DNA of 64,000 bases from Prochlorococcus marinus str. AS9601. GTDB lineage: Bacteria > Cyanobacteriota > Cyanobacteriia > PCC-6307 > Cyanobiaceae. Both the position numbers and the translations under genes were made by a program. The stretch is from assembly GCF_000015645.1 (NCBI RefSeq), contig NC_008816.1, positions 930,001 through 994,000 on the forward strand, in the 5' to 3' direction. Every line of letters starts with the position of its first letter. Position 1 is the first letter of the stretch. Below, one piece after another: positions 1 through 64,000 of the stretch. A model generated the notes under the pieces. That model was not told the DNA's origin. It saw only the letters and a list, made by a program, of their open reading frames with translations, and ran no database searches.

Positions 1-141
1 TTTTCAGGAACAGGAGGATTAGCTTTAATCCCAATACAAATGCTAAAAAAAGAAGATTTTAAAATTAGTTGTAAAGATAATCAAGTTTTATTATTTAATC
101 TAAAAAGAAAGTCATTTCAAATCTTAAATGAAGCAAACTAA
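1..141 (+). CDS. 3' end of an unidentified gene (partial)
   Basis: The reading frame is open from the first base and stops with TAA at 139-141, giving the last 46 residues of a protein whose start lies left of the window. The visible part begins FSGTGGLALIP and ends LKRKSFQILNEAN. I see no family motif in it. It lies 66 bases before the next plus-strand gene and may share its transcript. Confidence 0.6.
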   Translation, partial: FSGTGGLALIPIQMLKKEDFKISCKDNQVLLFNLKRKSFQILNEAN

Positions 142-207
142 TCCAAATTATTAATTTCTCGATAAAGCCAAAATTACTTTATAGTCTATTAAAACAATTA
201 AGTGATA

Positions 208-924
208 ATGACTTTTCAAGCGACCTACCTTGGTTCAAATGGTTGGCTTATAAAATTTAATAAAACCAATTTAATTATTGATCCTTGGCTCAAAGGAGAT
301 TTAATATTTCCTCTAGGTGAGTGGTTTTTTAAAGGATCATTAGAAGAAGAAATTTCAATAGATAAAAAAATAGATATTATTTTGTTAACCCAAGGATTAC
401 CCGACCACTGTCATGTTCCAACATTAGAAATGTTCAGAAAGGATATTCCCATAATTTGTCCCATAAGTGCTGTTGAAACATTAAAAAAAATTGGTTTTAG
501 TACAATTAAAGTGCTTAAGCCAACTGAAAAGACAAATCTTTTTAATTTAAGTTTTGAGGCTACTGCTGGGGCTCCAGTACCACAAATAGAAAACGGATAT
601 ATTGTTAAAGACGATCAAGATAATGGGTTTTATATAGAACCCCATGGATATCTTGATGAAAATTTAAATAAGCAAACTCTTGATGCTGTCATTACTCCTA
701 CAAAAAATTTAGACTTACCCCTAGTAGGTTCTTTTGTAAAAGGTGCTGATGTAATCCCCAAATTAATTAACAAATTCAATCCAAAATATATACTTTCCAG
801 CACCATAGGCGGAGATGCAAAATATTCAGGTTTTTTAAATAATTTTATTTCAGTTCAGGATTATAAAGAGGAATTAAATTGTAATCTTATAGATCTAAAG
901 AGTATGCAATCTATTATGATTTAA
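208..924 (+). CDS. Metallo-beta-lactamase-fold protein with degenerate metal motif
   Basis: A 238-residue protein with the opening strands of the UlaG-like metallo-beta-lactamase fold: a GSNGWLIKF strand near residue 9 and an IIDPW strand near 23. At the place of the HxHxDH metal motif it reads QGLPDHCH (residues 62-69). The two first histidines are replaced while Asp-His are kept, so metal binding may be altered. Family relatives in cyanobacteria are annotated as predicted Zn-dependent hydrolases; the substrate is unknown. The ATG at 208 is chosen over an in-frame GTG at 202 because the fold starts right after it. Confidence 0.75.
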   Translation: MTFQATYLGSNGWLIKFNKTNLIIDPWLKGDLIFPLGEWFFKGSLEEEISIDKKIDIILLTQGLPDHCHVPTLEMFRKDIPIICPISAVETLKKIGFSTIKVLKPTEKTNLFNLSFEATAGAPVPQIENGYIVKDDQDNGFYIEPHGYLDENLNKQTLDAVITPTKNLDLPLVGSFVKGADVIPKLINKFNPKYILSSTIGGDAKYSGFLNNFISVQDYKEELNCNLIDLKSMQSIMI

Positions 925-995
925 ACCGACCCAAAAAGATCTTTAATTAAATCATTTAGCTTGAAAGTAAATCTTCTTTAAAAGGAGCTCAAAAA

Positions 996-1361
996 ATTCA
1001 TTCATTTTTTATTACCTCAATACTTTTATTAGCTTTAAATAGTAGCTATGTATGCGAAAATTCAAAGCTTAATCTTGTGATGAGAAATAATATTAATGGT
1101 GACTTTTCCATAGTAGAAAAGATATCTGAGTTAAAGCCCGGAGCATTTATAAATATCAATTGGAATAAAAAAAAGCTTATGCTCCCATATTCTCTACGAA
1201 AAGATTATATTTCCTTTACAGATAAAAAATGGGACTGGAGGTATCAATTTAATAAGGACGGATCGCCTGATATTAATAATCCTTCTTTATACGAACTACT
1301 ACCTTCTGGGGAGATTAAAACACATTTTTGTGAAACAGAAGATAATAAACCAAACTTATAA
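996..1361 (+). CDS. Small exported protein, probable ATT start
   Basis: The first conventional start in this frame is GTG at 1077 (94 aa), but the frame is open back to 960. A GGAG ribosome site at 984-987 sits eight bases before an ATT codon at 996. Starting there adds a short N-terminus, a run of Ile/Leu/Phe (ITSILLLALNSS) and a YVCEN junction, which together look like a signal peptide. The mature part is about 100 aa with WDWRYQF and no motif I recognise. Function unknown. The ATT start is inference from SD spacing and the signal peptide; ATT initiation is established for infC. A conservative call is 1077-1361. Confidence 0.6.
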   Translation: MHSFFITSILLLALNSSYVCENSKLNLVMRNNINGDFSIVEKISELKPGAFININWNKKKLMLPYSLRKDYISFTDKKWDWRYQFNKDGSPDINNPSLYELLPSGEIKTHFCETEDNKPNL

Positions 1362-1411
1362 TTTCAAAATAAGTATTCTAGAATTTTTAACTTCTTAACT
1401 TCTTTGTAAAG

Positions 1412-4018
1412 ATGAACAATCCAAAAAACCAAAATAATATTTCAAGATATGTGAAACTTGAAGATTACAAATTTTTTGATTATGAAATTCCAGAAATATT
1501 TTTGGACTTCATAATTAAGAAAAATGCTGTAAATGTTACGACCAAACTAAAATTGGTAAAAAAAAATAAGAATACCAACAATCTAATTCTTGATGGTACG
1601 GATATATTAATAAAAAAAATATTTATAGATGACTCACTACTGGGAAAGGAATACTACAAACAGCAAAAAAATAACTTAAAAATTGAAAATATAAACAAAG
1701 ATAATTTTTTATTAAAAATAGAAGGCATAATTAAACCGAAGGAAAATACATCCCTTTTAGGAATGTATGAGAGCAATGGAATTATAACTACGCAATGTGA
1801 GGCGGAGGGATTTAGAAGAATAAGTTTTCACTCTGATAGGCCTGATATACTAAGCAAATACACCGTGAGAATTGAGGCAGACAAGAATGATTATCCTGTT
1901 TTACTTTCAAATGGTAACGTCGTAAAAGAAAATAATCTTGCAAATAATCGACATGAAATAATTTGGGAAGACCCATATCCGAAACCCTCATATCTATTTG
2001 CATTGGTAGCAGGGAAACTTAATTGTGTAAAAGACAATTTCATAACAAAATCGAATAAAAAAGTAAAAATAAATATTTATGTTGAGTATGGCGATGAAAA
2101 ATATGTTCAACATGCAATAAGTTCATTACAGAAATCTATGAAGTGGGACGAGGATAAATATAACCTTGAATACGATTTGTCATTGTTCAATATTGTTGCA
2201 GTCAGGCACTTTAATATGGGAGCAATGGAAAATAAAAGTCTCAATATTTTCAACTCAAAACTCATACTCGCTAATTCTGAAACAACAACTGATGAAGAAT
2301 TAGAAAGAATAGAAGGTGTGATCGCCCATGAATACTTCCATAATTGGACGGGGAATAGAGTAACTTGTAGGGATTGGTTTCAACTATCTTTAAAAGAGGG
2401 CTTAACAGTATTCAGAGATCAACAATTCACTGCAGACGTTCATAATCGTGAAATCAAGAGACTTGATGATGCGAAATTTCTCAGAAGAAATCAATTTAGA
2501 GAGGATTCTGGTCCAACATCACATCCTGTAATGCCAGAGAGATACCAAGAAATAGACAATTTCTATACGACCACTATTTACGAGAAAGGAGCAGAAATAA
2601 TTAGAATGCTTAATAAGCTTGTAAAAGATGAAAATTTCTATAGAGGATTTAGTAATTACATCTCAACATATGATGGAAAGGCAGCAACAATAGACCAATT
2701 TGTCTATAAAATTTTAGAGCACAATAAGGAAATCGATCCTGAAAAGTTTAAAATCTGGTACAAGCAAAATGGGACTCCAAAAATTAAATTCAAGAGAATC
2801 TGGGATCAAACAGGCGAAAAACTTACAATTGAAGCTTCACAAAGTAATCCAATAAAGAAGAACCCATATAATGATTTACCTCTAATAATTCCTATAAATC
2901 TGGCTATATTTTGCGGTGATAACAAATCGATAGAAAAAACAGTTGTTTTAAAAACAAAAAAACAAGAATTCATTTTTAGGAATGTAAGATCTCACTTCCA
3001 AATTCCTTTAGTGACTTATTTTCGCGAATTCTCTTCACCTGTTGAGTGGGAATCAGACACTACCTTGGATGAAAAGTTTTTAATCTTAAAATATGAAAAA
3101 GATTTTTTTACACTATCTAATACTGTAAAAGTATTTTATAAAAAAATTATTTTATGCAGATTAGGTGAAAAACCAGATCATAAAATTGAAAATAAATTAA
3201 TAAGCACCTTAATATCATTTATAAAAAATAAAGATATTAATTTATCTCTTTTATCAGAATTACTAAGTATTCCGACATTTGCTGAAATTGAATCGGAGAT
3301 AGAAAATATAGACCCTTTAAAGATATATAAAACTATTGACGAATTAAATCATTTATTCGGTACCAAATTAAAAAAAGAATTACATTTTAAGCTCCAAGAA
3401 ATAGAGAAAAATCTAGATAAAGTTTGGCCAGAAGGTAAAAATGAAAGAAAACTAATCGAAACTATTTGGAAACTACTCTTAAGCAGTGATGATAGGGAAA
3501 TTAAAGACAGAATAATTAATTATGTCGATAGTAATTCTATGACGCTAGCAAAAGCTGCAATGAATTCATTCAGTAGAATTAATTGTCCTGAAAGAAAAAT
3601 TATTTCAAATATATTCTTCAATAAATGGAAAAATAATAGTGTCGTATTGGATAGTTGGTTCTCATTTAATGCATCTATAGAAATTGATGAAAAAACAAGC
3701 AGCATTGAAAGATTATTTGAAAATAATTTTTTTGATTCAAAATCACCAAACACATTAAGAGCTATATTAAATACATTCGTAACAAGAAATAGTACTTTTC
3801 ATGCAATTAATGGTTCTGGTTATAAATATATTGCAAAAAAGATAATTGAATTCGATAAATTAAACCCAATAGTAATTTCCCGTTTTGTAAAAATATTTAG
3901 TAGATATAATTATTATTCAGAACCTTACAAAAGTAATATGATTAAAACAATAAAGCAGATTAAAAAAAATAAACTATCAAAAAATACTAAAGAAGTTTTA
4001 GATGCAATAATAGAGTGA
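1412..4018 (+). CDS. pepN: Aminopeptidase N (M1 family)
   Basis: This 868-residue zinc metallopeptidase removes N-terminal amino acids from peptides in the cytoplasm. It has the exopeptidase motif GAMEN at residues 270-274 and the zinc motif HEYFHNW at 306-312, with the third ligand Glu at about 329 (LKEGLTVF). A catalytic-tyrosine region (YTTTIYEKGAEI) follows about 60 residues later. Length and the DUF3458-type C-terminal half match the E. coli PepN subfamily. ATG start follows a 50-base spacer. Codon use is typical of the window. Confidence 0.96.
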   Translation: MNNPKNQNNISRYVKLEDYKFFDYEIPEIFLDFIIKKNAVNVTTKLKLVKKNKNTNNLILDGTDILIKKIFIDDSLLGKEYYKQQKNNLKIENINKDNFLLKIEGIIKPKENTSLLGMYESNGIITTQCEAEGFRRISFHSDRPDILSKYTVRIEADKNDYPVLLSNGNVVKENNLANNRHEIIWEDPYPKPSYLFALVAGKLNCVKDNFITKSNKKVKINIYVEYGDEKYVQHAISSLQKSMKWDEDKYNLEYDLSLFNIVAVRHFNMGAMENKSLNIFNSKLILANSETTTDEELERIEGVIAHEYFHNWTGNRVTCRDWFQLSLKEGLTVFRDQQFTADVHNREIKRLDDAKFLRRNQFREDSGPTSHPVMPERYQEIDNFYTTTIYEKGAEIIRMLNKLVKDENFYRGFSNYISTYDGKAATIDQFVYKILEHNKEIDPEKFKIWYKQNGTPKIKFKRIWDQTGEKLTIEASQSNPIKKNPYNDLPLIIPINLAIFCGDNKSIEKTVVLKTKKQEFIFRNVRSHFQIPLVTYFREFSSPVEWESDTTLDEKFLILKYEKDFFTLSNTVKVFYKKIILCRLGEKPDHKIENKLISTLISFIKNKDINLSLLSELLSIPTFAEIESEIENIDPLKIYKTIDELNHLFGTKLKKELHFKLQEIEKNLDKVWPEGKNERKLIETIWKLLLSSDDREIKDRIINYVDSNSMTLAKAAMNSFSRINCPERKIISNIFFNKWKNNSVVLDSWFSFNASIEIDEKTSSIERLFENNFFDSKSPNTLRAILNTFVTRNSTFHAINGSGYKYIAKKIIEFDKLNPIVISRFVKIFSRYNYYSEPYKSNMIKTIKQIKKNKLSKNTKEVLDAIIE

Positions 4019-4032
4019 TTTTTTGATGATAT

Positions 4033-4254
4033 TTAACTAAATTTAATAATAACGATTGTAAATATTAATAATAAAATAAATACAATATACTTATTAAAAA
4101 AAATATAATCAAATACATTTTTATTATTATCTTTATTCCACTTTTTATTTACGTATTCCTTAGTTATAAATTTATTAGGTCTACCACAATATAAACATGT
4201 TGGAGAAGTTTTTAAAATTAAATTTTTACATTGAGGGCACTTTTTTTTTTCCAT
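4033..4254 (-). CDS. Zinc-ribbon membrane protein
   Basis: A 73-residue protein with a treble-clef/zinc-ribbon of two CxxC pairs (CPQC at residues 6-9, CLYC at 20-23) and a single C-terminal transmembrane helix from about residue 51. The ribbon would face the cytoplasm. It converges with pepN, 14 bases apart. No specific function can be assigned. Confidence 0.7.
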   Translation of the reverse strand: MEKKKCPQCKNLILKTSPTCLYCGRPNKFITKEYVNKKWNKDNNKNVFDYIFFNKYIVFILLLIFTIVIIKFS

Positions 4255-4422
4255 AATTTAATCTTACTGAATAAAATTGAAATCAAAAACAATAAATAAA
4301 ATAAGTAATTTAAATTTTATTTATTATATTTTGATTAATTTTAAATATCATTGCAAAAAAAAAAAAAAAATCTAACTATTTAAAAAAATTCAATATAATA
4401 AAAAATTAGTATTTAGTTAGAA

Positions 4423-4584
4423 ATGTTTGCTATTGCACTTGGAATGTCCCCTTTCGAAAAAATCACTGTTGCAATATCTGCTTCAATTTTTATAATTGCC
4501 TTTACATGGGTCTCGATCAAGGGAGATTTAAGAAAACTTGCCAATGAACTAATTGAAGATAATGAAAATAATCAGGATAATTAA
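4423..4584 (+). CDS. Small single-helix membrane protein
   Basis: 53 residues from ATG at 4423 to TAA at 4582-4584. A hydrophobic helix spans about residues 14-30 (ITVAISASIFIIAF), followed by a charged tail ending EDNENNQDN. Composition and length resemble the small photosynthetic-membrane proteins of picocyanobacteria, but I do not recognise the family. It stands alone between two minus-strand genes. Confidence 0.6.
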   Translation: MFAIALGMSPFEKITVAISASIFIIAFTWVSIKGDLRKLANELIEDNENNQDN

Positions 4585-4599
4585 AAAAAATCTTTTAAC

Positions 4600-4800
4600 C
4601 TACTTTGCATGCAAGCTAGGATAATCAATAATATGCCTAATTTCTTTCAGAGAAGAGCCATAGATTTTTTCACCATTTAAGTTAACCCCAATCCATTTTT
4701 CCTTTTGATTAAAAAAATTATTTTTAGTTATATCCCTCTCGAGATAATCTTTATTATCCCAATTTAAAGTTATATCCCAACCTTTATAATTTTCTATCAT
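4600..4800 (-). CDS. Conserved small hypothetical protein
   Basis: 66 residues with no membrane segment or signal peptide, rich in Asn, Lys and aromatic residues (GWDITLNWDNKDY, KWIGVNLNGEKIYG). The pattern suggests a small soluble beta-rich domain. It ends 15 bases from the convergent small membrane-protein gene at 4423. Function unknown. Confidence 0.6.
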   Translation of the reverse strand: MIENYKGWDITLNWDNKDYLERDITKNNFFNQKEKWIGVNLNGEKIYGSSLKEIRHIIDYPSLHAK

Positions 4801-4893
4801 TGAGAAAGAGAGAACATACTCAAATAATACTCAGAGAGACACCTAACAAAAACAAAGGAAATAAGTATTTTTTTCGTTATTTTTATTTAATAT

Positions 4894-6069
4894 TTATGTA
4901 GTACTGACTTTTATTTTAAGAGCAGCTTCATCTGCATTTTTTCTGGCCAAATTTATGTCAGTATTTGAAGAGAGAACAACACCCATTCTTCTGCCTTTTC
5001 TGGAAACTGGTTTGCCAAATATGAGCACTTTGGTCTTTTCAAATTCTAATGCTTCATAAAGACCCTCATAAATAGGATTTAGATACTCTTGGTTAGAGAG
5101 TATAACTCTGGTTGCAGAGGGCTCTATTAGATCGATACGCGGTATTGGTAAATTTAAAAAAGCCCTTAAATGTAATTCAAATTCATTAATATTTTGACTA
5201 ACTAATGTAACCATACCAGTGTCGTGAGGTCTTGGAGATAATTCTGAAAAGATAACCTCACTTCCTTTTATAAAAAATTCTACTCCGTATAATCCAGCTC
5301 CATTAAGGTTATTTAATATTCTACTAGTCATTCTCTTAGCTTCAATAATTAAGGACTCCTTGATCTCTAAAGGTTGCCAACTACATTGATAGTCTCCATT
5401 AGATTGAAGATGTCCAATTGGTAAACAAAAAATATTTTCACCATTTTCTTTTCTTACAGTTAAAAGAGTAAACTCAAAATCAAAATTAATAAATTCTTCA
5501 ATAATTACACCTTTAACCTTTCCTCTTGAATTTGCTTGTGCCTGTTTCCAAGCATTTTGTAAATCATTTTTTGTTTCAACCAAACTTTGCCCTTTTCCTG
5601 AAGAGCTCATTAAAGGTTTAAGTAAAAGTGGGAATCCAATTTCATCTGCTTTTTTTTCTAAATCATCAAATTCAAAAATATAATCAAACTTTGCAGTTTT
5701 AATTTTTAAATCTTTAGAAGCTAAGTCTCTAATTTTATCTCTATTCATTGTAATTTCTACAGTTCTAGCATTGGGAACAATATTGAATCCTTCATCCTCG
5801 AGTTCTTTTAGGGCTTCAATTGAAAGTGCCTCTATTTCTGGGACAACATAGTCAGGCTTAAATTCTTTTATTACATTTTTTAAAATATTTTTATCTCCCA
5901 TTTCAATTACTCTTGAATAATCAGCAACTTGCATAGCAGGAGCTTTTTCATATCGATCAATTGCAATGACTTCTAATCCTAATCTTTTGGATTCTATTAC
6001 TAATTCTTTTCCAAGCTCGCCACTACCAAGTAATAAAATTCTCTTTTTAGAAAAAATTGATTCTTTCAT
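4894..6069 (-). CDS. purT: Formate-dependent GAR transformylase (PurT)
   Basis: PurT makes N-formylglycinamide ribonucleotide from GAR, formate and ATP in purine synthesis, bypassing folate-dependent PurN. The 391-residue protein has an N-terminal Rossmann-like pre-ATP-grasp domain (ILLLGSGELGKE, residues 11-22) and an ATP-grasp core with a PLMSSSGKGQS loop near 150. The C-terminal grasp motif reads ELSPRPHDTG. Length matches the family (about 390). ATG start; a small membrane-protein gene lies 9 bases upstream on the same strand. Confidence 0.95.
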   Translation of the reverse strand: MKESIFSKKRILLLGSGELGKELVIESKRLGLEVIAIDRYEKAPAMQVADYSRVIEMGDKNILKNVIKEFKPDYVVPEIEALSIEALKELEDEGFNIVPNARTVEITMNRDKIRDLASKDLKIKTAKFDYIFEFDDLEKKADEIGFPLLLKPLMSSSGKGQSLVETKNDLQNAWKQAQANSRGKVKGVIIEEFINFDFEFTLLTVRKENGENIFCLPIGHLQSNGDYQCSWQPLEIKESLIIEAKRMTSRILNNLNGAGLYGVEFFIKGSEVIFSELSPRPHDTGMVTLVSQNINEFELHLRAFLNLPIPRIDLIEPSATRVILSNQEYLNPIYEGLYEALEFEKTKVLIFGKPVSRKGRRMGVVLSSNTDINLARKNADEAALKIKVSTT

Positions 6070-6078
6070 TTATAAAAC

Positions 6079-6321
6079 TTATTCCTCATCACTAGAAGGT
6101 TGTGAAGATGTATTATCTGTATTTTTTTTATCTTTAGAATAACTAAATAAAAAATTTCTACCAAACCAATTTTGACTTCGCATGCTATTAGTTATTGATC
6201 TTGAAATTGCTCCTAAAAAAAAGATTCCAATCATTGCCCAAATAATTCTTTCTAAAGCAATTGCAGGTGAAAAACCTTGACCGGAATTAATAATTTCAGT
6301 AAGTGGGTCTAAAGGGTCCAA
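6079..6321 (-). CDS. Small membrane protein upstream of purT
   Basis: 80 residues with one helix (ERIIWAMIGIFFLGAIS, about residues 24-40) and a polar C-terminal tail ending SSQPSSDEE. It is read in the same direction as purT and ends 9 bases before it, so the two are probably cotranscribed. I do not recognise the family, and nothing links it biochemically to purine synthesis. Confidence 0.65.
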   Translation of the reverse strand: MDPLDPLTEIINSGQGFSPAIALERIIWAMIGIFFLGAISRSITNSMRSQNWFGRNFLFSYSKDKKNTDNTSSQPSSDEE

Positions 6322-6466
6322 ATTTAAACTGACTAATAATATTAATTATAAATGGTTTAATAGATGAAAAATTAAAACTTATGAAAGAAATAACCAAAAA
6401 CACCATATAAATTAAACACAATAAAGTCTATACAATGCTATCTTCAAAGGGTGATTTTTTTTAGAC

Positions 6467-6946
6467 ATGCAAGTTGACGTACAAAATACTACAGTTCTTT
6501 CCGCAGACGGATCATCCATAAAACTAGGTGAATATTCAGGGGAGGTAATTTTAGTTGTTAATGTAGCTAGTTATTGCGGAAATACTGCTCAGTATGATGA
6601 TCTTCAAAAACTACATGATTTATATGCAAGCAAAGGGCTAAGAATACTTGCTTTCCCTTGTAATGATTTTGGAAAACAAGAACCCGATTCTATCTCAGAA
6701 ATAAAAGATTTTTGCACAACAAAATATGGAGTTAAATTTGAAATCTATGAAAAAGTTCATGCCAAAGGGAATACCACAGAACCATACACAACCCTTAACA
6801 AAGTTGAACCTGAAGGAGATGTTGAATGGAATTTCGAGAAGTTTCTGATAGGGAAAGATAGTAAAGTAATTGCAAGATTCAAGCCAGGTGTTAAACCGTT
6901 TGACGAAAACTTAATAGCAGCTATAGAAGTAGCTTTAGATTCATAA
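6467..6946 (+). CDS. Glutathione peroxidase-family thiol peroxidase
   Basis: A 159-residue peroxidase of the Cys type: Cys37 (ASYCGNT) replaces selenocysteine, with Gln71 (GKQEP), Trp121 and Asn122 (EWNFEKF) completing the catalytic tetrad. A second Cys65 (AFPCND) is at the position used as resolving cysteine by thioredoxin-dependent relatives. It reduces hydrogen or lipid peroxides in the cytoplasm; thioredoxin is the likelier reductant, by inference from family behaviour. ATG start, monocistronic, with about 145 bases upstream shared with the divergent purT unit. Confidence 0.9.
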   Translation: MQVDVQNTTVLSADGSSIKLGEYSGEVILVVNVASYCGNTAQYDDLQKLHDLYASKGLRILAFPCNDFGKQEPDSISEIKDFCTTKYGVKFEIYEKVHAKGNTTEPYTTLNKVEPEGDVEWNFEKFLIGKDSKVIARFKPGVKPFDENLIAAIEVALDS

Positions 6947-7079
6947 AAACCTTCTTATTTTTCAAATTAAAATATTAAAAATTAAGACTTTTTTATTTAA
7001 TTAAAAAATAAGCAAATTATTTTAAAATTTTCTTTTTTAGATTCAAGCTTGTCTAGAATTCTTTTATTTATTTTAAATC

Positions 7080-7559
7080 TTATTTATTATCAGAATCAAC
7101 TTCTACATCTATTATTTCATCTTTAACAGTTCTTTTTTTAGGTTTAATTGATTTTTCCTCTGGTTTTAATTCTGACTCTGCTGTTTCTTCTTTAACTTCA
7201 CTTTCTTCTGGTTCCTCTGGTTTTAATTCTGACTCTACTGTTTCTTCTTTAACTTCACTTTCTTCTGGTTCCTCTGGTTTTAATTCTGACTCTACTGTTT
7301 CTTCTTTAACTTCACTTTCTTCTGGTTCCTCTGGTTTTAATTCTGACTCTACTGTTTCTTCTTTAACTTCACTTTCTTCTGATTCCTCTGGTTTTACTTT
7401 TGAATTTGCTGAACTTTGATCTTCATCTTTACTTAAAAGGAACTTTAATAGTTTTTTGAATAATAAGGAGCCTTTTTCAACTCTTTTAGGACCTAAAATT
7501 GAAAGCAAAATTACTAATATTATGAATATTTCAGGTGAATTTAAACCTAATAGTTTCAT
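7080..7559 (-). CDS. TatA/B-like protein with acidic tandem repeats
   Basis: The N-terminus (about residues 5-30, LNSPEIFIILVILLSILGPK) has the short helix and GPKR hinge typical of TatA/TatB twin-arginine translocase subunits. An amphipathic stretch (LLFKKLLKFLL) follows. Residues 56-131 are four copies of a 19-residue unit built on KPEEPEESEVKEETVESEL, then a basic tail. Length 159 aa. Whether it works in Tat transport or is a domain relative cannot be told from sequence. The repeat should make the tail extended and highly charged, and its length may vary between strains. Confidence 0.65.
   Translation of the reverse strand: MKLLGLNSPEIFIILVILLSILGPKRVEKGSLLFKKLLKFLLSKDEDQSSANSKVKPEESEESEVKEETVESELKPEEPEESEVKEETVESELKPEEPEESEVKEETVESELKPEEPEESEVKEETAESELKPEEKSIKPKKRTVKDEIIDVEVDSDNK
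7167..7394 (-). repeat. Four in-frame 57-bp tandem repeats
   Basis: Direct repeats of 57 bp (4 x 57 = 228 bp) lie inside the TatA-like gene. The middle copies are nearly identical in DNA; the first copy carries Ser for Pro and the last Ala for Val. The unit is a multiple of three, so copy-number change by slippage would keep the frame. Confidence 0.9.
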
Positions 7560-7606
7560 AAAATTTCATATTCTATTTATATCTTAGTACATGCTAAAAA
7601 TTTAAT

Positions 7607-7999
7607 CTAATTATTCTCAAAAGTGGGTAAATAGAGTTCCCTATTTGATGCAATTAAACCTTCTTCTTTAAAAAAAATCTCAAGATCTTTTAGATCATTT
7701 ATATCTACAAATTCACCACAATTATCTAATATATTATTATGGGTAAATTTCCATAAATCAGCCAAATATTCGTCATCATCAGGAAATGCTACAAATTTCA
7801 AATATGTATTATTCAAAGCATATTCACTAGCAAAATCAGAATCTAAACCTTCCCTCTTAGCATCACAAAAAACTTTAGCAAATCTTTTTCCTACAGAAGT
7901 TTGAGCACTTGATAAATCTAAATTACCTTGAATAGCATTTACATTTATTGGTGCAATAAAAATAATTATTGGAAGAAAAATAGATACTAATATAAACAA
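7607..7999 (-). CDS. Exported hypothetical protein
   Basis: 130 residues with an N-terminal signal peptide (hydrophobic core residues 2-18, probable cleavage after VNA near residue 22). The mature part holds two cysteines (VFCDAK, DNCGEF) that could form a disulfide. The Ala/Gln/Leu composition after cleavage suggests a helical periplasmic or lumenal protein of about 108 aa. Same strand as the TatA-like gene 47 bases downstream. Function unknown. Confidence 0.65.
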   Translation of the reverse strand: MFILVSIFLPIIIFIAPINVNAIQGNLDLSSAQTSVGKRFAKVFCDAKREGLDSDFASEYALNNTYLKFVAFPDDDEYLADLWKFTHNNILDNCGEFVDINDLKDLEIFFKEEGLIASNRELYLPTFENN

Positions 8000-8170
8000 G
8001 AAAAAATTTCCTTTTTAAATTTCAACTCAACATAAACTAGCAAAAAAAGTAATCAATTAGGCCTATTTAAGTAAAAGCACTTAGTATAAATTAAGAAATA
8101 AATAGAAAACGTAAGATCATCTCCCTATCTGAATTTATAATAAATAAAGATTAAATAAATTTAAAATTAT

Positions 8171-9178
8171 ATGTCTTCAAATATAAGGCTAAAAGGAAGG
8201 GGAGTTAACAGAAAAATTACGAGTAAGGTAATGCTATCGCCATTAGCAGGAGTTACGGATAACATTTTTAGACGACTTGTACGTAAATGGGCTCCAAACT
8301 CTTTACTTTTTACAGAAATGATAAATGCCACAAGTCTTAAAAAAGGATATGGCACACAAAAAATCAATCAAATAGATTTAGAAGAAGGTCCAATTGGAGT
8401 ACAAATATTTGATAATAGGCCATATGCTGTTTCTGAAGCTGCAAAACAAGCTGAGGACTCTGGAGCTTTCTTAATCGATATAAATATGGGATGTCCAGTA
8501 AAAAAAATTGCAAAGAAAGGTGGAGGCAGTGCCTTAATTAAAGACCGAAAACTTGCTATAGAATTAGTCAAAAATGTTGTAAAAGCTGTTAGGGTTCCTG
8601 TAACAGTAAAAACACGACTCGGATGGGATAGTAAAGAAGAAAATATAGAGGATTTCTTATTTAAACTTCAAGATGCGGGAGCAACCATGATCACACTTCA
8701 TGGAAGAACTAGAAAACAGGGTTTTTCAGGCAAGTCAGATTGGGAAATGATCGGGAGACTTAAAAAGTTGTTGGAAATTCCAGTAATTGCTAATGGAGAT
8801 ATCAAAAATCCAGATGACGCTCTTAATTGTTTGAAAAAAACAAAAGCTGATGGTGTAATGATTGGACGAGGAATTTTAGGATCCCCATGGAAAATAGGAG
8901 AAATAGATTATGCTCTTAGAGAAAATAAAAATTTTAAAGAACCAAACACAGAAGAAAAACTATATTTAATTATTGAGCATCTTGATGAATTAATAAAAGA
9001 AAAAGGAGATCACGGTTTGCTAATCGCAAGGAAACATATCTCATGGACATGCAAAGACTTTAAAGGGGCATCAAATTTGAGAAATAACTTGGTTAGAGCT
9101 GTTGATAAAAATGAAGTTAAAAATTTAATAAATAAAATGATTCAAACTTTGAATAATGAAAAAAATAGATTAGCTTAA
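8171..9178 (+). CDS. dus: tRNA-dihydrouridine synthase
   Basis: A 335-residue FMN-dependent enzyme that reduces uridine to dihydrouridine in tRNA. The TIM barrel starts at SPLAGVTDNIFRRL (residues 23-36). The catalytic cysteine is in DINMGCPVKK (Cys108), and GRTRKQGF and NGDIKNPDDA mark FMN phosphate-binding strands. The length fits the bacterial DusB-like group. It is the first gene of a pair with the DUF2470 protein 18 bases downstream. Confidence 0.94.
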   Translation: MSSNIRLKGRGVNRKITSKVMLSPLAGVTDNIFRRLVRKWAPNSLLFTEMINATSLKKGYGTQKINQIDLEEGPIGVQIFDNRPYAVSEAAKQAEDSGAFLIDINMGCPVKKIAKKGGGSALIKDRKLAIELVKNVVKAVRVPVTVKTRLGWDSKEENIEDFLFKLQDAGATMITLHGRTRKQGFSGKSDWEMIGRLKKLLEIPVIANGDIKNPDDALNCLKKTKADGVMIGRGILGSPWKIGEIDYALRENKNFKEPNTEEKLYLIIEHLDELIKEKGDHGLLIARKHISWTCKDFKGASNLRNNLVRAVDKNEVKNLINKMIQTLNNEKNRLA

Positions 9179-9196
9179 AACAAATTTATTTTTTAA

Positions 9197-9454
9197 ATGA
9201 AAATTATTAGTAAAGAAACAAGTAAAAGAGTTTGTGATCACATGAATAATGATCACATAGATTCAGTACACAAATATCTTATTCATTATGGGAAGATATC
9301 AAGATTTGAGAATGCTTATATGGAAGAAATTAATAATAGTTATATAAAAATCAATTACGATGGCCAATCAGCAATTATCAATTTTAAAAATGAAATATCT
9401 GAAGAAGAAATTCATTCAACTTTAGTATCAATGATTAAAGACATTAAAAAATAA
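9197..9454 (+). CDS. DUF2470 (HugZ C-terminal-like) protein
   Basis: 85 residues carrying the DUF2470 signature CDHMNNDHIDSVHKYL near the N-terminus. This domain is found at the C-terminus of haem-utilisation proteins of the HugZ type and as a stand-alone protein in cyanobacteria and plastids. A haem- or tetrapyrrole-related role is inferred from family only. It follows dus closely and is probably cotranscribed. Confidence 0.8.
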   Translation: MKIISKETSKRVCDHMNNDHIDSVHKYLIHYGKISRFENAYMEEINNSYIKINYDGQSAIINFKNEISEEEIHSTLVSMIKDIKK

Positions 9455-9472
9455 AATAATTTAAAAAAAAAT

Positions 9473-9637
9473 CTAATTTTTATTTTCATAGTAATCAGTT
9501 ATCTTTTTACATTCTTCAAATGAAAGCATGCTTAATCTAGATGTGGCTTTTATTTTTAGAATTGCACAAACAGCTAATAAGTCGGAGCTATCAATATCAA
9601 GTGCTTCAGAAAGTTCTAGGACCCTAAGACCTTTCAT
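9473..9637 (-). CDS. Stand-alone IF2-N-like mini-protein
   Basis: 54 residues from ATG at 9637 to TAG at 9473. The sequence RVLELSEALDIDSSDLLAVC followed by SRLSMLSFEECKKITDYY has the pattern of the IF2-N domain (a small helical domain at the N-terminus of initiation factor IF-2). Here it forms a whole protein. The role is unknown; binding to RNA or ribosome is a guess from the domain. It lies just downstream of the exported protein at 9680. Confidence 0.65.
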   Translation of the reverse strand: MKGLRVLELSEALDIDSSDLLAVCAILKIKATSRLSMLSFEECKKITDYYENKN

Positions 9638-9679
9638 TAGTATTAAAAAATCTTTTCTAAATTATCAAGAACCTTAAAA

Positions 9680-9916
9680 TCAATGGGCTGCATTTTTCCC
9701 TAAACCTGCAACGAATGGAAAAGTTTGTTCATCTCCAAATATATCTTCTACCGAAGAATTAGAAATATTAGTTTTTTTATTATCAGGCTTAATTTCTTCA
9801 ATTTCATTAGAAATATTATCTTTAATGTTATTTTCAATTTCTTTTGCTAATAAATTATTCGTATTAGAAAATATTGAAAAAACTAATACACATAAAAACA
9901 AAACAATTCTTTTCAT
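9680..9916 (-). CDS. Small exported protein
   Basis: 78 residues: a signal peptide (MKRIVLFLCVLVFSIF, likely cleavage after LLA near residue 24), an Asn/Lys/Glu-rich linker, and a C-terminal block FPFVAGLGKNAAH that looks like the conserved core. Probably periplasmic or lumenal. Family not recognised. It ends 42 bases before the IF2-N-like gene on the same strand. Confidence 0.65.
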   Translation of the reverse strand: MKRIVLFLCVLVFSIFSNTNNLLAKEIENNIKDNISNEIEEIKPDNKKTNISNSSVEDIFGDEQTFPFVAGLGKNAAH

Positions 9917-10011
9917 AAAAAAAATTTATCTAATACTATTGTTATATGCCAATAGAGTTAATTAGAAAAACTAGATTATTTTAAAACAAATCTATATAAA
10001 TCAAAAAATAA

Positions 10012-10248
10012 TCATCTTCCCAATTTATTTCTATTTTTAAATCTAATTAAAAAATAAAGACCTAGTAACAAAAGAATTGCTAATGAGTACTTATTAAGAA
10101 AAACATAAACCATATAGACGAGAAAGGGGAATAAGCATGCCCTCTTGAAATTTAATTTCTGTTCCTTTGACATATTTTTCCAATTTAAATATTCTTCCCA
10201 TTGAAAAATCTTCTTTATTTTTCTAGTTCTTTTTTTTCGATTAAACAT
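10012..10248 (-). CDS. Small basic membrane protein
   Basis: 78 residues: a strongly basic N-terminus (NRKKRTRKIKK), then two closely spaced hydrophobic stretches (about residues 39-50 and 55-67, separated by NKYS) and a basic end (RFKNRNKLGR). It looks like a helical hairpin with both ends in the cytoplasm. Function unknown. Confidence 0.6.
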   Translation of the reverse strand: MFNRKKRTRKIKKIFQWEEYLNWKNMSKEQKLNFKRACLFPFLVYMVYVFLNKYSLAILLLLGLYFLIRFKNRNKLGR

Positions 10249-10354
10249 AACTTTATAAATATAGTTTTGATGATTCTTATGTTAATAAACAAAATTAATC
10301 TACAATAACAAAATAAATTTTTTTCATTGAACAAAAATATTTTTTAAATAAAAG

Positions 10355-10774
10355 ATGAACTCAAAACCAGTTTGGAAAATAGAAAAAATTGTTTTACCTC
10401 AAGATGCAGATCATGCAGGCGTAATGTGGCACGGTAAATATTTTAATTGGCTTGAAGAAAGCCGAATAAATGCACTTTCAGAAGTAGGTATAAGTTATTT
10501 CGAACTAACTAAAAATGGCTTAGATTTACCTTTAATCAATACTTCTATAAAATATAAATCTCCTTTATTTCTTGGTGAAAAAATAACAATCGAGAGCGAA
10601 TTCAATATTGATAAAAGTCCTAGGATTAATGTAATTTCAAAATTTCATAACAAGAAAAATGAAATCTTAACGATTGCTGAAGTCAATTTAGTCTTAATAA
10701 ATAAACTGAATTTTTCTATAATAAGAAAAAGACCAGATTTCCTATCGGAAGCCTTTAGTAAATTAAATGGTTGA
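10355..10774 (+). CDS. Hotdog-fold acyl-CoA thioesterase (4HBT family)
   Basis: A 139-residue single-domain hotdog protein. The catalytic segment DADHAGVMWHGKYFNWLEE (from residue 17) matches the 4-hydroxybenzoyl-CoA thioesterase signature with Asp near residue 19, followed by the YKSPLFLGEKITI strand. Cyanobacteria need a 1,4-dihydroxy-2-naphthoyl-CoA thioesterase for phylloquinone and use a member of this superfamily, so that role is possible but not shown here. The substrate remains open. ATG start; a short membrane-protein gene lies 34 bases downstream. Confidence 0.82.
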   Translation: MNSKPVWKIEKIVLPQDADHAGVMWHGKYFNWLEESRINALSEVGISYFELTKNGLDLPLINTSIKYKSPLFLGEKITIESEFNIDKSPRINVISKFHNKKNEILTIAEVNLVLINKLNFSIIRKRPDFLSEAFSKLNG

Positions 10775-10808
10775 AATTATTATCCGCTAATTCAACGATT
10801 TATTAATT

Positions 10809-11006
10809 ATGAATATATTTCAAGTTATTGATTCTTATCAATATGAAATGGAATCAAGATATCAAGAAAAATCAATGCTCACTAATCTTTTTACAGAGCA
10901 CAAATTTATAGGATGGTTAGGGTTGTTTATAGTATTTTTCTCTATCTTTGCAATTTTTGTTTTTCAATTTCTTGAGTGGGAAAGTAATGACAATAATAAA
11001 AGTTAA
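10809..11006 (+). CDS. Small single-helix membrane protein
   Basis: 65 residues with a soluble N-terminal half (DSYQYEMESRYQEKS), one helix at about 34-54 (IGWLGLFIVFFSIFAIFVF) and a short acidic tail. It follows the thioesterase gene by 34 bases and precedes the 83-aa gene by 40, so it may be part of one transcript. Family not recognised. Confidence 0.6.
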   Translation: MNIFQVIDSYQYEMESRYQEKSMLTNLFTEHKFIGWLGLFIVFFSIFAIFVFQFLEWESNDNNKS

Positions 11007-11046
11007 GAAGATTTAATGCTTATAATTCAACTGAATGACATAAAAA

Positions 11047-11298
11047 ATGGCTATCTACTTAAAAATAACTAACCCTACAGAGGTTGTAAAAAAAAAGACC
11101 TCAAAATGGCTTACAGATATTACACCCGAAAGAATTGATAGAAAATTGGTCGAGGACGAAGTAATAAAAGGCATTATCGAGCAATTAACATTAGAAGGCA
11201 TAAAAGGAGAAATATCAGCAATTAATGGGTTTGAAGTAAATGAATCTTCAGTAATAACAAAAAATAATTTTGTTATTAGAAAAACAAAAACTTTTTAG
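11047..11298 (+). CDS. Conserved small soluble hypothetical protein
   Basis: 83 residues, no signal or membrane segment, Lys/Glu/Ile-rich with alternating hydrophobics (GIIEQLTLEGIKGEISAI). This is consistent with a small alpha/beta domain. It lies 20 bases before the Mrr-type nuclease gene, same strand. I cannot assign a function. Confidence 0.65.
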   Translation: MAIYLKITNPTEVVKKKTSKWLTDITPERIDRKLVEDEVIKGIIEQLTLEGIKGEISAINGFEVNESSVITKNNFVIRKTKTF

Positions 11299-11318
11299 AT
11301 AGAAAATAAAAATCTTTA

Positions 11319-12188
11319 ATGAAAAATTTTTTTATTTTAATTATTTTTATCATTTTTTTAATTTTTATAATAGTAAGAGATTATCAAATTAAGAAGAAAA
11401 AGTTAAAATTAAAAAATGCCTTAAATTCCAATTTCTTTATTAAAACAATTAATAAATTAATTGACGAGAACAAATACAATTTGTTAGAGGAGAGGATCAG
11501 ATTAAGGGAGATAGATGCTTACGGTAACGAGGATTATAAAAAATGGATTGGCAATCCACCTCTTGATGAAAAAGCCATTGAGAAAAATATATTTAATGGA
11601 TCTAAGCGATTTAAAGAGGGTATACCATACTTCTATGAAAAAGTAATTTTAAAAGAATTTGGAAGTACGGAATTATTTTTCGAAAAGTGGAGATCCTACT
11701 GTAATGAAAATCCTACTATTGATGATGAGATAATTGGATCTATTAGAAAGCTCGAGACTGAAGATTGGTTTGTTTTCATAGCAAGTCAAATTGAGAAATC
11801 ATGCTTAAACCTAATAGAAAAAAGCTACTCAAGTAAAAAAAAGGGAAACTACAAAAAAGGTATTAGATTTGAAAATCATTGTATGGAAATTCTCAAACAA
11901 AATGGCTGGGAGGTAAAAGAAACCCCTATTACAGGAGATCAAGGGGTTGACTTAATTGCGTCAATAAATGATTTGCGAATATGTATACAATGCAAAGATC
12001 ATGAAAAAGCCATTGGAAATAAAGCAGTTCAGGAAATTTCAGCTGGTAAATTATTTTGGAAAGGTACACATGCAATAATAGTCTCAAAATCTGGCTTTAC
12101 AAAGTCTGCTCATCAACTAGCAAAATCAAATAAAGTGGAACTAATCAATGAATATCAATTAAAAGATTTAGAAAAATTTATTGTTTAA
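11319..12188 (+). CDS. Membrane-anchored Mrr-type restriction endonuclease
   Basis: 289 residues. An N-terminal helix (residues 4-19, FFILIIFIIFLIFIIV) is followed by a basic flank, so the protein should be membrane-anchored with a cytoplasmic body. The C-terminal 110 residues are an Mrr_cat nuclease domain: GIRFENHCMEIL helix, then GDQGVDLIA with the catalytic Asp, then CIQCKDH giving the Q-x-K half of the PD-(D/E)xK site, and a KAVQEISAGK helix. Mrr cleaves modified DNA in E. coli; many anchored relatives are uncharacterised. No methyltransferase or specificity gene is adjacent, so a classic restriction system is not indicated. Confidence 0.82.
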   Translation: MKNFFILIIFIIFLIFIIVRDYQIKKKKLKLKNALNSNFFIKTINKLIDENKYNLLEERIRLREIDAYGNEDYKKWIGNPPLDEKAIEKNIFNGSKRFKEGIPYFYEKVILKEFGSTELFFEKWRSYCNENPTIDDEIIGSIRKLETEDWFVFIASQIEKSCLNLIEKSYSSKKKGNYKKGIRFENHCMEILKQNGWEVKETPITGDQGVDLIASINDLRICIQCKDHEKAIGNKAVQEISAGKLFWKGTHAIIVSKSGFTKSAHQLAKSNKVELINEYQLKDLEKFIV

Positions 12189-12193
12189 AAAGT

Positions 12194-12598
12194 TTATATC
12201 AATTGAGTTAAGCCCTCTTTATAAAGCAAAAGTGTTGTAAAAATTCCTGAGGCCCACATTAAACCTCTAGCTGTGGGGATATTAAATATATATGCACCAA
12301 TATATAAAAATCGAAAAATAGGATGAATCAATGCTGCAATTATTGCAATATTAGAGTCAGTTAAACTAATCAAACAAAGAAGACATGCGGGTGCATGTAG
12401 AGAAATACTTTCCCAACAATTTTGATGACACCAAACTGCTCTTTTTCCAAAAGAAGGTAATTCATCGAATAAAGCCCTTGGAGCAGACATATTTTCAACA
12501 GAATATCCTGCTTTAACTCTCCCTATAGTTAATGGAATAATTGATAATAAAACAACACCAACTGACAGACAAAGGCTCCAGGCAAAAGCTACTTGCAT
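12194..12598 (-). CDS. MAPEG-family membrane protein
   Basis: 134 residues with four hydrophobic segments. The middle contains RALFDELPSFGKRAVWCHQNCWESIS and the later IHPIFRFLYIGAYIFNIP block, a layout typical of the MAPEG family (membrane-associated proteins in eicosanoid and glutathione metabolism). Bacterial members are mostly uncharacterised. It converges with the nuclease gene, five bases apart. Confidence 0.78.
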   Translation of the reverse strand: MQVAFAWSLCLSVGVVLLSIIPLTIGRVKAGYSVENMSAPRALFDELPSFGKRAVWCHQNCWESISLHAPACLLCLISLTDSNIAIIAALIHPIFRFLYIGAYIFNIPTARGLMWASGIFTTLLLYKEGLTQLI

Positions 12599-12715
12599 AT
12601 GATTTAAATAATATTATTAGCTTAATAATTGAAGCTCGTTATCGTGATAAATGAAAAATCATTACCATAGATAAAACTTTGCAAAAAATGCTGTAATTTA
12701 TAAAAAAAATCATTT

Positions 12716-12841
12716 ATGGATATTTCAAAGATAGTTTTAATTTTTGGCATAAGCTTACTAATATATTCTGCTTTTCTGTTTTTAGGCTTTTTTCTTAAGA
12801 ATAAAAATCTAAAGGCACAGAATCTAAAAAAAGAAGAATAG
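12716..12841 (+). CDS. 41-aa membrane peptide
   Basis: ATG at 12716 to TAG at 12839-12841. A single helix covers about residues 6-25 (IVLIFGISLLIYSAFLFLGF), then a basic/acidic tail NKNLKAQNLKKEE. The inside-positive tail suggests N-out, C-in. The size resembles accessory subunits of photosynthetic complexes, but I recognise no family. Confidence 0.5.
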   Translation: MDISKIVLIFGISLLIYSAFLFLGFFLKNKNLKAQNLKKEE

Positions 12842-12972
12842 ATTATTAATGCCACGAAAATTTACTATTTTCACAATATTTTTATATCTTTTTGAATATA
12901 TTTAATGGAAATAAAATTTGATCCAAATAATAATAAGGGATATTTGAAATTAAATAAGACAGTTGCTGGTAT

Positions 12973-13266
12973 ATGAAAAAATTTTATAAATTTCTTAAAA
13001 GTTTTCTATTTATATCACTATGGCTTATTTTATCCTCATTTTTAACCCAATATTGGAATACCTTTCATTGGGAATATGTTTATTTAAACTTCAGAATTAT
13101 ATTTGATAAAGAATTTTGGTTTGTTGTAGAAAAAATTCTTTTAGGATTTGATATAGGTTACTGGTTAGAAGAAGCACTAAAATTCTTAAGTTATGAAATA
13201 CCTAAAGAATCATTTAAATATTTACCAATTTATTTCGCATTAAAGTCTATTTGGATAAAGAATTAA
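12973..13266 (+). CDS. Small aromatic-rich membrane protein
   Basis: 97 residues. One clear N-terminal helix (residues 10-26, SFLFISLWLILSSFL), then a Trp/Tyr/Phe-rich region (TFHWEYVYLNFRI) with a second amphipathic stretch. No family recognised. It converges with the fibrillin gene at 13276 with nine bases between the stops. Confidence 0.6.
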   Translation: MKKFYKFLKSFLFISLWLILSSFLTQYWNTFHWEYVYLNFRIIFDKEFWFVVEKILLGFDIGYWLEEALKFLSYEIPKESFKYLPIYFALKSIWIKN

Positions 13267-13275
13267 TTTCTATTT

Positions 13276-13818
13276 TTAATAGATTTTAATAAATTCCTTG
13301 AAATTATTGAATAAAGTCGGTGAATTTATTTTTCTTAAAACAAATAAAGTTCCTTTATCACCTCTACAGATTCTAAGCTTATTGCTTAAATATGTTATCT
13401 CTAACCACCCTAATTGTTCATTATTTATTTCTTTCATAGCCTTAAAATTTTTTCTTCCAAATTTAGGGCCAATAACACCGGCATGTGTAAATTTGACCCC
13501 AATTTTTTTTTCATTTATGTAATTAAATCTTATTAAAATGCCAGTACCAATAATTGATTTTATTCCTCTAGGTTTAAGTAAATTAAGACCATTTAAATTT
13601 AAGGGGTCAAGAAATTGAAGGTTATCAATAAAAGGAGAATATTTTAAAAAAGGGCTATTAGAACTACTCCACCTAAGCTCCCAAACACCCTGCAAATCAT
13701 TTCTATCTTTGGTAAAGGAAAAATTATGATCAATTTCAAGTTGTTCGGCAAAATTACGTATACTCTCTGAATTTGGAGATTTAAGAAGTAAATTTAATAA
13801 ATCATTTTCGGTTTCCAT
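13276..13818 (-). CDS. PAP/fibrillin-family protein
   Basis: 180 residues with the plastid-lipid-associated/fibrillin pattern: GVWELRWSSSNSPFLKYSP near residue 45, then DNLQFLDPLNLNGL, and a closing WLEITYLSNKLRICRGDKG block. Fibrillins bind lipids or quinones at plastoglobules and thylakoids in plastids; cyanobacterial members are less known. A second member lies 2.4 kb away at 16260. ATG at 13818, eleven bases from the divergent TTG start at 13829. Confidence 0.82.
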   Translation of the reverse strand: METENDLLNLLLKSPNSESIRNFAEQLEIDHNFSFTKDRNDLQGVWELRWSSSNSPFLKYSPFIDNLQFLDPLNLNGLNLLKPRGIKSIIGTGILIRFNYINEKKIGVKFTHAGVIGPKFGRKNFKAMKEINNEQLGWLEITYLSNKLRICRGDKGTLFVLRKINSPTLFNNFKEFIKIY

Positions 13819-13828
13819 TTAATAAACG

Positions 13829-14182
13829 TTGGAGTATATAGCTAAGGATAAATACTTACCTCCATGTGCTATATTCTACCCAGAATATGTTGATTTGATG
13901 ACAAAGAGCTATTGGCTTAAGAAAATTTCAATTCCAAATGCTGATTTATTTCTGGAATATATAAGGACAGTATTGCCTTGGATTAAATCTGTGGGAGGAG
14001 TAATAGTAAAAAGAGATTTAATACAAGAATCAACCTCAAATGAATGGGATGGAGGGCAGCTAGGATTAGTAATTGAATTCGAATCAAAATTTGCTGCTAA
14101 AAAAGCATTTTATTCTGAAGTATTTCAAAAATATCTGCAGTCCAGAGATTTAATGGAACTAGTTACTATAAGTACTCTTTAA
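13829..14182 (+). CDS. DUF1330-like ferredoxin-fold protein
   Basis: 117 residues from TTG at 13829; no ATG is available upstream. The C-terminal half (GGQLGLVIEFESKFAAKKAF followed by YLQSRDLMELVTIS) resembles the DUF1330 dimeric alpha/beta-barrel, a fold used by small monooxygenase-like proteins. The match is loose. Divergent from the fibrillin gene with ten bases between starts, so the two promoters must overlap the coding ends. Confidence 0.6.
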   Translation: MEYIAKDKYLPPCAIFYPEYVDLMTKSYWLKKISIPNADLFLEYIRTVLPWIKSVGGVIVKRDLIQESTSNEWDGGQLGLVIEFESKFAAKKAFYSEVFQKYLQSRDLMELVTISTL

Positions 14183-14319
14183 AAAAATCAACCAATATCG
14201 ACCTCACACAAACGACTTATAAGTATTTATTACTATTAAATTATTTATGTAATATTTATAACTTCACTAGCAATAGCATATTTTGCAAAATTTAGTTGTA
14301 AAAGTAATCCGTTAATCAA

Positions 14320-14499
14320 ATGAACTATTCAACAGAAAAAGATGATTATTTGATGACAACTCCATATACAAAGAAAATTCAGCAAAAATTTGAAAAGGTT
14401 AAATCTTTTTTAGAGCAAAATGGATTTAATCCTTCATCAGAGAGCTTAATGCAAGATATAGTTAGTTCAGAAGAATATATTACTAAAAATGGCTTATAA
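14320..14499 (+). CDS. 59-aa soluble hypothetical protein
   Basis: ATG at 14320 to TAA at 14497-14499. Polar and helical (KKIQQKFEKVKSFLEQNGF), with no membrane segment. The stop lies four bases from the stop of the convergent Psb34-like gene. Function unknown. Confidence 0.55.
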   Translation: MNYSTEKDDYLMTTPYTKKIQQKFEKVKSFLEQNGFNPSSESLMQDIVSSEEYITKNGL

Positions 14500-14503
14500 A
14501 ATA

Positions 14504-14683
14504 TCAGAATATATTCAGAGTCCTTAAATAATAAAAACCGCCTATAAGAAAAGGTAATAATATTCCAATAAATAAAAATATGGATTTCTTTGATTCGCCT
14601 TCTGATATGGGGTTAATTTCTGGTTCAATTGCAAAACCATTTTGTCTACCACCGCTTTCGGTTGTATAACCTTTTTTATTCAT
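14504..14683 (-). CDS. Psb34-like small thylakoid protein
   Basis: 59 residues from ATG at 14683 to TGA at 14504. The N-terminal block YTTESGGRQNGFAIEPEIN is followed by one helix (IFLFIGILLPFLIGGFYYL). This matches the T-T-E-x-G-G-R-x-N-x-F-A-x-E-P pattern I associate with the Hlip-related Psb34 (ssl1498) family, which acts in photosystem II assembly at CP47. The homology is from memory of the motif, so treat it as likely, not certain. Confidence 0.6.
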   Translation of the reverse strand: MNKKGYTTESGGRQNGFAIEPEINPISEGESKKSIFLFIGILLPFLIGGFYYLRTLNIF

Positions 14684-14771
14684 AAGAAAAATAATCTATG
14701 CAGATTATCTCATGTAAAAACTTATTTAAAAAAATTTTTTACATTTAGAATTAAACTAATTTTAAGATCTA

Positions 14772-14903
14772 CTAATTGATTTCAATCTGAGATTTCAATT
14801 TGGCAGCTTTTTTTAAAAGACCTACAACTTCCTTACGGCCAATAGCAAACTCAGCCTTGTTAAGTAACTCGCTATATTTTTTTGTGATTTCTCTATGGTT
14901 CAT
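14772..14903 (-). CDS. 43-aa helical peptide
   Basis: ATG at 14903 to TAG at 14772. Lys-rich helix-forming sequence (ITKKYSELLNKAEFAIGRKE, then VVGLLKKAAKLKSQIEIN). No membrane segment. The regular amphipathic spacing and the clean start and stop support a real gene, but I know no family. Confidence 0.55.
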   Translation of the reverse strand: MNHREITKKYSELLNKAEFAIGRKEVVGLLKKAAKLKSQIEIN

Positions 14904-14989
14904 TTTGAGTGTTATCTTCTTTAAATTATAAAGTTACTAAAAAAAATTTTTGTATAAAAGATATCAAAAAAGAGTTTAAGTAACTTTAC

Positions 14990-15292
14990 CTATTTAAACC
15001 AACCTTTTTTCTTTGGTTTAATCTCTTCTTTAAAAACTTCTTTTTTTCTCCCAAATAATCCCTTTTTTTGGACTGTTAAATTCTCTTCAACAGGTTTAGA
15101 TTTTCTATTAAATAAGCCTTTTTTAGGTTCTTTTTTAATTGATTCTTTTTTGTCAGAAATCTTTGTTTTTTTAGGATTTGATTTTGAATTTTTGGGTTTG
15201 CTATCTGCAAATAAAGTTTGATATACAAAAAAACCAAAAACAGTAAAGAAGCCTAATGCCTGTACTAGAGCAGTTCCAAGATTATCAAACAT
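14990..15292 (-). CDS. Membrane protein with basic repeat tail
   Basis: 100 residues. An N-terminal helix (residues 7-29, TALVQALGFFTVFGFFVYQT) is followed by a very Lys-rich, disordered tail in which the short motif KKGLFxRK occurs twice (KKGLFNRKSK, KKGLFGRKKE) with a final KKKGWFK. The tail could bind nucleic acid or acidic lipid, which is a guess. It directly follows the 15293 gene with no spacer. Confidence 0.6.
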   Translation of the reverse strand: MFDNLGTALVQALGFFTVFGFFVYQTLFADSKPKNSKSNPKKTKISDKKESIKKEPKKGLFNRKSKPVEENLTVQKKGLFGRKKEVFKEEIKPKKKGWFK

Positions 15293-15478
15293 TTAGGCCT
15301 CAACTTTGTATAGTGATTCTTTTTCTTTCGCTTCTATACATTTTTTATCATCAGACAAGCATTCAATTTCTGCCTTCTTCTCACTATGAGAACTGCAGCC
15401 ACCTGCATTTGCATTAGATATTGAAAACAAAGTTAGTACCCCTAAGATTAAGGCGCATGAGGTGTTAATCGGTTTCAT
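15293..15478 (-). CDS. Small Cys-containing exported protein
   Basis: 61 residues starting at ATG 15478. A signal peptide ends in SNANA before GGCSSHSEKK (cleavage near residue 25). The mature 37 residues hold three cysteines (GGCSSH, IECLSD, KKCIEA). An upstream in-frame start at 15514 is possible but would put a charged stretch before the signal peptide. Abuts the next gene downstream on the same strand. Function unknown. Confidence 0.6.
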   Translation of the reverse strand: MKPINTSCALILGVLTLFSISNANAGGCSSHSEKKAEIECLSDDKKCIEAKEKESLYKVEA

Positions 15479-15563
15479 GAGTTTTATTTTTATTATGGAA
15501 AAATAATTTCGCAATTGCGAAGATAATCTTCTCTTCTGCTAAAAGTATCCCCTTTTTATATAT

Positions 15564-15743
15564 CTATTTGTAGTAATTAACTAAATCGATAATTAATATT
15601 GCTAGTAAAGAAAAACCTAAAATGAAAGGGAAATAAGGATATTTATTTAAAATTTTGTTTAGTTGATTTTTCGATGTTTGTTTTTCCTTTTTCTTTTCTC
15701 TAGGTTGTAAACCTAACTCTTTCCTTCTCTTAGCTTCTCCCAT
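15564..15743 (-). CDS. DUF2839 protein
   Basis: 59 residues, ATG at 15743 to TAG at 15564. The N-terminus MGEAKRRKELGLQPREK is the hallmark of DUF2839, a cyanobacterial family of short proteins with a basic head and one C-terminal helix (here FILGFSLLAILIIDLV). Function unknown in the literature I know. Confidence 0.75.
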   Translation of the reverse strand: MGEAKRRKELGLQPREKKKEKQTSKNQLNKILNKYPYFPFILGFSLLAILIIDLVNYYK

Positions 15744-15820
15744 AATTTTTAAACTATTTATGACTATTCTATATACCCAGTAGTAGTAGTGTATTGTTCT
15801 AGATTTAAATTATTAATGGC

Positions 15821-15843
15821 TAATTTAATTTAATTTAATTTAA
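15821..15843. repeat. TAATT microsatellite
   Basis: Four uninterrupted copies of TAATT followed by TAA, in the spacer between the DUF2839 gene and the 35-aa peptide gene. Probably a product of AT bias and slippage. Confidence 0.8.
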
Positions 15844-15879
15844 ATTTTGGATATATTAAAAATATATAAAAAAAATTAC

Positions 15880-15987
15880 ATGATAGAAGTAGTTTGGTCA
15901 GTAAATATAATGATTGCGATTCTTATTATTGGTGTTGCCTGGGTTCTTTATTACATATTTACTTATGATCAAAAATTTACTTCCTAG
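15880..15987 (+). CDS. 35-aa membrane peptide
   Basis: ATG at 15880 to TAG at 15985-15987. Almost entirely one helix (VNIMIAILIIGVAWVLYYIF) with a short polar end YDQKFTS. Only four bases separate its stop from the start of the Nif11 gene, which supports cotranslation. Family not recognised. Confidence 0.55.
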   Translation: MIEVVWSVNIMIAILIIGVAWVLYYIFTYDQKFTS

Positions 15988-15991
15988 ATAA

Positions 15992-16174
15992 ATGTCAGAT
16001 AAAGATCTAAGTAATTTTCTAAAAAAGATAGAGCAACTTAATCAAATTGCTGAGCTAATAAAAAATAATCCTGGTAAAAAGTTATCCCTTTCAAAATGCA
16101 AGAATCATGATGAAGTAATTAAATTAACCACTGAATGGGGTTTTGATATTGGTAAAAGATGGGGAGAATATTAA
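15992..16174 (+). CDS. Nif11-domain small protein
   Basis: 60 residues. The C-terminal two thirds (LSLSKCKNHDEVIKLTTEWG, then FDIG) fits the Nif11 / nitrile-hydratase-leader-like domain: two helices around a central A/C-x-[ST]-x-[DE]-E-V core. In picocyanobacteria this domain forms leader peptides of prochlorosin-type lanthipeptides, but here it has no Gly-Gly cleavage site and no Cys-rich core, so it is probably a stand-alone member of unknown role. Confidence 0.65.
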   Translation: MSDKDLSNFLKKIEQLNQIAELIKNNPGKKLSLSKCKNHDEVIKLTTEWGFDIGKRWGEY

Positions 16175-16259
16175 TTGATTTTATTACCAGCATTATTAAA
16201 ATTTCCATCAACATCAAATTAAATTCCTAAGATTAATTAGTATTTCTTGTATTGGAGTT

Positions 16260-17030
16260 ATGAAAGAAATTGGAGAGATAAAGTCAAATATATATAAAAT
16301 AGCTGCTGTTACAGATAGAGGGCAAAGATTAAATAAATTAATTTCTCCTATGTATGAGGAAAAAGCTAATGAAATGGATGAATTGATTGATGCTCTTAAA
16401 GACTTTAGTTTTGAAATATCAGAAAAATTATTGTCTGGAGAGTGGGAATTAATTTTTTCTAATGTTGAATTATTTCGAAGTTCTCCTTTCTTCCTTGCTA
16501 TTGAAAAGGCATTAAATGATGAATTTAAAAGTAATCTTTTTTTTAAATTACATCAATTGCAAGTAGGATCCTTTGGCATATCAACTATTGGGAGAATTGC
16601 TCAAAAGATTGATTTTGAAAAAAAAGAATTTATATCTACTTTTGACACTACAATATTTGGGCTTACAACTATTCCTATCTTAGGTTGGTTCAAACTATTG
16701 CCTACTTTTGGTGGAAGAGTAATAACCCTAGCAAGTGATTTAGTTTTAAGAAATAATTTTCTTGATATGAAACTACAAAAGACAAAAGTTTCCAAAGTTG
16801 ATGGACTTAATAAGATTCCATTATTTAGTGAATTACTTATGGATAGATGGTATCCAGTTAAAGAGGTATGGAATAAGTTACCTTGGAATAAAGAATCGCC
16901 AAATTGCCAGGTTTCAATAGTATATTTAGACGATGAAATGAGAATTGTGCAGGATATGTATGGGTCTATTTTTATTTATATAAGACCTTCAATTTCCTTG
17001 TTGAATTCAAATTCAATCTCTAATGATTAA
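16260..17030 (+). CDS. PAP/fibrillin-family protein (long form)
   Basis: 256 residues. The N-terminal helix bundle (IYKIAAVTDRGQRLNKL) and the LLSGEWELIFSNVELFRSSP block are typical of the PAP/fibrillin family. FDTTIFGLTTIP and a C-terminal YLDDEMRIVQDMYGSIFIYI strand pair complete the lipocalin-like barrel. Presumed to bind hydrophobic pigments, quinones or lipids at the thylakoid, by analogy with plastid fibrillins. Longer than the copy at 13276 by an N-terminal segment. Confidence 0.82.
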   Translation: MKEIGEIKSNIYKIAAVTDRGQRLNKLISPMYEEKANEMDELIDALKDFSFEISEKLLSGEWELIFSNVELFRSSPFFLAIEKALNDEFKSNLFFKLHQLQVGSFGISTIGRIAQKIDFEKKEFISTFDTTIFGLTTIPILGWFKLLPTFGGRVITLASDLVLRNNFLDMKLQKTKVSKVDGLNKIPLFSELLMDRWYPVKEVWNKLPWNKESPNCQVSIVYLDDEMRIVQDMYGSIFIYIRPSISLLNSNSISND

Positions 17031-17123
17031 TTAAAACACTGAATAATAATTTTGTTATTTATAGAGAAAACCATTAAAAATTTATTTTAAAGATTAATTA
17101 ATAAAAACTTCTCACATCTTAAA

Positions 17124-17151
17124 TATAAATAGGTTATGTTCATAATGAACA
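17124..17151 (+). promoter_or_regulatory. Possible -10 box and 15-bp palindrome before TM2 gene
   Basis: A TATAAAT at 17124-17130 looks like an extended -10. Seven bases on, TGTTCATAATGAACA (17137-17151) is a perfect 7-bp inverted repeat around one base, at the expected transcription start and ten bases before ATG 17162. It could be an operator or a short 5' UTR hairpin followed by T-rich sequence. No regulator can be named. Confidence 0.4.
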
Positions 17152-17161
17152 TTTTTTTATT

Positions 17162-17476
17162 ATGCTTAGAAATCAAGAAAAAAATTCTGTTGTTAGAGGA
17201 ATATTCCTAATAGGAGGTTGGGGCTTAGGTCTAGACAGATTCTACGAAGGTGATAAAAAAGGTGGCTTTTTATCAATCATTGGTTGGAGTATCACATTTT
17301 TTAGCTTTATCTTTCTTAAATGTTCAGGTTATGAATATGTTGAGGGTGTGAAAAATTATTCAGATTATTCCCCTAACCCTTTAATAGTATTACCTTTACT
17401 GGCAGGAGCATATGGTGGCTTTCTAATAATTAAGAAGGCATTTAGATTAGCTAAACAATTTGAGAATGCTGAATAA
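17162..17476 (+). CDS. TM2-domain-like membrane protein
   Basis: 104 residues. The first helix region GIFLIGGWGLGLDRFYEGDK resembles the TM2 domain with its G-x-x-x-D-R-F-Y turn, followed by GGFLSIIGWSITFFSFIFL. A third hydrophobic stretch is LIVLPLLAGAYGGFLII. TM2 proteins are widespread small membrane proteins of mostly unknown role. The loop between helices 2 and 3 is longer than usual for the family. Confidence 0.65.
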   Translation: MLRNQEKNSVVRGIFLIGGWGLGLDRFYEGDKKGGFLSIIGWSITFFSFIFLKCSGYEYVEGVKNYSDYSPNPLIVLPLLAGAYGGFLIIKKAFRLAKQFENAE

Positions 17477-17494
17477 TACTACCAGCAGTTAAAT

Positions 17495-17656
17495 TCAAGA
17501 TAATAATCCAGATCCTTTCAAATAAAATTTAAATAAAAGTATCACTAAAAGGTTTACTATTGCTAAGGCTACTAAACCATTTCTGTTTTTTACATCTAAT
17601 TTCTTGACTAAATTAGAAAGATAAACTACTGGATTTTCTGGCTCTTTATTATCCAA
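17495..17656 (-). CDS. 53-aa tail-anchored membrane peptide
   Basis: TTG start at 17656, TGA at 17495-17497. No ATG is available in frame before the upstream stop. Sequence: a polar head (DNKEPENPVVYLSNLVKKLD), then one helix (GLVALAIVNLLVILLFKFYL). Head-plus-tail-anchor design suggests cytoplasmic N-terminus. Function unknown. Confidence 0.55.
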   Translation of the reverse strand: MDNKEPENPVVYLSNLVKKLDVKNRNGLVALAIVNLLVILLFKFYLKGSGLLS

Positions 17657-17753
17657 ATTTTGTTTTAAATATTAATTTGACAAGAAAATATCACAGTTTC
17701 ATTTGAAGAATCAAAATTGTAAAGATGAATTTCCAAAAAGAAATAAATAATTT

Positions 17754-18128
17754 TTAACCCATAATTCCTGCATTTCTTAAAAACGCTTTACCCATATTGC
17801 CAATTACAAAAAATAGAGACAGATTAATTAAAAGGACTATTAATAATGCCAACATTTTATAGTTTGGATTAGTTGAAATTCCATCAAATCCATTATTAAG
17901 AAATCTTTTAAAAAGTGACTTGTCAATTTTTGGTTTTTGTTGCCCAGAATCAAGTTTTACTTTTTCTTCTGAAGAATCTTGATTACTTGCTTTCTCTAGA
18001 AATTCTGTAAATGCCTTTACATTTTCTTCTTTTTTATTCCCCTCATTAAGATCTTTATTGTCTTCATTCAAATTGGGGGACGATTCGATTGAATTATTTT
18101 CCTCAGGATTAAGTTTTGAATCTTCCAA
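17754..18128 (-). CDS. Acidic-headed membrane protein
   Basis: 124 residues starting with TTG at 18128. About 80 residues of acidic, low-complexity head rich in Asn, Glu and Ser lead to one C-terminal helix (KMLALLIVLLINLSLFFVI) and a short basic end. A TATACT -10 box at 18149-18154 on this strand gives a 5' UTR of only some 14 bases. Family not recognised. Confidence 0.6.
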   Translation of the reverse strand: MEDSKLNPEENNSIESSPNLNEDNKDLNEGNKKEENVKAFTEFLEKASNQDSSEEKVKLDSGQQKPKIDKSLFKRFLNNGFDGISTNPNYKMLALLIVLLINLSLFFVIGNMGKAFLRNAGIMG

Positions 18129-18148
18129 ATTAATAGTAAATGCTAGGA

Positions 18149-18154
18149 GTATAT
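18149..18154 (-). promoter_or_regulatory. -10 box (TATACT) of the 17754-18128 gene
   Basis: On the minus strand the sequence reads TAATATACTCC, giving TATACT at 18154-18149 with a likely start point near 18142, 14 bases before the TTG start. It lies immediately after the minus-strand terminator at 18163-18197, so the gene appears to have its own promoter. Confidence 0.45.
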
Positions 18155-18162
18155 TACACCAT

Positions 18163-18197
18163 AAAAAAAACCCACTCGATCAATTGAAGAGAGGGTT
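18163..18197 (-). terminator. Minus-strand rho-independent terminator
   Basis: A hairpin pairs 18169-18177 with 18189-18197 (eight of nine pairs; arms read AACCCTCTC and GAGTGGGTT on the minus strand). It is followed on that strand by eight T residues. No minus-strand protein gene lies upstream within 1.5 kb, so it should end an uncharacterised short transcript or act as a leader attenuator. Confidence 0.6.
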
Positions 18198-18307
18198 AGC
18201 TAAGGTTAAAGTTCTTATCTTGATAATAATTTATTTTAATTAAATTTGCGGTTGTAGCATAATGAAGTTTTAATTTAGATTATATTCAAGGTGATTTTTT
18301 CGTACAT

Positions 18308-18514
18308 ATGTTAGATGCAAATACTAAAAAAGCATGTAAAGATGATCCCTCAATAAGAGAAATTAAAATTAGAAATATAGAACATGCTATTGAACAAGCA
18401 GAATTGATAATAAAAGAATCAAAAATGAGCCAAGAAGAATTAATCTTTTTAAAAAGAAAAATATCGGACTCAAGACAGGATTTAGAGATACTTTATTTAA
18501 TGAAAATTCAATGA
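18308..18514 (+). CDS. Small helical soluble protein
   Basis: 68 residues, ATG start. Charged and helical throughout (IEHAIEQAELIIKESKMSQE, then ELIFLKRKISDSRQDLEILY), consistent with a helical hairpin or coiled coil. No signal or membrane segment. Function unknown. Confidence 0.6.
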   Translation: MLDANTKKACKDDPSIREIKIRNIEHAIEQAELIIKESKMSQEELIFLKRKISDSRQDLEILYLMKIQ

Positions 18515-18629
18515 ATATAAATTTGTTAATCTTTAAAAGGATTGAATTTATACAAAGAAAATTAATTTGTATATTTGAAGACTTATAAAGTTTAAAGGGA
18601 ATGTAATTATTTGTATGAAGGTTCTAGTT

Positions 18630-18731
18630 ATGTCTAAAAATAATCTATATATACCTTTAAAGGTTGTTCCATACATCTTCATTTCAATTACTGCCATAGC
18701 AATAACAGCAGCTACATATGTAATTACTTAG
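18630..18731 (+). CDS. 33-aa membrane peptide
   Basis: ATG at 18630 (alternative ATG at 18615, 38 aa) to TAG at 18729-18731. A short polar head SKNNLYIPLK is followed by one helix (VVPYIFISITAIAITAATYV). The size is that of photosystem accessory peptides, but I recognise no family. Confidence 0.5.
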   Translation: MSKNNLYIPLKVVPYIFISITAIAITAATYVIT

Positions 18732-18795
18732 TTCTATAAGCTATGTAAAGTTTTTAGATATTAAGTAAATTAAAATATTTGTAATAACTAATTGT

Positions 18796-19038
18796 ATGAA
18801 TAAATTCAAAATAGCAATTTTTACAATATCAATAATCATATTTTCCCTAATTGGGATTAAAAAATTAATTTATATAAATCAAGTTAAAGATATAAAAAAT
18901 AAAGAAGAATCATTCTTAAACGAATCTGTACGTGTTTTAAATGAATGTTTCGATCTAGAAAATAAAAATAAAAGAACTCTTAATAAATCAATTGAATTAA
19001 TTGAGTATTGCTTAGAGGAATATGGATATAAAAACTGA
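18796..19038 (+). CDS. Small N-anchored membrane protein
   Basis: 80 residues: an N-terminal helix (FKIAIFTISIIIFSLIGI) then a charged helical domain with two cysteines (NECFDL, EYCLEE). It is probably anchored with the C-terminal part on the outer face, where the two cysteines could pair. Family unknown. Confidence 0.6.
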   Translation: MNKFKIAIFTISIIIFSLIGIKKLIYINQVKDIKNKEESFLNESVRVLNECFDLENKNKRTLNKSIELIEYCLEEYGYKN

Positions 19039-19164
19039 TTTCAAAACTTGAATGATGAATTTCCTTAATACTCCACTAATATGCAAATAAAAATTCTCAT
19101 CAATAATCTTGTTATGTTCCATAATTTTTTATTAATAATATTTTCCTAATTTAATTTTTCTAAA

Positions 19165-19584
19165 ATGACTAAAGTTAAATGTTCTTATTTAGGAAATTTA
19201 AATTGTGAGGCTATTCATCTACAATCTGGAAGTCTTATTAGAACTGATGCACCTTTAGATCACTGCGGTAAGGGTGAAAGTTTTTCCCCAACTGATTTAT
19301 TAGCGACATCTCTAGGTACTTGCCTGCTAACCATTATGGCAATCAAAGCTAAATCGAAAGGATTTGATTTGAAAGGTATATATTTAAATATTGAAAAAGT
19401 AATGACACAACATAGCGAGAGGAAGATAAAAGAACTAATAATAGATATTTTTATACCAGAGAACACTTCTAATGAAACTATTGATTTTTTGAAAAAAGCT
19501 TCCAAAGAATGTCCAGTTACAAGAAATTTATCTCAAGAAATAGATATTAAAATTAGTTGGCATAATGATAAATCTCTAACATAG
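19165..19584 (+). CDS. OsmC/Ohr-family peroxiredoxin-like protein
   Basis: 139 residues with the OsmC fold and both catalytic cysteines: Cys53 in SLGTCLLTIM and Cys116 in ECPVTRNL. FSPTDLLATSLG is the usual helix entry. The family reduces organic or inorganic peroxides with a dithiol; this one is closer to OsmC/YhfA than to Ohr, judged by the CPVT motif. Cytoplasmic. ATG start after a 126-base spacer. Confidence 0.88.
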   Translation: MTKVKCSYLGNLNCEAIHLQSGSLIRTDAPLDHCGKGESFSPTDLLATSLGTCLLTIMAIKAKSKGFDLKGIYLNIEKVMTQHSERKIKELIIDIFIPENTSNETIDFLKKASKECPVTRNLSQEIDIKISWHNDKSLT

Positions 19585-19601
19585 TAATTACAAAAAATAT
19601 A

Positions 19602-19712
19602 ATGAAATACTTTATTGGAATAGTCCTTCTTTTATTTGGAATATGCATAATGACTGACTTGGCATTAAAGACTAGGTATACAAGAAAAAGACTTTCAAAA
19701 AGGAAAAAATAA
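19602..19712 (+). CDS. 36-aa membrane peptide
   Basis: ATG at 19602 to TAA at 19710-19712, 17 bases after the OsmC gene, so possibly cotranscribed. One helix (FIGIVLLLFGICIMTDLAL) is followed by a strongly basic tail (TRYTRKRLSKRKK), which predicts a cytoplasmic C-terminus. Family unknown. Confidence 0.55.
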   Translation: MKYFIGIVLLLFGICIMTDLALKTRYTRKRLSKRKK

Positions 19713-19781
19713 ATCTTATAAATTTTAATGATTAAGCAAATAGATTTATTTTTGTACTGACAATAAAGACTTATTTTAGTT

Positions 19782-20066
19782 TTATTTTTTCACTATTTTT
19801 TGATCAATCAAACTAATCAAAGGGATCATGAAATTTACATTTATTCCAACAGTGCACCATGTATAAGTAATAAGAAAAAATATTTTTATAACTATATTAG
19901 GGGGTAAGGTGAAAAATATTTTGAAAAACCCTCCAATGAATAATACCAATATTCCAATTTGAAAAAGACCTTTGATTATCCATTTAAGTCCATATTTTTT
20001 AATGTTTATAAAAAACCAGAAAAAAACAAAACTAGATAAAAATAAATATATAAAATTTATGATCAT
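19782..20066 (-). CDS. Three-helix membrane protein
   Basis: 94 residues with three hydrophobic segments (IYLFLSSFVFFWFF, GLFQIGILVLFIGGFFKIFF, and KIFFLITYTWCTVGINVNF). Mostly membrane-embedded. Next gene on this strand begins 138 bases further downstream of the 20205 gene, no operon partner. Family not recognised. Confidence 0.6.
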   Translation of the reverse strand: MIINFIYLFLSSFVFFWFFINIKKYGLKWIIKGLFQIGILVLFIGGFFKIFFTLPPNIVIKIFFLITYTWCTVGINVNFMIPLISLIDQKIVKK

Positions 20067-20204
20067 CTTTTCAAAGAAAATCTAATAAATTTGCCATTAT
20101 CAAGGCATGATGACAATTATCACTTTTTTATCTGCTAATTTTTTTTAAAAATGGAAAAGTTATACAAAAAACAATAAAAATAAATTATTTTTTTACTTTT
20201 TATC

Positions 20205-20588
20205 TTAAAACATTTTAGATTTTAGTAAATCAACTCTTTTTTGATTCACTCCCAAATCACTTTCTCCAACTCTTGATTCTGATCTTATTGATAAGATGTT
20301 TGATTCAGGTAGAAAGGATACTTCTAAGTCGTCTACATACTTCATCCATTTACTGGTTGACTCAGCATGAAGATAATCGCCATCTATTTCTACAATCTCA
20401 GTTCTTGGAGTGTTTTCGATAAATGTTTTAATCTCTTCAAAAGGTTTCTCAATATTGTTAACCTCCCATTCTTCTCGTACACAATGAGCGATCTCTACAC
20501 AAGGTTTTAGTTCTACATGTGAGGCAAATGATGAAGAAGGGAATAAAAAGCTTGAACAAATTAAAATTGCTAAAAAAAGTATTTTCAT
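20205..20588 (-). CDS. DUF1499 exported protein
   Basis: 127 residues with a signal peptide (cleavage after SFA near residue 22). The body matches DUF1499: CVEIAHCVREEW at the start, then HAESTSKWMKYVDDLEVSF and ILSIRSESRVGESDLGVN. The conserved RSxSRxGxxDxGxN motif is intact. The family is widespread in photosynthetic organisms and its function is unknown. The mature protein is probably periplasmic or lumenal. Confidence 0.85.
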   Translation of the reverse strand: MKILFLAILICSSFLFPSSSFASHVELKPCVEIAHCVREEWEVNNIEKPFEEIKTFIENTPRTEIVEIDGDYLHAESTSKWMKYVDDLEVSFLPESNILSIRSESRVGESDLGVNQKRVDLLKSKMF

Positions 20589-20723
20589 TAACAGAAGTAT
20601 TTAACGAACCATAATCTAACGAATTAAATTACTAATTTGTAATGACATATCTAATTATTTTGGAAGAAAGCATATATGTTTTTATATTCAGAATTTAATA
20701 TGTATTGCTAAAAATCCCAAAAA

Positions 20724-20813
20724 AAAAGACCCCTCAGAGAGAGATCTTTTAAAATTGATTTATATCAAGTGTTTCCTTGTTTCCACTGAAATAAATCAAT
20801 TCCTCCTACACAC
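20724..20813 (-). ncRNA. yfr2: Yfr2-type small RNA
   Basis: On the minus strand, a perfect 10-bp stem (20791-20800 with 20754-20763) encloses a smaller stem and a loop with the duplicated motif GGAAACAAGGAAACA (20770-20784). A terminator hairpin (about 20724-20750) and nine T residues follow. This is the layout of the cyanobacterial Yfr2 family, whose loop shows repeated GGAAACA. The 5' end is placed near 20813 by inference. Which of the Yfr2-5 copies it is cannot be told. The neighbouring region 20589-21079 has no protein gene. Confidence 0.82.
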
Positions 20814-20891
20814 AAACTTAATATCACACTTATTTCCAAAATATGTAATACCTAATAGACCTCTATCTTAACTGTCACATCACAAAAAATA

Positions 20892-20990
20892 CAAAAAGTA
20901 CTCAAACATTGCGGTCGAGTACTTTTAAAGTTATCAGAAATAAGTGTGTGAGGAGTTTCTGATGTATTTAATTTACTCCGTAGGTAATTT
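20892..20990 (-). ncRNA. Candidate Yfr1-motif RNA, hairpin form
   Basis: On the minus strand a perfect 8-bp stem (20933-20940 with 20956-20963) presents a 15-base loop. The 13-base Yfr1 core ACTCCTCACACAC (20956-20944) lies in it, with one base inside the stem. A perfect 10-bp terminator stem follows (20917-20926 with 20894-20903) with a T-rich tail. A TATACT -10 box at about 20998-21003 would start the RNA near 20990. Unlike canonical Yfr1, where this motif is single-stranded between two hairpins, here it is displayed in a loop. Strand is inferred from the better T tract. Confidence 0.65.
20894..20926 (-). terminator. Terminator of the Yfr1-motif RNA
   Basis: Perfect 10-bp inverted repeat AAAAGTACTC/GAGTACTTTT around a 13-base loop, followed on the minus strand by TTTTTGTATTTTTT. 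The plus-strand side has only four T residues. Confidence 0.75.
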
Positions 20991-21079
20991 AAAAGGCTAC
21001 AGTATAAATTACTAATTATTTAAATCATTCAGAAAAATTGGGCGTTTATGAAAAAAATAATCAAAAACACAAAAAAATC

Positions 21080-21214
21080 ATGAAAAGCATTTACAAAAAA
21101 ATCATTTTTCTTATTTCGGCAATTGCTCTTTTTTCAGTAATAGTCGGTATTGTCAAATATTCGCTTACTTATATTGAAAATAATCCCGAAAAATACTTAC
21201 CTACACAAAAGTAA
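21080..21214 (+). CDS. 44-aa membrane peptide
   Basis: ATG at 21080 to TAA at 21212-21214. A basic head (MKSIYKKI), a helix (IFLISAIALFSVIVGIVKYS) and a polar tail ending NPEKYLPTQK. An 11-codon frame at 21048 overlaps its start by ATGA and could couple translation, but I do not count it as a gene. Family unknown. Confidence 0.55.
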   Translation: MKSIYKKIIFLISAIALFSVIVGIVKYSLTYIENNPEKYLPTQK

Positions 21215-21290
21215 GACAAAATTAAGTATAAATTCACTTCAAAAAATCTATAAAATGTCTTAAATATGTGCTACACAGACAGCCTGAGTC

Positions 21291-21434
21291 ATGAAAATCA
21301 AAAATACTTCAGTTCTTAATCAGAATAATATTTATTTAAGTCAATTCAAAAATAAACATAAATATCAAATACTTGAGAATTACTGGAAGAAAAGAAAGAA
21401 AGAATGTGAAAAAAATCTTTCAAAATTTTGCTAA
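21291..21434 (+). CDS. 47-aa basic soluble peptide
   Basis: ATG at 21291 to TAA at 21432-21434. Very basic and helical in its second half (YQILENYWKKRKKECEKNLS, ending KFC), with two cysteines. It precedes the exported 82-aa protein by nine bases, so the two probably form one transcript. Nucleic-acid binding is possible from charge only. Confidence 0.6.
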   Translation: MKIKNTSVLNQNNIYLSQFKNKHKYQILENYWKKRKKECEKNLSKFC

Positions 21435-21443
21435 CCGATAAAT

Positions 21444-21692
21444 ATGAATTTTATTTTTTCTTTTTTATTAGCATCTGTAATGTGGGTACAAGTTCCACAA
21501 TGGGAAGCTGACTGGTCAAAATGTGCTGTAGATGTTCCCGATTCGTCATGTCACTGGTACGTAGCTGCTCCCGACAATACTTTTGGGGAAGGATTTAATT
21601 GGGAAAACGCTCCTTGGTTTGATGCTAATGGATTACAGGATGTAGCTAAGATTGAGAAAGAATCTGTAGTAGAAAAACTTCAGAATAACTAA
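21444..21692 (+). CDS. Small exported Trp-rich protein
   Basis: 82 residues. A short hydrophobic N-terminus (FIFSFLLASVMW) serves as signal or anchor. The remainder is Trp- and Asp-rich with two cysteines spaced for a disulfide (WSKCAVD, SSCHWYVA) and the block FNWENAPWFDANGLQDV. The pattern looks conserved and specific, but the family is not one I recognise. ATG start. Confidence 0.65.
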   Translation: MNFIFSFLLASVMWVQVPQWEADWSKCAVDVPDSSCHWYVAAPDNTFGEGFNWENAPWFDANGLQDVAKIEKESVVEKLQNN

Positions 21693-21775
21693 AGTTTCTA
21701 TTTCATCAATTAACTCTTAAAAGTATTTAAATCTAGTTGCTTAGTGGTTAACTTTTGATTAATAAAATAATTTTT

Positions 21776-21922
21776 ATGCGTTTCAAAGTAAGTCTCAAAA
21801 AAAATGGAAAGGAATTTGATGAAGTTGTTATAGCTAATAATAAAAAAGAAGCTATGGAACTAGCTTTAAAAAACAATCCAGAAGCTCAAGCATTAAACTC
21901 TGATTGGACATTTAAGATTTAA
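21776..21922 (+). CDS. 48-aa conserved peptide
   Basis: ATG at 21776 to TAA at 21920-21922. Reads as a small beta-beta-alpha-beta unit (MRFKVSLKKNGKEFDEVVIA, then NKKEAMELALKNNPEA and DWTFKI). It resembles short DNA-processing or stress peptides in layout only. The stop codon touches the znuB stop on the other strand (no spacer). Confidence 0.6.
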   Translation: MRFKVSLKKNGKEFDEVVIANNKKEAMELALKNNPEAQALNSDWTFKI

Positions 21923-22708
21923 TTATTTACGAAGTTTAGGAATCAAAAGAGATGCGACACAAATAACACTAATTGCAGGTCCAGGCGACAAATTAAAGAC
22001 TATAGATAGAATAAAGCCCAGAAGTGAGATACATAATCCAAAAAATGAAGACCTCATCATTGCAATTCTTAAACTATGAGCCTTATTAAGCCCTAACAGT
22101 GTTGGGGTAGAAAGAAGAGCAATAACAAGAATTACTCCCACTGCTGACATTGAACTAACAATTACTAATGCCGTTGTAAAACTCAAAGCAAGATTTAATA
22201 AAGAAACGTTTATACCACTCGCGGATGCTCCTTCTGGATCCATTCCCACATAAACAACCTTTTCATATCCAAAAGTTATTAAAAGTATAAATACTAAAAA
22301 AGCAATTATTGTTCTAAGTAAATCTCCAAAATTTGCTGTCAATAAATCGCCAAATAATACTGCCTCCAAATCGATCCTTATTCCAAGTAAAGGGATTATA
22401 AGGACTCCAAACCCAAGCATTCCGGCTAATATTGTGTTCATTATTGCTTCATAGTTTTCACTCTTTTTATTAGTTAAACTTTCCGCAATTACAGAACCTA
22501 AAAGACCACTGATAACCCCACCAATTGAAGGATGAATTCCAAGCGCTAAGGCTAAAGCAAGTCCTGGCAAAACGCAGTGAGAGATTAAATTTACTTGAAG
22601 TAATCTCCTATGTGTTATTAATACAGTTCCCATAGCTGGACATAGAATTCCTGAAAAAATAGTTATTATTAAGGGAACAAGCCACCAACTGCTATTAATA
22701 AAAGACAT
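21923..22708 (-). CDS. znuB: Zinc ABC transporter permease ZnuB
   Basis: A 261-residue ABC-3 family permease with about eight hydrophobic segments. It starts with a short cytoplasmic head then VPLIITIFSGILCPAMGTVL, and has the ABC-3 pattern HRRLLQVNLISHCVLPGLAL near residue 33 and SMSAVGVILVIALLSTP further on. It imports zinc with ZnuA and ZnuC in the inner membrane. znuC is on the same strand but separated by zur in the opposite orientation. ATG start. Confidence 0.9.
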   Translation of the reverse strand: MSFINSSWWLVPLIITIFSGILCPAMGTVLITHRRLLQVNLISHCVLPGLALALALGIHPSIGGVISGLLGSVIAESLTNKKSENYEAIMNTILAGMLGFGVLIIPLLGIRIDLEAVLFGDLLTANFGDLLRTIIAFLVFILLITFGYEKVVYVGMDPEGASASGINVSLLNLALSFTTALVIVSSMSAVGVILVIALLSTPTLLGLNKAHSLRIAMMRSSFFGLCISLLGFILSIVFNLSPGPAISVICVASLLIPKLRK

Positions 22709-22764
22709 TAATCTATTGATTCGGTATGATCAAAAATACGGGGAAAAAAAAGATTTCGGAAACA

Positions 22765-23160
22765 ATGGTAACTAAGCCTGACATTACCAAAAGACAAGAA
22801 CAACTTCTTGAAGAACTTAATAAATGTGAAGATGAACTGAGCGGTCAAGAGTTGCATAGACAATTGATTGAAAGCGGAAAAGCTATGGGACTGACAACTG
22901 TATACAGGAATCTTCAAGTTCTTATAAAGCATGGTTTAATACGTTCTAGACATCTCCCAACAGGAGAGGTTCTTTACACTCCCGTAGATAGAGACATTCA
23001 TCATTTGACATGTGTTCAATGTGGTGAGACTTCAAAAATGGAAGGGTGCCCTGTAAAAGATATTCATACACCCAAAACAAATCCAAAGAAATTCCAATTG
23101 TTGTTCCATACCCTGGAGTATTTCGGACTTTGCCAGAACTGCTATCAAGCACAAAGTTAA
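22765..23160 (+). CDS. zur: Fur-family zinc regulator (Zur)
   Basis: 131 residues from ATG 22765 (an earlier ATG at 22726 would give 144 aa and a 17-base gap to znuB). The winged helix contains TTVYRNLQVLIKHG, and the C-terminal domain has two CxxC pairs, CVQC and CQNC, that form the structural zinc site. HHLTC carries the metal-sensing histidines. Its position amid znuB, znuC and znuA argues for Zur rather than Fur or PerR. It lies antisense between znuC and znuB. Confidence 0.9.
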   Translation: MVTKPDITKRQEQLLEELNKCEDELSGQELHRQLIESGKAMGLTTVYRNLQVLIKHGLIRSRHLPTGEVLYTPVDRDIHHLTCVQCGETSKMEGCPVKDIHTPKTNPKKFQLLFHTLEYFGLCQNCYQAQS

Positions 23161-23174
23161 AACTAAATATTTTT

Positions 23175-23945
23175 TTAATCACAACAATTATTATCCTCAA
23201 TAGAGCTGATATTTATATCCTCTAATTTATCTTTTATGGAATCAGGGCTTCCACAGGCCAATACACCTTTATCCAAAACAATAACTTGATCATAACTATT
23301 TAACGAGGTACCCCAATCATGACTGCTCACCATTAAAGAAAGACCAGCATCAGCAAGTTGACGAACAATTTTTAGAAAATCCTCCTTTGCAGGTGGATCT
23401 AAAGCTGCACAAGGTTCATCAAGAAGGAAAATTTTTGCTGGAGACATTAATGTTTTGGCTAATAGAGCTCTTTGTTGTTGTCCACCAGATAAAGAATCAA
23501 GCCTTCTTTTAGCAATATTTGCAATGCCGACTCTTTGCATTGTGGCCTCCAATTCACAGCATTTATTAATCCATGCATTAGGGTTAGCAAGAAGAGCTTT
23601 TATTTGAAAAGGACTACTACTTTTTGATTTTGAGTATTTTATTTGTCCTAATGAAACTAGTTTTTCTACAGTTATTGGAAATTTCCAATTCATAGAGCTT
23701 CTTTGTGGCATGAGTGCCACCTGAGATCTTTGTCTAATTAACTTCTCCCCGTCAATTGTTATCTGGCCATTATCAGGGATACATTGTCCCTGCAATATTC
23801 TTAAAAGAGTAGATTTGCCAGCTCCGTTTGGTCCTACTAGAGCAGTTAATGTACCTGGTTCAACTGTTATAGAAACTTTACTTATAGCCGGGCTTACATT
23901 TTTTGCATACGAATAAGATAAATTTTCAGCTACTAGTAGTGACAT
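23175..23945 (-). CDS. znuC: Zinc ABC transporter ATPase ZnuC
   Basis: 256 residues with Walker A GPNGAGKST (38-46), signature LSGGQQQR (152-159) and Walker B FLLDEP (173-178), followed by a switch His in SSHDWG. It powers zinc uptake with ZnuB and ZnuA. The C-terminus ends DNNCCD, a short Cys-Cys that might bind metal. ATG start at 23945; the Zur-type palindrome lies 92-108 bases upstream and could serve both znuC and the divergent znuA. Confidence 0.92.
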   Translation of the reverse strand: MSLLVAENLSYSYAKNVSPAISKVSITVEPGTLTALVGPNGAGKSTLLRILQGQCIPDNGQITIDGEKLIRQRSQVALMPQRSSMNWKFPITVEKLVSLGQIKYSKSKSSSPFQIKALLANPNAWINKCCELEATMQRVGIANIAKRRLDSLSGGQQQRALLAKTLMSPAKIFLLDEPCAALDPPAKEDFLKIVRQLADAGLSLMVSSHDWGTSLNSYDQVIVLDKGVLACGSPDSIKDKLEDINISSIEDNNCCD

Positions 23946-24036
23946 TAATGATTGAACTTACAACCCCATAATATTTTAATTATGGAAAATAATTTACTTT
24001 AAAAACATTTTATACCTAAACTTGCATATAAAAATG

Positions 24037-24053
24037 AAAATGATTATCATTTT
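24037..24053. promoter_or_regulatory. Perfect Zur/Fur-type palindrome
   Basis: AAAATGATTATCATTTT is a perfect 8-1-8 inverted repeat in the 129-bp spacer between divergent znuC and znuA, 21 bases before the znuA ATG. It matches the AT-rich TGATnATCA core of Fur-family sites. With zur 1 kb away, zinc-dependent repression of both transcripts is the natural reading. Confidence 0.85.
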
Positions 24054-24074
24054 AAAATATCTATCATTTTTTTT

Positions 24075-25238
24075 ATGTCAATTTTTAAGAGAATTTTTTC
24101 AAGCTATATATCTCATAAAAAAGTATCTATCCGAAATTCACTTATCGCTAGTGCGGCATTATTCTCAATAAATACAAACGGTGCCTTTGCTGAAAGTAAA
24201 AACTATGTAGCAGTTGAGCCTCTTACCTGCGATATCGTTAAATCTATAGCACTCCCTTCCGATGAAGTTATATGTCTAGTAGATAGAAAACAAGATGTTC
24301 ATGATTTAAAAATTTCTCCAAAACAGGCAAGATTATTAAAAAAGGCAGATAAAGTTTTTACTTTAGGGACAGAAATGACACCCGCAATGAGGAATTGGGT
24401 GAAGAGAAATAGCACTGTTGTTTTAGGCGTAAGCGCAATTGATATTGACGATCATAGTGACCATGATGACCACGACGATCATGGACACTCAGCAAAGAAA
24501 CATGATGACCATGATGACCATGATGACCACGACGATCATGGACACTCAGCAAAGAAACATGATGACCATGATGACCACGACGATCATGGACACTCAGCAA
24601 AGAAACATGATGACCATGATGACCATGATGACCACGACCATCATGATCACGGAGGCGTGGATCCACATGTCTGGCATGATCCTCATAACATCATCAAGAT
24701 GGGTGAAGTCGTATCAAAAAGTCTTAAAAAAGACGTGTCTGAAAGAAAACTACGCAAAGCTATCTCTAATAGATTCAAAACTTTTGACAAAACACTAGAA
24801 GATCTTGATAAATGGATTGTCAAACAAGTATCTACTATCCCTTCTTCAAATCGTGTAATTGTCTCAAAACACAAAGCTATGGATTACTATGGCGATGCAT
24901 TTGGTTTTGAAACGATAAGTTTATTAGATTTCTTAGGTCATTCATCTAGCCTGAGGCCTCAGAACATATCAAAAGTTTTAAATGAGTTAAAGGAAGAAAA
25001 TGTCAAAGTCATATTTAAGGAGCAAGAGCCTGCTTCAAAATTAGTCAATAATTTAAGCAAGCAAAGTTCTATCCCACTCTCTTCTAATCAAATTTTTGTC
25101 GATGGACTAATGATGGAAGGAAACACTATCACTGTGGCAGTTCATAACACGTGCACTATCGTCAATGAGCTTGGTGGCTCATGTGATGAGACAACAGGTT
25201 TTGATTTAGCAAGTAACTGGGGATCACTTAATCAATAA
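24075..25238 (+). CDS. znuA: Zinc-binding protein ZnuA with His-rich loop
   Basis: 387 residues, longer than most ZnuA (about 310) because of a His/Asp-rich loop at roughly residues 126-200. A signal peptide ends near SINTNGAFA (residue 39). The zinc ligands are recognisable: VHDLKISP (His76), HVWHDPHN, SKHKAMDYYG and FKEQEPASK. The loop carries three GHSAKKH units between DDHDDH runs and may hold zinc or hand it to the binding cleft. Works in the periplasm with ZnuBC. Confidence 0.94.
   Translation: MSIFKRIFSSYISHKKVSIRNSLIASAALFSINTNGAFAESKNYVAVEPLTCDIVKSIALPSDEVICLVDRKQDVHDLKISPKQARLLKKADKVFTLGTEMTPAMRNWVKRNSTVVLGVSAIDIDDHSDHDDHDDHGHSAKKHDDHDDHDDHDDHGHSAKKHDDHDDHDDHGHSAKKHDDHDDHDDHDHHDHGGVDPHVWHDPHNIIKMGEVVSKSLKKDVSERKLRKAISNRFKTFDKTLEDLDKWIVKQVSTIPSSNRVIVSKHKAMDYYGDAFGFETISLLDFLGHSSSLRPQNISKVLNELKEENVKVIFKEQEPASKLVNNLSKQSSIPLSSNQIFVDGLMMEGNTITVAVHNTCTIVNELGGSCDETTGFDLASNWGSLNQ
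24450..24650 (+). repeat. His/Asp-rich tandem repeats in znuA
   Basis: Imperfect direct repeats of 39-48 bp with the shared core CATGGACACTCAGCAAAGAA (three copies) and GATGACCATGATGACCA runs of variable length. Unit lengths are multiples of three, so copy changes keep the frame. Confidence 0.88.
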
Positions 25239-25251
25239 AATTTTATAGATA

Positions 25252-25268
25252 AAAATGGTTTTCATTTC
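25252..25268. promoter_or_regulatory. Second, imperfect Zur-type box
   Basis: AAAATGGTTTTCATTTC matches 14 of 17 positions of the znuA palindrome and lies 54 bases before the cobW-type GTPase start. It suggests that the GTPase and the WD40 gene belong to the Zur regulon. Confidence 0.6.
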
Positions 25269-25322
25269 GATTTTTTGATTATTATATTGATGGTTAGCAT
25301 TACATTTTAAAAACAGAGCGAA

Positions 25323-26672
25323 ATGAGTATTAAGGAAAAGGTTCCTGTAACCATACTTACTGGATTCTTAGGATCAGGGAAGACTACTTTGCTTAATAGA
25401 ATATTGAGTGAAGAGCACGGGAAAAGAATAGCAGTAATTGAAAATGAATACGGTGAAGTGGGTATAGATCAAGGGCTCGTAATTAATGCAGATGAAGAAG
25501 TGTTTGAGATGTCAAACGGGTGCATTTGTTGTACTGTTCGCGGCGATTTAATAAGAGTCCTTGGCAACCTTATGAAAAGAAGAGATAAGTTTGACTATGT
25601 TTTAGTAGAAACGACAGGATTAGCAGATCCAGGTCCAGTTGCTCAGACATTTTTCATGGATGAAGAGATTAGTTCTGAATTCACTCTTGATGGAATTGTG
25701 ACTTTAGTTGATGCTGCCCACATTGATCAACAGTTAGGCAGGAGTGATGAAAGTTCAGAACAAGTGGCATTTGCAGATGTTCTTGTCCTTAATAAAACTG
25801 ATTTAGTCTCTGATGATGCACTAAATACTCTTGAATCGAGATTGAGAGACATGAACCGAATGACCCGAATTATTAGAGCCGAGAATGCCAAAGTACCAAT
25901 TGAAACAGTCTTAAATCTAAGTGCATTTGATCTTGATCAGATCCTTAAACGCAGGCCAACATTCCTTGAACCAGAATATCCTTTTGAATGGACAGGTGTT
26001 TACGATCTTGATGCAGGTAAATATGAATTAATGCTAGAAGAAGGACCCGATCCAGAAATGTCCTTAGTAGCCCTCGCTAACCAAGGAGAGAGTGAAGAGG
26101 AACTTAAAGATGGTGCTGAATCCTCCGTGAGACTTTATGCAGAAAAAGCTAATAGTTTAGATCCTGGAAATACCATCCCATATGGAGAACATATAAATCT
26201 CAAATTGGAGGATAAAGGAAATAAATCATTCATCCTGAACATAGAAAAACCAACAAAAATAGGTTTGTTTACACAGCACACTGCTGAAGAATTCAATATG
26301 AAAGTCATTAAAAGTGACGAAAATAAAGAGATTCCATTTAATACTGAAAGATTCTGGCAAGCAGAGCACGAACATGATGATGAAGTAGGCTCAATTGCTA
26401 TAGAGCGTTTTGGAGATGTTGACCCAGAAAAACTAAATACTTGGATGGGAAGACTTCTATCAGAAAAAGGAGTGGATATATTCAGAACTAAAGGTTTCAT
26501 AAGTTACTCAGGTAACCCAAGGAGAATAGTTTTCCAGGGAGTTCACATGTTATTTACTGCACAACCTGATAAAGAATGGGGTAACGAACCTCGTAGAAAT
26601 CAACTTGTTTTTATCGGTAGAAATTTAAATGAGAAAGAGATGCAAGAAGGCTTTGATAAATGCCTGAAATAG
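25323..26672 (+). CDS. COG0523 (CobW/ZNG1-like) GTPase
   Basis: 449 residues. G1 loop GFLGSGKTTLL (14-24), metal motif CICC (67-70), ENEYGEVGIDQG switch region, VVETTGLADPGP-type G3 (LVETTGLADP) and NKTD G4. The C-terminal CobW domain starts near RTKGFISYSG. COG0523 proteins deliver metal; members under a Zur box are the zinc-linked subgroup (ZNG1/ZigA-like), which fits this context better than cobalamin synthesis. The stop overlaps the next gene by 13 bases. Confidence 0.9.
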   Translation: MSIKEKVPVTILTGFLGSGKTTLLNRILSEEHGKRIAVIENEYGEVGIDQGLVINADEEVFEMSNGCICCTVRGDLIRVLGNLMKRRDKFDYVLVETTGLADPGPVAQTFFMDEEISSEFTLDGIVTLVDAAHIDQQLGRSDESSEQVAFADVLVLNKTDLVSDDALNTLESRLRDMNRMTRIIRAENAKVPIETVLNLSAFDLDQILKRRPTFLEPEYPFEWTGVYDLDAGKYELMLEEGPDPEMSLVALANQGESEEELKDGAESSVRLYAEKANSLDPGNTIPYGEHINLKLEDKGNKSFILNIEKPTKIGLFTQHTAEEFNMKVIKSDENKEIPFNTERFWQAEHEHDDEVGSIAIERFGDVDPEKLNTWMGRLLSEKGVDIFRTKGFISYSGNPRRIVFQGVHMLFTAQPDKEWGNEPRRNQLVFIGRNLNEKEMQEGFDKCLK

Positions 26673-27733
26673 AACCATTTAGCCCAAGAGGCATGTTCCA
26701 TGAAGGATGGACTGCTGAAGTTAACGATTACGCCATAGCATGTGGCTGGGCTCTTAAAGGAAAACAATTTATTGTTGGCGACGTAGCAGGAGGTCTTTTT
26801 TCGTTCGAAGGAGATACTGGAAAAATTATTTGGAAAAAAGAAAATACTCACTCTGGTGGTCTACTAGCAATGGCAATTCATCCAGAGGGTGAAATTTTTG
26901 CAACATCAGGTCAGGATGGAAATGTTCAAATTTGTAATTGCCATGAAGGTAAAGTTATTAAAACACTTGATCTTGGCAAAGGTTGGGTAGAACACCTCAA
27001 GTGGTCTAATGACGGTTTATTTCTAGCGATAGCTTCCTCAAAAAAAGTATATGTTTTTAATGAAATTGGTGAAGAGAAATGGATCTCAGAAGACCATCCA
27101 AGCACAGTAAGTGCAATAACGTGGTCAAATAAAAATGAGCTAGCAACTGCTTGCTATGGAAGAGTGACATTCTTTGACATAGTTAATAATAAAACGAATC
27201 AAAAACTCGAATGGCAAGGATCATTGGTATCTATGGAATTAAGCCCTGATGGAGATATAGTCGCCTGTGGGAGTCAAGACAATTCAGTTCATTTTTGGAG
27301 AAGATCAACAGGAATGGATGCTGAAATGACTGGATACCCTGGAAAACCAAGTCACCTTTCTTTTGATGACAGCGGAAAATTATTAGCGACTAGCGGCAGT
27401 GAAAGAATTACAGTATGGAGCTTTATAGGAAATGGTCCAGAAGGGACTATGCCAGGAGAGCTATGTCACCATACAGAACCTATTTCGAGCTTAGCCTTTT
27501 CAAATAAAGGTATGCTTGTAGCCTCAGGATCTAGGGATGGTTCTGTTGTCGCAAGTTTCCTAAAAAATGACGGCAATGGAGACCCAGTTGGGGCTGCATT
27601 TGCCGGAGATTTGGTAGGGGCAATATCATGGAGACCTGATGATTGTGCACTTGCAGCAGTTAATGCAAAAGGTGTTGTAAATGTATGGAAATTTAAAGTT
27701 CGTACTAACCTTTTTTCAAAGGGATTTAAGTAA
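26660..27733 (+). CDS. WD40 beta-propeller protein
   Basis: 357 residues with about seven WD40-type blades (blade endings VQICNCHEG, VHFWRRSTG, ITVWSFIG, VNVWKFKV; GH-like starts at HSGGLLAMAIHPEGE and HTEPISSLAFSNKG). No signal peptide, so cytoplasmic scaffold. Its ATG lies 13 bases inside the GTPase gene, implying translational coupling and a joint role in the zinc response. The partner is unknown. Confidence 0.88.
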   Translation: MPEIEPFSPRGMFHEGWTAEVNDYAIACGWALKGKQFIVGDVAGGLFSFEGDTGKIIWKKENTHSGGLLAMAIHPEGEIFATSGQDGNVQICNCHEGKVIKTLDLGKGWVEHLKWSNDGLFLAIASSKKVYVFNEIGEEKWISEDHPSTVSAITWSNKNELATACYGRVTFFDIVNNKTNQKLEWQGSLVSMELSPDGDIVACGSQDNSVHFWRRSTGMDAEMTGYPGKPSHLSFDDSGKLLATSGSERITVWSFIGNGPEGTMPGELCHHTEPISSLAFSNKGMLVASGSRDGSVVASFLKNDGNGDPVGAAFAGDLVGAISWRPDDCALAAVNAKGVVNVWKFKVRTNLFSKGFK

Positions 27734-27751
27734 AAAGTAGAAATTTATTAA

Positions 27752-27907
27752 TTACCAATAGTTAGCTTTTAAATGTCTTTCCATACAAATGACCTCACAG
27801 TCATTATCTATGCCTTTTGGGTGAATATCGCAATATGAGAGACATTGAAAATATTCGTCTATGGGATTAGATTTATCAGTTTTACTAACTTCTTTCGACT
27901 GCTTCAT
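27752..27907 (-). CDS. 51-aa Cys-rich peptide
   Basis: ATG at 27907 to TAA at 27752. Four cysteines in 20 residues (YFQCLSYCDIH, NDCEVICMER) with His residues nearby could bind a metal. This may be meaningful next to a zinc island but is only a suggestion. It converges with the WD40 gene, 18 bases apart. Confidence 0.6.
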   Translation of the reverse strand: MKQSKEVSKTDKSNPIDEYFQCLSYCDIHPKGIDNDCEVICMERHLKANYW

Positions 27908-28119
27908 AAAAGACTTCCTCAATTATTTAAAATTAAGATAGACGAATTAAATATCAAAGGAAATAAGCAAAACTTACTAAAAATATCTGAAAAAAAATAG
28001 CACAATTGATTACTACTCTCGGATATTTTTAATTAAAAAGCAATGCGTATAAAAACGGATTGTCATTAGAGAAATATTTTCCTAATTTTATATTGTTGAG
28101 TTCTAGGAGGTCTTTCAAA

Positions 28120-28152
28120 ATGATCGATAGCCTGCCTGAAATTTCGGAATAA
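28120..28152 (+). other. 10-codon mini-frame with strong ribosome site
   Basis: ATG at 28120 to TAA at 28150-28152, coding MIDSLPEISE. It follows a strong AGGAGGT (28106-28112) at ideal spacing, which is rare in this AT-rich genome. Could be a leader peptide or a chance site in a structured RNA. Confidence 0.35.
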
Positions 28153-28193
28153 ACCGAACTAATTTAATTAACTGCTCCAATTATTTTTTATTA

Positions 28194-28283
28194 ATGTCTA
28201 AGCTTCCTTCTTCTGCATCGTTTAGGTGCCCTTTAAGAAACAAGCTTAATTCTAGAGTTTTTGCCCCAGTTAAAGACAATTAG
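28194..28283 (+). CDS. Possible 29-aa peptide
   Basis: ATG at 28194 to TAG at 28281-28283, coding MSKLPSSASFRCPLRNKLNS plus nine more residues. It is basic, Ser-rich and unlike random AT-rich sequence in composition. No ribosome site stands out. It may be a real small protein of the transcript that ends at 28409, or part of a structured RNA. Confidence 0.35.
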   Translation: MSKLPSSASFRCPLRNKLNSRVFAPVKDN

Positions 28284-28310
28284 TTAATTTTGGTGAGCAT
28301 TAGCTTAATA

Positions 28311-28410
28311 GAAGTTAGCAACAAGGATCCATGATTTAGGTGCGTTTTTAACTTCAGTAAAAAATATAAGTAAGAGATAAAAGAGGGCTTATTTAAGCCC
28401 TCTTTTTTTA
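28311..28410 (+). ncRNA. Candidate structured RNA 3' part with terminator
   Basis: A 7-bp stem GAAGTTA/TAACTTC (28311-28317 with 28349-28355) is followed by the terminator at 28382-28409. No annotated plus-strand gene is close upstream, so this must end an otherwise unassigned transcript, perhaps starting near 28090. Not tmRNA, RNase P RNA or 6S RNA as far as I can see. The rest of 27908-28466 holds only the two small frames listed. Confidence 0.45.
28382..28409 (+). terminator. Strong rho-independent terminator
   Basis: Perfect 9-bp stem AGAGGGCTT/AAGCCCTCT (28382-28390 with 28395-28403), four-base loop, then seven T residues counting the last base of the stem. It ends a plus-strand transcript 58 bases before the next gene. 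Confidence 0.85.
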
Positions 28411-28466
28411 TTAAGATGACTTTCTTTTAATTTTATAGATAATGATTAAAGTAATAAAATTTTAAA

Positions 28467-28742
28467 ATGGTTCAATATTATTGCCCATATTGCAATCCTA
28501 AATATCAATTTCAAAAACAATCGTCTAATGGTACTTTAATTTGTGGCTTGTGTGGAGAGGATCTTATAAAAAAACCATTTATTAGGTTGAACCAGATAAT
28601 TGCTTTAGTTGCCGCATCATCATTACTTCTACCGTTAATATATACTTTTATTTTTTTAATTAAAAATCAAATAAATCCTCCTAATAAAAATTATCAAGCA
28701 AATAGTACTTTAATGATAATTATCAAAGAAAAACTTTCATAA
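28467..28742 (+). CDS. Zinc-ribbon membrane protein
   Basis: 91 residues. N-terminal zinc ribbon with CPYC (6-9) and CGLCGE near residue 26, then a helix (QIIALVAASSLLLPLIYTFI) and a short polar tail. Similar architecture to the protein at 4033 but the ribbon is followed by a longer tail. Function unknown. Confidence 0.65.
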   Translation: MVQYYCPYCNPKYQFQKQSSNGTLICGLCGEDLIKKPFIRLNQIIALVAASSLLLPLIYTFIFLIKNQINPPNKNYQANSTLMIIIKEKLS

Positions 28743-28766
28743 AACAATTTAAAAAATCTAGAGAGG

Positions 28767-28988
28767 TTAACCCCTACATAGTGATTTATTTAAACAAGAA
28801 TTTTTACTCTCAATATTTATTCGATCATCAATATTTTTTAATTTGTTTTTATTACTTATTACTTTAACTTTTTGGCCGCAATGTTCTTTGCAACCACCAT
28901 TAAATAAATTATGTGCATATAAACTGGAACTATTCGTAAGTAATAAAAGAAAAATTATTTTATAAATTTGATTAAAATATGAAATCAT
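28767..28988 (-). CDS. Small Cys-containing exported protein
   Basis: 73 residues with a signal peptide (IIFLLLLTNSSSLYA, cleavage near residue 25). The mature part has four cysteines (GGCKEHCGQ, NSCLNKSLCRG) likely to form disulfides or bind metal. Its GGC/H pattern recalls the exported protein at 15293, but the match is weak. Function unknown. Confidence 0.6.
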   Translation of the reverse strand: MISYFNQIYKIIFLLLLTNSSSLYAHNLFNGGCKEHCGQKVKVISNKNKLKNIDDRINIESKNSCLNKSLCRG

Positions 28989-29032
28989 TTTTTATTATGA
29001 TTTTCCAATAATTAGTAAATAAATAATATCAG

Positions 29033-29269
29033 TTAATTCCAAGGAGTGTTTATAAGTCCCCAGATATCGAAGAAGAAAAATAAAACTGCAATAACAACAA
29101 GATCCCATGCTCTTTCCCTAAAAGCCCAAGGTGCAATAAAAACTTCCCCAAGTCCGTGAAGTGCCGCCCCTACTGGTAGATGATCAAGAACCAGCAAACT
29201 ATGAGAGAGGATAAAAAGAAAGCTTGCGAAATATCTAAAAAAAACAAATTGCCAATTACTAGAACTCAT
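29033..29269 (-). CDS. Two-helix membrane protein
   Basis: 78 residues with two helices (FFRYFASFLFILSHSLLVL and WDLVVIAVLFFFFDIWGLI) and a loop containing DHLPVGAALHGLGEVFIAPW. The loop Gly/His pattern looks conserved. No family recognised. ATG start. Confidence 0.62.
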   Translation of the reverse strand: MSSSNWQFVFFRYFASFLFILSHSLLVLDHLPVGAALHGLGEVFIAPWAFRERAWDLVVIAVLFFFFDIWGLINTPWN

Positions 29270-29397
29270 GCTTTTTAGATTTTTAAGAAATATACTTCAA
29301 TGATCAAAATAATGATATAGATCTAGTCAAGAGATATTATTTTTGGTAGCCATAAATACGAATAAAGATATAAAGCTAAAGTAAAAGTTACTAAACG

Positions 29398-30840
29398 ATG
29401 AAATATATGTTTTCAAGTTATCAGCCTAAAAATAGTTTTGATGAATACTTTAAGGACAATGTAAACTCTGCTAGAGAAATATTGATTCCACTTCTTTCAT
29501 CTTTAGATAATATGGGACTTGAAGAATTAAACAGGAATCACTCTGCCGCAAAAAAATTATTACTAAGACATGGTGCAACTTTTAGATTAAACGATACTGG
29601 TTTAAAAGGTACTGAGAGAATATTACCTTTTGATCCACTTCCCAGAATAATTAGTAAAGATGATTGGGTAACGTTAGAAAAAGGCCTAAAACAAAGGCTT
29701 GAGGCAATAGATTTATTCCTAGATGATATTTATAATTCTCAAAAAATAATAAATGATGGAATAATTCCAAGAGAATTAATAGAGAGTTCAGAAGGTTGGA
29801 GACCTCAGATGATAGGTTTCAAACCTCCACTAAATAAATGGTGTCAAATTTCGGGACTTGATTTAATAAGGGATAGAAAAGGAGATTGGCATGTTTTAGA
29901 AGATAATTTAAGGTGCCCTTCTGGGGTTGCTTATTTTTTAGAAAATAGATTAGTTATGAAAAATATTTTTCCTAATCTTTTCTCAGGAAGAATAGTAAAA
30001 CCAATTGATGAATATCCATCATATCTTTTAAAAACGCTTCAAGAACTTGCTGTTTGGACTGACACTCCCAAGATAGTTCTACTAACTCCAGGAATTTTTA
30101 ATAGTGCTTATTTTGAACATAGTTATCTAGCGCAAGAAATGGGCATCCAACTAGTTCAAGGTCATGACTTAGTTTGTAATGATGATTATGTATATTTAAA
30201 AACTACCTCTGGATTAAAAAGAGTAGATGTCATTTACAGGCGAATTGATGATGATTTCTTAGATCCTCTTAATTTCAGAAAAGATTCCTGCCTTGGTGTC
30301 AGCGGATTACTTGATGTTTTTAAGGCAGGTCATGTTGCTTTAGCAAATGCACCTGGTACTGGAATAGCAGATGACAAAATGATTTATTCATTTGTTCCAA
30401 AAATGATTAAATATTATCTTGATGAAGAAATTATTATTAAAAATGTAGAAACGTATATTTGTCATTACCAAAAGGATCGAGAATATGTTCTAGAAAATTT
30501 ATCAAAACTTGTTGTTAAGTCTGTAGCAGAAGCCGGTGGTTATGGAATGTTAATTGGACCTCACTCAACAACCAGTGAAATAGAAGAATTCGCTAATAAA
30601 ATTAAAAATAATCCTAGAAATTTCATAGCACAACCAACGTTAGAATTATCTACTGTGCCATCGTTATGTGATGGAGAACTATATCCATGTCATGTTGATT
30701 TAAGGCCATACATCTTAAGAGGAAAAGATTCATGGGTTAGCCCAGGCGGGCTAACGAGGGTAGCATTAAAAAAAGGATCATTAGTCGTCAATTCTTCTCA
30801 AGGTGGAGGATGCAAAGATACATGGGTTGTAGGTAAATAA
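29398..30840 (+). CDS. Circularly permuted ATP-grasp protein
   Basis: 480 residues of the circularly permuted ATP-grasp type 2 family (formerly DUF404/DUF407). VLEDNLRCPSGVAYFLENR and VVKSVAEAGGYGMLIGP are ATP-grasp hallmarks, and PCHVDLRPYILRG is the C-terminal strand. The family is predicted to form amide bonds. It is the first gene of a tight set (one base to the alpha-E gene) with a transglutaminase-like protease; the likely joint activity is making and trimming a small peptide or peptide tag. Substrate unknown. Confidence 0.9.
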   Translation: MKYMFSSYQPKNSFDEYFKDNVNSAREILIPLLSSLDNMGLEELNRNHSAAKKLLLRHGATFRLNDTGLKGTERILPFDPLPRIISKDDWVTLEKGLKQRLEAIDLFLDDIYNSQKIINDGIIPRELIESSEGWRPQMIGFKPPLNKWCQISGLDLIRDRKGDWHVLEDNLRCPSGVAYFLENRLVMKNIFPNLFSGRIVKPIDEYPSYLLKTLQELAVWTDTPKIVLLTPGIFNSAYFEHSYLAQEMGIQLVQGHDLVCNDDYVYLKTTSGLKRVDVIYRRIDDDFLDPLNFRKDSCLGVSGLLDVFKAGHVALANAPGTGIADDKMIYSFVPKMIKYYLDEEIIIKNVETYICHYQKDREYVLENLSKLVVKSVAEAGGYGMLIGPHSTTSEIEEFANKIKNNPRNFIAQPTLELSTVPSLCDGELYPCHVDLRPYILRGKDSWVSPGGLTRVALKKGSLVVNSSQGGGCKDTWVVGK

Positions 30841-30841
30841 T

Positions 30842-31783
30842 ATGCTTTTAAGTCGTGTAGCAGAATCTCTTTATTGGATCAATCGTTATTTAGAACGTGC
30901 GGAAAACATATCTCGTTTCGTGGAAGTAAGCGAAGCAATGTCATTAGATTGTCCGCCAGGAAGTGCAGAACCCTGGCTACCGTTAATTGACGCTTCTAGT
31001 GACAGAGAATCTTTTGATAAAAGATTCCCAGAGAAAAAACCTGATGACGTTATTAATTTTTTAATAAGAGATCGTTTAAACCCAAACAGTATAATTTCTT
31101 GCATTCAAATGGCAAGAGAAAATGCACGACAAATCAGAGATGTTATGACCACAGAAATGTGGGAACAAATTAATATTTTATATTGGAATATGCAAGAAGG
31201 AGAAGCAATATGGAATAAACCAAGACAAGAACAATTAAGCGAAATAAGGAGAGAATGTCAGCTTTTTTATGGAATTACAGATGCGACTCTAAGCAAAGAT
31301 CTTGCCTGGAGATTCAGCATTCTTGGAAGATTAATCGAAAGAGCTGACAAAACATCAAGAATTTTAGATGTTAAATATTATTTACTCTTACCCAGCTTAG
31401 ATGAACTTGGAGGAGTTCTTGATGAACTGCAATGGATTGCACTTTTACGTTCAGCTGGAGCTTATCAAATGTTTAGGAAAGCAGTGCAAAATTCTATAAA
31501 GCCGAATTCAGTTGCGAGATTTCTTTTACTTGATCCAATTTTCCCTAGATCAGTAAGATACTGTCTTGATGGGATAAGCAATACTCTTAAATCAATAGAT
31601 AACTCTCCAAGTACTGAAAATCCTTCAGAATTAGAATGCATGAGAGGTTTGCTTAAAGCAAAGTGGAGTTATATCAGAATTGAAGATATAATCAATGATG
31701 GTTTACATGAGGCGATTGATTCATTGCAAATGGATTTAAATAAATTAAATGATCTCATTCAAGAAAAATATTTTATTAATTAA
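30842..31783 (+). CDS. Alpha-E domain protein (DUF403)
   Basis: 313 residues, all helical. The start MLLSRVAESLYWINRYLERA plus ENISRF is the signature of the alpha-E family, with further helices at NARQIRDVMTTEMWEQINIL and FSILGRLIERADKTSRIL. This domain accompanies permuted ATP-grasp enzymes and transglutaminases across bacteria and is presumed to bind their substrate or form a scaffold. ATG lies one base after the previous stop. Confidence 0.9.
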   Translation: MLLSRVAESLYWINRYLERAENISRFVEVSEAMSLDCPPGSAEPWLPLIDASSDRESFDKRFPEKKPDDVINFLIRDRLNPNSIISCIQMARENARQIRDVMTTEMWEQINILYWNMQEGEAIWNKPRQEQLSEIRRECQLFYGITDATLSKDLAWRFSILGRLIERADKTSRILDVKYYLLLPSLDELGGVLDELQWIALLRSAGAYQMFRKAVQNSIKPNSVARFLLLDPIFPRSVRYCLDGISNTLKSIDNSPSTENPSELECMRGLLKAKWSYIRIEDIINDGLHEAIDSLQMDLNKLNDLIQEKYFIN

Positions 31784-31794
31784 AAAGTTTATTA

Positions 31795-32652
31795 ATGAGA
31801 ATTAAATACATTCACAAACTTGAATATAAATACGAAGACCCTGTTCAATTAGGCGAGCATAGATTATGTATAAAGCCAAGGTCAAATGGATTCCAAAAGC
31901 TAAAGAATTTTGAATTAAAAATAACCCCAGAACCAGAAATTATTTATCCATTACTTGCGGCCAGCGGGGAAGAGATTAATAGAATCAGATTTAATGGATT
32001 AACAGATAATTTAATTATTGAATCAGTCAGTGAAGTTGAAACTATTAAACATCCAAACATTATTGATGGAGTTAAAAATAGAGATTTAACATTACCTTTT
32101 TGTAGAAGCATTATTAACAGAGATTTACAGGGAGCATTAGAGGGATGGATGCCAAATGGACAACACGATCCCTCTGCAGTAGAACTTGCTCAAGAAGCCT
32201 TAGCAGGAAGCATTAATAACGCATTATCATTTACCTACCAACTAATAGAGATTATTCAAGATCGGGTTAAATATACCAAAAGACATACTGGTCCAGCATG
32301 GCCGGCTAGCAGAACACTTAGAGAACGTATAGGTTCATGCAGAGATTTAGCAATGCTTATGGTTGAAGCTTGCAGGTCTATAGGTATCCCAAGTAGGTTT
32401 GTAAGTGGTTATCATTTTGAAGATCCGTTACCCTCTGAGTTGGATTTACACGCTTGGGCTGAATTATATATTCCAGGCGCTGGTTGGAGAGGTTTTGATC
32501 CAAGCGGAAAAGGATTAATAGATGATAGATATTTAACATTGGTATCCTCTTCAAAATCTAATTTAACCTCTGTAATTACAGGAAACTTTATAGGAAAAAA
32601 TAATTTAGAAAATACTTTATCCTGGGAAATCAAACCTCTTGAAATTAAATAA
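31795..32652 (+). CDS. Transglutaminase-like protease
   Basis: 285 residues with the papain-like catalytic set Cys182 (RIGSCRDLAML), His219 (DLHAWAELY) and Asp235 (GFDPSGKG). An N-terminal beta domain (YIHKLEYKYEDPVQLGEHRL) precedes it. Bacterial proteins of this type are usually proteases or amidases rather than cross-linkers. Third gene of the ATP-grasp/alpha-E operon, 11 bases downstream. Confidence 0.9.
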   Translation: MRIKYIHKLEYKYEDPVQLGEHRLCIKPRSNGFQKLKNFELKITPEPEIIYPLLAASGEEINRIRFNGLTDNLIIESVSEVETIKHPNIIDGVKNRDLTLPFCRSIINRDLQGALEGWMPNGQHDPSAVELAQEALAGSINNALSFTYQLIEIIQDRVKYTKRHTGPAWPASRTLRERIGSCRDLAMLMVEACRSIGIPSRFVSGYHFEDPLPSELDLHAWAELYIPGAGWRGFDPSGKGLIDDRYLTLVSSSKSNLTSVITGNFIGKNNLENTLSWEIKPLEIK

Positions 32653-32778
32653 ACACTAAATTTTTAATCTTTTAAAATAACAAAAAAATATAAATAATAA
32701 TATGTTTCTTTTTTAGTGTTAATTGATACGTTCTTGTATATATATATCTGTTTTCATTTGTTTAATCTTTAAAGAAAA

Positions 32779-33300
32779 TTGAACTCAAGTTTAGAAATTC
32801 CAGTTATCAAATCAAACAAATCGAAAATGTTTGAATTGATAAGTTATGAAAAATTTCGCGATACAAAAGATGTAAGATTTTTTGATATAAGTGTTAATGA
32901 ATCAAACTATAGAGATCTAGTTATTCACAGTGGGCCTGCAGTTAGTCCTCCAAATGATGAAGAATTTAAGAATTGGCAATTTTACATACATCACAATCAA
33001 GAAGATAATCTACTGGCTATCTCCGGGGGAAGAACATTTTTTCTTGTCAATTTTGGCTGGGATTATCCTTTTTATAAAGTTAGATTAGAATCTTGCGGAT
33101 ACATTTTAAGAATACCTAGAGGAACTTTTCATAGATCAGTATCTGACCAAAACGGTTCTATAGTTTTAAATCAAGCTATAAGAGATAAAGAAGGTACAGT
33201 TGAGTCTGAATTCAAGGTTACGAATAGCAAAGATAACAAAAAACTTCTAGATTGTATAACCAATTTAGAGCCTAGATTCAAAATTTATAGTGTTAAATAA
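32779..33300 (+). CDS. Cupin-like conserved protein
   Basis: 173 residues from TTG at 32779 (next ATG is 17 codons later). The middle part, GGRTFFLVNFGWDYPFYKVR then YILRIPRGTFHRSVSD, has the beta pattern and the PRGTxH motif of RmlC-like cupins, with one potential metal-binding His. Family and substrate unknown. It lies 126 bases after the transglutaminase gene, so cotranscription is uncertain. Confidence 0.62.
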   Translation: MNSSLEIPVIKSNKSKMFELISYEKFRDTKDVRFFDISVNESNYRDLVIHSGPAVSPPNDEEFKNWQFYIHHNQEDNLLAISGGRTFFLVNFGWDYPFYKVRLESCGYILRIPRGTFHRSVSDQNGSIVLNQAIRDKEGTVESEFKVTNSKDNKKLLDCITNLEPRFKIYSVK

Positions 33301-33383
33301 TTTTAAAAAGGAGTTCCAAATTTAGTCATCAATTTTAAAAATTATCTAATTGTTATAAAATAGAATTACTCAAATTTATTAAT

Positions 33384-33902
33384 ATGAAATTTTTTAGGTT
33401 TTTAAGATATTTTTTATGTATAACTTTTTCTTTCTTGGTTTTATCCTCTCCAGTTTTTGCTGGAGCGAATGTTGCTGTTAAGGGAGAAGGAGATGAAGTT
33501 CCAAGTTATGTAAGATCTAATATCACAGGATTCGATTTCCATGGAGAGGATCTTCATTTATCTTCTATAGCTGGAGCAGTTGCTAGAGATGCAGATTTTA
33601 GTGATGTTGATTTACATGGAACTACATTAACCCTATCTGATTTAAAAGGTTCTAATTTAAATGGAATCGACCTGACCGATACTCTTTCTGATCGAGTTAA
33701 TTTCCAAAAAACAGATCTTAGAAATGCTGTTTTAATAAATATGATCGCATCAGGCAGCAGTTTTGCAGGAGCTCAAATAGAAGGAGCAGATTTTTCTTAT
33801 GCCATCCTTGACAGCGAAGACCAAAGAAATCTTTGTGAAATCGCTGATGGGATCAATCCAACAACAGGAGTTTCAACAAGAGAAAGTCTTGAGTGTAGTT
33901 AG
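33384..33902 (+). CDS. Exported pentapeptide-repeat protein
   Basis: 172 residues. A signal peptide ends in SPVFA (near residue 26). The rest contains pentapeptide repeats ([52 protein letters not shown]) forming a quadrilateral beta-helix, and a Cys pair ([13 protein letters not shown]). Similar exported proteins are targeted to the thylakoid lumen in cyanobacteria and plants. Role unknown. Confidence 0.85.
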
Positions 33903-33911
33903 CATTAAAAA

Positions 33912-34265
33912 TTATAAGTAAACTTTCTTACCGTCATTAAATTTATAAATCCTTTGTTCATCGTCTTGAAATATCATCTCGCCATTTAATTTGGATTTCT
34001 TAAATTTTGAAAGTCTTGCTCTGTGTATATTGGATTTTCTATTTATATTTTCTTCGTTATCATAAACACCAATATAAATATTTATATTAGGATTTGAAAA
34101 AGTTTTTTCTTCCTCTCTTAAAAAAATCCTGTCAATATTTGTTTGCGTGCTCTGTAATTTATTTTTAAATTTATCTAATTTTAAGTTCTTTGTTTTTTTA
34201 GAATTAATTTTTTTGAAGACCAAAAAAATAACTCCTAAAATTAGAAAAACTAAAAATACATTCAT
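33912..34265 (-). CDS. Membrane-anchored hypothetical protein
   Basis: 117 residues. N-terminal helix (VFLVFLILGVIFLVFKK) and a basic soluble part with an IGVYDNEENINRKSN strand and a final EMIFQDDEQRIYKFNDGKKV. Its ATG overlaps the stop of the next gene upstream by one base, so it shares a transcript with it and the PfkB gene. Function unknown. Confidence 0.65.
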   Translation of the reverse strand: MNVFLVFLILGVIFLVFKKINSKKTKNLKLDKFKNKLQSTQTNIDRIFLREEEKTFSNPNINIYIGVYDNEENINRKSNIHRARLSKFKKSKLNGEMIFQDDEQRIYKFNDGKKVYL

Positions 34266-34450
34266 TACTTAATTTTTATTTTTATATCTACGCCTAAGTT
34301 ACTTTTAGTAGTTAATATTTCTTTTTTTATGATTCCATAGGTAAAAATTTTAGATAAAGTTTTTAAAGAATTAAAAACTAAAAAAACAGTAAATAAAAAG
34401 AAAACAATAATGTTTTCTACAAGTAGATTTTTATTATCTAGATTGCTCAT
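34265..34450 (-). CDS. 61-aa membrane protein
   Basis: 61 residues with one helix (IIVFFLFTVFLVFNSLKTL) and a basic tail. It starts 16 bases after the PfkB gene and overlaps the following gene by one base, forming a three-gene unit. Family not recognised. Confidence 0.6.
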   Translation of the reverse strand: MSNLDNKNLLVENIIVFFLFTVFLVFNSLKTLSKIFTYGIIKKEILTTKSNLGVDIKIKIK

Positions 34451-34466
34451 ATAAGTCTTAATTCAA

Positions 34467-35336
34467 TTATTTTTCATCACTATTTGCATATGGGCCGAAA
34501 AATTCACTTGCGTCTCTTCCCATTACTTTAGCAAGATTTAAAGTTTTATCTATATCCCATTTAGATGCCATTCCATAAAGAATCCCAGCAGCAAATGAAT
34601 CGCCACATCCATAAGAATCAACCTTTAATTTTTTGTTTTTAAGAGCCTTATATCTTCCTCCTGGGAATATTATGCCTCCCTTCTCTCCCTCGGTTTTAAT
34701 AGTATATTTTGGTTTTAACGATAATTCAGAAAAAGAAAAAACTTCTCCTGGATCAAGATTACTGCCTATTAATCCATCTAAAAGAACATTTGAATTATTA
34801 ATTGTATTTAATCCTACCCTTGGTGTCGTACATAGTATTGAAGCTGATCTAGCCATTTTAAAAATCTCTGAATCAGATGCCGTAATAAAAATTCCGTCCA
34901 TTTTTTTTAAAATATTCCATTCCAACTTGTCTTTATGAGTTGGAGCTAACCTTTCACCAATAACTGTTATTGCTCTTTCACCTAGAGAGTCAATTAAACT
35001 AAATCCTCTTCTAGTTGGTTTATCACGCCAAGCTACATGCATCTTAATTCCCATATTTGAGAGAATCTTGAAACACTTATCTCCATATTCATCATTACCT
35101 AATGACGTAAAAAAATGAATTTGGTTTAAAGTTAAATCAGAAAGTATTTTCGCGATAATAGAGCCACCACCAGCTGGATACTCAAGAGATTTTTCAGAAT
35201 GAGAAATGACGCCTGGTTTTGGTAATTGATCGACCTTTAAGAAATTTATCCACTCAACATGACCAACAACAGCAAAATTTAAATTTCCTTTTTTAAATTT
35301 ATAGTCTTCAACTTTATTATTCTTTTCAACAACCAT
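34467..35336 (-). CDS. PfkB-family carbohydrate kinase
   Basis: 289 residues. N-terminal NFAVVGHVEWINFLKVDQLP and SLEYPAGGGSIIAKILSDL strands, and the catalytic motif VDSYGCGDSFAAGILYG near residue 245, where the usual GAGDAF is GCGDSF. The Asp base is present. Substrate cannot be told: ribose, fructose or nucleoside kinases share the fold. First gene of a three-gene minus-strand unit; the GTG-started DUF2834 gene diverges 41 bases away. Confidence 0.88.
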   Translation of the reverse strand: MVVEKNNKVEDYKFKKGNLNFAVVGHVEWINFLKVDQLPKPGVISHSEKSLEYPAGGGSIIAKILSDLTLNQIHFFTSLGNDEYGDKCFKILSNMGIKMHVAWRDKPTRRGFSLIDSLGERAITVIGERLAPTHKDKLEWNILKKMDGIFITASDSEIFKMARSASILCTTPRVGLNTINNSNVLLDGLIGSNLDPGEVFSFSELSLKPKYTIKTEGEKGGIIFPGGRYKALKNKKLKVDSYGCGDSFAAGILYGMASKWDIDKTLNLAKVMGRDASEFFGPYANSDEK

Positions 35337-35377
35337 AAGCTTTTAAATACTATTATTAAAAGAAATATTTTTGACAA

Positions 35378-35749
35378 GTGAATTCATTTAACATTTTAAA
35401 AGATAATAAACAGATACTATCTTATCTTTACCTTTTTCTATCAATTTTAGGAGCTGTTCTGCCAATGTTGGCAAATTTAGAATTTGCTAGGGAATATGGA
35501 AACAGTTTTGATATAAATAACTTCATTTCATTAGCGAATGCAAACCCTGCAGCTCAGTCGATTTCTAGAGACTTATTAGTAGGTGCAAGCGCTATTTTTA
35601 TATGGATAGTAAATGAATCAAAAAAACTAAACATGAAGCATATGTGGGTTGTATACATTGGAACTTTTCTTATAGCCTTCGCATTCTCTGCACCTTTTTT
35701 CTTATTTCTAAGAGAGAGAAGAATTATTGAATTAGAAAAGATTAATTAA
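35378..35749 (+). CDS. DUF2834 membrane protein
   Basis: 123 residues from GTG at 35378. Three helices (YLYLFLSILGAVLPMLANLE, LLVGASAIFIWIVNES and WVVYIGTFLIAFAFSAPFFL) with the conserved loop between them match DUF2834. Family function unknown. The stop overlaps the convergent MFS gene stop by four bases. Confidence 0.78.
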   Translation: MNSFNILKDNKQILSYLYLFLSILGAVLPMLANLEFAREYGNSFDINNFISLANANPAAQSISRDLLVGASAIFIWIVNESKKLNMKHMWVVYIGTFLIAFAFSAPFFLFLRERRIIELEKIN

Positions 35750-36975
35750 AATAATCTCTTAAATAGAATTGTAAAGGCAATAAAGCAACAACAAGAAATT
35801 GAAAGCCAGATTAATGAAGCATAACCAAATAGATCTAATATGCGTCCTGAAATAAATGGTCCGAAAAAATAACCCATAGCGAAACATTGTGATAATAAAG
35901 CGAGTGCAAAACCTTTTTTATTTGAAGGAGCTATTCTGAAAACGACATCTGTTGATGTTGGAAGAAATGAAGCAGTCCCTAAACTTACTAAAATTAATGC
36001 CAAAGAAATTAAATAAAACGCTGGGATATTTAAATAACTAGAAATAAATAATAAAAATGAAGCGAAAGAGAAATTTATTAAACTAAATTTCAAGCCAAAT
36101 AATCTTTCTTTCTTAGATATCCAAGAACCGATAGGCCATTGTAAAAACAACAATAAAATTAACTGAATAGAAATTATAAGACTAATAATTTCTTTGTTTA
36201 ATGCATTACGATATACTCCACCTTTAACAAGATCCAGAGGCAAAGTTACTTGTATAAGGGCTAAAGAGGTAGTTATCAATAAAATAGATAAAATTATTAT
36301 TGTTGAATTTTTATTCCATTTCAATTGTCCCTGATTAATTGGATCTACTAATTTTTTTTGAAAATTTTCTAAGTTTCTTTTTATAGAAGAACTATTTCTA
36401 GATATTAAATACGTGATAACTAACATGCAAAATATATCATTTATAAATATTGATTTAAAATACAAAAAATTTGTCATATACCCTCCTAAGAATACCCCTA
36501 GAAATATTCCTAAAGCTTCCGAACTTCTAACAAGGGCATAAGCTTTACGTGTTTCGATAGGATGACAAAAATAGGGCACCCCAAACTCGGCAGCAGGCCA
36601 ATATATTCCTGCAGCAGCCCCAACAAGTGATTGCCCAATTATGTACAAAAAAGTATCTCTTGAAAAAATGAGGCATAAGCTAGCGGCAATACTTAGTATT
36701 GAAGAAGTAATTATCGGAAATTGTATTTTTCCCGTTTTATTAAGATAATTACCTGTAAAGAGTCTTGTTACGGTTCCAATTATTGCTGAAATGGTAAATC
36801 CCAGGCCAATATCTGTCGCCGATAATCCTAGGTTATTAAAAATAAGTGATGTTAAATAAATAACACCTCCTGCTCCAAATGCAGCGAAAAATCTTATCTT
36901 AGTTATTAACCTCAAATGATAAGGAAATTGAATCCACCAATTTTTGCTAATTTGTAAACTATTTGGACTAATCAC
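35746..36975 (-). CDS. MFS transporter
   Basis: 409 residues with twelve hydrophobic segments and the conserved cytoplasmic loop GNYLNKTGKIQFP after helix 2 (motif A region), AGIYWPAAEFGVPYF in the following region, and a shorter loop near the middle. A drug or metabolite exporter of the major facilitator superfamily; no substrate is evident. GTG start at 36975, only two bases from the divergent GTG start at 36978. Confidence 0.85.
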   Translation of the reverse strand: MISPNSLQISKNWWIQFPYHLRLITKIRFFAAFGAGGVIYLTSLIFNNLGLSATDIGLGFTISAIIGTVTRLFTGNYLNKTGKIQFPIITSSILSIAASLCLIFSRDTFLYIIGQSLVGAAAGIYWPAAEFGVPYFCHPIETRKAYALVRSSEALGIFLGVFLGGYMTNFLYFKSIFINDIFCMLVITYLISRNSSSIKRNLENFQKKLVDPINQGQLKWNKNSTIIILSILLITTSLALIQVTLPLDLVKGGVYRNALNKEIISLIISIQLILLLFLQWPIGSWISKKERLFGLKFSLINFSFASFLLFISSYLNIPAFYLISLALILVSLGTASFLPTSTDVVFRIAPSNKKGFALALLSQCFAMGYFFGPFISGRILDLFGYASLIWLSISCCCFIAFTILFKRLF

Positions 36976-36977
36976 TA

Positions 36978-38528
36978 GTGAAATACATTTTTATAATTTT
37001 TTTTAGTTTTTGTGGTTTATTTTTTAATAATGGTTTAAAGGCTGCTGAAAAGATAAATATTAAGTTTGAAGAGATGGAAATCCCTCTTACTATAGAACAA
37101 TTATCAAAATTAGAAAAATACAAAGATAATTCAACAGAATTAATAGATTGGTTAAAAAAAAATGGATTTATAAGAGTTTTTGAATTATCAAAGTTTTTAG
37201 AATTTCCAGTTTTCAAAGAAGATGGATTAAATAGAGAAATATTAAGAAGTTGGATAGGGCGTAAAATTCTTACAGAATTAAGCAAAAGCATTAAAGTTCC
37301 AAATGACAATAATGGAACAGAAATATATAACACTATAGAAAATTTATTAGATCAAAAAAAACAAATTTCAACTTTAGACATCATAAAGGCATTACCATCA
37401 GAAGAAATTTCACTGGATATTGATAATCTAATTTTAATAATTTCATCTTGGAAAAATGAATTATCAATGCAACAAGAACTGTTGTCCAAATTAAATCAAC
37501 TTGAAAGAACTAAACAAAATGTCTCTAAAAATACTGAAAAAAAATCAATTGAAGATCTAATAAAAATTGAAAAAAAAATTTATGCTCCTCACCGAGTGAA
37601 ACCTTTTGAAATTGAAATATGGAAAAGCAATAAAACAAATTCTGATAGAGAATTAATAATATTTATGCCAGGACTTGGAGGAGAAATTAATAATTTCAAA
37701 TGGATAGGTAACGAATTAGCTAGAAGAGGCTGGCCAATATTATTCATAGATCATAGAGGAAGTAATTTAGAATCATTCATAGAAGTACTCGATGGTAAGG
37801 AAACAATACCAGGAAGTGCAGACTTTTACTTATATAGAATTAAAGATTTAGATGCTGTATTGAAAGCTCATGAAAATGGAGAATTTGATTTACCTAATAA
37901 TTCTTACATTTTAATGGGGCATTCACTTGGTGCTTTAATAGCACTTTTATATGAAGGCAAGAAACCTACTGATCAACTAGAGGAAAAATGTGATTTGGCA
38001 TTAAAAGACTTTGCGGTTACAAATTTATCAAAATTACTTCAATGTCAGTTGAGTGAAATACCATTCCCTAAGAACAATAACACTAATAAGGCCAGTGCCA
38101 TAGTAGGCTTTAATTCATTTGGAAGTCTAGTATGGCCAAAAGAAAATAGTACAGGCATTAAGGTACCAACTCTTCTAATAGGAGGTACTTATGACCTTAT
38201 TACACCGTTAATGAATGAACAATTTAAAGTTTTTTATGCTTTAGATAATCCATCAAATAGATTTCTAATTATTGAAGGAGCAAGTCATTTCTCTCCAATA
38301 AGAATTAATAAAAGCTATGAAAAAAATAATGACCTCTTCAAAATAAGTGAATCTTTTATTGGTTCAGAGCCAATATTAGTACAAGATTTATCTACTAAAT
38401 TTATAGTTGAATTTTTAAAAAATATTAAAGACCAAAAGATCCCTAATGTAGTTAAAAACCAAAGAGATTTGGGACTTGACTTCCATTTTTTAGATCTTGA
38501 AACGATAAAAGAAATTTCCGAAAATTAG
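36978..38528 (+). CDS. Exported alpha/beta hydrolase (DUF1400)
   Basis: 516 residues. A signal peptide ends near KAAEK (residue 24). A DUF1400 segment (KFEEMEIPLTIEQLSKLEKY then ELIDWLKKNGFI) covers roughly residues 30-150, and the alpha/beta hydrolase domain shows GHSLGA with nucleophile Ser316, oxyanion-type FMPGLGGEI, and GASHFSP with the catalytic His near residue 437. DUF1400 is a cyanobacterial domain attached to such hydrolases. The substrate is unknown; a lipase-like activity is plausible. Confidence 0.85.
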   Translation: MKYIFIIFFSFCGLFFNNGLKAAEKINIKFEEMEIPLTIEQLSKLEKYKDNSTELIDWLKKNGFIRVFELSKFLEFPVFKEDGLNREILRSWIGRKILTELSKSIKVPNDNNGTEIYNTIENLLDQKKQISTLDIIKALPSEEISLDIDNLILIISSWKNELSMQQELLSKLNQLERTKQNVSKNTEKKSIEDLIKIEKKIYAPHRVKPFEIEIWKSNKTNSDRELIIFMPGLGGEINNFKWIGNELARRGWPILFIDHRGSNLESFIEVLDGKETIPGSADFYLYRIKDLDAVLKAHENGEFDLPNNSYILMGHSLGALIALLYEGKKPTDQLEEKCDLALKDFAVTNLSKLLQCQLSEIPFPKNNNTNKASAIVGFNSFGSLVWPKENSTGIKVPTLLIGGTYDLITPLMNEQFKVFYALDNPSNRFLIIEGASHFSPIRINKSYEKNNDLFKISESFIGSEPILVQDLSTKFIVEFLKNIKDQKIPNVVKNQRDLGLDFHFLDLETIKEISEN

Positions 38529-39547
38529 TACTCTATTCGTGGATCTAAATATGCGATTAAAATATCCACTAAGAGATTTAGAGAGACTATAAGCATAGAG
38601 GTAAAAATTACAATTCCTTGAACCAAAGTATAGTCTCTTTGAGAAATAGCTTCATGTAATCTTAAAGCTATACCTGGCCATGAGAAAGTCACCTCGAACA
38701 AAAGAGCACCTCCTGCTAAAGAGGCCATAGTCAAGCCAGAAATAGTGACAATTGGCAATAGAGCATTAGGCAATGCATGGTTTAAAAATATTTTTTTCCT
38801 CGATATTCCTCTACATATAGCAGCATTTACATAATCACTTTTTAATGTCTTATCCAAATTTACTCTTAATGAGCGGCTGAATATACCACTTAATAAAAAG
38901 CCAAGGGTAATCGAAGGAAGTGCGAGATGATAAAGACTATCTTTCAAGGCAATAATATTATTTGAAAGAATACTATCTAAAACTAGAAAACCTGTAATTT
39001 GGGGTTGTTGCTGAAATATAGGAAATCTCCCTCCAATTGGGGAAATATTAAAAAATACAGAAAATAATAATTGAGCTAACATTGCACCCCAAAAAGGAGG
39101 GATCGCATATGTGGCAATTCCTAATATTCTCGCAATATAATCAGTCTTTTTACCTCTATTTCTTAAGCCAATTAATCCCAATGGAAATCCTATTAGTGTG
39201 GCACTTAATATTGAAAAGAATCCAAGCTCAAGACTTGCAGGCAACGACTTTATAATAATATTAAGGACTGGCTCTTGGGTACTAAGAGATTGGCCAAAAT
39301 CTAAGTGCAATATATTTTTAATATATGAAAAATATTGATTTATTAAAGGTTCATTTAGCCCCAATTTATTTCTTAGAAATTCCCTGGAAACCTCATCTGC
39401 ACCAGATCCAAGTATGGCATCTACAGGATCGCCGGGAGCAATTCTTAATAAAATAAAAACTAATGAAGAAATTATCCATAACATTATCGGTATTAATGAA
39501 ATTTTCAATAAGGAATAATTTAGTAGTTTATCTAAATTTCTACTCAT
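38525..39547 (-). CDS. DppB/OppB-type ABC permease
   Basis: 340 residues with about six helices. LRIAPGDPVDAILG near residue 33 and the late HALPNALLPIVTISGLTMAS block with the EAA loop are typical of DppB/OppB in peptide, nickel or glutathione importers. The stop overlaps the hydrolase stop by four bases. The binding-protein gene overlaps its start by eight. No DppC or ATPase genes are in the window. Confidence 0.88.
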   Translation of the reverse strand: MSRNLDKLLNYSLLKISLIPIMLWIISSLVFILLRIAPGDPVDAILGSGADEVSREFLRNKLGLNEPLINQYFSYIKNILHLDFGQSLSTQEPVLNIIIKSLPASLELGFFSILSATLIGFPLGLIGLRNRGKKTDYIARILGIATYAIPPFWGAMLAQLLFSVFFNISPIGGRFPIFQQQPQITGFLVLDSILSNNIIALKDSLYHLALPSITLGFLLSGIFSRSLRVNLDKTLKSDYVNAAICRGISRKKIFLNHALPNALLPIVTISGLTMASLAGGALLFEVTFSWPGIALRLHEAISQRDYTLVQGIVIFTSMLIVSLNLLVDILIAYLDPRIEY

Positions 39548-41111
39548 TAATTAACTCAAGATCACTCAATGAGATTATTCCTGCACCATTAAAAATAGGT
39601 TTTGATATTTTATTTTGTGACCATGCTTTTTGAGAGGAGATCCAAATAGGAATATATGGTATTGAACTTGCTGCTATTTTTTCAATTTCAACAAGTTTTT
39701 CTAATCTTTTAATTCCACTTATTTTTTCACTTTCAAGAAATAAACTTTCCACTTTCTTAGATCCCCAAAAACTACCGCTGTAAACTGATTCTCCTTTTTT
39801 ACATATGCCGTCAACTATTTTATTACAACTTAAAAGAGGGGTAAGATAAGCCTCTGGATCTGAATAAGCCCCAGTCCAATCGAGAAGAACTGCCGTATAA
39901 ATTCCTAAACTTAGATTCTTATAAACTGTTGTAGATTCAACCCCATTGAGTTCAATATCAATACAATCTTTCAAAGAATTTTTAATTTCTTCTTGCCATG
40001 TCAGAGCAATAAGCTTGTCAGCTGGCACGTTCGATCTATAAGTAAGGGGTATTTTTAGAATATTTCCATTGCAATAATTTTCTTTTTGCAATAACCTTCT
40101 CGCTTCTAAATAATCATATTTAGGCCACAGTTCTTGATTATCTTTTTTTAATATCGGAGGAATAATTGATCTAGATGGCTTCCTTAATCCATAACTTACT
40201 TTCTCACTAATCAATTTTCTATTAAGACTTTTTGCTAAAGCCAATCTTAAATTAAAATTACTTAAGGGATAAGAACTAGTTTTGAGGCTTATAAAACTTA
40301 ATTCAGTGAAAGGGCTATTACCTTCATTAAAATGTTTATTTTTGCTTAAATCATTTAAACTTTTTCTCTGACTATCATCAATTGAATTTGATAAAAGCAC
40401 GTCAATTTGTTTACTTTTTAAAGCCCCAAAAAGAGAGGATGAGTTTGAATAGCCCACAAAATTAACGCCGTTATTTGAGGGCTTTTCACCCCAATAATTC
40501 AAATATGGATCAATTGATTGAACTTCATTAGAAAAACTGGTCAGCACATACTTGCCAGTACCAACAAATTTTTCATTTAGAAACTTATCAGAATATTGTT
40601 TGTAAAATGTAGGAGATATTGGAGTTAAATTTACTGATGTGAGTAAACCATTTAAAGAACTTGATGGTTTATTCAAATTTATTATCACTGAATATTCACT
40701 TGGCGTTTCTATTGATTTAATCTTATTTCCTAAAATATAGTTCATCGTTCCAATTCTTTTGAATCTATCAAAGGTAAACTTCATAGCATTTGAGTTAAAT
40801 GCAGTTCCATCGTGAAAGAAAACATTCTTTCTTAAATTGATAGTTATTTGAAGTCTATCCTTTGAAATAACTGGCATCCCCGAGGCCAATTCAGGTATTA
40901 ATTCTCCGTTAGAATTTAATTCATATAATGTGTCTCCAAGAGAACTGATTAATTGAATTGCTTTAAGAGTACTTGCTCTAGCTGGATCTAAAGATTCAAT
41001 TTTTCCAGAACTTGCTACTATGATTTTTTCAGATATTCTTTTTGAGCCGCAAGAATTCTGTAAAAAAGAAATTAAAATTATAAATATTGATAAAACAATT
41101 TTTTTTTTCAT
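39540..41111 (-). CDS. Family 5 solute-binding lipoprotein
   Basis: 523 residues with a lipoprotein signal (LISFLQNSCGS, Cys21) and the SBP_bac_5 fold: VASSGKIESLDPARASTLKA at the start, RKNVFFHDGTAFNSNAMKFT near residue 95, and ALAKSLNRKLISEKVSYG further on. It binds oligopeptide-like or metal-chelate ligands in the periplasm for the downstream permease, with which it overlaps by eight bases. The ligand is unknown. Confidence 0.9.
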   Translation of the reverse strand: MKKKIVLSIFIILISFLQNSCGSKRISEKIIVASSGKIESLDPARASTLKAIQLISSLGDTLYELNSNGELIPELASGMPVISKDRLQITINLRKNVFFHDGTAFNSNAMKFTFDRFKRIGTMNYILGNKIKSIETPSEYSVIINLNKPSSSLNGLLTSVNLTPISPTFYKQYSDKFLNEKFVGTGKYVLTSFSNEVQSIDPYLNYWGEKPSNNGVNFVGYSNSSSLFGALKSKQIDVLLSNSIDDSQRKSLNDLSKNKHFNEGNSPFTELSFISLKTSSYPLSNFNLRLALAKSLNRKLISEKVSYGLRKPSRSIIPPILKKDNQELWPKYDYLEARRLLQKENYCNGNILKIPLTYRSNVPADKLIALTWQEEIKNSLKDCIDIELNGVESTTVYKNLSLGIYTAVLLDWTGAYSDPEAYLTPLLSCNKIVDGICKKGESVYSGSFWGSKKVESLFLESEKISGIKRLEKLVEIEKIAASSIPYIPIWISSQKAWSQNKISKPIFNGAGIISLSDLELINE

Positions 41112-41128
41112 ATTTCCTTAGTTCTTGA

Positions 41129-41380
41129 TTATTCTGAAGAATTATTTGAGCAGAAAATTTGTAAGGTTATTTGACTAATTTCTAAAGCAAACGTTTTTTT
41201 AGAATTACAAGCAAAAGGCCATTCTCTCACCCAACAAATTTCTTTACCTCTATTTAAACCAATTACTTGAAAAGTTTTATTGCTATTTTTAATTTTTACG
41301 CAAGCACCTTTATAAAGGTTTTCAGAAGAAATTAAATTATTATTATTATTTTCACTGTCTAATAATTTTGAATGAATCAT
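41129..41380 (-). CDS. Small conserved protein before the binding-protein gene
   Basis: 83 residues from ATG 41380 (an in-frame GTG at 41401 is possible). The middle, YKGACVKIKNSNKTFQVIGL then GKEICWVREWPFACNSKKTF, reads as a small beta domain of the SH3-like kind. No signal. Same strand as the binding-protein gene with a 17-base gap. Function unknown. Confidence 0.62.
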   Translation of the reverse strand: MIHSKLLDSENNNNNLISSENLYKGACVKIKNSNKTFQVIGLNRGKEICWVREWPFACNSKKTFALEISQITLQIFCSNNSSE

Positions 41381-41450
41381 TAAGGTGCTAAATCCAAACA
41401 CTTACTTTCTTCGGTTTACCAAGCTATAAAGAAATTTGCAAACTATTTTT

Positions 41451-42752
41451 TTAAATACAACTTAATTGACTTGCAATAATTTTTACTTCATTTAACGAAT
41501 TTATTTCATTTTTCGATCTCTCAAAATCTCCATTATTCACCTCATGAGTAATAACGACAATTTCAGCTTTGTCCTCACTCGCATCAAGTTGAACAATTGA
41601 TTCGATTGATACATTATTCTTTCCAAAAATATCTCCAATCTTTCCTATTACACCTGGACTATCAAGACAAATAATTCTAAGGTAATTTTTTTTGTTTATT
41701 TGCGAAGATCCTATGATATGGCAGTTTCTCCAGAAATCAAAAGATAATAATGGATCGATTGAATTATTATTTTTTACTGAGGCGGCATGCAGATTTAATA
41801 TATCTGATACTACTGATGCTGCAGTTGGACCACTCCCTGCACCTGGACCATATAACATTATTTCTCCAAGAGGATCAGCCTCAATCAACAAGGCATTGTT
41901 AACTCCCTTAACTGTTGACAATGGATGAGATTTTGGAATCAAAGAAGGTCCTACCCAAATATTTAAAGCGAGTGAATCATTACTATTAATTTGTCCCCTT
42001 TCAGAGAGCGCTAAAAGTTTTATTTCAAATCCTAATTTATTGGCATATTCGATATCCTTGAGATTAATTTTACTGATACCCTCAGAATGTATCTCCTCTC
42101 TTTTGATTTTCCCTCCAAATGCGAGTTCACTAAGGATTGAAATCTTATCAGCAGCATCATGCCCCTCAACATCTGCAGTTGGATCAAATTCTGCGTAACC
42201 AAGGCTTTGGGCCAATTTTAAAGTTTCCTTATAATCAGCTTTTTCATTTGCCATCTTTGAAAGAATAAAATTTGTTGTGCCATTTATTATCCCAACCATT
42301 TTTTTTATACTGTTACTTTTTAATGATCTTTTTAAGGGTTCAATTATTGGAATCCCCCCGCAAACAGCTGCTTCTGACAATATATAGACACCTTCTTTAG
42401 ATGCAGTTTTATATATTTCTTCTCCATATCTTGCAATAACTGCTTTGTTTGCGGTAACTACAGATTTACCTAATTTTAATGATTGCAGAATAATTTCTTT
42501 CGCTAAATCAACCCCACCCATTACTTCAACAATAACATCTATAGATGGGTCATTAATTAATTTAAATGGATCATCAGTTAATAAATTATTATCTAGCTCA
42601 ATATCTCTTTTTTTATCAAGATCTTTAACTGCTATTTTTGAAATTTCTATTTCTTCTAGAATTGGATGTGAATCGAGTTCAGAAGTTAATATTTTATAAA
42701 TCCCTGAACCTACAGTTCCAAAACCTACAATACCAATTTTGCATTTTCTCAT
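41451..42752 (-). CDS. hom: Homoserine dehydrogenase
   Basis: 433 residues catalysing NAD(P)H-dependent reduction of aspartate semialdehyde to homoserine, the branch to Thr and Met. N-terminal Rossmann motif GIVGFGTVGSGIYKIL, central KAVVARYGE-type segment (ANKAVIARYGEEIYK), catalytic GTTNFILSKMANEKADY, and a C-terminal ACT domain (YLRIICLDSPGVIGKIGDIF) for threonine feedback. ATG start. Length matches the family. Confidence 0.96.
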   Translation of the reverse strand: MRKCKIGIVGFGTVGSGIYKILTSELDSHPILEEIEISKIAVKDLDKKRDIELDNNLLTDDPFKLINDPSIDVIVEVMGGVDLAKEIILQSLKLGKSVVTANKAVIARYGEEIYKTASKEGVYILSEAAVCGGIPIIEPLKRSLKSNSIKKMVGIINGTTNFILSKMANEKADYKETLKLAQSLGYAEFDPTADVEGHDAADKISILSELAFGGKIKREEIHSEGISKINLKDIEYANKLGFEIKLLALSERGQINSNDSLALNIWVGPSLIPKSHPLSTVKGVNNALLIEADPLGEIMLYGPGAGSGPTAASVVSDILNLHAASVKNNNSIDPLLSFDFWRNCHIIGSSQINKKNYLRIICLDSPGVIGKIGDIFGKNNVSIESIVQLDASEDKAEIVVITHEVNNGDFERSKNEINSLNEVKIIASQLSCI

Positions 42753-42797
42753 TGTTTTATTTCTTTTTACTTTGAATTTAATTTTATATTATTAGAC

Positions 42798-43214
42798 CTA
42801 CAAAAATTCATTTGCTTGAGACTGCATTTTCAATAATATGTTTAAAAACCCATTTGATCGTGAAGGAGTTAAGCTTGCTTTCAAACCAGTATCTTCAATA
42901 AATTTCTTATCTATTTCAACAACTTCATTAGGTGTTAACTCATTTAATCCACTTATTAGAAAGGCCAACAAACCCTTTGTTATGAGAGCATCAGAATATC
43001 CTTCCCAAAATAATTTACCGGTTTTAATAGTTGCCTTAACAAAAACTTCTGAAACACATCCCTTAACTTTATTTTCTTCAATAAGGATTTCACTATCTGG
43101 TTCTTTCAATTTCTTGCCTAACCACAAAATGTATTCATATTTTCTTTTTGGATCTTCTGATTTCTTCAACTTTTCTACTAATTTTGATAAATTATTGTAT
43201 TTTTCCTGTTCCAT
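42798..43214 (-). CDS. sufE: SufE sulfur acceptor
   Basis: 138 residues. SufE takes sulfane sulfur from SufS and passes it to SufBCD for Fe-S cluster assembly in the cytoplasm. The acceptor cysteine is in NKVKGCVSEVFVKA, where the family usually reads V-x-G-C-x-S-x-V. The N-terminal KYNNLSKLVEKLKKSEDPKR helix and C-terminal LNILLKMQSQANEFL are standard. Forty-five bases upstream of hom on the same strand. Confidence 0.92.
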   Translation of the reverse strand: MEQEKYNNLSKLVEKLKKSEDPKRKYEYILWLGKKLKEPDSEILIEENKVKGCVSEVFVKATIKTGKLFWEGYSDALITKGLLAFLISGLNELTPNEVVEIDKKFIEDTGLKASLTPSRSNGFLNILLKMQSQANEFL

Positions 43215-43253
43215 TTTTTAAAACTATAAATTAATCACTTTATGAGTCTTCTA

Positions 43254-43811
43254 TTATACAAATATTTCTTTTTCTGTGATAAAGCCAGATAGAGGAATAT
43301 CCCACTCAGCCCTGGTTAATGGAATTTTACTTACACAATTAGAAGTTAATACTCCAATGCATGGAACATTTCTCCAATCATTATCTATCCTTAATTTATC
43401 AAAATAACCTCCTCCATAACCTAATCTTATTAGGTTTTTATCAACGGATAGACATGGAACAAATATCATGCTTATCTGCAAATAACTTAATGGGGAAGAG
43501 TTATTTGGACTTAATATCCCCTCAGAATCTTTGGTAAGAGGTTTTTCATCCCATTGGTAAAATAACAACTTTTTTTTTTCTTTACATCTAGGCAAAGCTA
43601 AAGAAAATTTTTTCTTAAGACTTCTTATATCTACTTCATTTTTTAAAGGCCAATATATTGCTATATAACCAATATTTTTATATCCCTTAGAAAATGAATC
43701 AACATATAATCTTACATTCTTTTCTACATTTTCTCTTTGATTAAGAGAAATCCCATCTCTTAGTTTTCTAAACTTATCCCTCTCCAATTTCTTATTTTCA
43801 AAGATAGTCAT
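43254..43811 (-). CDS. 5-formyltetrahydrofolate cyclo-ligase
   Basis: 185 residues from ATG 43811; a start at 43841 would overlap ruvC by 20 bases. The enzyme converts 5-formyl-THF to 5,10-methenyl-THF with ATP. Motifs: KFRKLRDGISLNQREN (folate/ATP Lys-Arg), YWPLKNEVDIRSL, and RLGYGGGYFDKLR, the glycine-rich ATP loop. Length agrees with the family (about 185-200). Confidence 0.9.
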   Translation of the reverse strand: MTIFENKKLERDKFRKLRDGISLNQRENVEKNVRLYVDSFSKGYKNIGYIAIYWPLKNEVDIRSLKKKFSLALPRCKEKKKLLFYQWDEKPLTKDSEGILSPNNSSPLSYLQISMIFVPCLSVDKNLIRLGYGGGYFDKLRIDNDWRNVPCIGVLTSNCVSKIPLTRAEWDIPLSGFITEKEIFV

Positions 43812-43821
43812 ATTAAATTTT

Positions 43822-44295
43822 TTAGTTAAAGCCATCCTCATTTAGTTTTGTAAGTGCTATAGCTAATGCATCTGCTGAATCATCAGGTTTTGGAGGTTTG
43901 TCAAGATCTAAGTTGTACATAACAGCATCAAGAATATCTTTCTTAGATGCCTTTCCTGATCCAGCAATTGTTAATTTTATCTTAGCGGGTGAATACTCAC
44001 TAACATGAATTTTTTTAGAGGCCAATACCATCATAATCACGCCTCTGGCCTGCACCACACTAATGGTAGTACTTGACCTGTAAAAGAAAAATTTTTCTAC
44101 TGCCGCTACAGTTGGTTTCCAATGATTTATTAATTCATTAAGATCTTGGAATATCTCATAAAGTCTATCTTCTTCTTTTTTATCTTTACCTGTTTCAATA
44201 ACGCCACAATCTAATAATATCTTTCTTTCATTTTCTATCTCAATTATTCCATAACCAACTCTAGCTAATCCGGGGTCAATCCCAATTATTCTCAC
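43822..44295 (-). CDS. ruvC: Holliday junction resolvase RuvC
   Basis: 157 residues. The catalytic acids are visible: Asp7 in [15 protein letters not shown], Glu in [12 protein letters not shown], and the Asp pair in [16 protein letters not shown]. It cuts Holliday junctions together with RuvAB in recombination repair. Same strand as chlI, five bases downstream, so probably cotranscribed. Confidence 0.95.
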
Positions 44296-44300
44296 TGTTA

Positions 44301-45389
44301 TTAAGCTTCAGCAGATAATTGAAATTTTGATAAATTTTCTTTTTCATCTAAATCAAATACTTTACAAAAAGCTTGAATAACCCTTTCTCCTGAATCAACT
44401 TGTTCTAAGGGATCTTTTCTAAGTCTATGTCTTAAAGAACAAGAAATAACCCTTGCTATGTCATCTTCTTGCACTTCAGTTCTGCCCTCAAATGCTGCAA
44501 TTGCCCTTGCTGATCGATTGGTAACAATATCTCCACGTAAACCATCTACATCTAGTTCTCCGCAAATTGCAGAAATATTCAATCTTAAATCATCGTCCAT
44601 TTGAACAGAATTTAATATTTCTTGTGCTTTAATAACTTTTTGTTGAAGTTCATCCTGTTGTTTCTCAACACTCAATGAAAACTCATCAGGATTATCATCA
44701 AAAGAAGTTCTTTGATCAACCACTTGAACTCTTAATTCAGCATCTCTAACTGTCTTAACTTCAACACTCATTCCAAACCTATCCAATAGTTGAGGCCTTA
44801 ATTCACCTTCTTCTGGATTTCCTGAACCAATAAGGACAAACCTCGCAGGATGTCGGACTGAAACTCCCTCCCTTTCAACTGTATTCCATCCGGAAGCGGC
44901 CGAATCTAAAAGTACATCAACTAAATGATCATCAAGTAAATTTACTTCATCAACGTATAGTAACCCCCTATTAGCTTTTGCTAATAGACCTGGTTCGAAT
45001 GCCTTAACACCTTCGCTCAAAGCCTTCTCTATATCAATGGTTCCACAAAGCCTGTCTTCAGTAGCCCCTAAAGGCAAATCAACCATAGGTACTTGTTTTT
45101 GAATACTCTCTAGATTTTCTCCTTGAGTAATTTTTTCCAAAACTTCTTTACTTTGTAAATCAGGATCGACTAGTGAACTATTATATGGATCGTCTTTAAC
45201 AACATCGATTGCAGGCAACAAATCAGCTAAGGCCCTGATTGTAGTTGACTTTCCAGTCCCTCTATCACCCATTATCATCACTCCTCCAATTCTTGGATCA
45301 ATAACATTTAACAAGAGAGCTAATTTCATTTCTTCTTGACCAATTACTGCTGTAAAAGGAAAAACTCTTCTTTTCTTTGTTGTAGGCAC
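44301..45389 (-). CDS. chlI: Magnesium chelatase subunit ChlI
   Basis: 362 residues. ChlI is the AAA+ motor of the magnesium chelatase that inserts Mg into protoporphyrin IX, with ChlD and ChlH. Walker [15 protein letters not shown] (near residue 41), Walker B-type [13 protein letters not shown], and [19 protein letters not shown] with sensor residues. The C-terminal helical bundle holds [21 protein letters not shown] 117-base spacer precedes it, where its promoter should be. Confidence 0.96.
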
Positions 45390-45506
45390 AGTTTTAGTTT
45401 TCTTAAATATTCAAATAATCAATAGATGCTACTTCAGAAAATGTTTTTAGTAAATATTCCTATCAAATTAAAACAAGAAGAGAACAATAACTAATCAAAT
45501 TTATAC

Positions 45507-46259
45507 TTACTTATTTTTTTTTGAATTGTTCAAAAACCAATTTATTTGATGGACAATTCCTCTTAAAACATTTATTTCGTGCATTGATGTATTTGCCCTC
45601 AAAATAAAATTCTTAAATTTACTGATTTTTGCCTTAGAGGTATGTTTTAAGAGATATCCAACTCGCAAAAGCATTTCCTCTATATCAAGAAATGTATCAT
45701 GTACTTCCTTAGATGATGCTAAGTTAAAAACTTTTAATTCATTATTCAAATTCTTTTTAGAAGACTTATTCAATTCATATAAAACTATTGAAACAGCGTG
45801 AGAAAGATTTAATGAAGGATTATTCTGAGAAGTTGGGATACTAAAAGTTTTATTTGCCAGAAGCAATTCACTGTTAGTTAAACCTCTATCTTCCCTGCCA
45901 AATATAATTGCTAAATTATTTAACTTATTAAAGGATAAAGTCCAATCAAATATATCTTCAGAAGATACAAAAAATGAATCTTTATTTACATCAATCCTTC
46001 CACAAGATGCTAATACTAAATCACAATCAAAAATTGCCTTTTGAAGATCATCAAAAATCTTACAATTTTCAAGAATTTTTTGACCTTTAAGGGCCATTTT
46101 TTTTGCTTCTAAAGAAAAAATATCGCATTTAGGAGAGACGATTCTTAATTCATCAACTTCAAAATTACTGCATAATCTAGCGACGCTACCTACATTTAAA
46201 GGGCCATTTGGCTCAACTAATATTACCTTTAAATTAGAAAAATTTTTTCCCAAAATCAT
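45507..46259 (-). CDS. SpoU/TrmH-family RNA methyltransferase (TrmJ-like)
   Basis: 250 residues. The trefoil-knot methyltransferase motifs are in order: VEPNGPLNVGSVARLCSNFE (motif 1), AIIFGREDRGLTNSELLL (motif 2) and PSLNLSHAVSIVLYEL (motif 3). This layout and the C-terminal helical extension fit TrmJ, which 2'-O-methylates position 32 of tRNAs, but an rRNA target cannot be ruled out. It overlaps cytM by four bases. Confidence 0.88.
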   Translation of the reverse strand: MILGKNFSNLKVILVEPNGPLNVGSVARLCSNFEVDELRIVSPKCDIFSLEAKKMALKGQKILENCKIFDDLQKAIFDCDLVLASCGRIDVNKDSFFVSSEDIFDWTLSFNKLNNLAIIFGREDRGLTNSELLLANKTFSIPTSQNNPSLNLSHAVSIVLYELNKSSKKNLNNELKVFNLASSKEVHDTFLDIEEMLLRVGYLLKHTSKAKISKFKNFILRANTSMHEINVLRGIVHQINWFLNNSKKNK

Positions 46260-46642
46260 TCAAGGCTATGAAGATATTTTAATAAATTAGACATATTTAC
46301 AGGATCAATTTCAAAGCTTGGCATAGGAGGAGTTAGGCCTCCAGTAACTTGTTTTATTATCTCTTTATCATTCAAACGTTGAGTTATTGAGTGTAAGTCT
46401 GGGCCCACTAATCCTCTTGCTGTAATTCCATGACATCCAACACAATTTATCTTAAAAAGAGCATCTCCTTCCTCAGCAGAGCCATTAAGCTCAAGAGTTT
46501 CAACAATATATTTGTTATTTTCATGATGTTTTAAAAAAAATATTGAAAAACAAATCAATAAAACTCCAAATACAATAAAAACAATTTTTAAGAATTCACT
46601 TTTGAAGTCTCTTTCTGCTGCAGTTGATGAAGATGTTGACAC
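46256..46642 (-). CDS. cytM: Cytochrome cM
   Basis: 128 residues with a single N-terminal membrane anchor ([19 protein letters not shown], about 18-37) and a small class I cytochrome c domain: haem site CVGCH (67-71), axial Met107 in PPMPSFE. The size and anchor match cyanobacterial cytochrome cM, implicated in electron flow balance between photosynthesis and respiration. ATG 46642 diverges from petG 55 bases away, so both may share a control region. Confidence 0.88.
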
Positions 46643-46697
46643 AAAAAATAGTCTCTATGTAACAATTGTGAATAAGAAATTCAAAAAAGGCAAAAAG

Positions 46698-46817
46698 ATG
46701 ATCGAGCCTCTTCTATGTGGAATTGTTTTAGGGTTAGTTCCAATAACTCTTCTTGGATTATTCGTAAGTGCATGGAATCAATACAGAAGAGGTTCAGGAA
46801 TGCTGGACATTGATTAA
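46698..46817 (+). CDS. petG: Cytochrome b6f subunit PetG
   Basis: 39 residues, ATG at 46698. [20 protein letters not shown] plus the tail [15 protein letters not shown] is the standard PetG sequence: one thylakoid helix essential for b6f assembly. The same frame is open upstream but there it runs antisense to cytM, so the ATG is clear. Its 3' end overlaps rsmD (opposite strand) by 24 bases. Confidence 0.96.
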
Positions 46818-47393
46818 AAATGTTAATCTTGACTGCCCATAATCTCTTACATCTATAGTTTCCCACAAAGTACTTTTTTTAATAAAAAGTTTTGGAGAAT
46901 GTTCACAAATAACAGTTGAATCTTTTTTTAAAAAATTACAATTAAATAATTGATTTAAAACTAATTCATGGAAATCCACATCATATGGAGGATCTAGATA
47001 AACAAAATCAAATTTTAATTTGTTTAAATCCATATTTTTAGATGATAAGTTTCTCTCATAATTTGGTTTTGTCCATTTCACAACGTCTTTACAAATAACT
47101 TCTATATCATTTCTCCTATTCTCTATATTCTCCAACGAGAGTAAATTTTCTAAGCATATTTTTGAGTTGATTTTGTTTTTTTCAATTGCAAGTATTTTGC
47201 TTGCCCCATGATTATAGGCTTCACAAGATATGGTCCCTGTTCCACTAAATAAATCTAACCAGTTACTATTTTCAACTCTTTTATTCAATATATTAAATAT
47301 AGCCTCTCTTACTCTCAAAGTTGTAGGTCTGGTATTGGAATTATTTGGACTTTGGAGTTTTTTACCACCTATTAATCTTAAGTTTGTCTTCAT
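46794..47393 (-). CDS. rsmD: 16S rRNA m2G966 methyltransferase RsmD
   Basis: 199 residues. LRIIGGKxL-type N-terminus ([14 protein letters not shown]), SAM-binding [20 protein letters not shown] and catalytic [14 protein letters not shown] are the family hallmarks. It methylates G966 of 16S rRNA during 30S maturation. ATG start. The C-terminal coding end overlaps petG on the other strand. Confidence 0.92.
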
Positions 47394-47406
47394 CAGTAAT
47401 TATCAA

Positions 47407-48024
47407 TTATTGAATATTGCTAAGCCATCGTCTCAAAAGTTTTTCTCCGGTTTTTCCAGATTTTTCCGGATGAAATTGACAGGCTAATAAATTATCATTC
47501 TCGATCATTGCAGTTAATTTTTCAGGGCCATAATCAACCTGAGCTGCAATAATATTTAAGTCATCTGGGATTGCATGATAGGAATGTACAAAATAGACCC
47601 AATTATTTAATTCTTCAATCCCAAAAAGAGTATTTTTTTTTGTAGGTATAAGTTGGCACCAACCCATGTGTGGGATTCTTTGGTTAACAATATTGGGTAT
47701 TTTTTGTATTTTTCCTTTTAAAATTCCAAGCCCTTGAACTTTTCCTTCATCACTAGATTCAAAAAGGAGTTGGAGACCTAAACATATCCCAAAAAAGGAC
47801 TTCCCACTTTTAATCCAATTTTTCAAATCATTTATCAAATCAGTATTTATGAGATTATTCATCGCTGGATCAAATGCTCCAACCCCAGGAAGTATTATCG
47901 CCTTACAAAGCTTAGAATCATTAAAGTTTTTAATTAATATAATTTCTTCTCCAAGACTTTCTAGAGATTTCGTTACAGAATGAATATTACCCATTCCATA
48001 GTCTATTAGTCCGATTTTATGCAA
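47407..48024 (-). CDS. hisH: Imidazole glycerol phosphate synthase subunit HisH
   Basis: 205 residues. Glutaminase subunit that supplies ammonia to HisF in histidine synthesis. Class I amidotransferase triad: Cys in SFFGICLGLQLLFES, His and Glu in CQFHPEKSG. IGLIDYGMGNIHSVTKSLE is the usual start. hisF is not nearby. Same strand as rsmD, 13 bases upstream of it. Confidence 0.95.
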   Translation of the reverse strand: MHKIGLIDYGMGNIHSVTKSLESLGEEIILIKNFNDSKLCKAIILPGVGAFDPAMNNLINTDLINDLKNWIKSGKSFFGICLGLQLLFESSDEGKVQGLGILKGKIQKIPNIVNQRIPHMGWCQLIPTKKNTLFGIEELNNWVYFVHSYHAIPDDLNIIAAQVDYGPEKLTAMIENDNLLACQFHPEKSGKTGEKLLRRWLSNIQ

Positions 48025-48035
48025 AGCTTTTAAAT

Positions 48036-48359
48036 TTATAAATGCTTAGTTAAAGTGCTCGAAAGAGTTGCTTTTGGCACAGCACCAACAACGGTATCAA
48101 CCTTTTGACCTCCTTTAAAAATCATCAAGGTAGGGATACTTCTAATTCCGTATTGACTTGCTACATTTGGATTCTCATCTGTGTTTAATTTAAAAACTTT
48201 AATTTTCCCTTCAAAGTCTTTTGAGATTTCTTCTACAACTGGTGCAACCATCCTACATGGACCGCACCATGGTGCCCAAAAATCAACCAATACTGGTAGA
48301 TCACTTTGCAGTACATCCTTGTCAAATGAAGAATCAGTTACGGCTGGAGCTGATGACAT
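48036..48359 (-). CDS. trxA: Thioredoxin
   Basis: 107 residues with active site WCGPC (Cys32, Cys35) and the cis-Pro [12 protein letters not shown] block. m-type-like thioredoxin that reduces disulfides of Calvin-cycle enzymes, peroxidases and others. Eleven bases upstream of hisH, same strand. Yfr1 lies just upstream on the same strand, between guaB and trxA, as known for this genus. Confidence 0.96.
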
Positions 48360-48450
48360 AATTTAAGTATTCCTTTTTGAAAATTTAGCAGGCAATTCTT
48401 TTAAGTGATGATTTCATTACAGATAAAATAATATAAGTAACAAAATATCT

Positions 48451-48506
48451 AAAAAAGCCCGATTAATCGGGCGATTTAGTGTGTGAGGAGTATGGGGTTT
48501 CCCCCA
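48451..48506 (-). ncRNA. yfr1: Yfr1 small RNA
   Basis: On the minus strand: a short 5' hairpin GGGGGAAACCCC, the single-stranded core ACTCCTCACACAC, then the terminator GCCCGATTAATCGGGC plus T tract. This is the exact layout of Yfr1, a roughly 54-base RNA located between guaB and trxA in marine cyanobacteria, which base-pairs with mRNAs such as porins. A -10 box lies upstream. Confidence 0.93.
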
Positions 48507-48513
48507 TCATTTC

Positions 48514-48519
48514 ATAATA
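48514..48519 (-). promoter_or_regulatory. -10 box of yfr1
   Basis: The minus strand reads GGAGCTATTATGAAATGA before the RNA; TATTAT at 48519-48514 is seven bases upstream of the inferred first base near 48506. Confidence 0.7.
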
Positions 48520-48589
48520 GCTCCTAATTAGAATATTTTTCAATTTAATATTTAATTAACTAAGGTTTTATAATTTTGTTCTTAATGAA

Positions 48590-49753
48590 TTACTTACCCA
48601 TCCCAAGCTGCTGAGCTTTTTGATAAACCTTACCCTCTGTAAGAAGAGATGGTGCGATAACTATTTCAACTTTTTGCATTTCTTTAATATTTTTTGCTCC
48701 AAGAGTACTCATTGATGTTCTAATGGCTCCTAATAAGTTATGTGTCCCATCATCAAGTAAGGCAGGGCCTTTAATTATCCTTTCTAAGGATCCTGTAGAA
48801 CCAACTTCAATTCTTGTACCCCTTGGCAATACTGGACTTGGAGTAGCCATACCCCAGTGAAATCCTTTACCTGGAGCGTTTGAGGATTTAGCTACTGGGG
48901 ATCCAATCATTACAGCATCTGATCCACATGCTAAACATTTACAGATATCTCCGCCCGTCACAATTCCTCCATCACCAATAATAGGAACATAACGACCAGT
49001 TTCTTTAAAGTAATCATTTCTTGCCGCACTACAATCAGCAATTGCAGTTGCTTGAGGGATTCCAATTCCTAATACTCCTCTTGATGTACATGCCGCTCCA
49101 GGTCCTATCCCAACCATTAATCCTGCAACTCCAGAGTCCATGAGAAGTTTTGCAACTTCATAAGTAACACAATTTCCGGCTACAACTGGGGCATTCATAG
49201 ATTGGCAGAGATCTTTAATATTTAAGGTTTCCTTACCTTCCATACCAAGATGTTCAGTTGAAACAACTGTTCCTTGAAGAAAAAATAAATCTATTTTGGA
49301 ATTATTAAGTATTTCTTTAAACCTAATAGCGGCTTGTGGAGTCCCACTAAAAGCAGCGATGCCTCCTCCTTCTTTGACCTCATTTATTCTTTGTAAAATC
49401 AATTCCTCCTTGACTGGTTCACTGTAAATCTTCTGCATTAACGGAACAAAATCATTCTTCCCGACTGATGCTATTTGGTTTAATATTTCATCAGGGTTTT
49501 CATATCTTGTCTGTATGCCCTCCATATTAATAACCCCTAGACAACCTAATTTCGTGAGTTCTACAGCCGTATCAACATCCACAACACTGTCCATAGCACT
49601 AGCTACGATCGGAACTTCTCTTTTGATATCACCTATTGACCAAGAAGGATCAGTTAAATCATAATCAAGAGTTCTATTACCAGGGACTAAAGCTATTTCA
49701 TCAATGCCATAAGCCCTTCTGACTTTTTTATTTAGACCAAGTTCAATATTCAC
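48590..49753 (-). CDS. guaB: IMP dehydrogenase-family protein without CBS domain (GuaB3 type)
   Basis: 387 residues with the IMPDH/GMPR barrel: ASAMDSVVDVDTAVEL at about residue 51, catalytic loop GPGAACTSRGVLGIGIPQ with Cys222, and GDGGIVTGGDICKCLACGSD for phosphate binding. The usual CBS pair is absent, which defines the GuaB3 group found in cyanobacteria and actinobacteria. The reaction is most likely IMP to XMP in GMP synthesis. ATG at 49753, divergent from gyrA with 180 bases between. Confidence 0.9.
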   Translation of the reverse strand: MNIELGLNKKVRRAYGIDEIALVPGNRTLDYDLTDPSWSIGDIKREVPIVASAMDSVVDVDTAVELTKLGCLGVINMEGIQTRYENPDEILNQIASVGKNDFVPLMQKIYSEPVKEELILQRINEVKEGGGIAAFSGTPQAAIRFKEILNNSKIDLFFLQGTVVSTEHLGMEGKETLNIKDLCQSMNAPVVAGNCVTYEVAKLLMDSGVAGLMVGIGPGAACTSRGVLGIGIPQATAIADCSAARNDYFKETGRYVPIIGDGGIVTGGDICKCLACGSDAVMIGSPVAKSSNAPGKGFHWGMATPSPVLPRGTRIEVGSTGSLERIIKGPALLDDGTHNLLGAIRTSMSTLGAKNIKEMQKVEIVIAPSLLTEGKVYQKAQQLGMGK

Positions 49754-49933
49754 GATAATTTACTCTTTATTTTGATTAAATTAACAACTAAAGGGGTAAT
49801 AAGCCAAGATTTGTTCAAAAACAAAAGGTTTTATTTTGATTTGTGTGTAAATGTAAGTATTTGGGAATTAAATAAATATTTTTTTTTATTCATTATGACA
49901 ATCAGCGATTATTATTAAAAAAAGGATTTTTAT

Positions 49934-52531
49934 ATGTCTGATATTTTAGATTCTGATAACTCAGGTTTAAGCGAAGATAACGACCGAATTATTCAGACTG
50001 ACCTAAGAAATGAGATGTCTCGCTCATACCTTGAGTATGCAATGAGCGTAATAGTTGGTCGTGCTCTTCCAGATGCAAGAGATGGATTAAAACCTGTTCA
50101 TAGAAGGATTCTTTATGCAATGTATGAACTTGGTTTAACTAGCGGAAGACCATATAGAAAATGTGCAAGAGTTGTAGGAGAAGTACTAGGTAAGTACCAC
50201 CCTCATGGCGATACTGCTGTTTATGATGCTTTGGTTAGGATGGCTCAGGATTTCTCGATGAGGATGCCACTCATAGATGGCCATGGAAACTTTGGTTCTG
50301 TTGATAACGACCCTCCAGCAGCAATGAGATATACAGAATCTCGTTTGCAGTCTCTTACAGATGAAAGTTTATTAGAGGATATTGAATCTGAAACTGTAGA
50401 TTTCGCCGATAATTTTGATGGCTCTCAGCAAGAGCCAACAGTTTTGCCTGCTAGGATTCCTCAACTACTTCTAAATGGATCATCTGGAATAGCAGTAGGA
50501 ATGGCAACTAATATCCCACCTCATAACTTAGGGGAATTAATTAATGGTCTTAAATCAATAATCAAAAACCCTTCACTTGAAGATAGAGAACTTTTTGAAA
50601 TAATTAAGGGTCCTGATTTTCCTACAGGTGGTCAAATCTTAGGCAGAGACGGTATCAAAGAAACTTTCAAAACAGGAAGGGGTTCAATAACTATGAGAGG
50701 TGTAGCAAATATTGAGCAAATTAAATCTACTAGTAGAGCAGAAAAAGATGCAGTAATAATTACAGAGCTTCCATTTCAAACAAATAAAGCAGCATTGATA
50801 GAAAGAATTGCTGATTTGGTTAATGAAAAAAAATTAGAAGGTATTTCTGATATTAGAGATGAAAGTGATCGAGACGGAATGAGGATTGTTATTGAACTAA
50901 AAAGAGATGCCTACCCACAAGTAGTTTTAAATAATCTATTTAAGTTAACACCTCTACAGAATAACTTTAGTGCAAATATACTTGCTTTAGTAAAAGGAGA
51001 GCCCACAACACTTTCTCTCAGGAAAATGTTAGATGTATTTCTAGACTTTAGAGTAGAGACAATAAGGCGAAGAACAGGATTTTTATTGAAAAAGGCTGAA
51101 GAGAGGGATCATATAGTAAACGGTCTTTTATTAGCATTGGGTGCTATGGATGAGATAATTAATCTAATAAGATCAGCAAAAGATACAGTTTCAGCCAGAG
51201 AAAATTTACAAGCTGATCATGAGTTATCTGCCACACAGGCAGAAGCTATTTTACAAATGCAATTAAGAAGATTAACAGCACTAGAAGCAGATAAAATCAA
51301 AGGAGAACATGATGAGTTAACCAGAAAAATCAACTTATATAAGCAAATATTGAATAGTAAAGAAAGAATATTTGAAATTATTCTAGAAGAACTTAATAAA
51401 ATCGATGAAAGATTTTCCTCTCCAAGAAAAACAGAAATACTTGATTTGGGCGGTGGTCTAGATGATATTGATCTTATTGCTAATGACAGATCTGTAGTTT
51501 TATTGACTGAAGCGGGTTATTTAAAAAGAATGCCTGTTAATGAATTCGAATCTACAAGTCGTGGGTCTAGAGGTAAAGCTGGAACAAAGACACAAGAAGA
51601 TGATGAAGTAAAACTATTTATAAGTTGTAATGATCATGATACTCTTTTGCTTTTCAGTGATAGAGGTGTATCTTATGCTTTACCAGCATATAGAGTTCCC
51701 ATGAGTAGCAGAACAGCTAAAGGTACTCCATCAGTTCAACTTCTCCCAATACCAAGAGAAGAAAAGATAACCTCGCTAGTTGCAGTAGATTCTTTTGATA
51801 ACGATTGTTATCTGTTAATGCTAACCAAGGCTGGATTTATAAAAAGAACTTCACTTTCTGCTTTCTCAAAAATTCGATCTAATGGATTAATAGCAATAAA
51901 TCTTGAGGATGGAGATGCTTTAACTTGGGTTAGGTTATCCAGAGAAGGTGACAGTGTTTTAATTGGATCAAGAACAGGAATGGCGATCCATTTCAGACTA
52001 GATATTAACGAATTAAGGCCACTTGGCAGGACGGCAAGGGGGGTTAAATCAATGAACCTTAGGAAAGGCGATAATCTAGTATCTATGGATGTTTTAACAT
52101 CTGATTTAGTTGATCAATTAGCTAAAAGTGAAGATATTACGAAAGAGTCTGATGAAAATCTTGAAGTCAACTCTTCAGAGGGTCCTTGGGTTCTAATAGC
52201 CAGTGCATTTGGACTAGGTAAAAGAGTACCTGTAACTCAGTTTAGATTACAAAAAAGAGCTGGCATGGGATTGAGAGCAATAAAATTCAGAATTAAAGAC
52301 GATGTATTAGTTTGTTTGAAGGTTCTTGGAGAAGGGGAAGAATTACTTTTTGTGACCGAAAAAGGTGTTATTGTTAGAACAAACGCAGATAAAATATCCC
52401 AGCAATCCAGAGCCGCTACTGGAGTAAAATTACAAAGATTAGATATGGGCGATCATTTATCAGAAGTTGTATTGGTTCCTCATGAACAAACAGAAGAAGC
52501 AGACCAATCCAACTCAGACAAAGAAAATTAA
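49934..52531 (+). CDS. gyrA: DNA gyrase subunit A
   Basis: 865 residues. Type IIA topoisomerase that introduces negative supercoils with Gyr[21 protein letters not shown] near residue 44, catalytic Tyr133 in [12 protein letters not shown], coiled tower and a C-terminal beta-pinwheel; the GyrA box is present in the form GSRGKAG. An acidic tail ([12 protein letters not shown]) follows the pinwheel. ATG start after a 180-base divergent region with guaB. Confidence 0.95.
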
Positions 52532-52554
52532 AAGAGATTGGCTTATTAGATCAT

Positions 52555-53766
52555 ATGGAAATACTTGATATTTTAATTTTAGGTTCCGGGCCTGCAGCAC
52601 TGTGCTTAGCTTCAGAATTAGCCAAGCAAGATCTTAGTATAAAGGGAATATCAACTAAATCTCCAAATGAAAAATGGGAGAATACATATGGAATTTGGGC
52701 ATCTGAATTAGAGGAATTAGGATTAGAGTCATTGTTATCTCATCGGTGGTGTAAAACAGTTAGTTTTTTTGGAAACGGGGAAAATAAAAAGGGAGATAAT
52801 CCAACAAAACATAATTATGATTATGGTTTAATAAATCAAGAAGCTTTTCAAAATGAACTTTTAAAAAAGTGCAAAGGGATTGAATGGTTGAATGAAACGG
52901 CAAAAGATATTAAAGAGAAAAATAAAATATCTGAGGTTATTTGTTCTTCAGGACTAAGAATAAAGGCGAGGTTAGTCATTGACGCAAGTGGTCATAAGAG
53001 TAATTTTGTAAAAAGACCCGTACAAAATGAAATCGCTCAACAAGCTGCATATGGAATTGTCGGTAAATTTTCATCCCCACCAGTCAAAAAAGAACAGTTT
53101 GTTTTAATGGATTTTCGTCCAAATCATTTAAACAATGAAGAAAAGTTATCATCACCATCCTTTCTCTATGCAATGGATCTTGGAAATGAAACTTTTTTTG
53201 TTGAGGAAACATCATTAGCTAGTTATCCTGCACTATCCCAAGATAATCTAAAAAAAAGACTTTTCAAAAGACTTAATAATAAGGGTATTGAGGTGAGTGA
53301 AGTTTTTCATGAAGAGAATTGCCTTTTTCCAATGAATTTACCCCTCCCATTTAAAAAACAATTTGTTCTTGGTTTTGGAGGTTCAGCAAGCATGGTGCAT
53401 CCTGCATCAGGATACATGATCGGATCTTTATTAAGGAGAGCTCCACTACTCGCAGAAAAATTGGCGATCTTTTTAAAAGAACCTAATCTAAGTTCTCTTG
53501 AACTAGCGACAAAAGGATGGGGGGTCCTTTGGCCTTACGAGTTAACACAAAGGCATAAACTTTACCAATATGGTTTAAGAAGATTGATGAGTTTTGACGA
53601 AAGTAAATTAAGAAGCTTTTTCTCAAATTTCTTTAAATTATCGACCAATGAATGGGTAGGATTTCTTACTAATACACTTCCTCTTCCAAAACTTATTTAT
53701 GTGATGAGTAAAATGTTTATAAATTCACCTCTAAAGGTAAAACTAGGAATGCTTAAATTAAATTAG
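52555..53766 (+). CDS. crtL: Lycopene cyclase (CrtL type)
   Basis: 403 residues. FAD-dependent cyclase that closes ionone rings on lycopene to make carotene. N-terminal dinucleotide motif LDILILGSGPAALCLASEL, ENTYGIWASELEELGLE, conserved YAMDLGNETFFVEETSLAS and FGGSASMVHPASGYMIGSLL. Motifs fit the CrtL-b (beta) branch better than CrtL-e, but that call is from memory. It begins 23 bases after gyrA and may be cotranscribed. Confidence 0.9.
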   Translation: MEILDILILGSGPAALCLASELAKQDLSIKGISTKSPNEKWENTYGIWASELEELGLESLLSHRWCKTVSFFGNGENKKGDNPTKHNYDYGLINQEAFQNELLKKCKGIEWLNETAKDIKEKNKISEVICSSGLRIKARLVIDASGHKSNFVKRPVQNEIAQQAAYGIVGKFSSPPVKKEQFVLMDFRPNHLNNEEKLSSPSFLYAMDLGNETFFVEETSLASYPALSQDNLKKRLFKRLNNKGIEVSEVFHEENCLFPMNLPLPFKKQFVLGFGGSASMVHPASGYMIGSLLRRAPLLAEKLAIFLKEPNLSSLELATKGWGVLWPYELTQRHKLYQYGLRRLMSFDESKLRSFFSNFFKLSTNEWVGFLTNTLPLPKLIYVMSKMFINSPLKVKLGMLKLN

Positions 53767-53773
53767 TATTTTT

Positions 53774-55357
53774 TTATTTTCGCCAATCATCAATATTAAT
53801 ATCTGGAAAAACTTTATCTTCTTCCTCGATATCTTCAAGAAATTTTAAATTAATATTGGAATGATTTTTAATCATTTCAACTATTTTCCAGAATCTAAAC
53901 AAGTGTCTTTCTATCCTCTCTTTTGCAAGCTCAGTTGTAGTTCCAGCTCTTAGGATAAAACTCCAATCAGAAGACTCAGAGAGAAGTAATTCTCTTGCTG
54001 CTTGCTTGAAAAGTCTTGTGGACAAGTCATTATTGAAATTTTTCGAGCATAAATCAACAAAAGTTGAGCCTGCTTTTGTGATCTCTGGGACAATCCATGC
54101 ATTTGCATCATTAATCCAGTAGTTGTGGTAACCTCCTTGTCCCCAGCTTGATGGTGATGGATCGCAAATCTGAAGTTTTGGCTTTTGAAGTAAAAATTCT
54201 TTTAAATTTGTAAGCTTAATTGAATATTTACTAGAGTTCTTTAAAATATTTTCAATAAAAAAAGGCCCTTCATACCACCAATGACCAAATAACTCTGCAT
54301 CAAATGGAGCTACCAATAAGGGCTTGAAGGAAGAGGATAATATTAATTTTTCTAATTGTTTGGATCTCGCGAGAAGATAATCATCAGCATGTTCTGCAGC
54401 CTTCTTTTTGGCTTCATTTTCTAAGTAAAACGCCTTTTCCCCTAGGGGTACCTTATCATCTGTAATCTTATGAAACTTCAAACCCAAAGGTCTTTTAGTT
54501 GAAATACCTTTCTTTTGGAGTTTAGAGATAGGCAATTCCCATCCCAAATCTTTATGAAATTCTCTATAAACTTTATCTCCCGGGAATCCATCCTTAGCAG
54601 ACCAAACGGGCAATGTTGACTCACTATCTCTTCCGAAGAAGGCAACTCCTTTTCTCGAGCAGATTGGGGCGTACACCCCATACCTAGGCCTTGGTGTCGC
54701 ATTAAGAATCCCATGACCGTCTAAGATTGCATATCTTATTCCGGAATTAATTAGTATTTCGTCTAAATTCTCATAATAAGCGCATTCAGGTAACCAAATA
54801 CCTAAAGGCTTTGTTCCAAAAATATTTTTATGGCTCCTTATTGCAGTATTAATTTGGCCTTTAACAGTTTCAGGATTCTCCCTTAGAATCGGCAAATATC
54901 CATGAGTAGCCGCACAAGTAAGAATATCCAAATTTCCAGAGTTATTTAAGACCCTAAACTTCTCAATTAAATTTCCAGAACAATTTTGCCAATATGAGTA
55001 TTTTTCATTGAGATTCTTAATTAAAAATGCAGAGGCATTTTTTTCTTCTATTGGTAGTTCGTTTAAGAAATCATTCCTTGTTTTAATCCAGCTTGGGAAA
55101 GTTTCTTGAATTTGTTTATTATTTAGAAGTGATAATAAAGTTGGAGACAAACTAATAGTAAGTTTTGTATTTTCAGGATTTTCTTTTTTGGAAGATTCTA
55201 TTGATTGAAGTAGTGGTACATAACATTCCAAAATTGCCTGAAATAACCAATCCTCTTCTAAGGAATTCTTTTCATTTTTTCTGACATAAGGTAGATGAGC
55301 ATGTAAAACTATCGCTAACTGACCTAAAACATTTTTTGGGGAGTATTGCCCATTCAT
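53774..55357 (-). CDS. GH57 glycoside hydrolase, glucan branching enzyme-like
   Basis: 527 residues. GH57 motifs: IVLHAHLPYVRK at the start, nucleophile-type GIWLPECAYY, a PRYGVYAPICSRK insert and FDAELFGHWWYEG with the acid/base Asp. The C-terminal DUF1957 helices (RAARELLLSE-type, here KQAARELLLSESSDW) point to the alpha-1,4-glucan branching subfamily, so a role in glycogen is likely. Amylase activity cannot be excluded. ATG at 55357, divergent from leuA. Confidence 0.9.
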   Translation of the reverse strand: MNGQYSPKNVLGQLAIVLHAHLPYVRKNEKNSLEEDWLFQAILECYVPLLQSIESSKKENPENTKLTISLSPTLLSLLNNKQIQETFPSWIKTRNDFLNELPIEEKNASAFLIKNLNEKYSYWQNCSGNLIEKFRVLNNSGNLDILTCAATHGYLPILRENPETVKGQINTAIRSHKNIFGTKPLGIWLPECAYYENLDEILINSGIRYAILDGHGILNATPRPRYGVYAPICSRKGVAFFGRDSESTLPVWSAKDGFPGDKVYREFHKDLGWELPISKLQKKGISTKRPLGLKFHKITDDKVPLGEKAFYLENEAKKKAAEHADDYLLARSKQLEKLILSSSFKPLLVAPFDAELFGHWWYEGPFFIENILKNSSKYSIKLTNLKEFLLQKPKLQICDPSPSSWGQGGYHNYWINDANAWIVPEITKAGSTFVDLCSKNFNNDLSTRLFKQAARELLLSESSDWSFILRAGTTTELAKERIERHLFRFWKIVEMIKNHSNINLKFLEDIEEEDKVFPDINIDDWRK

Positions 55358-55582
55358 ATTTTTTATAATTTATGCCTTTAATTCTATAAAAAATCAAAAT
55401 AACCTTTTATAAAAGGAAGCTTTAATCATAAAAGAATACTTGAATAATTTAAGTATTTCATTTTTATCTTCAGAATTTTAACCATTATTGTTTAAGTTAC
55501 AAACTTGCAGCAAATTTTTATTGAATTAAATCTAGTCAAATATTTTTAATTAGCTTAATATAAGTTTAGGTTATCCACTTCA

Positions 55583-57223
55583 ATGTCAAAAGATCCTGGA
55601 AGAATTTTGATATTTGATACAACTCTTCGAGATGGAGAGCAATCTCCTGGTGCCAGTTTAAATCTTGAAGAAAAACTTGCTATCGCCCATCAATTGGCAA
55701 GATTAGGGGTGGATGTTATCGAGGCTGGATTCCCTTTCGCAAGTCCTGGAGATTTTAAAGCTGTTAATAAAATTGCCAATGCCGTAGGGAAAGAAAATGG
55801 CCCTATAATATGTGGTTTGGCCAGAGCCTCAAAAGGGGATATAAAAGCATGTTATGAAGCAGTAAGTCCAGCGCCAAAAAAAAGAATACATACTTTTATT
55901 GCGACAAGTGATATTCATCTTAAACATAAACTTAAAAAATCCAGAAAAGATGTTCTGCAAATAGTCCCAGAAATGGTTAACTATGCAAAATCATTGGTCG
56001 ATGATATTGAGTTTTCTTGTGAAGACGCCTCAAGGAGTGATCCTGATTTTTTATATGAAGTGATCCAACTAGCAATTTCAGCAGGGGCGACAACGATAAA
56101 TATACCTGATACTGTTGGATTCACAACCCCAAGTGAATTTGGCAACCTAATTGCAGATATAAATAAAAATGTTCCAAATATTAATGAGGCAGTAATCTCG
56201 GTTCATGGTCATAATGATTTAGGTTTAGCAGTAGCTAATTTTCTTGAGGCAGTAAAAAATGGAGCAAGACAATTGGAATGTACCATTAATGGAATTGGAG
56301 AAAGAGCCGGGAATGCCTCCCTTGAGGAATTAGTAATGGCACTGCACGTTAGAAAAAGTTTTTTTAATAGTTTTTTCAAAAGAAATCCAGATTCACCAAC
56401 TCCTCTTACAGCAATAAGAACAGAAGAAATAACAAAAACCTCTAGACTTGTTTCCAACCTAACTGGAATGACAGTACAACCTAATAAAGCAATTGTGGGA
56501 GCTAACGCTTTTGCACACGAGTCAGGCATTCATCAGGATGGGGTTTTAAAAAATAGACTAACTTACGAAATTATCGATGCAAAAACTGTTGGTTTGAGTG
56601 ACAACAAAATATCTTTGGGGAAGCTTAGTGGAAGAAGTGCAGTAAGAGCGAGATTAGAAGAGATGGGGTATGATTTGAGCCGAGAAGATTTAAATGATGC
56701 TTTTGCTCGTTTTAAGGATTTAGCTGACAGGAAAAGAGAAATTACTGATAGAGATTTAGAGGCAATTGTTAGTGAACAAGTTCAGCTTCCTGAAGCTAAA
56801 TTTCAATTAAGTCTTGTCCAAGTAAGTTGCGGTAACGCGTCTAAACCTACTGCCACAATATCGCTTCTAAACACGGAAGATAATACTGAGGATACCGCCG
56901 TATCAATAGGGACTGGCCCCGTTGATGCTGTATGCGAGGCTTTAAACAAATTAGCTAAAGTTCCTAATGAATTGATTGAATTTTCTGTTAAGTCGGTAAC
57001 AGAAGGAATTGACGCTTTGGGAGAAGTAACAATAAGAATAAGAAGGGATAATAAAATATATTCTGGTCATTCTGCTGATACTGATGTTGTAGTTGCCGCA
57101 GCAAATGCTTACGTTAATGCCTTAAATAGGCTTGTATTTTCTGAGAAAAAAAATTCAATCCACCCACAATTTGATAGTTTAGAAAATTCAACTAATACAT
57201 TTCTATCCAATAATGCAAATTAA
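55583..57223 (+). CDS. leuA: 2-isopropylmalate synthase
   Basis: 546 residues. First committed step of leucine synthesis: acetyl-CoA plus 2-oxoisovalerate. TIM barrel with [20 protein letters not shown] near the start, metal site [38 protein letters not shown], and a C-terminal regulatory domain (leucine feedback) after residue 390. The long C-terminus classes it with LeuA type 1. A 225-base spacer upstream, shared with the GH57 gene, holds its promoter; no attenuator is obvious. Confidence 0.96.
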
Positions 57224-57305
57224 ATTAATTTTTTAGGAATATTAAGTAGCATTAAAAAAGCCTCTTTAATATTGTAAATTAATCTAATAGTTAAAGCAGT
57301 TAATA

Positions 57306-57698
57306 ATGAGAGAAAGATTACTAGGATATTGGGCACTTTCATGGGTTGGGCTAATCAGCAATATTATTGCACTTCCAATAATCGCAATAATAATAAGTTA
57401 TGGACCTCCACTAAAAGTTGCAAATATAACTCTTGCCATAAGCCTTGGTTGGCCTGCTGCCATAGTTGGAATAGTTTCTTCAGCAGCTCTTCTAGCAGAG
57501 AGAAAATGGGGAGTAACTTTAACTCTAGTATCTCTATCAATGGTAATTTCCGGGACGGGTCCTTATTCTGTGGTGAGACTTATAACTCTTAAAGACATTT
57601 TTGGAATTGGTGGGTTTACTCTTTTGACAACTTTATTAAGTACATTAGCGCTTCTATATTGGTGTAATCCAAAACATCGAAGAAGTATTAGGTTATAA
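57306..57698 (+). CDS. Four-helix membrane protein
   Basis: 130 residues, four hydrophobic segments (LSWVGLISNIIALPIIAIII, LAISLGWPAAIVGIVSSAAL, WGVTLTLVSLSMVISGTGPY, IGGFTLLTTLLSTLALLYW). Looks like a conserved cyanobacterial integral membrane protein, but I do not know the family. It ends nine bases from the convergent HD-protein gene. Confidence 0.68.
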   Translation: MRERLLGYWALSWVGLISNIIALPIIAIIISYGPPLKVANITLAISLGWPAAIVGIVSSAALLAERKWGVTLTLVSLSMVISGTGPYSVVRLITLKDIFGIGGFTLLTTLLSTLALLYWCNPKHRRSIRL

Positions 57699-57707
57699 AA
57701 TTGAAAA

Positions 57708-59180
57708 TCAAGAAAAAGTATTATTCTTACTAGTTGGATACTGAATTCTTCTATGCCTAATTCTTTTCCACACATTCAAGAATGCCCCTTTTATTAGATA
57801 GATTTCTCCTTTTGATAAGTTACTATCATCTAATTGCCCATCTTTTTGACGCGAGTAGATAATATTAGATATTGTTTCCAAAGCTTCTTTATCAGATGCA
57901 TTAATATTCATAGCTCTTAGTGCTGCCTCACAGCCATCTGCAAGCATTAAAATAGCTGTTTCTTTTGACTGAGGGATAGGGCCTTTGTATCTAAAATAAT
58001 ATTCATTAATGTCGAGATTTTTTTCTTTAGCTTTTTGAAAAAAATATCCCATTTTTAGAGTACCTTGATGTTCAGGGATAAAATTAGCTATAGGTTTAGG
58101 TAGTCTATTTTTTCTTGCAAATTTCAATCCTTCATCAACGTGTGCTTGTAATACTTCTGCACTTTTAATCGGATCATCTAATTCGTCATGTGGATTTTTT
58201 GAACCATCCTGATTTTCGATAAACCAATTAGGCGCGTGTAATTTTCCAACATCATGATATAGTCCACCAGTTTTAATTAAATCAATATCGCCACCAATCA
58301 TTCTTGTTGCTTCCTCTGCTAAACCACATATTAGTAAGGTATGTTCAAAAGTTCCAGGAGCTTCAAGAGACAATCTTCTAATTAAAGGTTTCTCCTTATC
58401 TGCCAATTCGAGTAATCTTGCTTTAGTTAATAATCCGAATATCGATTCAAAAATAGGAATAAATAATATAGTAAAAAGCATTACTATCGCCAATAGTAAG
58501 GAATCCGAAAAAATATCCCCGTTAGCTAAAACAAATTCTTGATTGTCAAAAGGAGGTTTACTATCTTTACCTATCAATACCCACTGACTCAAGAACGATA
58601 CTAAGGGGACAAAAATTGATAATTGAAGTAACTGAGCCCTACTTCTAATTCTTCCTCCAAGTAGAGATACGACTGAAGCGCAAACTAATAAAATAAAAAA
58701 TAAATTATTATTAATAGTAACTGCTGGGTCTGGCCAACTAAAGCTTGCTATTGATACCCAAGCTAAAGCTGTTATGCTTCCCATTCCTTGAGATATTATT
58801 AATGCTGGTGGAATTATTATAGATAATGGGCTTATGGTTGAAGCTAAGGCTAATTTCGTAGCTTGTACTGTTAAAAGAAGAGTCATAATCAAGAAGATTT
58901 GTCTTGAAGAAATTGTAGGATTCTCTTTTTTTGAAACTAATATCAAAATACCGGAACTAATAAGTATTTCAGAAAAGTTCAAAAACCAAGAAGAAATATC
59001 TCTGATATTTAAAGGCGAAATAATAAGTAGTTTATAGGAAGAAATTATTGAAATTAAAATGCATACTAAAAAAATAATGAGATTATCTATCTTTGAAAAT
59101 TTTATTGGTTGTTTTGCTGGAACTTGACTTCGCCTCCACAGATAAAATATTTTCTTTAGGGAAGTTGTGATGTTTTGCAC
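57708..59180 (-). CDS. HD-domain membrane phosphodiesterase (short 7TMR-HD type)
   Basis: 490 residues. About seven membrane segments (from residue 33 to 250) precede an HD domain: FEHTLLICGLAEEATRMIGG (His280), GGLYHDVGKL (HD 309-310), FIPEHQGTLKMGYF and MLADGCEAALRAMN. This is the PgpH/7TMR-HD architecture, whose best-known member hydrolyses c-di-AMP, but the long N-terminal extracytoplasmic 7TMR-HDED domain of typical 700-850 aa members is missing. Activity on c-di-AMP is inference. Confidence 0.85.
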   Translation of the reverse strand: MQNITTSLKKIFYLWRRSQVPAKQPIKFSKIDNLIIFLVCILISIISSYKLLIISPLNIRDISSWFLNFSEILISSGILILVSKKENPTISSRQIFLIMTLLLTVQATKLALASTISPLSIIIPPALIISQGMGSITALAWVSIASFSWPDPAVTINNNLFFILLVCASVVSLLGGRIRSRAQLLQLSIFVPLVSFLSQWVLIGKDSKPPFDNQEFVLANGDIFSDSLLLAIVMLFTILFIPIFESIFGLLTKARLLELADKEKPLIRRLSLEAPGTFEHTLLICGLAEEATRMIGGDIDLIKTGGLYHDVGKLHAPNWFIENQDGSKNPHDELDDPIKSAEVLQAHVDEGLKFARKNRLPKPIANFIPEHQGTLKMGYFFQKAKEKNLDINEYYFRYKGPIPQSKETAILMLADGCEAALRAMNINASDKEALETISNIIYSRQKDGQLDDSNLSKGEIYLIKGAFLNVWKRIRHRRIQYPTSKNNTFS

Positions 59181-59254
59181 AGAATATAAATAAATCTATT
59201 TGAATAATTTAAAATTATAGGCATGCTAGGTGTAAAAAGGAGATGTTTTTCTAA

Positions 59255-60151
59255 ATGTCATTAAAATTAGACGGTAAAAAATTATCTCTTGAAATTGAAA
59301 AAAGATTAAATGACTACATTTCTAATAATAAAATAATTGCAAAAAGAGTGCCCGGTTTAGCTGTAATAAGAATAGGTGAAGACCCTGCGAGTGGTGTTTA
59401 CGTTAATAACAAGGAAAAGGCATGTTCAAGGATTGGAATAAAGAGCTTTATCTTTCATTTAGATGAAAGTGTAGAGCAAAAAGAAGTTGAACAATTAATA
59501 ATCAAACTGAATTCGGATAAGGATATTGATGGAATGTTGCTACAACTTCCCATCCCAAAGAAGTTTGATGAGCAAAAACTGATCAGCCATATTAATCCAA
59601 GCAAAGATGTAGATGGATTAAATGAGATAAACATCGGTAAATTAGTAAAAAATGAGCCTGGGATGAGATCATGTACACCCGCAGGAATTATTAATTTATT
59701 AAGATCCCAAAATATTACAATTGAAGGTAAGAAAATTGTTGTTATTGGAAGAAGTTTGCTTGTTGGGAAACCTCTATCGCTTATGTTATTGAATCTAAAT
59801 GGCACTGTAACAATGACCCATTCAAAAACATTAAATTTGAATAAAGTCTGTAGAGAAGCCGACATATTAATTGCGGCTGCAGGAAAACCCAATCTTATAG
59901 ATTCGAGTTTTGTTAAAGAAGGAGCCGTAATTATTGATGTTGGAATACATAGATTAAAAAGTTCCGATAAAAATCAAACCAGATTATGTGGAGATGTATT
60001 ATTAGAAGATGTCATTTCTAAAGTATTTGCTTACACACCTGTACCAGGAGGTGTTGGACCAATGACAGTAACAATGTTACTTGTAAATACTATTTTTAGC
60101 TGGCAAAAACAATTTGGTTTATCATCAACTCTTAATGACCTTTTGCCATAA
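59255..60151 (+). CDS. folD: Bifunctional FolD
   Basis: 298 residues. Methylene-THF dehydrogenase and methenyl-THF cyclohydrolase. [14 protein letters not shown] carries the catalytic Lys, [15 protein letters not shown] follows, and the nucleotide motif is [16 protein letters not shown], ending [13 protein letters not shown]. Length is standard. ATG after a 74-base spacer shared with the HD gene. It starts a plus-strand run with GGPP synthase. Confidence 0.96.
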
Positions 60152-60188
60152 ACTCCAAGATGCAAAATTTTTTTACTAACGGTATAAA

Positions 60189-61091
60189 ATGACTGAAGTT
60201 ATAAATAATATTTCTGATTTTGAAAAATATCTTAAAAACACAAAAAAGGTTGTAGAAGAAGCACTTGATTTTTCCTTGGGTCCTGAGAATCCAGAAATAT
60301 TAAGGGAATCAATGAGATATTCCCTTTTAGCTGGAGGGAAAAGAATACGTCCAATTTTATGTTTAGCATCTTGCTCACTGGCAGGAGGAGAACCCTCTCT
60401 TGCTGTTCCTACTGCAGTAGCAATAGAAATGATCCATACAATGTCCTTGATTCATGATGATCTGCCCGCCATGGATAATGATGACTTGAGGAGAGGTAGG
60501 CCGACAAATCATAAAGTTTATGGAGATGCAATAGCTATTCTTGCAGGTGATGCTTTATTGACCAGGGCCTTTGAAATGGTCTCTTTAAGAAGTCCAGGAG
60601 TTGATCCAACTAGATTATTAAATGTAGTTGGTGAACTTTCTTTAGTTGCTGGGGCACCAGGTTTAGTGGGAGGACAAGTAGTTGATTTAGAATGCGAAGG
60701 CAAGGAGGTTGACCTTAAAACTCTCGAATATATTCATCTTCATAAGACTGGGGCTTTATTAAAAGCTTGCGTAAGAACAGGCGCGATGATCGCAGGCGCA
60801 AACGAAAAACTATTACATGCTCTGACAACATATGCAGAGGGTATTGGATTAGCCTTCCAGATAATAGATGATATTCTTGATTTAACTTCAAGTAGTGAAA
60901 AGCTTGGTAAAACTGCCGGGAAAGATCTTTTAGCTGACAAAACTACTTACCCTAAATTACTTGGAATGGAGGAATCAAAGAAAAGAGCATTTGATTTAGT
61001 TGAAAAAGCAAAAAAAGCAATTGAACCTTGGGGGCCAGATGCAAAGTATTTAATATCATTAGCCGATTTCATTACAAATAGAGATAGATAA
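60189..61091 (+). CDS. crtE: Geranylgeranyl diphosphate synthase
   Basis: 300 residues. Polyprenyl synthase making the C20 precursor of carotenoids and the phytyl tail. Aspartate-rich motifs DDLPAMD (90-96) with RRGRPTNHK, and DDILD near residue 228. Length and the residues before the first motif (HTMSLIHDD) fit short-chain bacterial GGPP synthases; farnesyl product is less likely in cyanobacteria. It lies 37 bases after folD and 13 before the DUF212 gene. Confidence 0.94.
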
Positions 61092-61104
61092 ATAGTTTAA
61101 ATTT

Positions 61105-61584
61105 ATGTCTGATTTTTTTGCCTTTTTTAATAATTCAGTTCTTTTTTGGAGTTTATTATCCTGTTTACTGGCTCAATTTTTTAAAATTTTATTTAATTTC
61201 TTTTCCACTGGGGAGATAAGATTTGGAATTATGTTCGAGACTGGTGGGATGCCTTCAAGTCATTCCGCGCTAATAACTGGTGCTGCATCAGGTATAGGTT
61301 ATGAATTAGGATTTGATAGCTCTATATTCGCGTTAGCAGTTGCTGTAGCACTTATAGTTATGTATGACGCTAGTGGAGTTCGAAAATCAGCTGGGATTCA
61401 AGCTGCAGAAATCAATAAACTATCAAAAAAACTAGACCCTAAATCTGAATTATTTTTGAAGGAAACCCTAGGCCATACAAAAATTGAGGTCATGGTGGGA
61501 AGTTTTTTAGGACCTTTAGTTACTTTGCCTGGAATGTTTTTTTTAGGTTCTCCTCTCACAATTTTTGATTTGATAATAAACTAG
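61105..61584 (+). CDS. DUF212 divergent PAP2-like membrane protein
   Basis: 159 residues. The core FETGGMPSSHSALITGAASG and MYDASGVRKSAGIQAAEINK match DUF212, a family related to acid phosphatase/haloperoxidases. The GMPSSHS motif includes the catalytic His. Four hydrophobic segments. Following GGPP synthase by 13 bases suggests a role in isoprenoid phosphate turnover, which is inference. The stop overlaps cbiA by four bases. Confidence 0.87.
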   Translation: MSDFFAFFNNSVLFWSLLSCLLAQFFKILFNFFSTGEIRFGIMFETGGMPSSHSALITGAASGIGYELGFDSSIFALAVAVALIVMYDASGVRKSAGIQAAEINKLSKKLDPKSELFLKETLGHTKIEVMVGSFLGPLVTLPGMFFLGSPLTIFDLIIN

Positions 61585-62972
61585 TAATCCTTTGGAAAAC
61601 TAATTTGGGTGGCATCTATAAAGTTTTTTGCGACTTCTGGAGAACTTGGCAAATGTAAGTGAATCCAACTTGCATGTAATTTTTCATCAAAATAGCCTTC
61701 ATTTTTATATTCAGTTTCCCAAGATTTGATTTTCCACGGGGAAAATAGTTTCTTATGATACTCAGCTTTTCTTAAATCAAGTTCAGACAAATTATTTTCA
61801 ATTTCCCAATAATGAAATTCATGTCCTCTTATGAATTGATTTTGTTTAATGATCGGAGTATCTTTTAAACCCTTAATGTATCTATAACCCACTGTAAGTT
61901 TACTTTTTTTTGATCTAAAAGGCAGGATGCCACTCATTTTATGATAATTACCATTTTCATCTTTTATGAAGTCACCTAAAATCATCATCCCTCCACACTC
62001 GGCATATATAAATCCATTTTTGCGGAATTTCCTTAACGAATTTAAGCTTTTTGTAGAGTTACTTATATGATCAGCATATTTTTCAGGGAACCCCCCAGGA
62101 ATAATTAAAGAAGAAGCCTCATTAGGTATTTCTTCATCATCATAAATACTCCATGAAATCAATGGTATTCCTAGTTCACTCAAAAACTCCTTAGTTTCAG
62201 GATATTGAAAATGAAAGATTTTATCTTCTGCAATTGCGATAGGTTTACTTTTGTCTATTTTAAAATCTTTAAAATTGAAAGAATTAAATTTTTTCTTTTG
62301 AGGAGATTTCAGAAATTTAATAAGAGAAAATACATCAAGATTTCTTTCGGCGAAATTTGCAAAATATTCAACATCAATTTCTTTTCCATTATCCATTGGA
62401 GATATCAAACCTAAATTAGCTTTGTTTAAAGTTATTTTTGAATCAGATGGTAAAAAACCCAGAATTTCGATATCTTCATTTTTAAAAACTTCTTTGATTA
62501 ATTTTTTATGTCGATCTGAATTAACGTTGTTAAATATAATTCCTACTATTGACAACTCACTATCGAAATCTCTAAAACCTCGAATAGTCGCCAAAAGAGA
62601 AGCTACTTGACCTCTAGCATTAACAATAAAAACTATTGGAGCATTGAGAAGTTTAGAGATATTTGCTGTGCTGGAATAGGTTGTTGACCCTAGTCCATCA
62701 AACAGACCCATTGCTCCTTCAATTAACGAGAATTCATATTTCAAAGAATGTTTAAAAAAACTTTCTTGAACCCATTCCTCACCACTTAAAAAAATATCTA
62801 AATTCCTACAAATAGGTTGACCAATTGAGCTAAGTTGTTGTTGATCAAGATAATCTGGGCCCACCTTGAAAGTTTGTATCTTTATACCTTTTGAGAACGC
62901 CCAACAAGATAGCAAAAGAGATAATGTAGTTTTCCCGCTATCAGTTGAAGGAGAAGATATTACACAAGGCAT
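61581..62972 (-). CDS. cbiA: Cobyrinic acid a,c-diamide synthase
   Basis: 463 residues. ATP- and glutamine-dependent amidation of cobyrinate (or hydrogenobyrinate) in cobamide synthesis. N-terminal P-loop SPSTDSGKTTLSLLLS, FSLIEGAMGLFDGL, and a C-terminal class I glutaminase with the nucleophile in YAECGGMMILGDFI and a His near ASWIHLHLPSSPEV. Marine picocyanobacteria make pseudocobalamin, so the gene fits. Three bases downstream of opcA, so cotranscribed. Confidence 0.94.
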   Translation of the reverse strand: MPCVISSPSTDSGKTTLSLLLSCWAFSKGIKIQTFKVGPDYLDQQQLSSIGQPICRNLDIFLSGEEWVQESFFKHSLKYEFSLIEGAMGLFDGLGSTTYSSTANISKLLNAPIVFIVNARGQVASLLATIRGFRDFDSELSIVGIIFNNVNSDRHKKLIKEVFKNEDIEILGFLPSDSKITLNKANLGLISPMDNGKEIDVEYFANFAERNLDVFSLIKFLKSPQKKKFNSFNFKDFKIDKSKPIAIAEDKIFHFQYPETKEFLSELGIPLISWSIYDDEEIPNEASSLIIPGGFPEKYADHISNSTKSLNSLRKFRKNGFIYAECGGMMILGDFIKDENGNYHKMSGILPFRSKKSKLTVGYRYIKGLKDTPIIKQNQFIRGHEFHYWEIENNLSELDLRKAEYHKKLFSPWKIKSWETEYKNEGYFDEKLHASWIHLHLPSSPEVAKNFIDATQISFPKDY

Positions 62973-62975
62973 CTA

Positions 62976-64000
62976 TTAGTTATTCAAACCATTAAATATT
63001 TGAAGAGCTATTTTAATAGAATTTTCAAAAAGAGGACTGGTATTACCTCTACTACTTCCCAATAATTTACTAACATCGTATTCTGATGTAGAAAAAGAAT
63101 TTGGAACAACTTGTTCTATTAATTCCATATTAGCCATTCCCCCTGCTTCAAGTCTCATACATTCCACTGATTCACAGCCAAGTATTACACAAGTGTTATT
63201 TTTTTGAACCTCACTAATTTTTGAAATCAGCCTCAATCCAATGACTTGTCCTAAATGAATACTTGGATTTCCCAAAGATAAGGGATTAATTGATGTAGAA
63301 ATTATTTCGCCATTAATTCTTTTAAACTCTATTTTTGTTGATTCTGTATCCGTTTCAACTCTTAGAAAAGACCAACCAAGTTTATCGCTAATCCATGAAA
63401 TCAAAAACAACGCTTGAATCATATGATCTCCTGCGATATCAATGTCAATATCAGTAATATGATCTAAAATCGGTCTCCTCGAAGGCGGATCAAAAATCAT
63501 TGCCAATGATTCCCTCCAATTTTTCAATCTAACCCAATTCAAATCATTAATAGCTTTATTTGAATTATTTAATTGATCTAAAACTTTTAAACATCTTTGA
63601 GGCGATCCAAGAGCAGTATCAATTATTAACCTTAGACCATAATCAGTAAAATATTCGAAAATTTCAGGCGATTCATCCAAGCTTCCATTCCACCACAACC
63701 ATGAAGGTAATTCATCAATAGATAATTCATCAATTATTTTTAATCCTTTATTAGATATTGAGGCCGAGTCCCCCCTAATAACAACTAAATCCCCACAAAT
63801 AGGTTGCATAGCTGGGGTATCACTTAATGGACAATAAGCAGATACAAAAGTTTTGATATCTGAATTTTTATTTATGGTTGGCGCTAAAGTTATTAATCTT
63901 CTTGGATTCAATGTACTTATCGTTGATTCAAAAAATTGTCCTCTAAAATCATCAAATTCTTTATTAGATAAATTTTCCTTCAACAAATTCAATAATTCTT
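62976..64000 (-). CDS. opcA: Glucose-6-phosphate dehydrogenase assembly protein OpcA (partial)
   Basis: The C-terminal 341 or so residues; the frame is still open at the right edge, so the start is outside. Cyanobacterial OpcA (about 430 aa) activates Zwf in the oxidative pentose phosphate pathway. Typical segments: PAMQPICGDLVVIRGD, LPSWLWWNGSLDES, and late CVILGCESVECMRLEAGGMA with Cys residues that may be redox-sensitive. zwf is presumably just upstream, outside the window. Confidence 0.9.
   Translation of the reverse strand, partial: ELLNLLKENLSNKEFDDFRGQFFESTISTLNPRRLITLAPTINKNSDIKTFVSAYCPLSDTPAMQPICGDLVVIRGDSASISNKGLKIIDELSIDELPSWLWWNGSLDESPEIFEYFTDYGLRLIIDTALGSPQRCLKVLDQLNNSNKAINDLNWVRLKNWRESLAMIFDPPSRRPILDHITDIDIDIAGDHMIQALFLISWISDKLGWSFLRVETDTESTKIEFKRINGEIISTSINPLSLGNPSIHLGQVIGLRLISKISEVQKNNTCVILGCESVECMRLEAGGMANMELIEQVVPNSFSTSEYDVSKLLGSSRGNTSPLFENSIKIALQIFNGLNN

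Follow-up and report, generated by a model that had tools for sequence, protein, structure and literature searches.

The second Yfr1 core in a genome segment of Prochlorococcus marinus AS9601 belongs to Yfr18, a Yfr10-family small RNA encoded upstream of a Yfr2-family RNA

Introduction

Small RNAs of the Yfr10 family share a motif with Yfr1, and the targets of Yfr10 overlap with those of Yfr1 (PMC6778093, published in 2019). In a pulldown with Yfr10 in Prochlorococcus MED4, 384 peaks were assigned to 253 mRNAs, and two thirds of the Yfr10 targets were not common to Yfr1. Binding to the ppa mRNA was abolished by UCCU mutations. Yfr2 binds both Yfr1 and Yfr10, blocks both from ppa, and restored a reporter that was repressed by Yfr1. 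In turn, Yfr1 and Yfr10 shield Yfr2 from RNase E, and their binding to Yfr2 is stronger than that to ppa mRNA. According to the same source, Yfr10 increased 2.4-fold after one hour of darkness, and the Yfr10 homologues of high-light strains are encoded upstream of Yfr2 homologues (PMC6778093). In 2008, the core had already been suggested to pair with the 5' end of Yfr2-Yfr5 (PMC2518516).

Yfr18 of MED4 was published in 2008 on the basis of Northern blots and 5'RACE (PMC2518516). It is located at complement(972284..972388), beside Yfr5, and AS9601 is among the strains listed with Yfr18 in that paper. In the text matches for 'Yfr10' displayed for PMC5069720 and PMC7368042, the word formed part of Yfr103 and Yfr106-108. 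Here we analyse an element that carries the Yfr1 core at a second position in AS9601. The window refers to the whole stretch of AS9601 DNA that was analysed, with a length of 64,000 nucleotides.

Results

A second Yfr1 core in a conserved hairpin

The 13-base core ACTCCTCACACAC occurs twice in the entire genome of 1,669,886 bp. Both occurrences are inside the window, one within Yfr1 and one in the element studied here (Table 1), and the reversed pattern does not occur at all. Likewise, the 11-mer ACTCCTCACAC matched the window twice, whereas 100 shuffled sequences gave a mean of 0.00 matches. The minus strand of the element reads ATCAGAAACTCCTCACACACTTATTTCTGATAACTTTAAAAGTACTCGACCGCAATGTTTGAGTACTTTTTG... 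from 20963 to 20882. Its core is presented in the loop of a hairpin, which is followed by a terminator-like stem of 10 perfect pairs (AAAAGTACTC/GAGTACTTTT) and then by TGTATTTTTT; the T-rich tail of this stem ends at about 20884. The fold further contained weaker extra pairs within the 13-nt loop of the stem. The earlier note, which had described two copies of the core and a perfect 8-bp hairpin preceding a perfect 10-bp terminator, is borne out on these points by the pattern counts and the fold.

The 82 nt of the element folded at −17.6 kcal/mol (z = −4.45), and none of 200 shuffled sequences was equally stable. In the 25 syntenic sequences described below, the 8 + 10 pairs were formed in 98.2% of 441 cells. 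Covariation was slight because these sequences are close: one cell had a two-sided change, a result that 20 of 500 shuffles reached. The simple terminator scan did not list the 10-bp stem, probably because its 13-nt loop exceeds the limit of 8.

Table 1. Positions of the features in the window, with the basis of each assignment.
Feature	Position	Strand	Basis
Yfr18 sRNA, Yfr10 family (RF02362)	20882-20963	-	61.3 bits vs gathering 43; synteny with MED4 Yfr18
Hairpin, core in 15-nt loop	20933-20963	-	8 perfect pairs, fold; 99.0% of cells paired in 25 sequences
Core ACTCCTCACACAC, common to Yfr1	20944-20956	-	identical in 22/25 syntenic copies
Terminator-like stem-loop of Yfr18, 10 bp	20894-20926	-	sequence, fold; 97.5% of cells paired
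Promoter-like TTTATACTGTAG (TATACT 21001-21006)	20997-21008	-	conserved; predicted start near 20994
Conserved TGTGACAGTTAA between both RNAs	20868-20879	-	TGTGACA invariant in 25-sequence alignment
Yfr2-family RNA (RF01701 Cyano-1), MED4 Yfr5 counterpart	20748-20815	-	80.5 bits vs gathering 41; same locus
5' tail GTGTGTAGGAG of Yfr2-family RNA, complementary to core with one bulged C	20803-20813	-	sequence; duplex −16.9 kcal/mol
Terminator of Yfr2-family RNA	20724-20750	-	terminator scan
Yfr1 (RF01116), core 48479-48491	48454-48507	-	58 bits vs gathering 38

Family and synteny

Cmscan returned three matches over the gathering threshold in the window, to RF02362, RF01701 and RF01116. We take RF01701 (Cyano-1) to be the Yfr2 family, which agrees with the MED4 coordinates. 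The RF02362 match to the element is full length (model positions 1-78). As in other Yfr10-family RNAs, the core is single-stranded in a hairpin loop ahead of a terminator according to the predicted fold and the pair counts, and the element lies upstream of a Yfr2 homologue on the same strand. This Yfr2-type RNA starts at 20815, 66 nt past the end of the Rfam match and about 78 nt past the 10-bp stem, so that the spacing of about 80 bases given in the earlier note was right. The element is not a copy of Yfr1: the only RF01116 match at the gathering threshold in the window was Yfr1 itself, and the core of the element lies inside a loop.

In MED4, RF02362 matched at 346661-346738 (Yfr10), 383217-383296 (Yfr12) and 972241-972321(-) (Yfr18). 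The first match coincides exactly with the published coordinates of Yfr10. The third overlaps the published location of Yfr18, with the entire hairpin inside it. We compared the open reading frames at 14-29 kb of the window with MED4 by tblastn. This yielded 22 collinear rows in the Yfr18/Yfr5 region (964000-981000), representing 21 ATG-started reading frames, a few of which overlap on opposite strands, and no rows in the fetched Yfr10/Yfr2 or Yfr12/Yfr4 regions. The reading frames that flank the element, 20205-20588(-) and 21444-21692(+), match MED4 with 80% and 90% identity, one on each side of Yfr18. Therefore, the element is the syntenic counterpart of Yfr18.

Hence, the element is already known: it is Yfr18, an ordinary member of the Yfr10 family. 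The author of the earlier note did not know it as a described RNA, which proved wrong, and had named a previously listed Yfr RNA as a finding that would overturn this reading. The Rfam family, the MED4 counterpart and the 2008 table together amount to such a finding, and we rejected an undescribed RNA on the grounds of the Rfam match and PMC2518516.

The 82-aa protein encoded at 21444-21692(+) is conserved, with 69-100% identity across the Prochlorococcus genomes seen, and had no Pfam match at E 0.001. Beside the locus, a zinc uptake cluster at 21923-25238 encodes an ABC-3 permease, an ABC ATPase, a FUR-family regulator and a ZnuA-family protein. The latter contains a repeated His/Asp-rich stretch (HDDHDD...HGHSAKK).

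Transcript ends

The stable Yfr18 RNA likely spans about 20889-20963 (75 nt), as judged from its predicted ends. The promoter-like TTTATACTGTAG was exact in 17 of the 25 syntenic copies; the other eight, including MED4, differ by 1-4 bases. A sigma-70 scan found three promoter-like sites against 5.5 expected, none of them at the RNA.

According to PMC2518516, MED4 Yfr10 is 78 nt long and is listed as starting at the first base of the hairpin, whereas MED4 Yfr18 has a location of 105 nt, bands of 29 and 76 nt on Northern blots, and a listed 5' end 67 nt further upstream than a Yfr10-type hairpin start. Comparison of the 105-nt location with these bands implies that the ends of Yfr18 are not simply those of the 78-nt Yfr10. 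The start predicted near 20994 agrees with neither of the two MED4 5' ends, and the listed 5' end of MED4 Yfr18 is upstream of the promoter-like motif.

Core and Yfr2 tail

Cofolding of the core with the tail of the neighbouring Yfr2-family RNA gave a gain of −11.2 kcal/mol, but 41 of 300 shuffled pairs were as good, and 883 of 1000 shuffles matched the plain duplex energy. Since shuffled controls were often equal, the energies by themselves are no proof that core and tail pair. Co-evolution of core and tail in cis was not supported either: the duplex energy of the 51 matched pairs was reached by 573 of 10,000 permutations. Permutations as good as the matched pairs numbered 1230 per 10,000 for the 26 non-syntenic pairs (1407 with duplicates merged, leaving 24 pairs) and 5358 per 10,000 within the 25 syntenic pairs. 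Among 68 comparisons in genomes with several pairs, a core was predicted to pair better with its own tail than with others in 35 cases, equally well in 11 and worse in 22.

The conserved TGTGACAGTTAA between the two RNAs is possibly a regulatory site of the Yfr2-family gene. A search of open-access papers, which found only PMC6778093, gave no tie between TGTGACAGTTAA and CGRE1, the published name of a site in the Yfr2 promoter.

Conservation and tandem arrangement

Matches to RF02362 were present in 31 of 37 genomes of the genus, with 52 matches in total, 49 of them over the gathering threshold. At 51 of the 52, a Yfr2-family match followed on the same strand after 61-90 nt. The sole copy without such a partner, at G021:C35:5511-5587 (L007), scores 88 bits and is followed by a gene that, by eye, resembles a short-chain dehydrogenase. 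Conversely, 10 of the 61 RF01701 matches had no RF02362 match upstream; one of these, in genome G010, lies beside a copy that the model missed.

The locus of the window, defined by the upstream 82-aa gene and a spacing of 61-68 nt, accounted for 25 of the 52 RF02362 matches, in 25 genomes. The other 27 were elsewhere, and 26 of them have a Yfr2-family partner, at a spacing of 81-90 nt. The core was exact in 22 of the 25 syntenic copies and in 15 of the 27 others. Including G010, where the copy was found by pattern, 26 of the 37 genomes carry a syntenic copy. The G010 copy (G010:C9, about 14508; L057), on which RF02362 was silent, has an intact core, but its hairpin looks weakened by eye; the neighbouring Yfr2-family RNA reached 60 bits.

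No syntenic copy was found in the remaining 11 genomes. In nine of these, a homologue of the upstream gene was present (69-76% identical) and the fetched flanks had no match to a loose core pattern; the contig of one locus (L059) limits the flank on the searched side to about 515 bases. Because two versions of the upstream gene occur in G010, 91% and 73% identical, the 73% version may be another gene or lineage, so that these results are no proof of a loss of Yfr18.

In a collection of named organisms, the upstream gene was present at 343 loci, of which we considered the best 80. These are the nearest relatives, and their counts say little about more distant strains. Three had too little flank. 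Among the other 77, 76 matched the core pattern and showed the hairpin, with one pair broken in two of them, while the remaining locus (L075) kept the hairpin with a one-base change in the core. The core was exact in 74 of these 77, and all 76 loci had TTTATACTGTAG upstream and GTGTGTAGGAG downstream. More widely, RF02362 occurred in 17 of 201 genomes at E up to 0.001, and 11 of these were over the cut-off. Viral contigs contained no exact match to the Yfr10-type hairpin pattern or to the Yfr1-type pattern; a search with exact patterns is weak.

Genome G031 (51% complete) had six Yfr10-family matches, two of which share a contig, where they are oppositely oriented and separated by about 1.6 kb. 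These six matches may point to spread by duplication.

Discussion

The sequence, predicted structure, family, synteny, tandem arrangement and complementarity of the AS9601 element are established here, and they give it the appearance of a real, functional small RNA. In this high-light Prochlorococcus, it is very probably the trans-acting small RNA Yfr18 of the Yfr10 family, acting on mRNAs and held in check by Yfr2-family RNAs. Yfr18 would display the Yfr1 core in its hairpin loop and would use UCCU/CUCCUCACACAC to pair with AGGA-type sites of mRNAs, some of them common to Yfr1 and others its own. Yfr2-family RNAs, one of which is encoded directly downstream, would restrain it by pairing of their single-stranded 5' GUGUGUAGGAG tail with the core. 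The parts that this mechanism needs are present: a core predicted to be exposed, a Yfr2-family neighbour and the tail GTGTGTAGGAG. The name Yfr18 is absent from the main text of PMC6778093, and its function thus rests on analogy with Yfr10; by this analogy, Yfr18 of AS9601 presumably acts like MED4 Yfr10. The earlier note had proposed either a Yfr1 paralogue or a decoy. A paralogue that shares targets with Yfr1 is near to what has been published on the Yfr10 family, whereas the term decoy fits the neighbouring Yfr2-type RNA better, because Yfr2 counteracts Yfr1 and Yfr10 (PMC6778093).

It is unlikely that Yfr18 is mainly a decoy or buffer, which soaks up the neighbouring Yfr2-family RNA and thereby frees Yfr1 instead of targeting mRNAs of its own. 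The tandem arrangement at nearly all Yfr10-family matches (51 of 52) would suit such a role, as would the strong binding of Yfr2 by Yfr1 and Yfr10 and its protection from RNase E (PMC6778093). However, MED4 Yfr10 has its own targets among the 253 mRNAs of the pulldown (384 peaks; PMC6778093), and the cores did not fit their own tails clearly better than other tails, neither in all 51 pairs nor in the 26 non-syntenic ones.

We give the same low probability to a single read-through precursor of Yfr18 and the Yfr2-family RNA, in which the core is paired in cis until termination or processing releases active Yfr18. In MED4, a 270-nt precursor of Yfr10 and Yfr2 is reported in a footnote to Table 1 of PMC2518516, which makes cis-pairing a testable idea, and MED4 Yfr12 has a processed end within its core (PMC2518516). 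In predicted folds, the core-tail pairing index (summed pair probability over 11) was at least 0.90 in all 25 syntenic precursors, with the hairpin opened (at least 0.87 in another run), and at least 0.6 in 22 of the 26 other loci. Forbidding the tail pairing in the syntenic precursors cost 9.3 kcal/mol on average. The first 75 nt alone, by comparison, were predicted to form the hairpin with a mean of 0.91 in the 25 syntenic loci (lowest 0.21, in G021). Yet the conserved stem after Yfr18 suggests that most RNA probably stops there, the index was below 0.3 in four of the 26 non-syntenic loci, and the permutations of cores and tails gave no sign of cis co-evolution. Moreover, equilibrium folding takes no account of the earlier formation of the hairpin. 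The control was also weak: a reversed tail still gave a mean pairing of 0.46, because it is partly complementary too, and re-formation of the hairpin was rare (0.11).

Somewhat more doubtful still is an extension of the precursor idea to a self-cancelling pair. Read-through would let the Yfr2 tail open the Yfr18 hairpin and cover the core in cis, perhaps creating a double-stranded processing site, while termination would release active Yfr18, so that termination and cleavage would set the ratio at one locus. Finally, a chance copy of the motif without function is ruled out for practical purposes by the absence of expected matches in shuffled sequences (0.00) and by the hairpin, which is conserved in all 77 named loci that had sufficient flank among the best 80 of 343.

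As a discovery the element carries little weight, since the RNA, the motif, the neighbour and the interactions of the family are already in print. Useful additions are the exact assignment to Yfr18 rather than Yfr10 or Yfr12, the retention of the RNA, together with a conserved TATAC-type upstream motif, in many genomes of high-light Prochlorococcus, and the testable idea of a self-silencing tandem precursor.

Among the known systems, AS9601 Yfr18 shares its neighbourhood, core, hairpin, orientation and downstream Yfr5 with MED4 Yfr18 as described in PMC2518516, and differs from it at two loop bases outside the core. Yfr10 (RF02362, MED4 346661..346738) belongs to the same covariance family and likewise has the core in a loop, a terminator and a Yfr2-family RNA downstream; in contrast, its genomic place is another, and the Yfr2 spacing is 61-68 nt at the Yfr18 locus and 81-90 nt at non-syntenic loci. 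MED4 Yfr12, which adjoins Yfr4, follows the same tandem plan, but its core is changed to ACTCCTCATATAC. Yfr1 (RF01116) has the same 13-base core, and its targets in MED4 overlap with those of Yfr10 (PMC6778093). However, Yfr1 is encoded at another locus (48454-48507 in the window) and carries the core between two stem-loops, whereas Yfr18 carries it in the loop of a hairpin.
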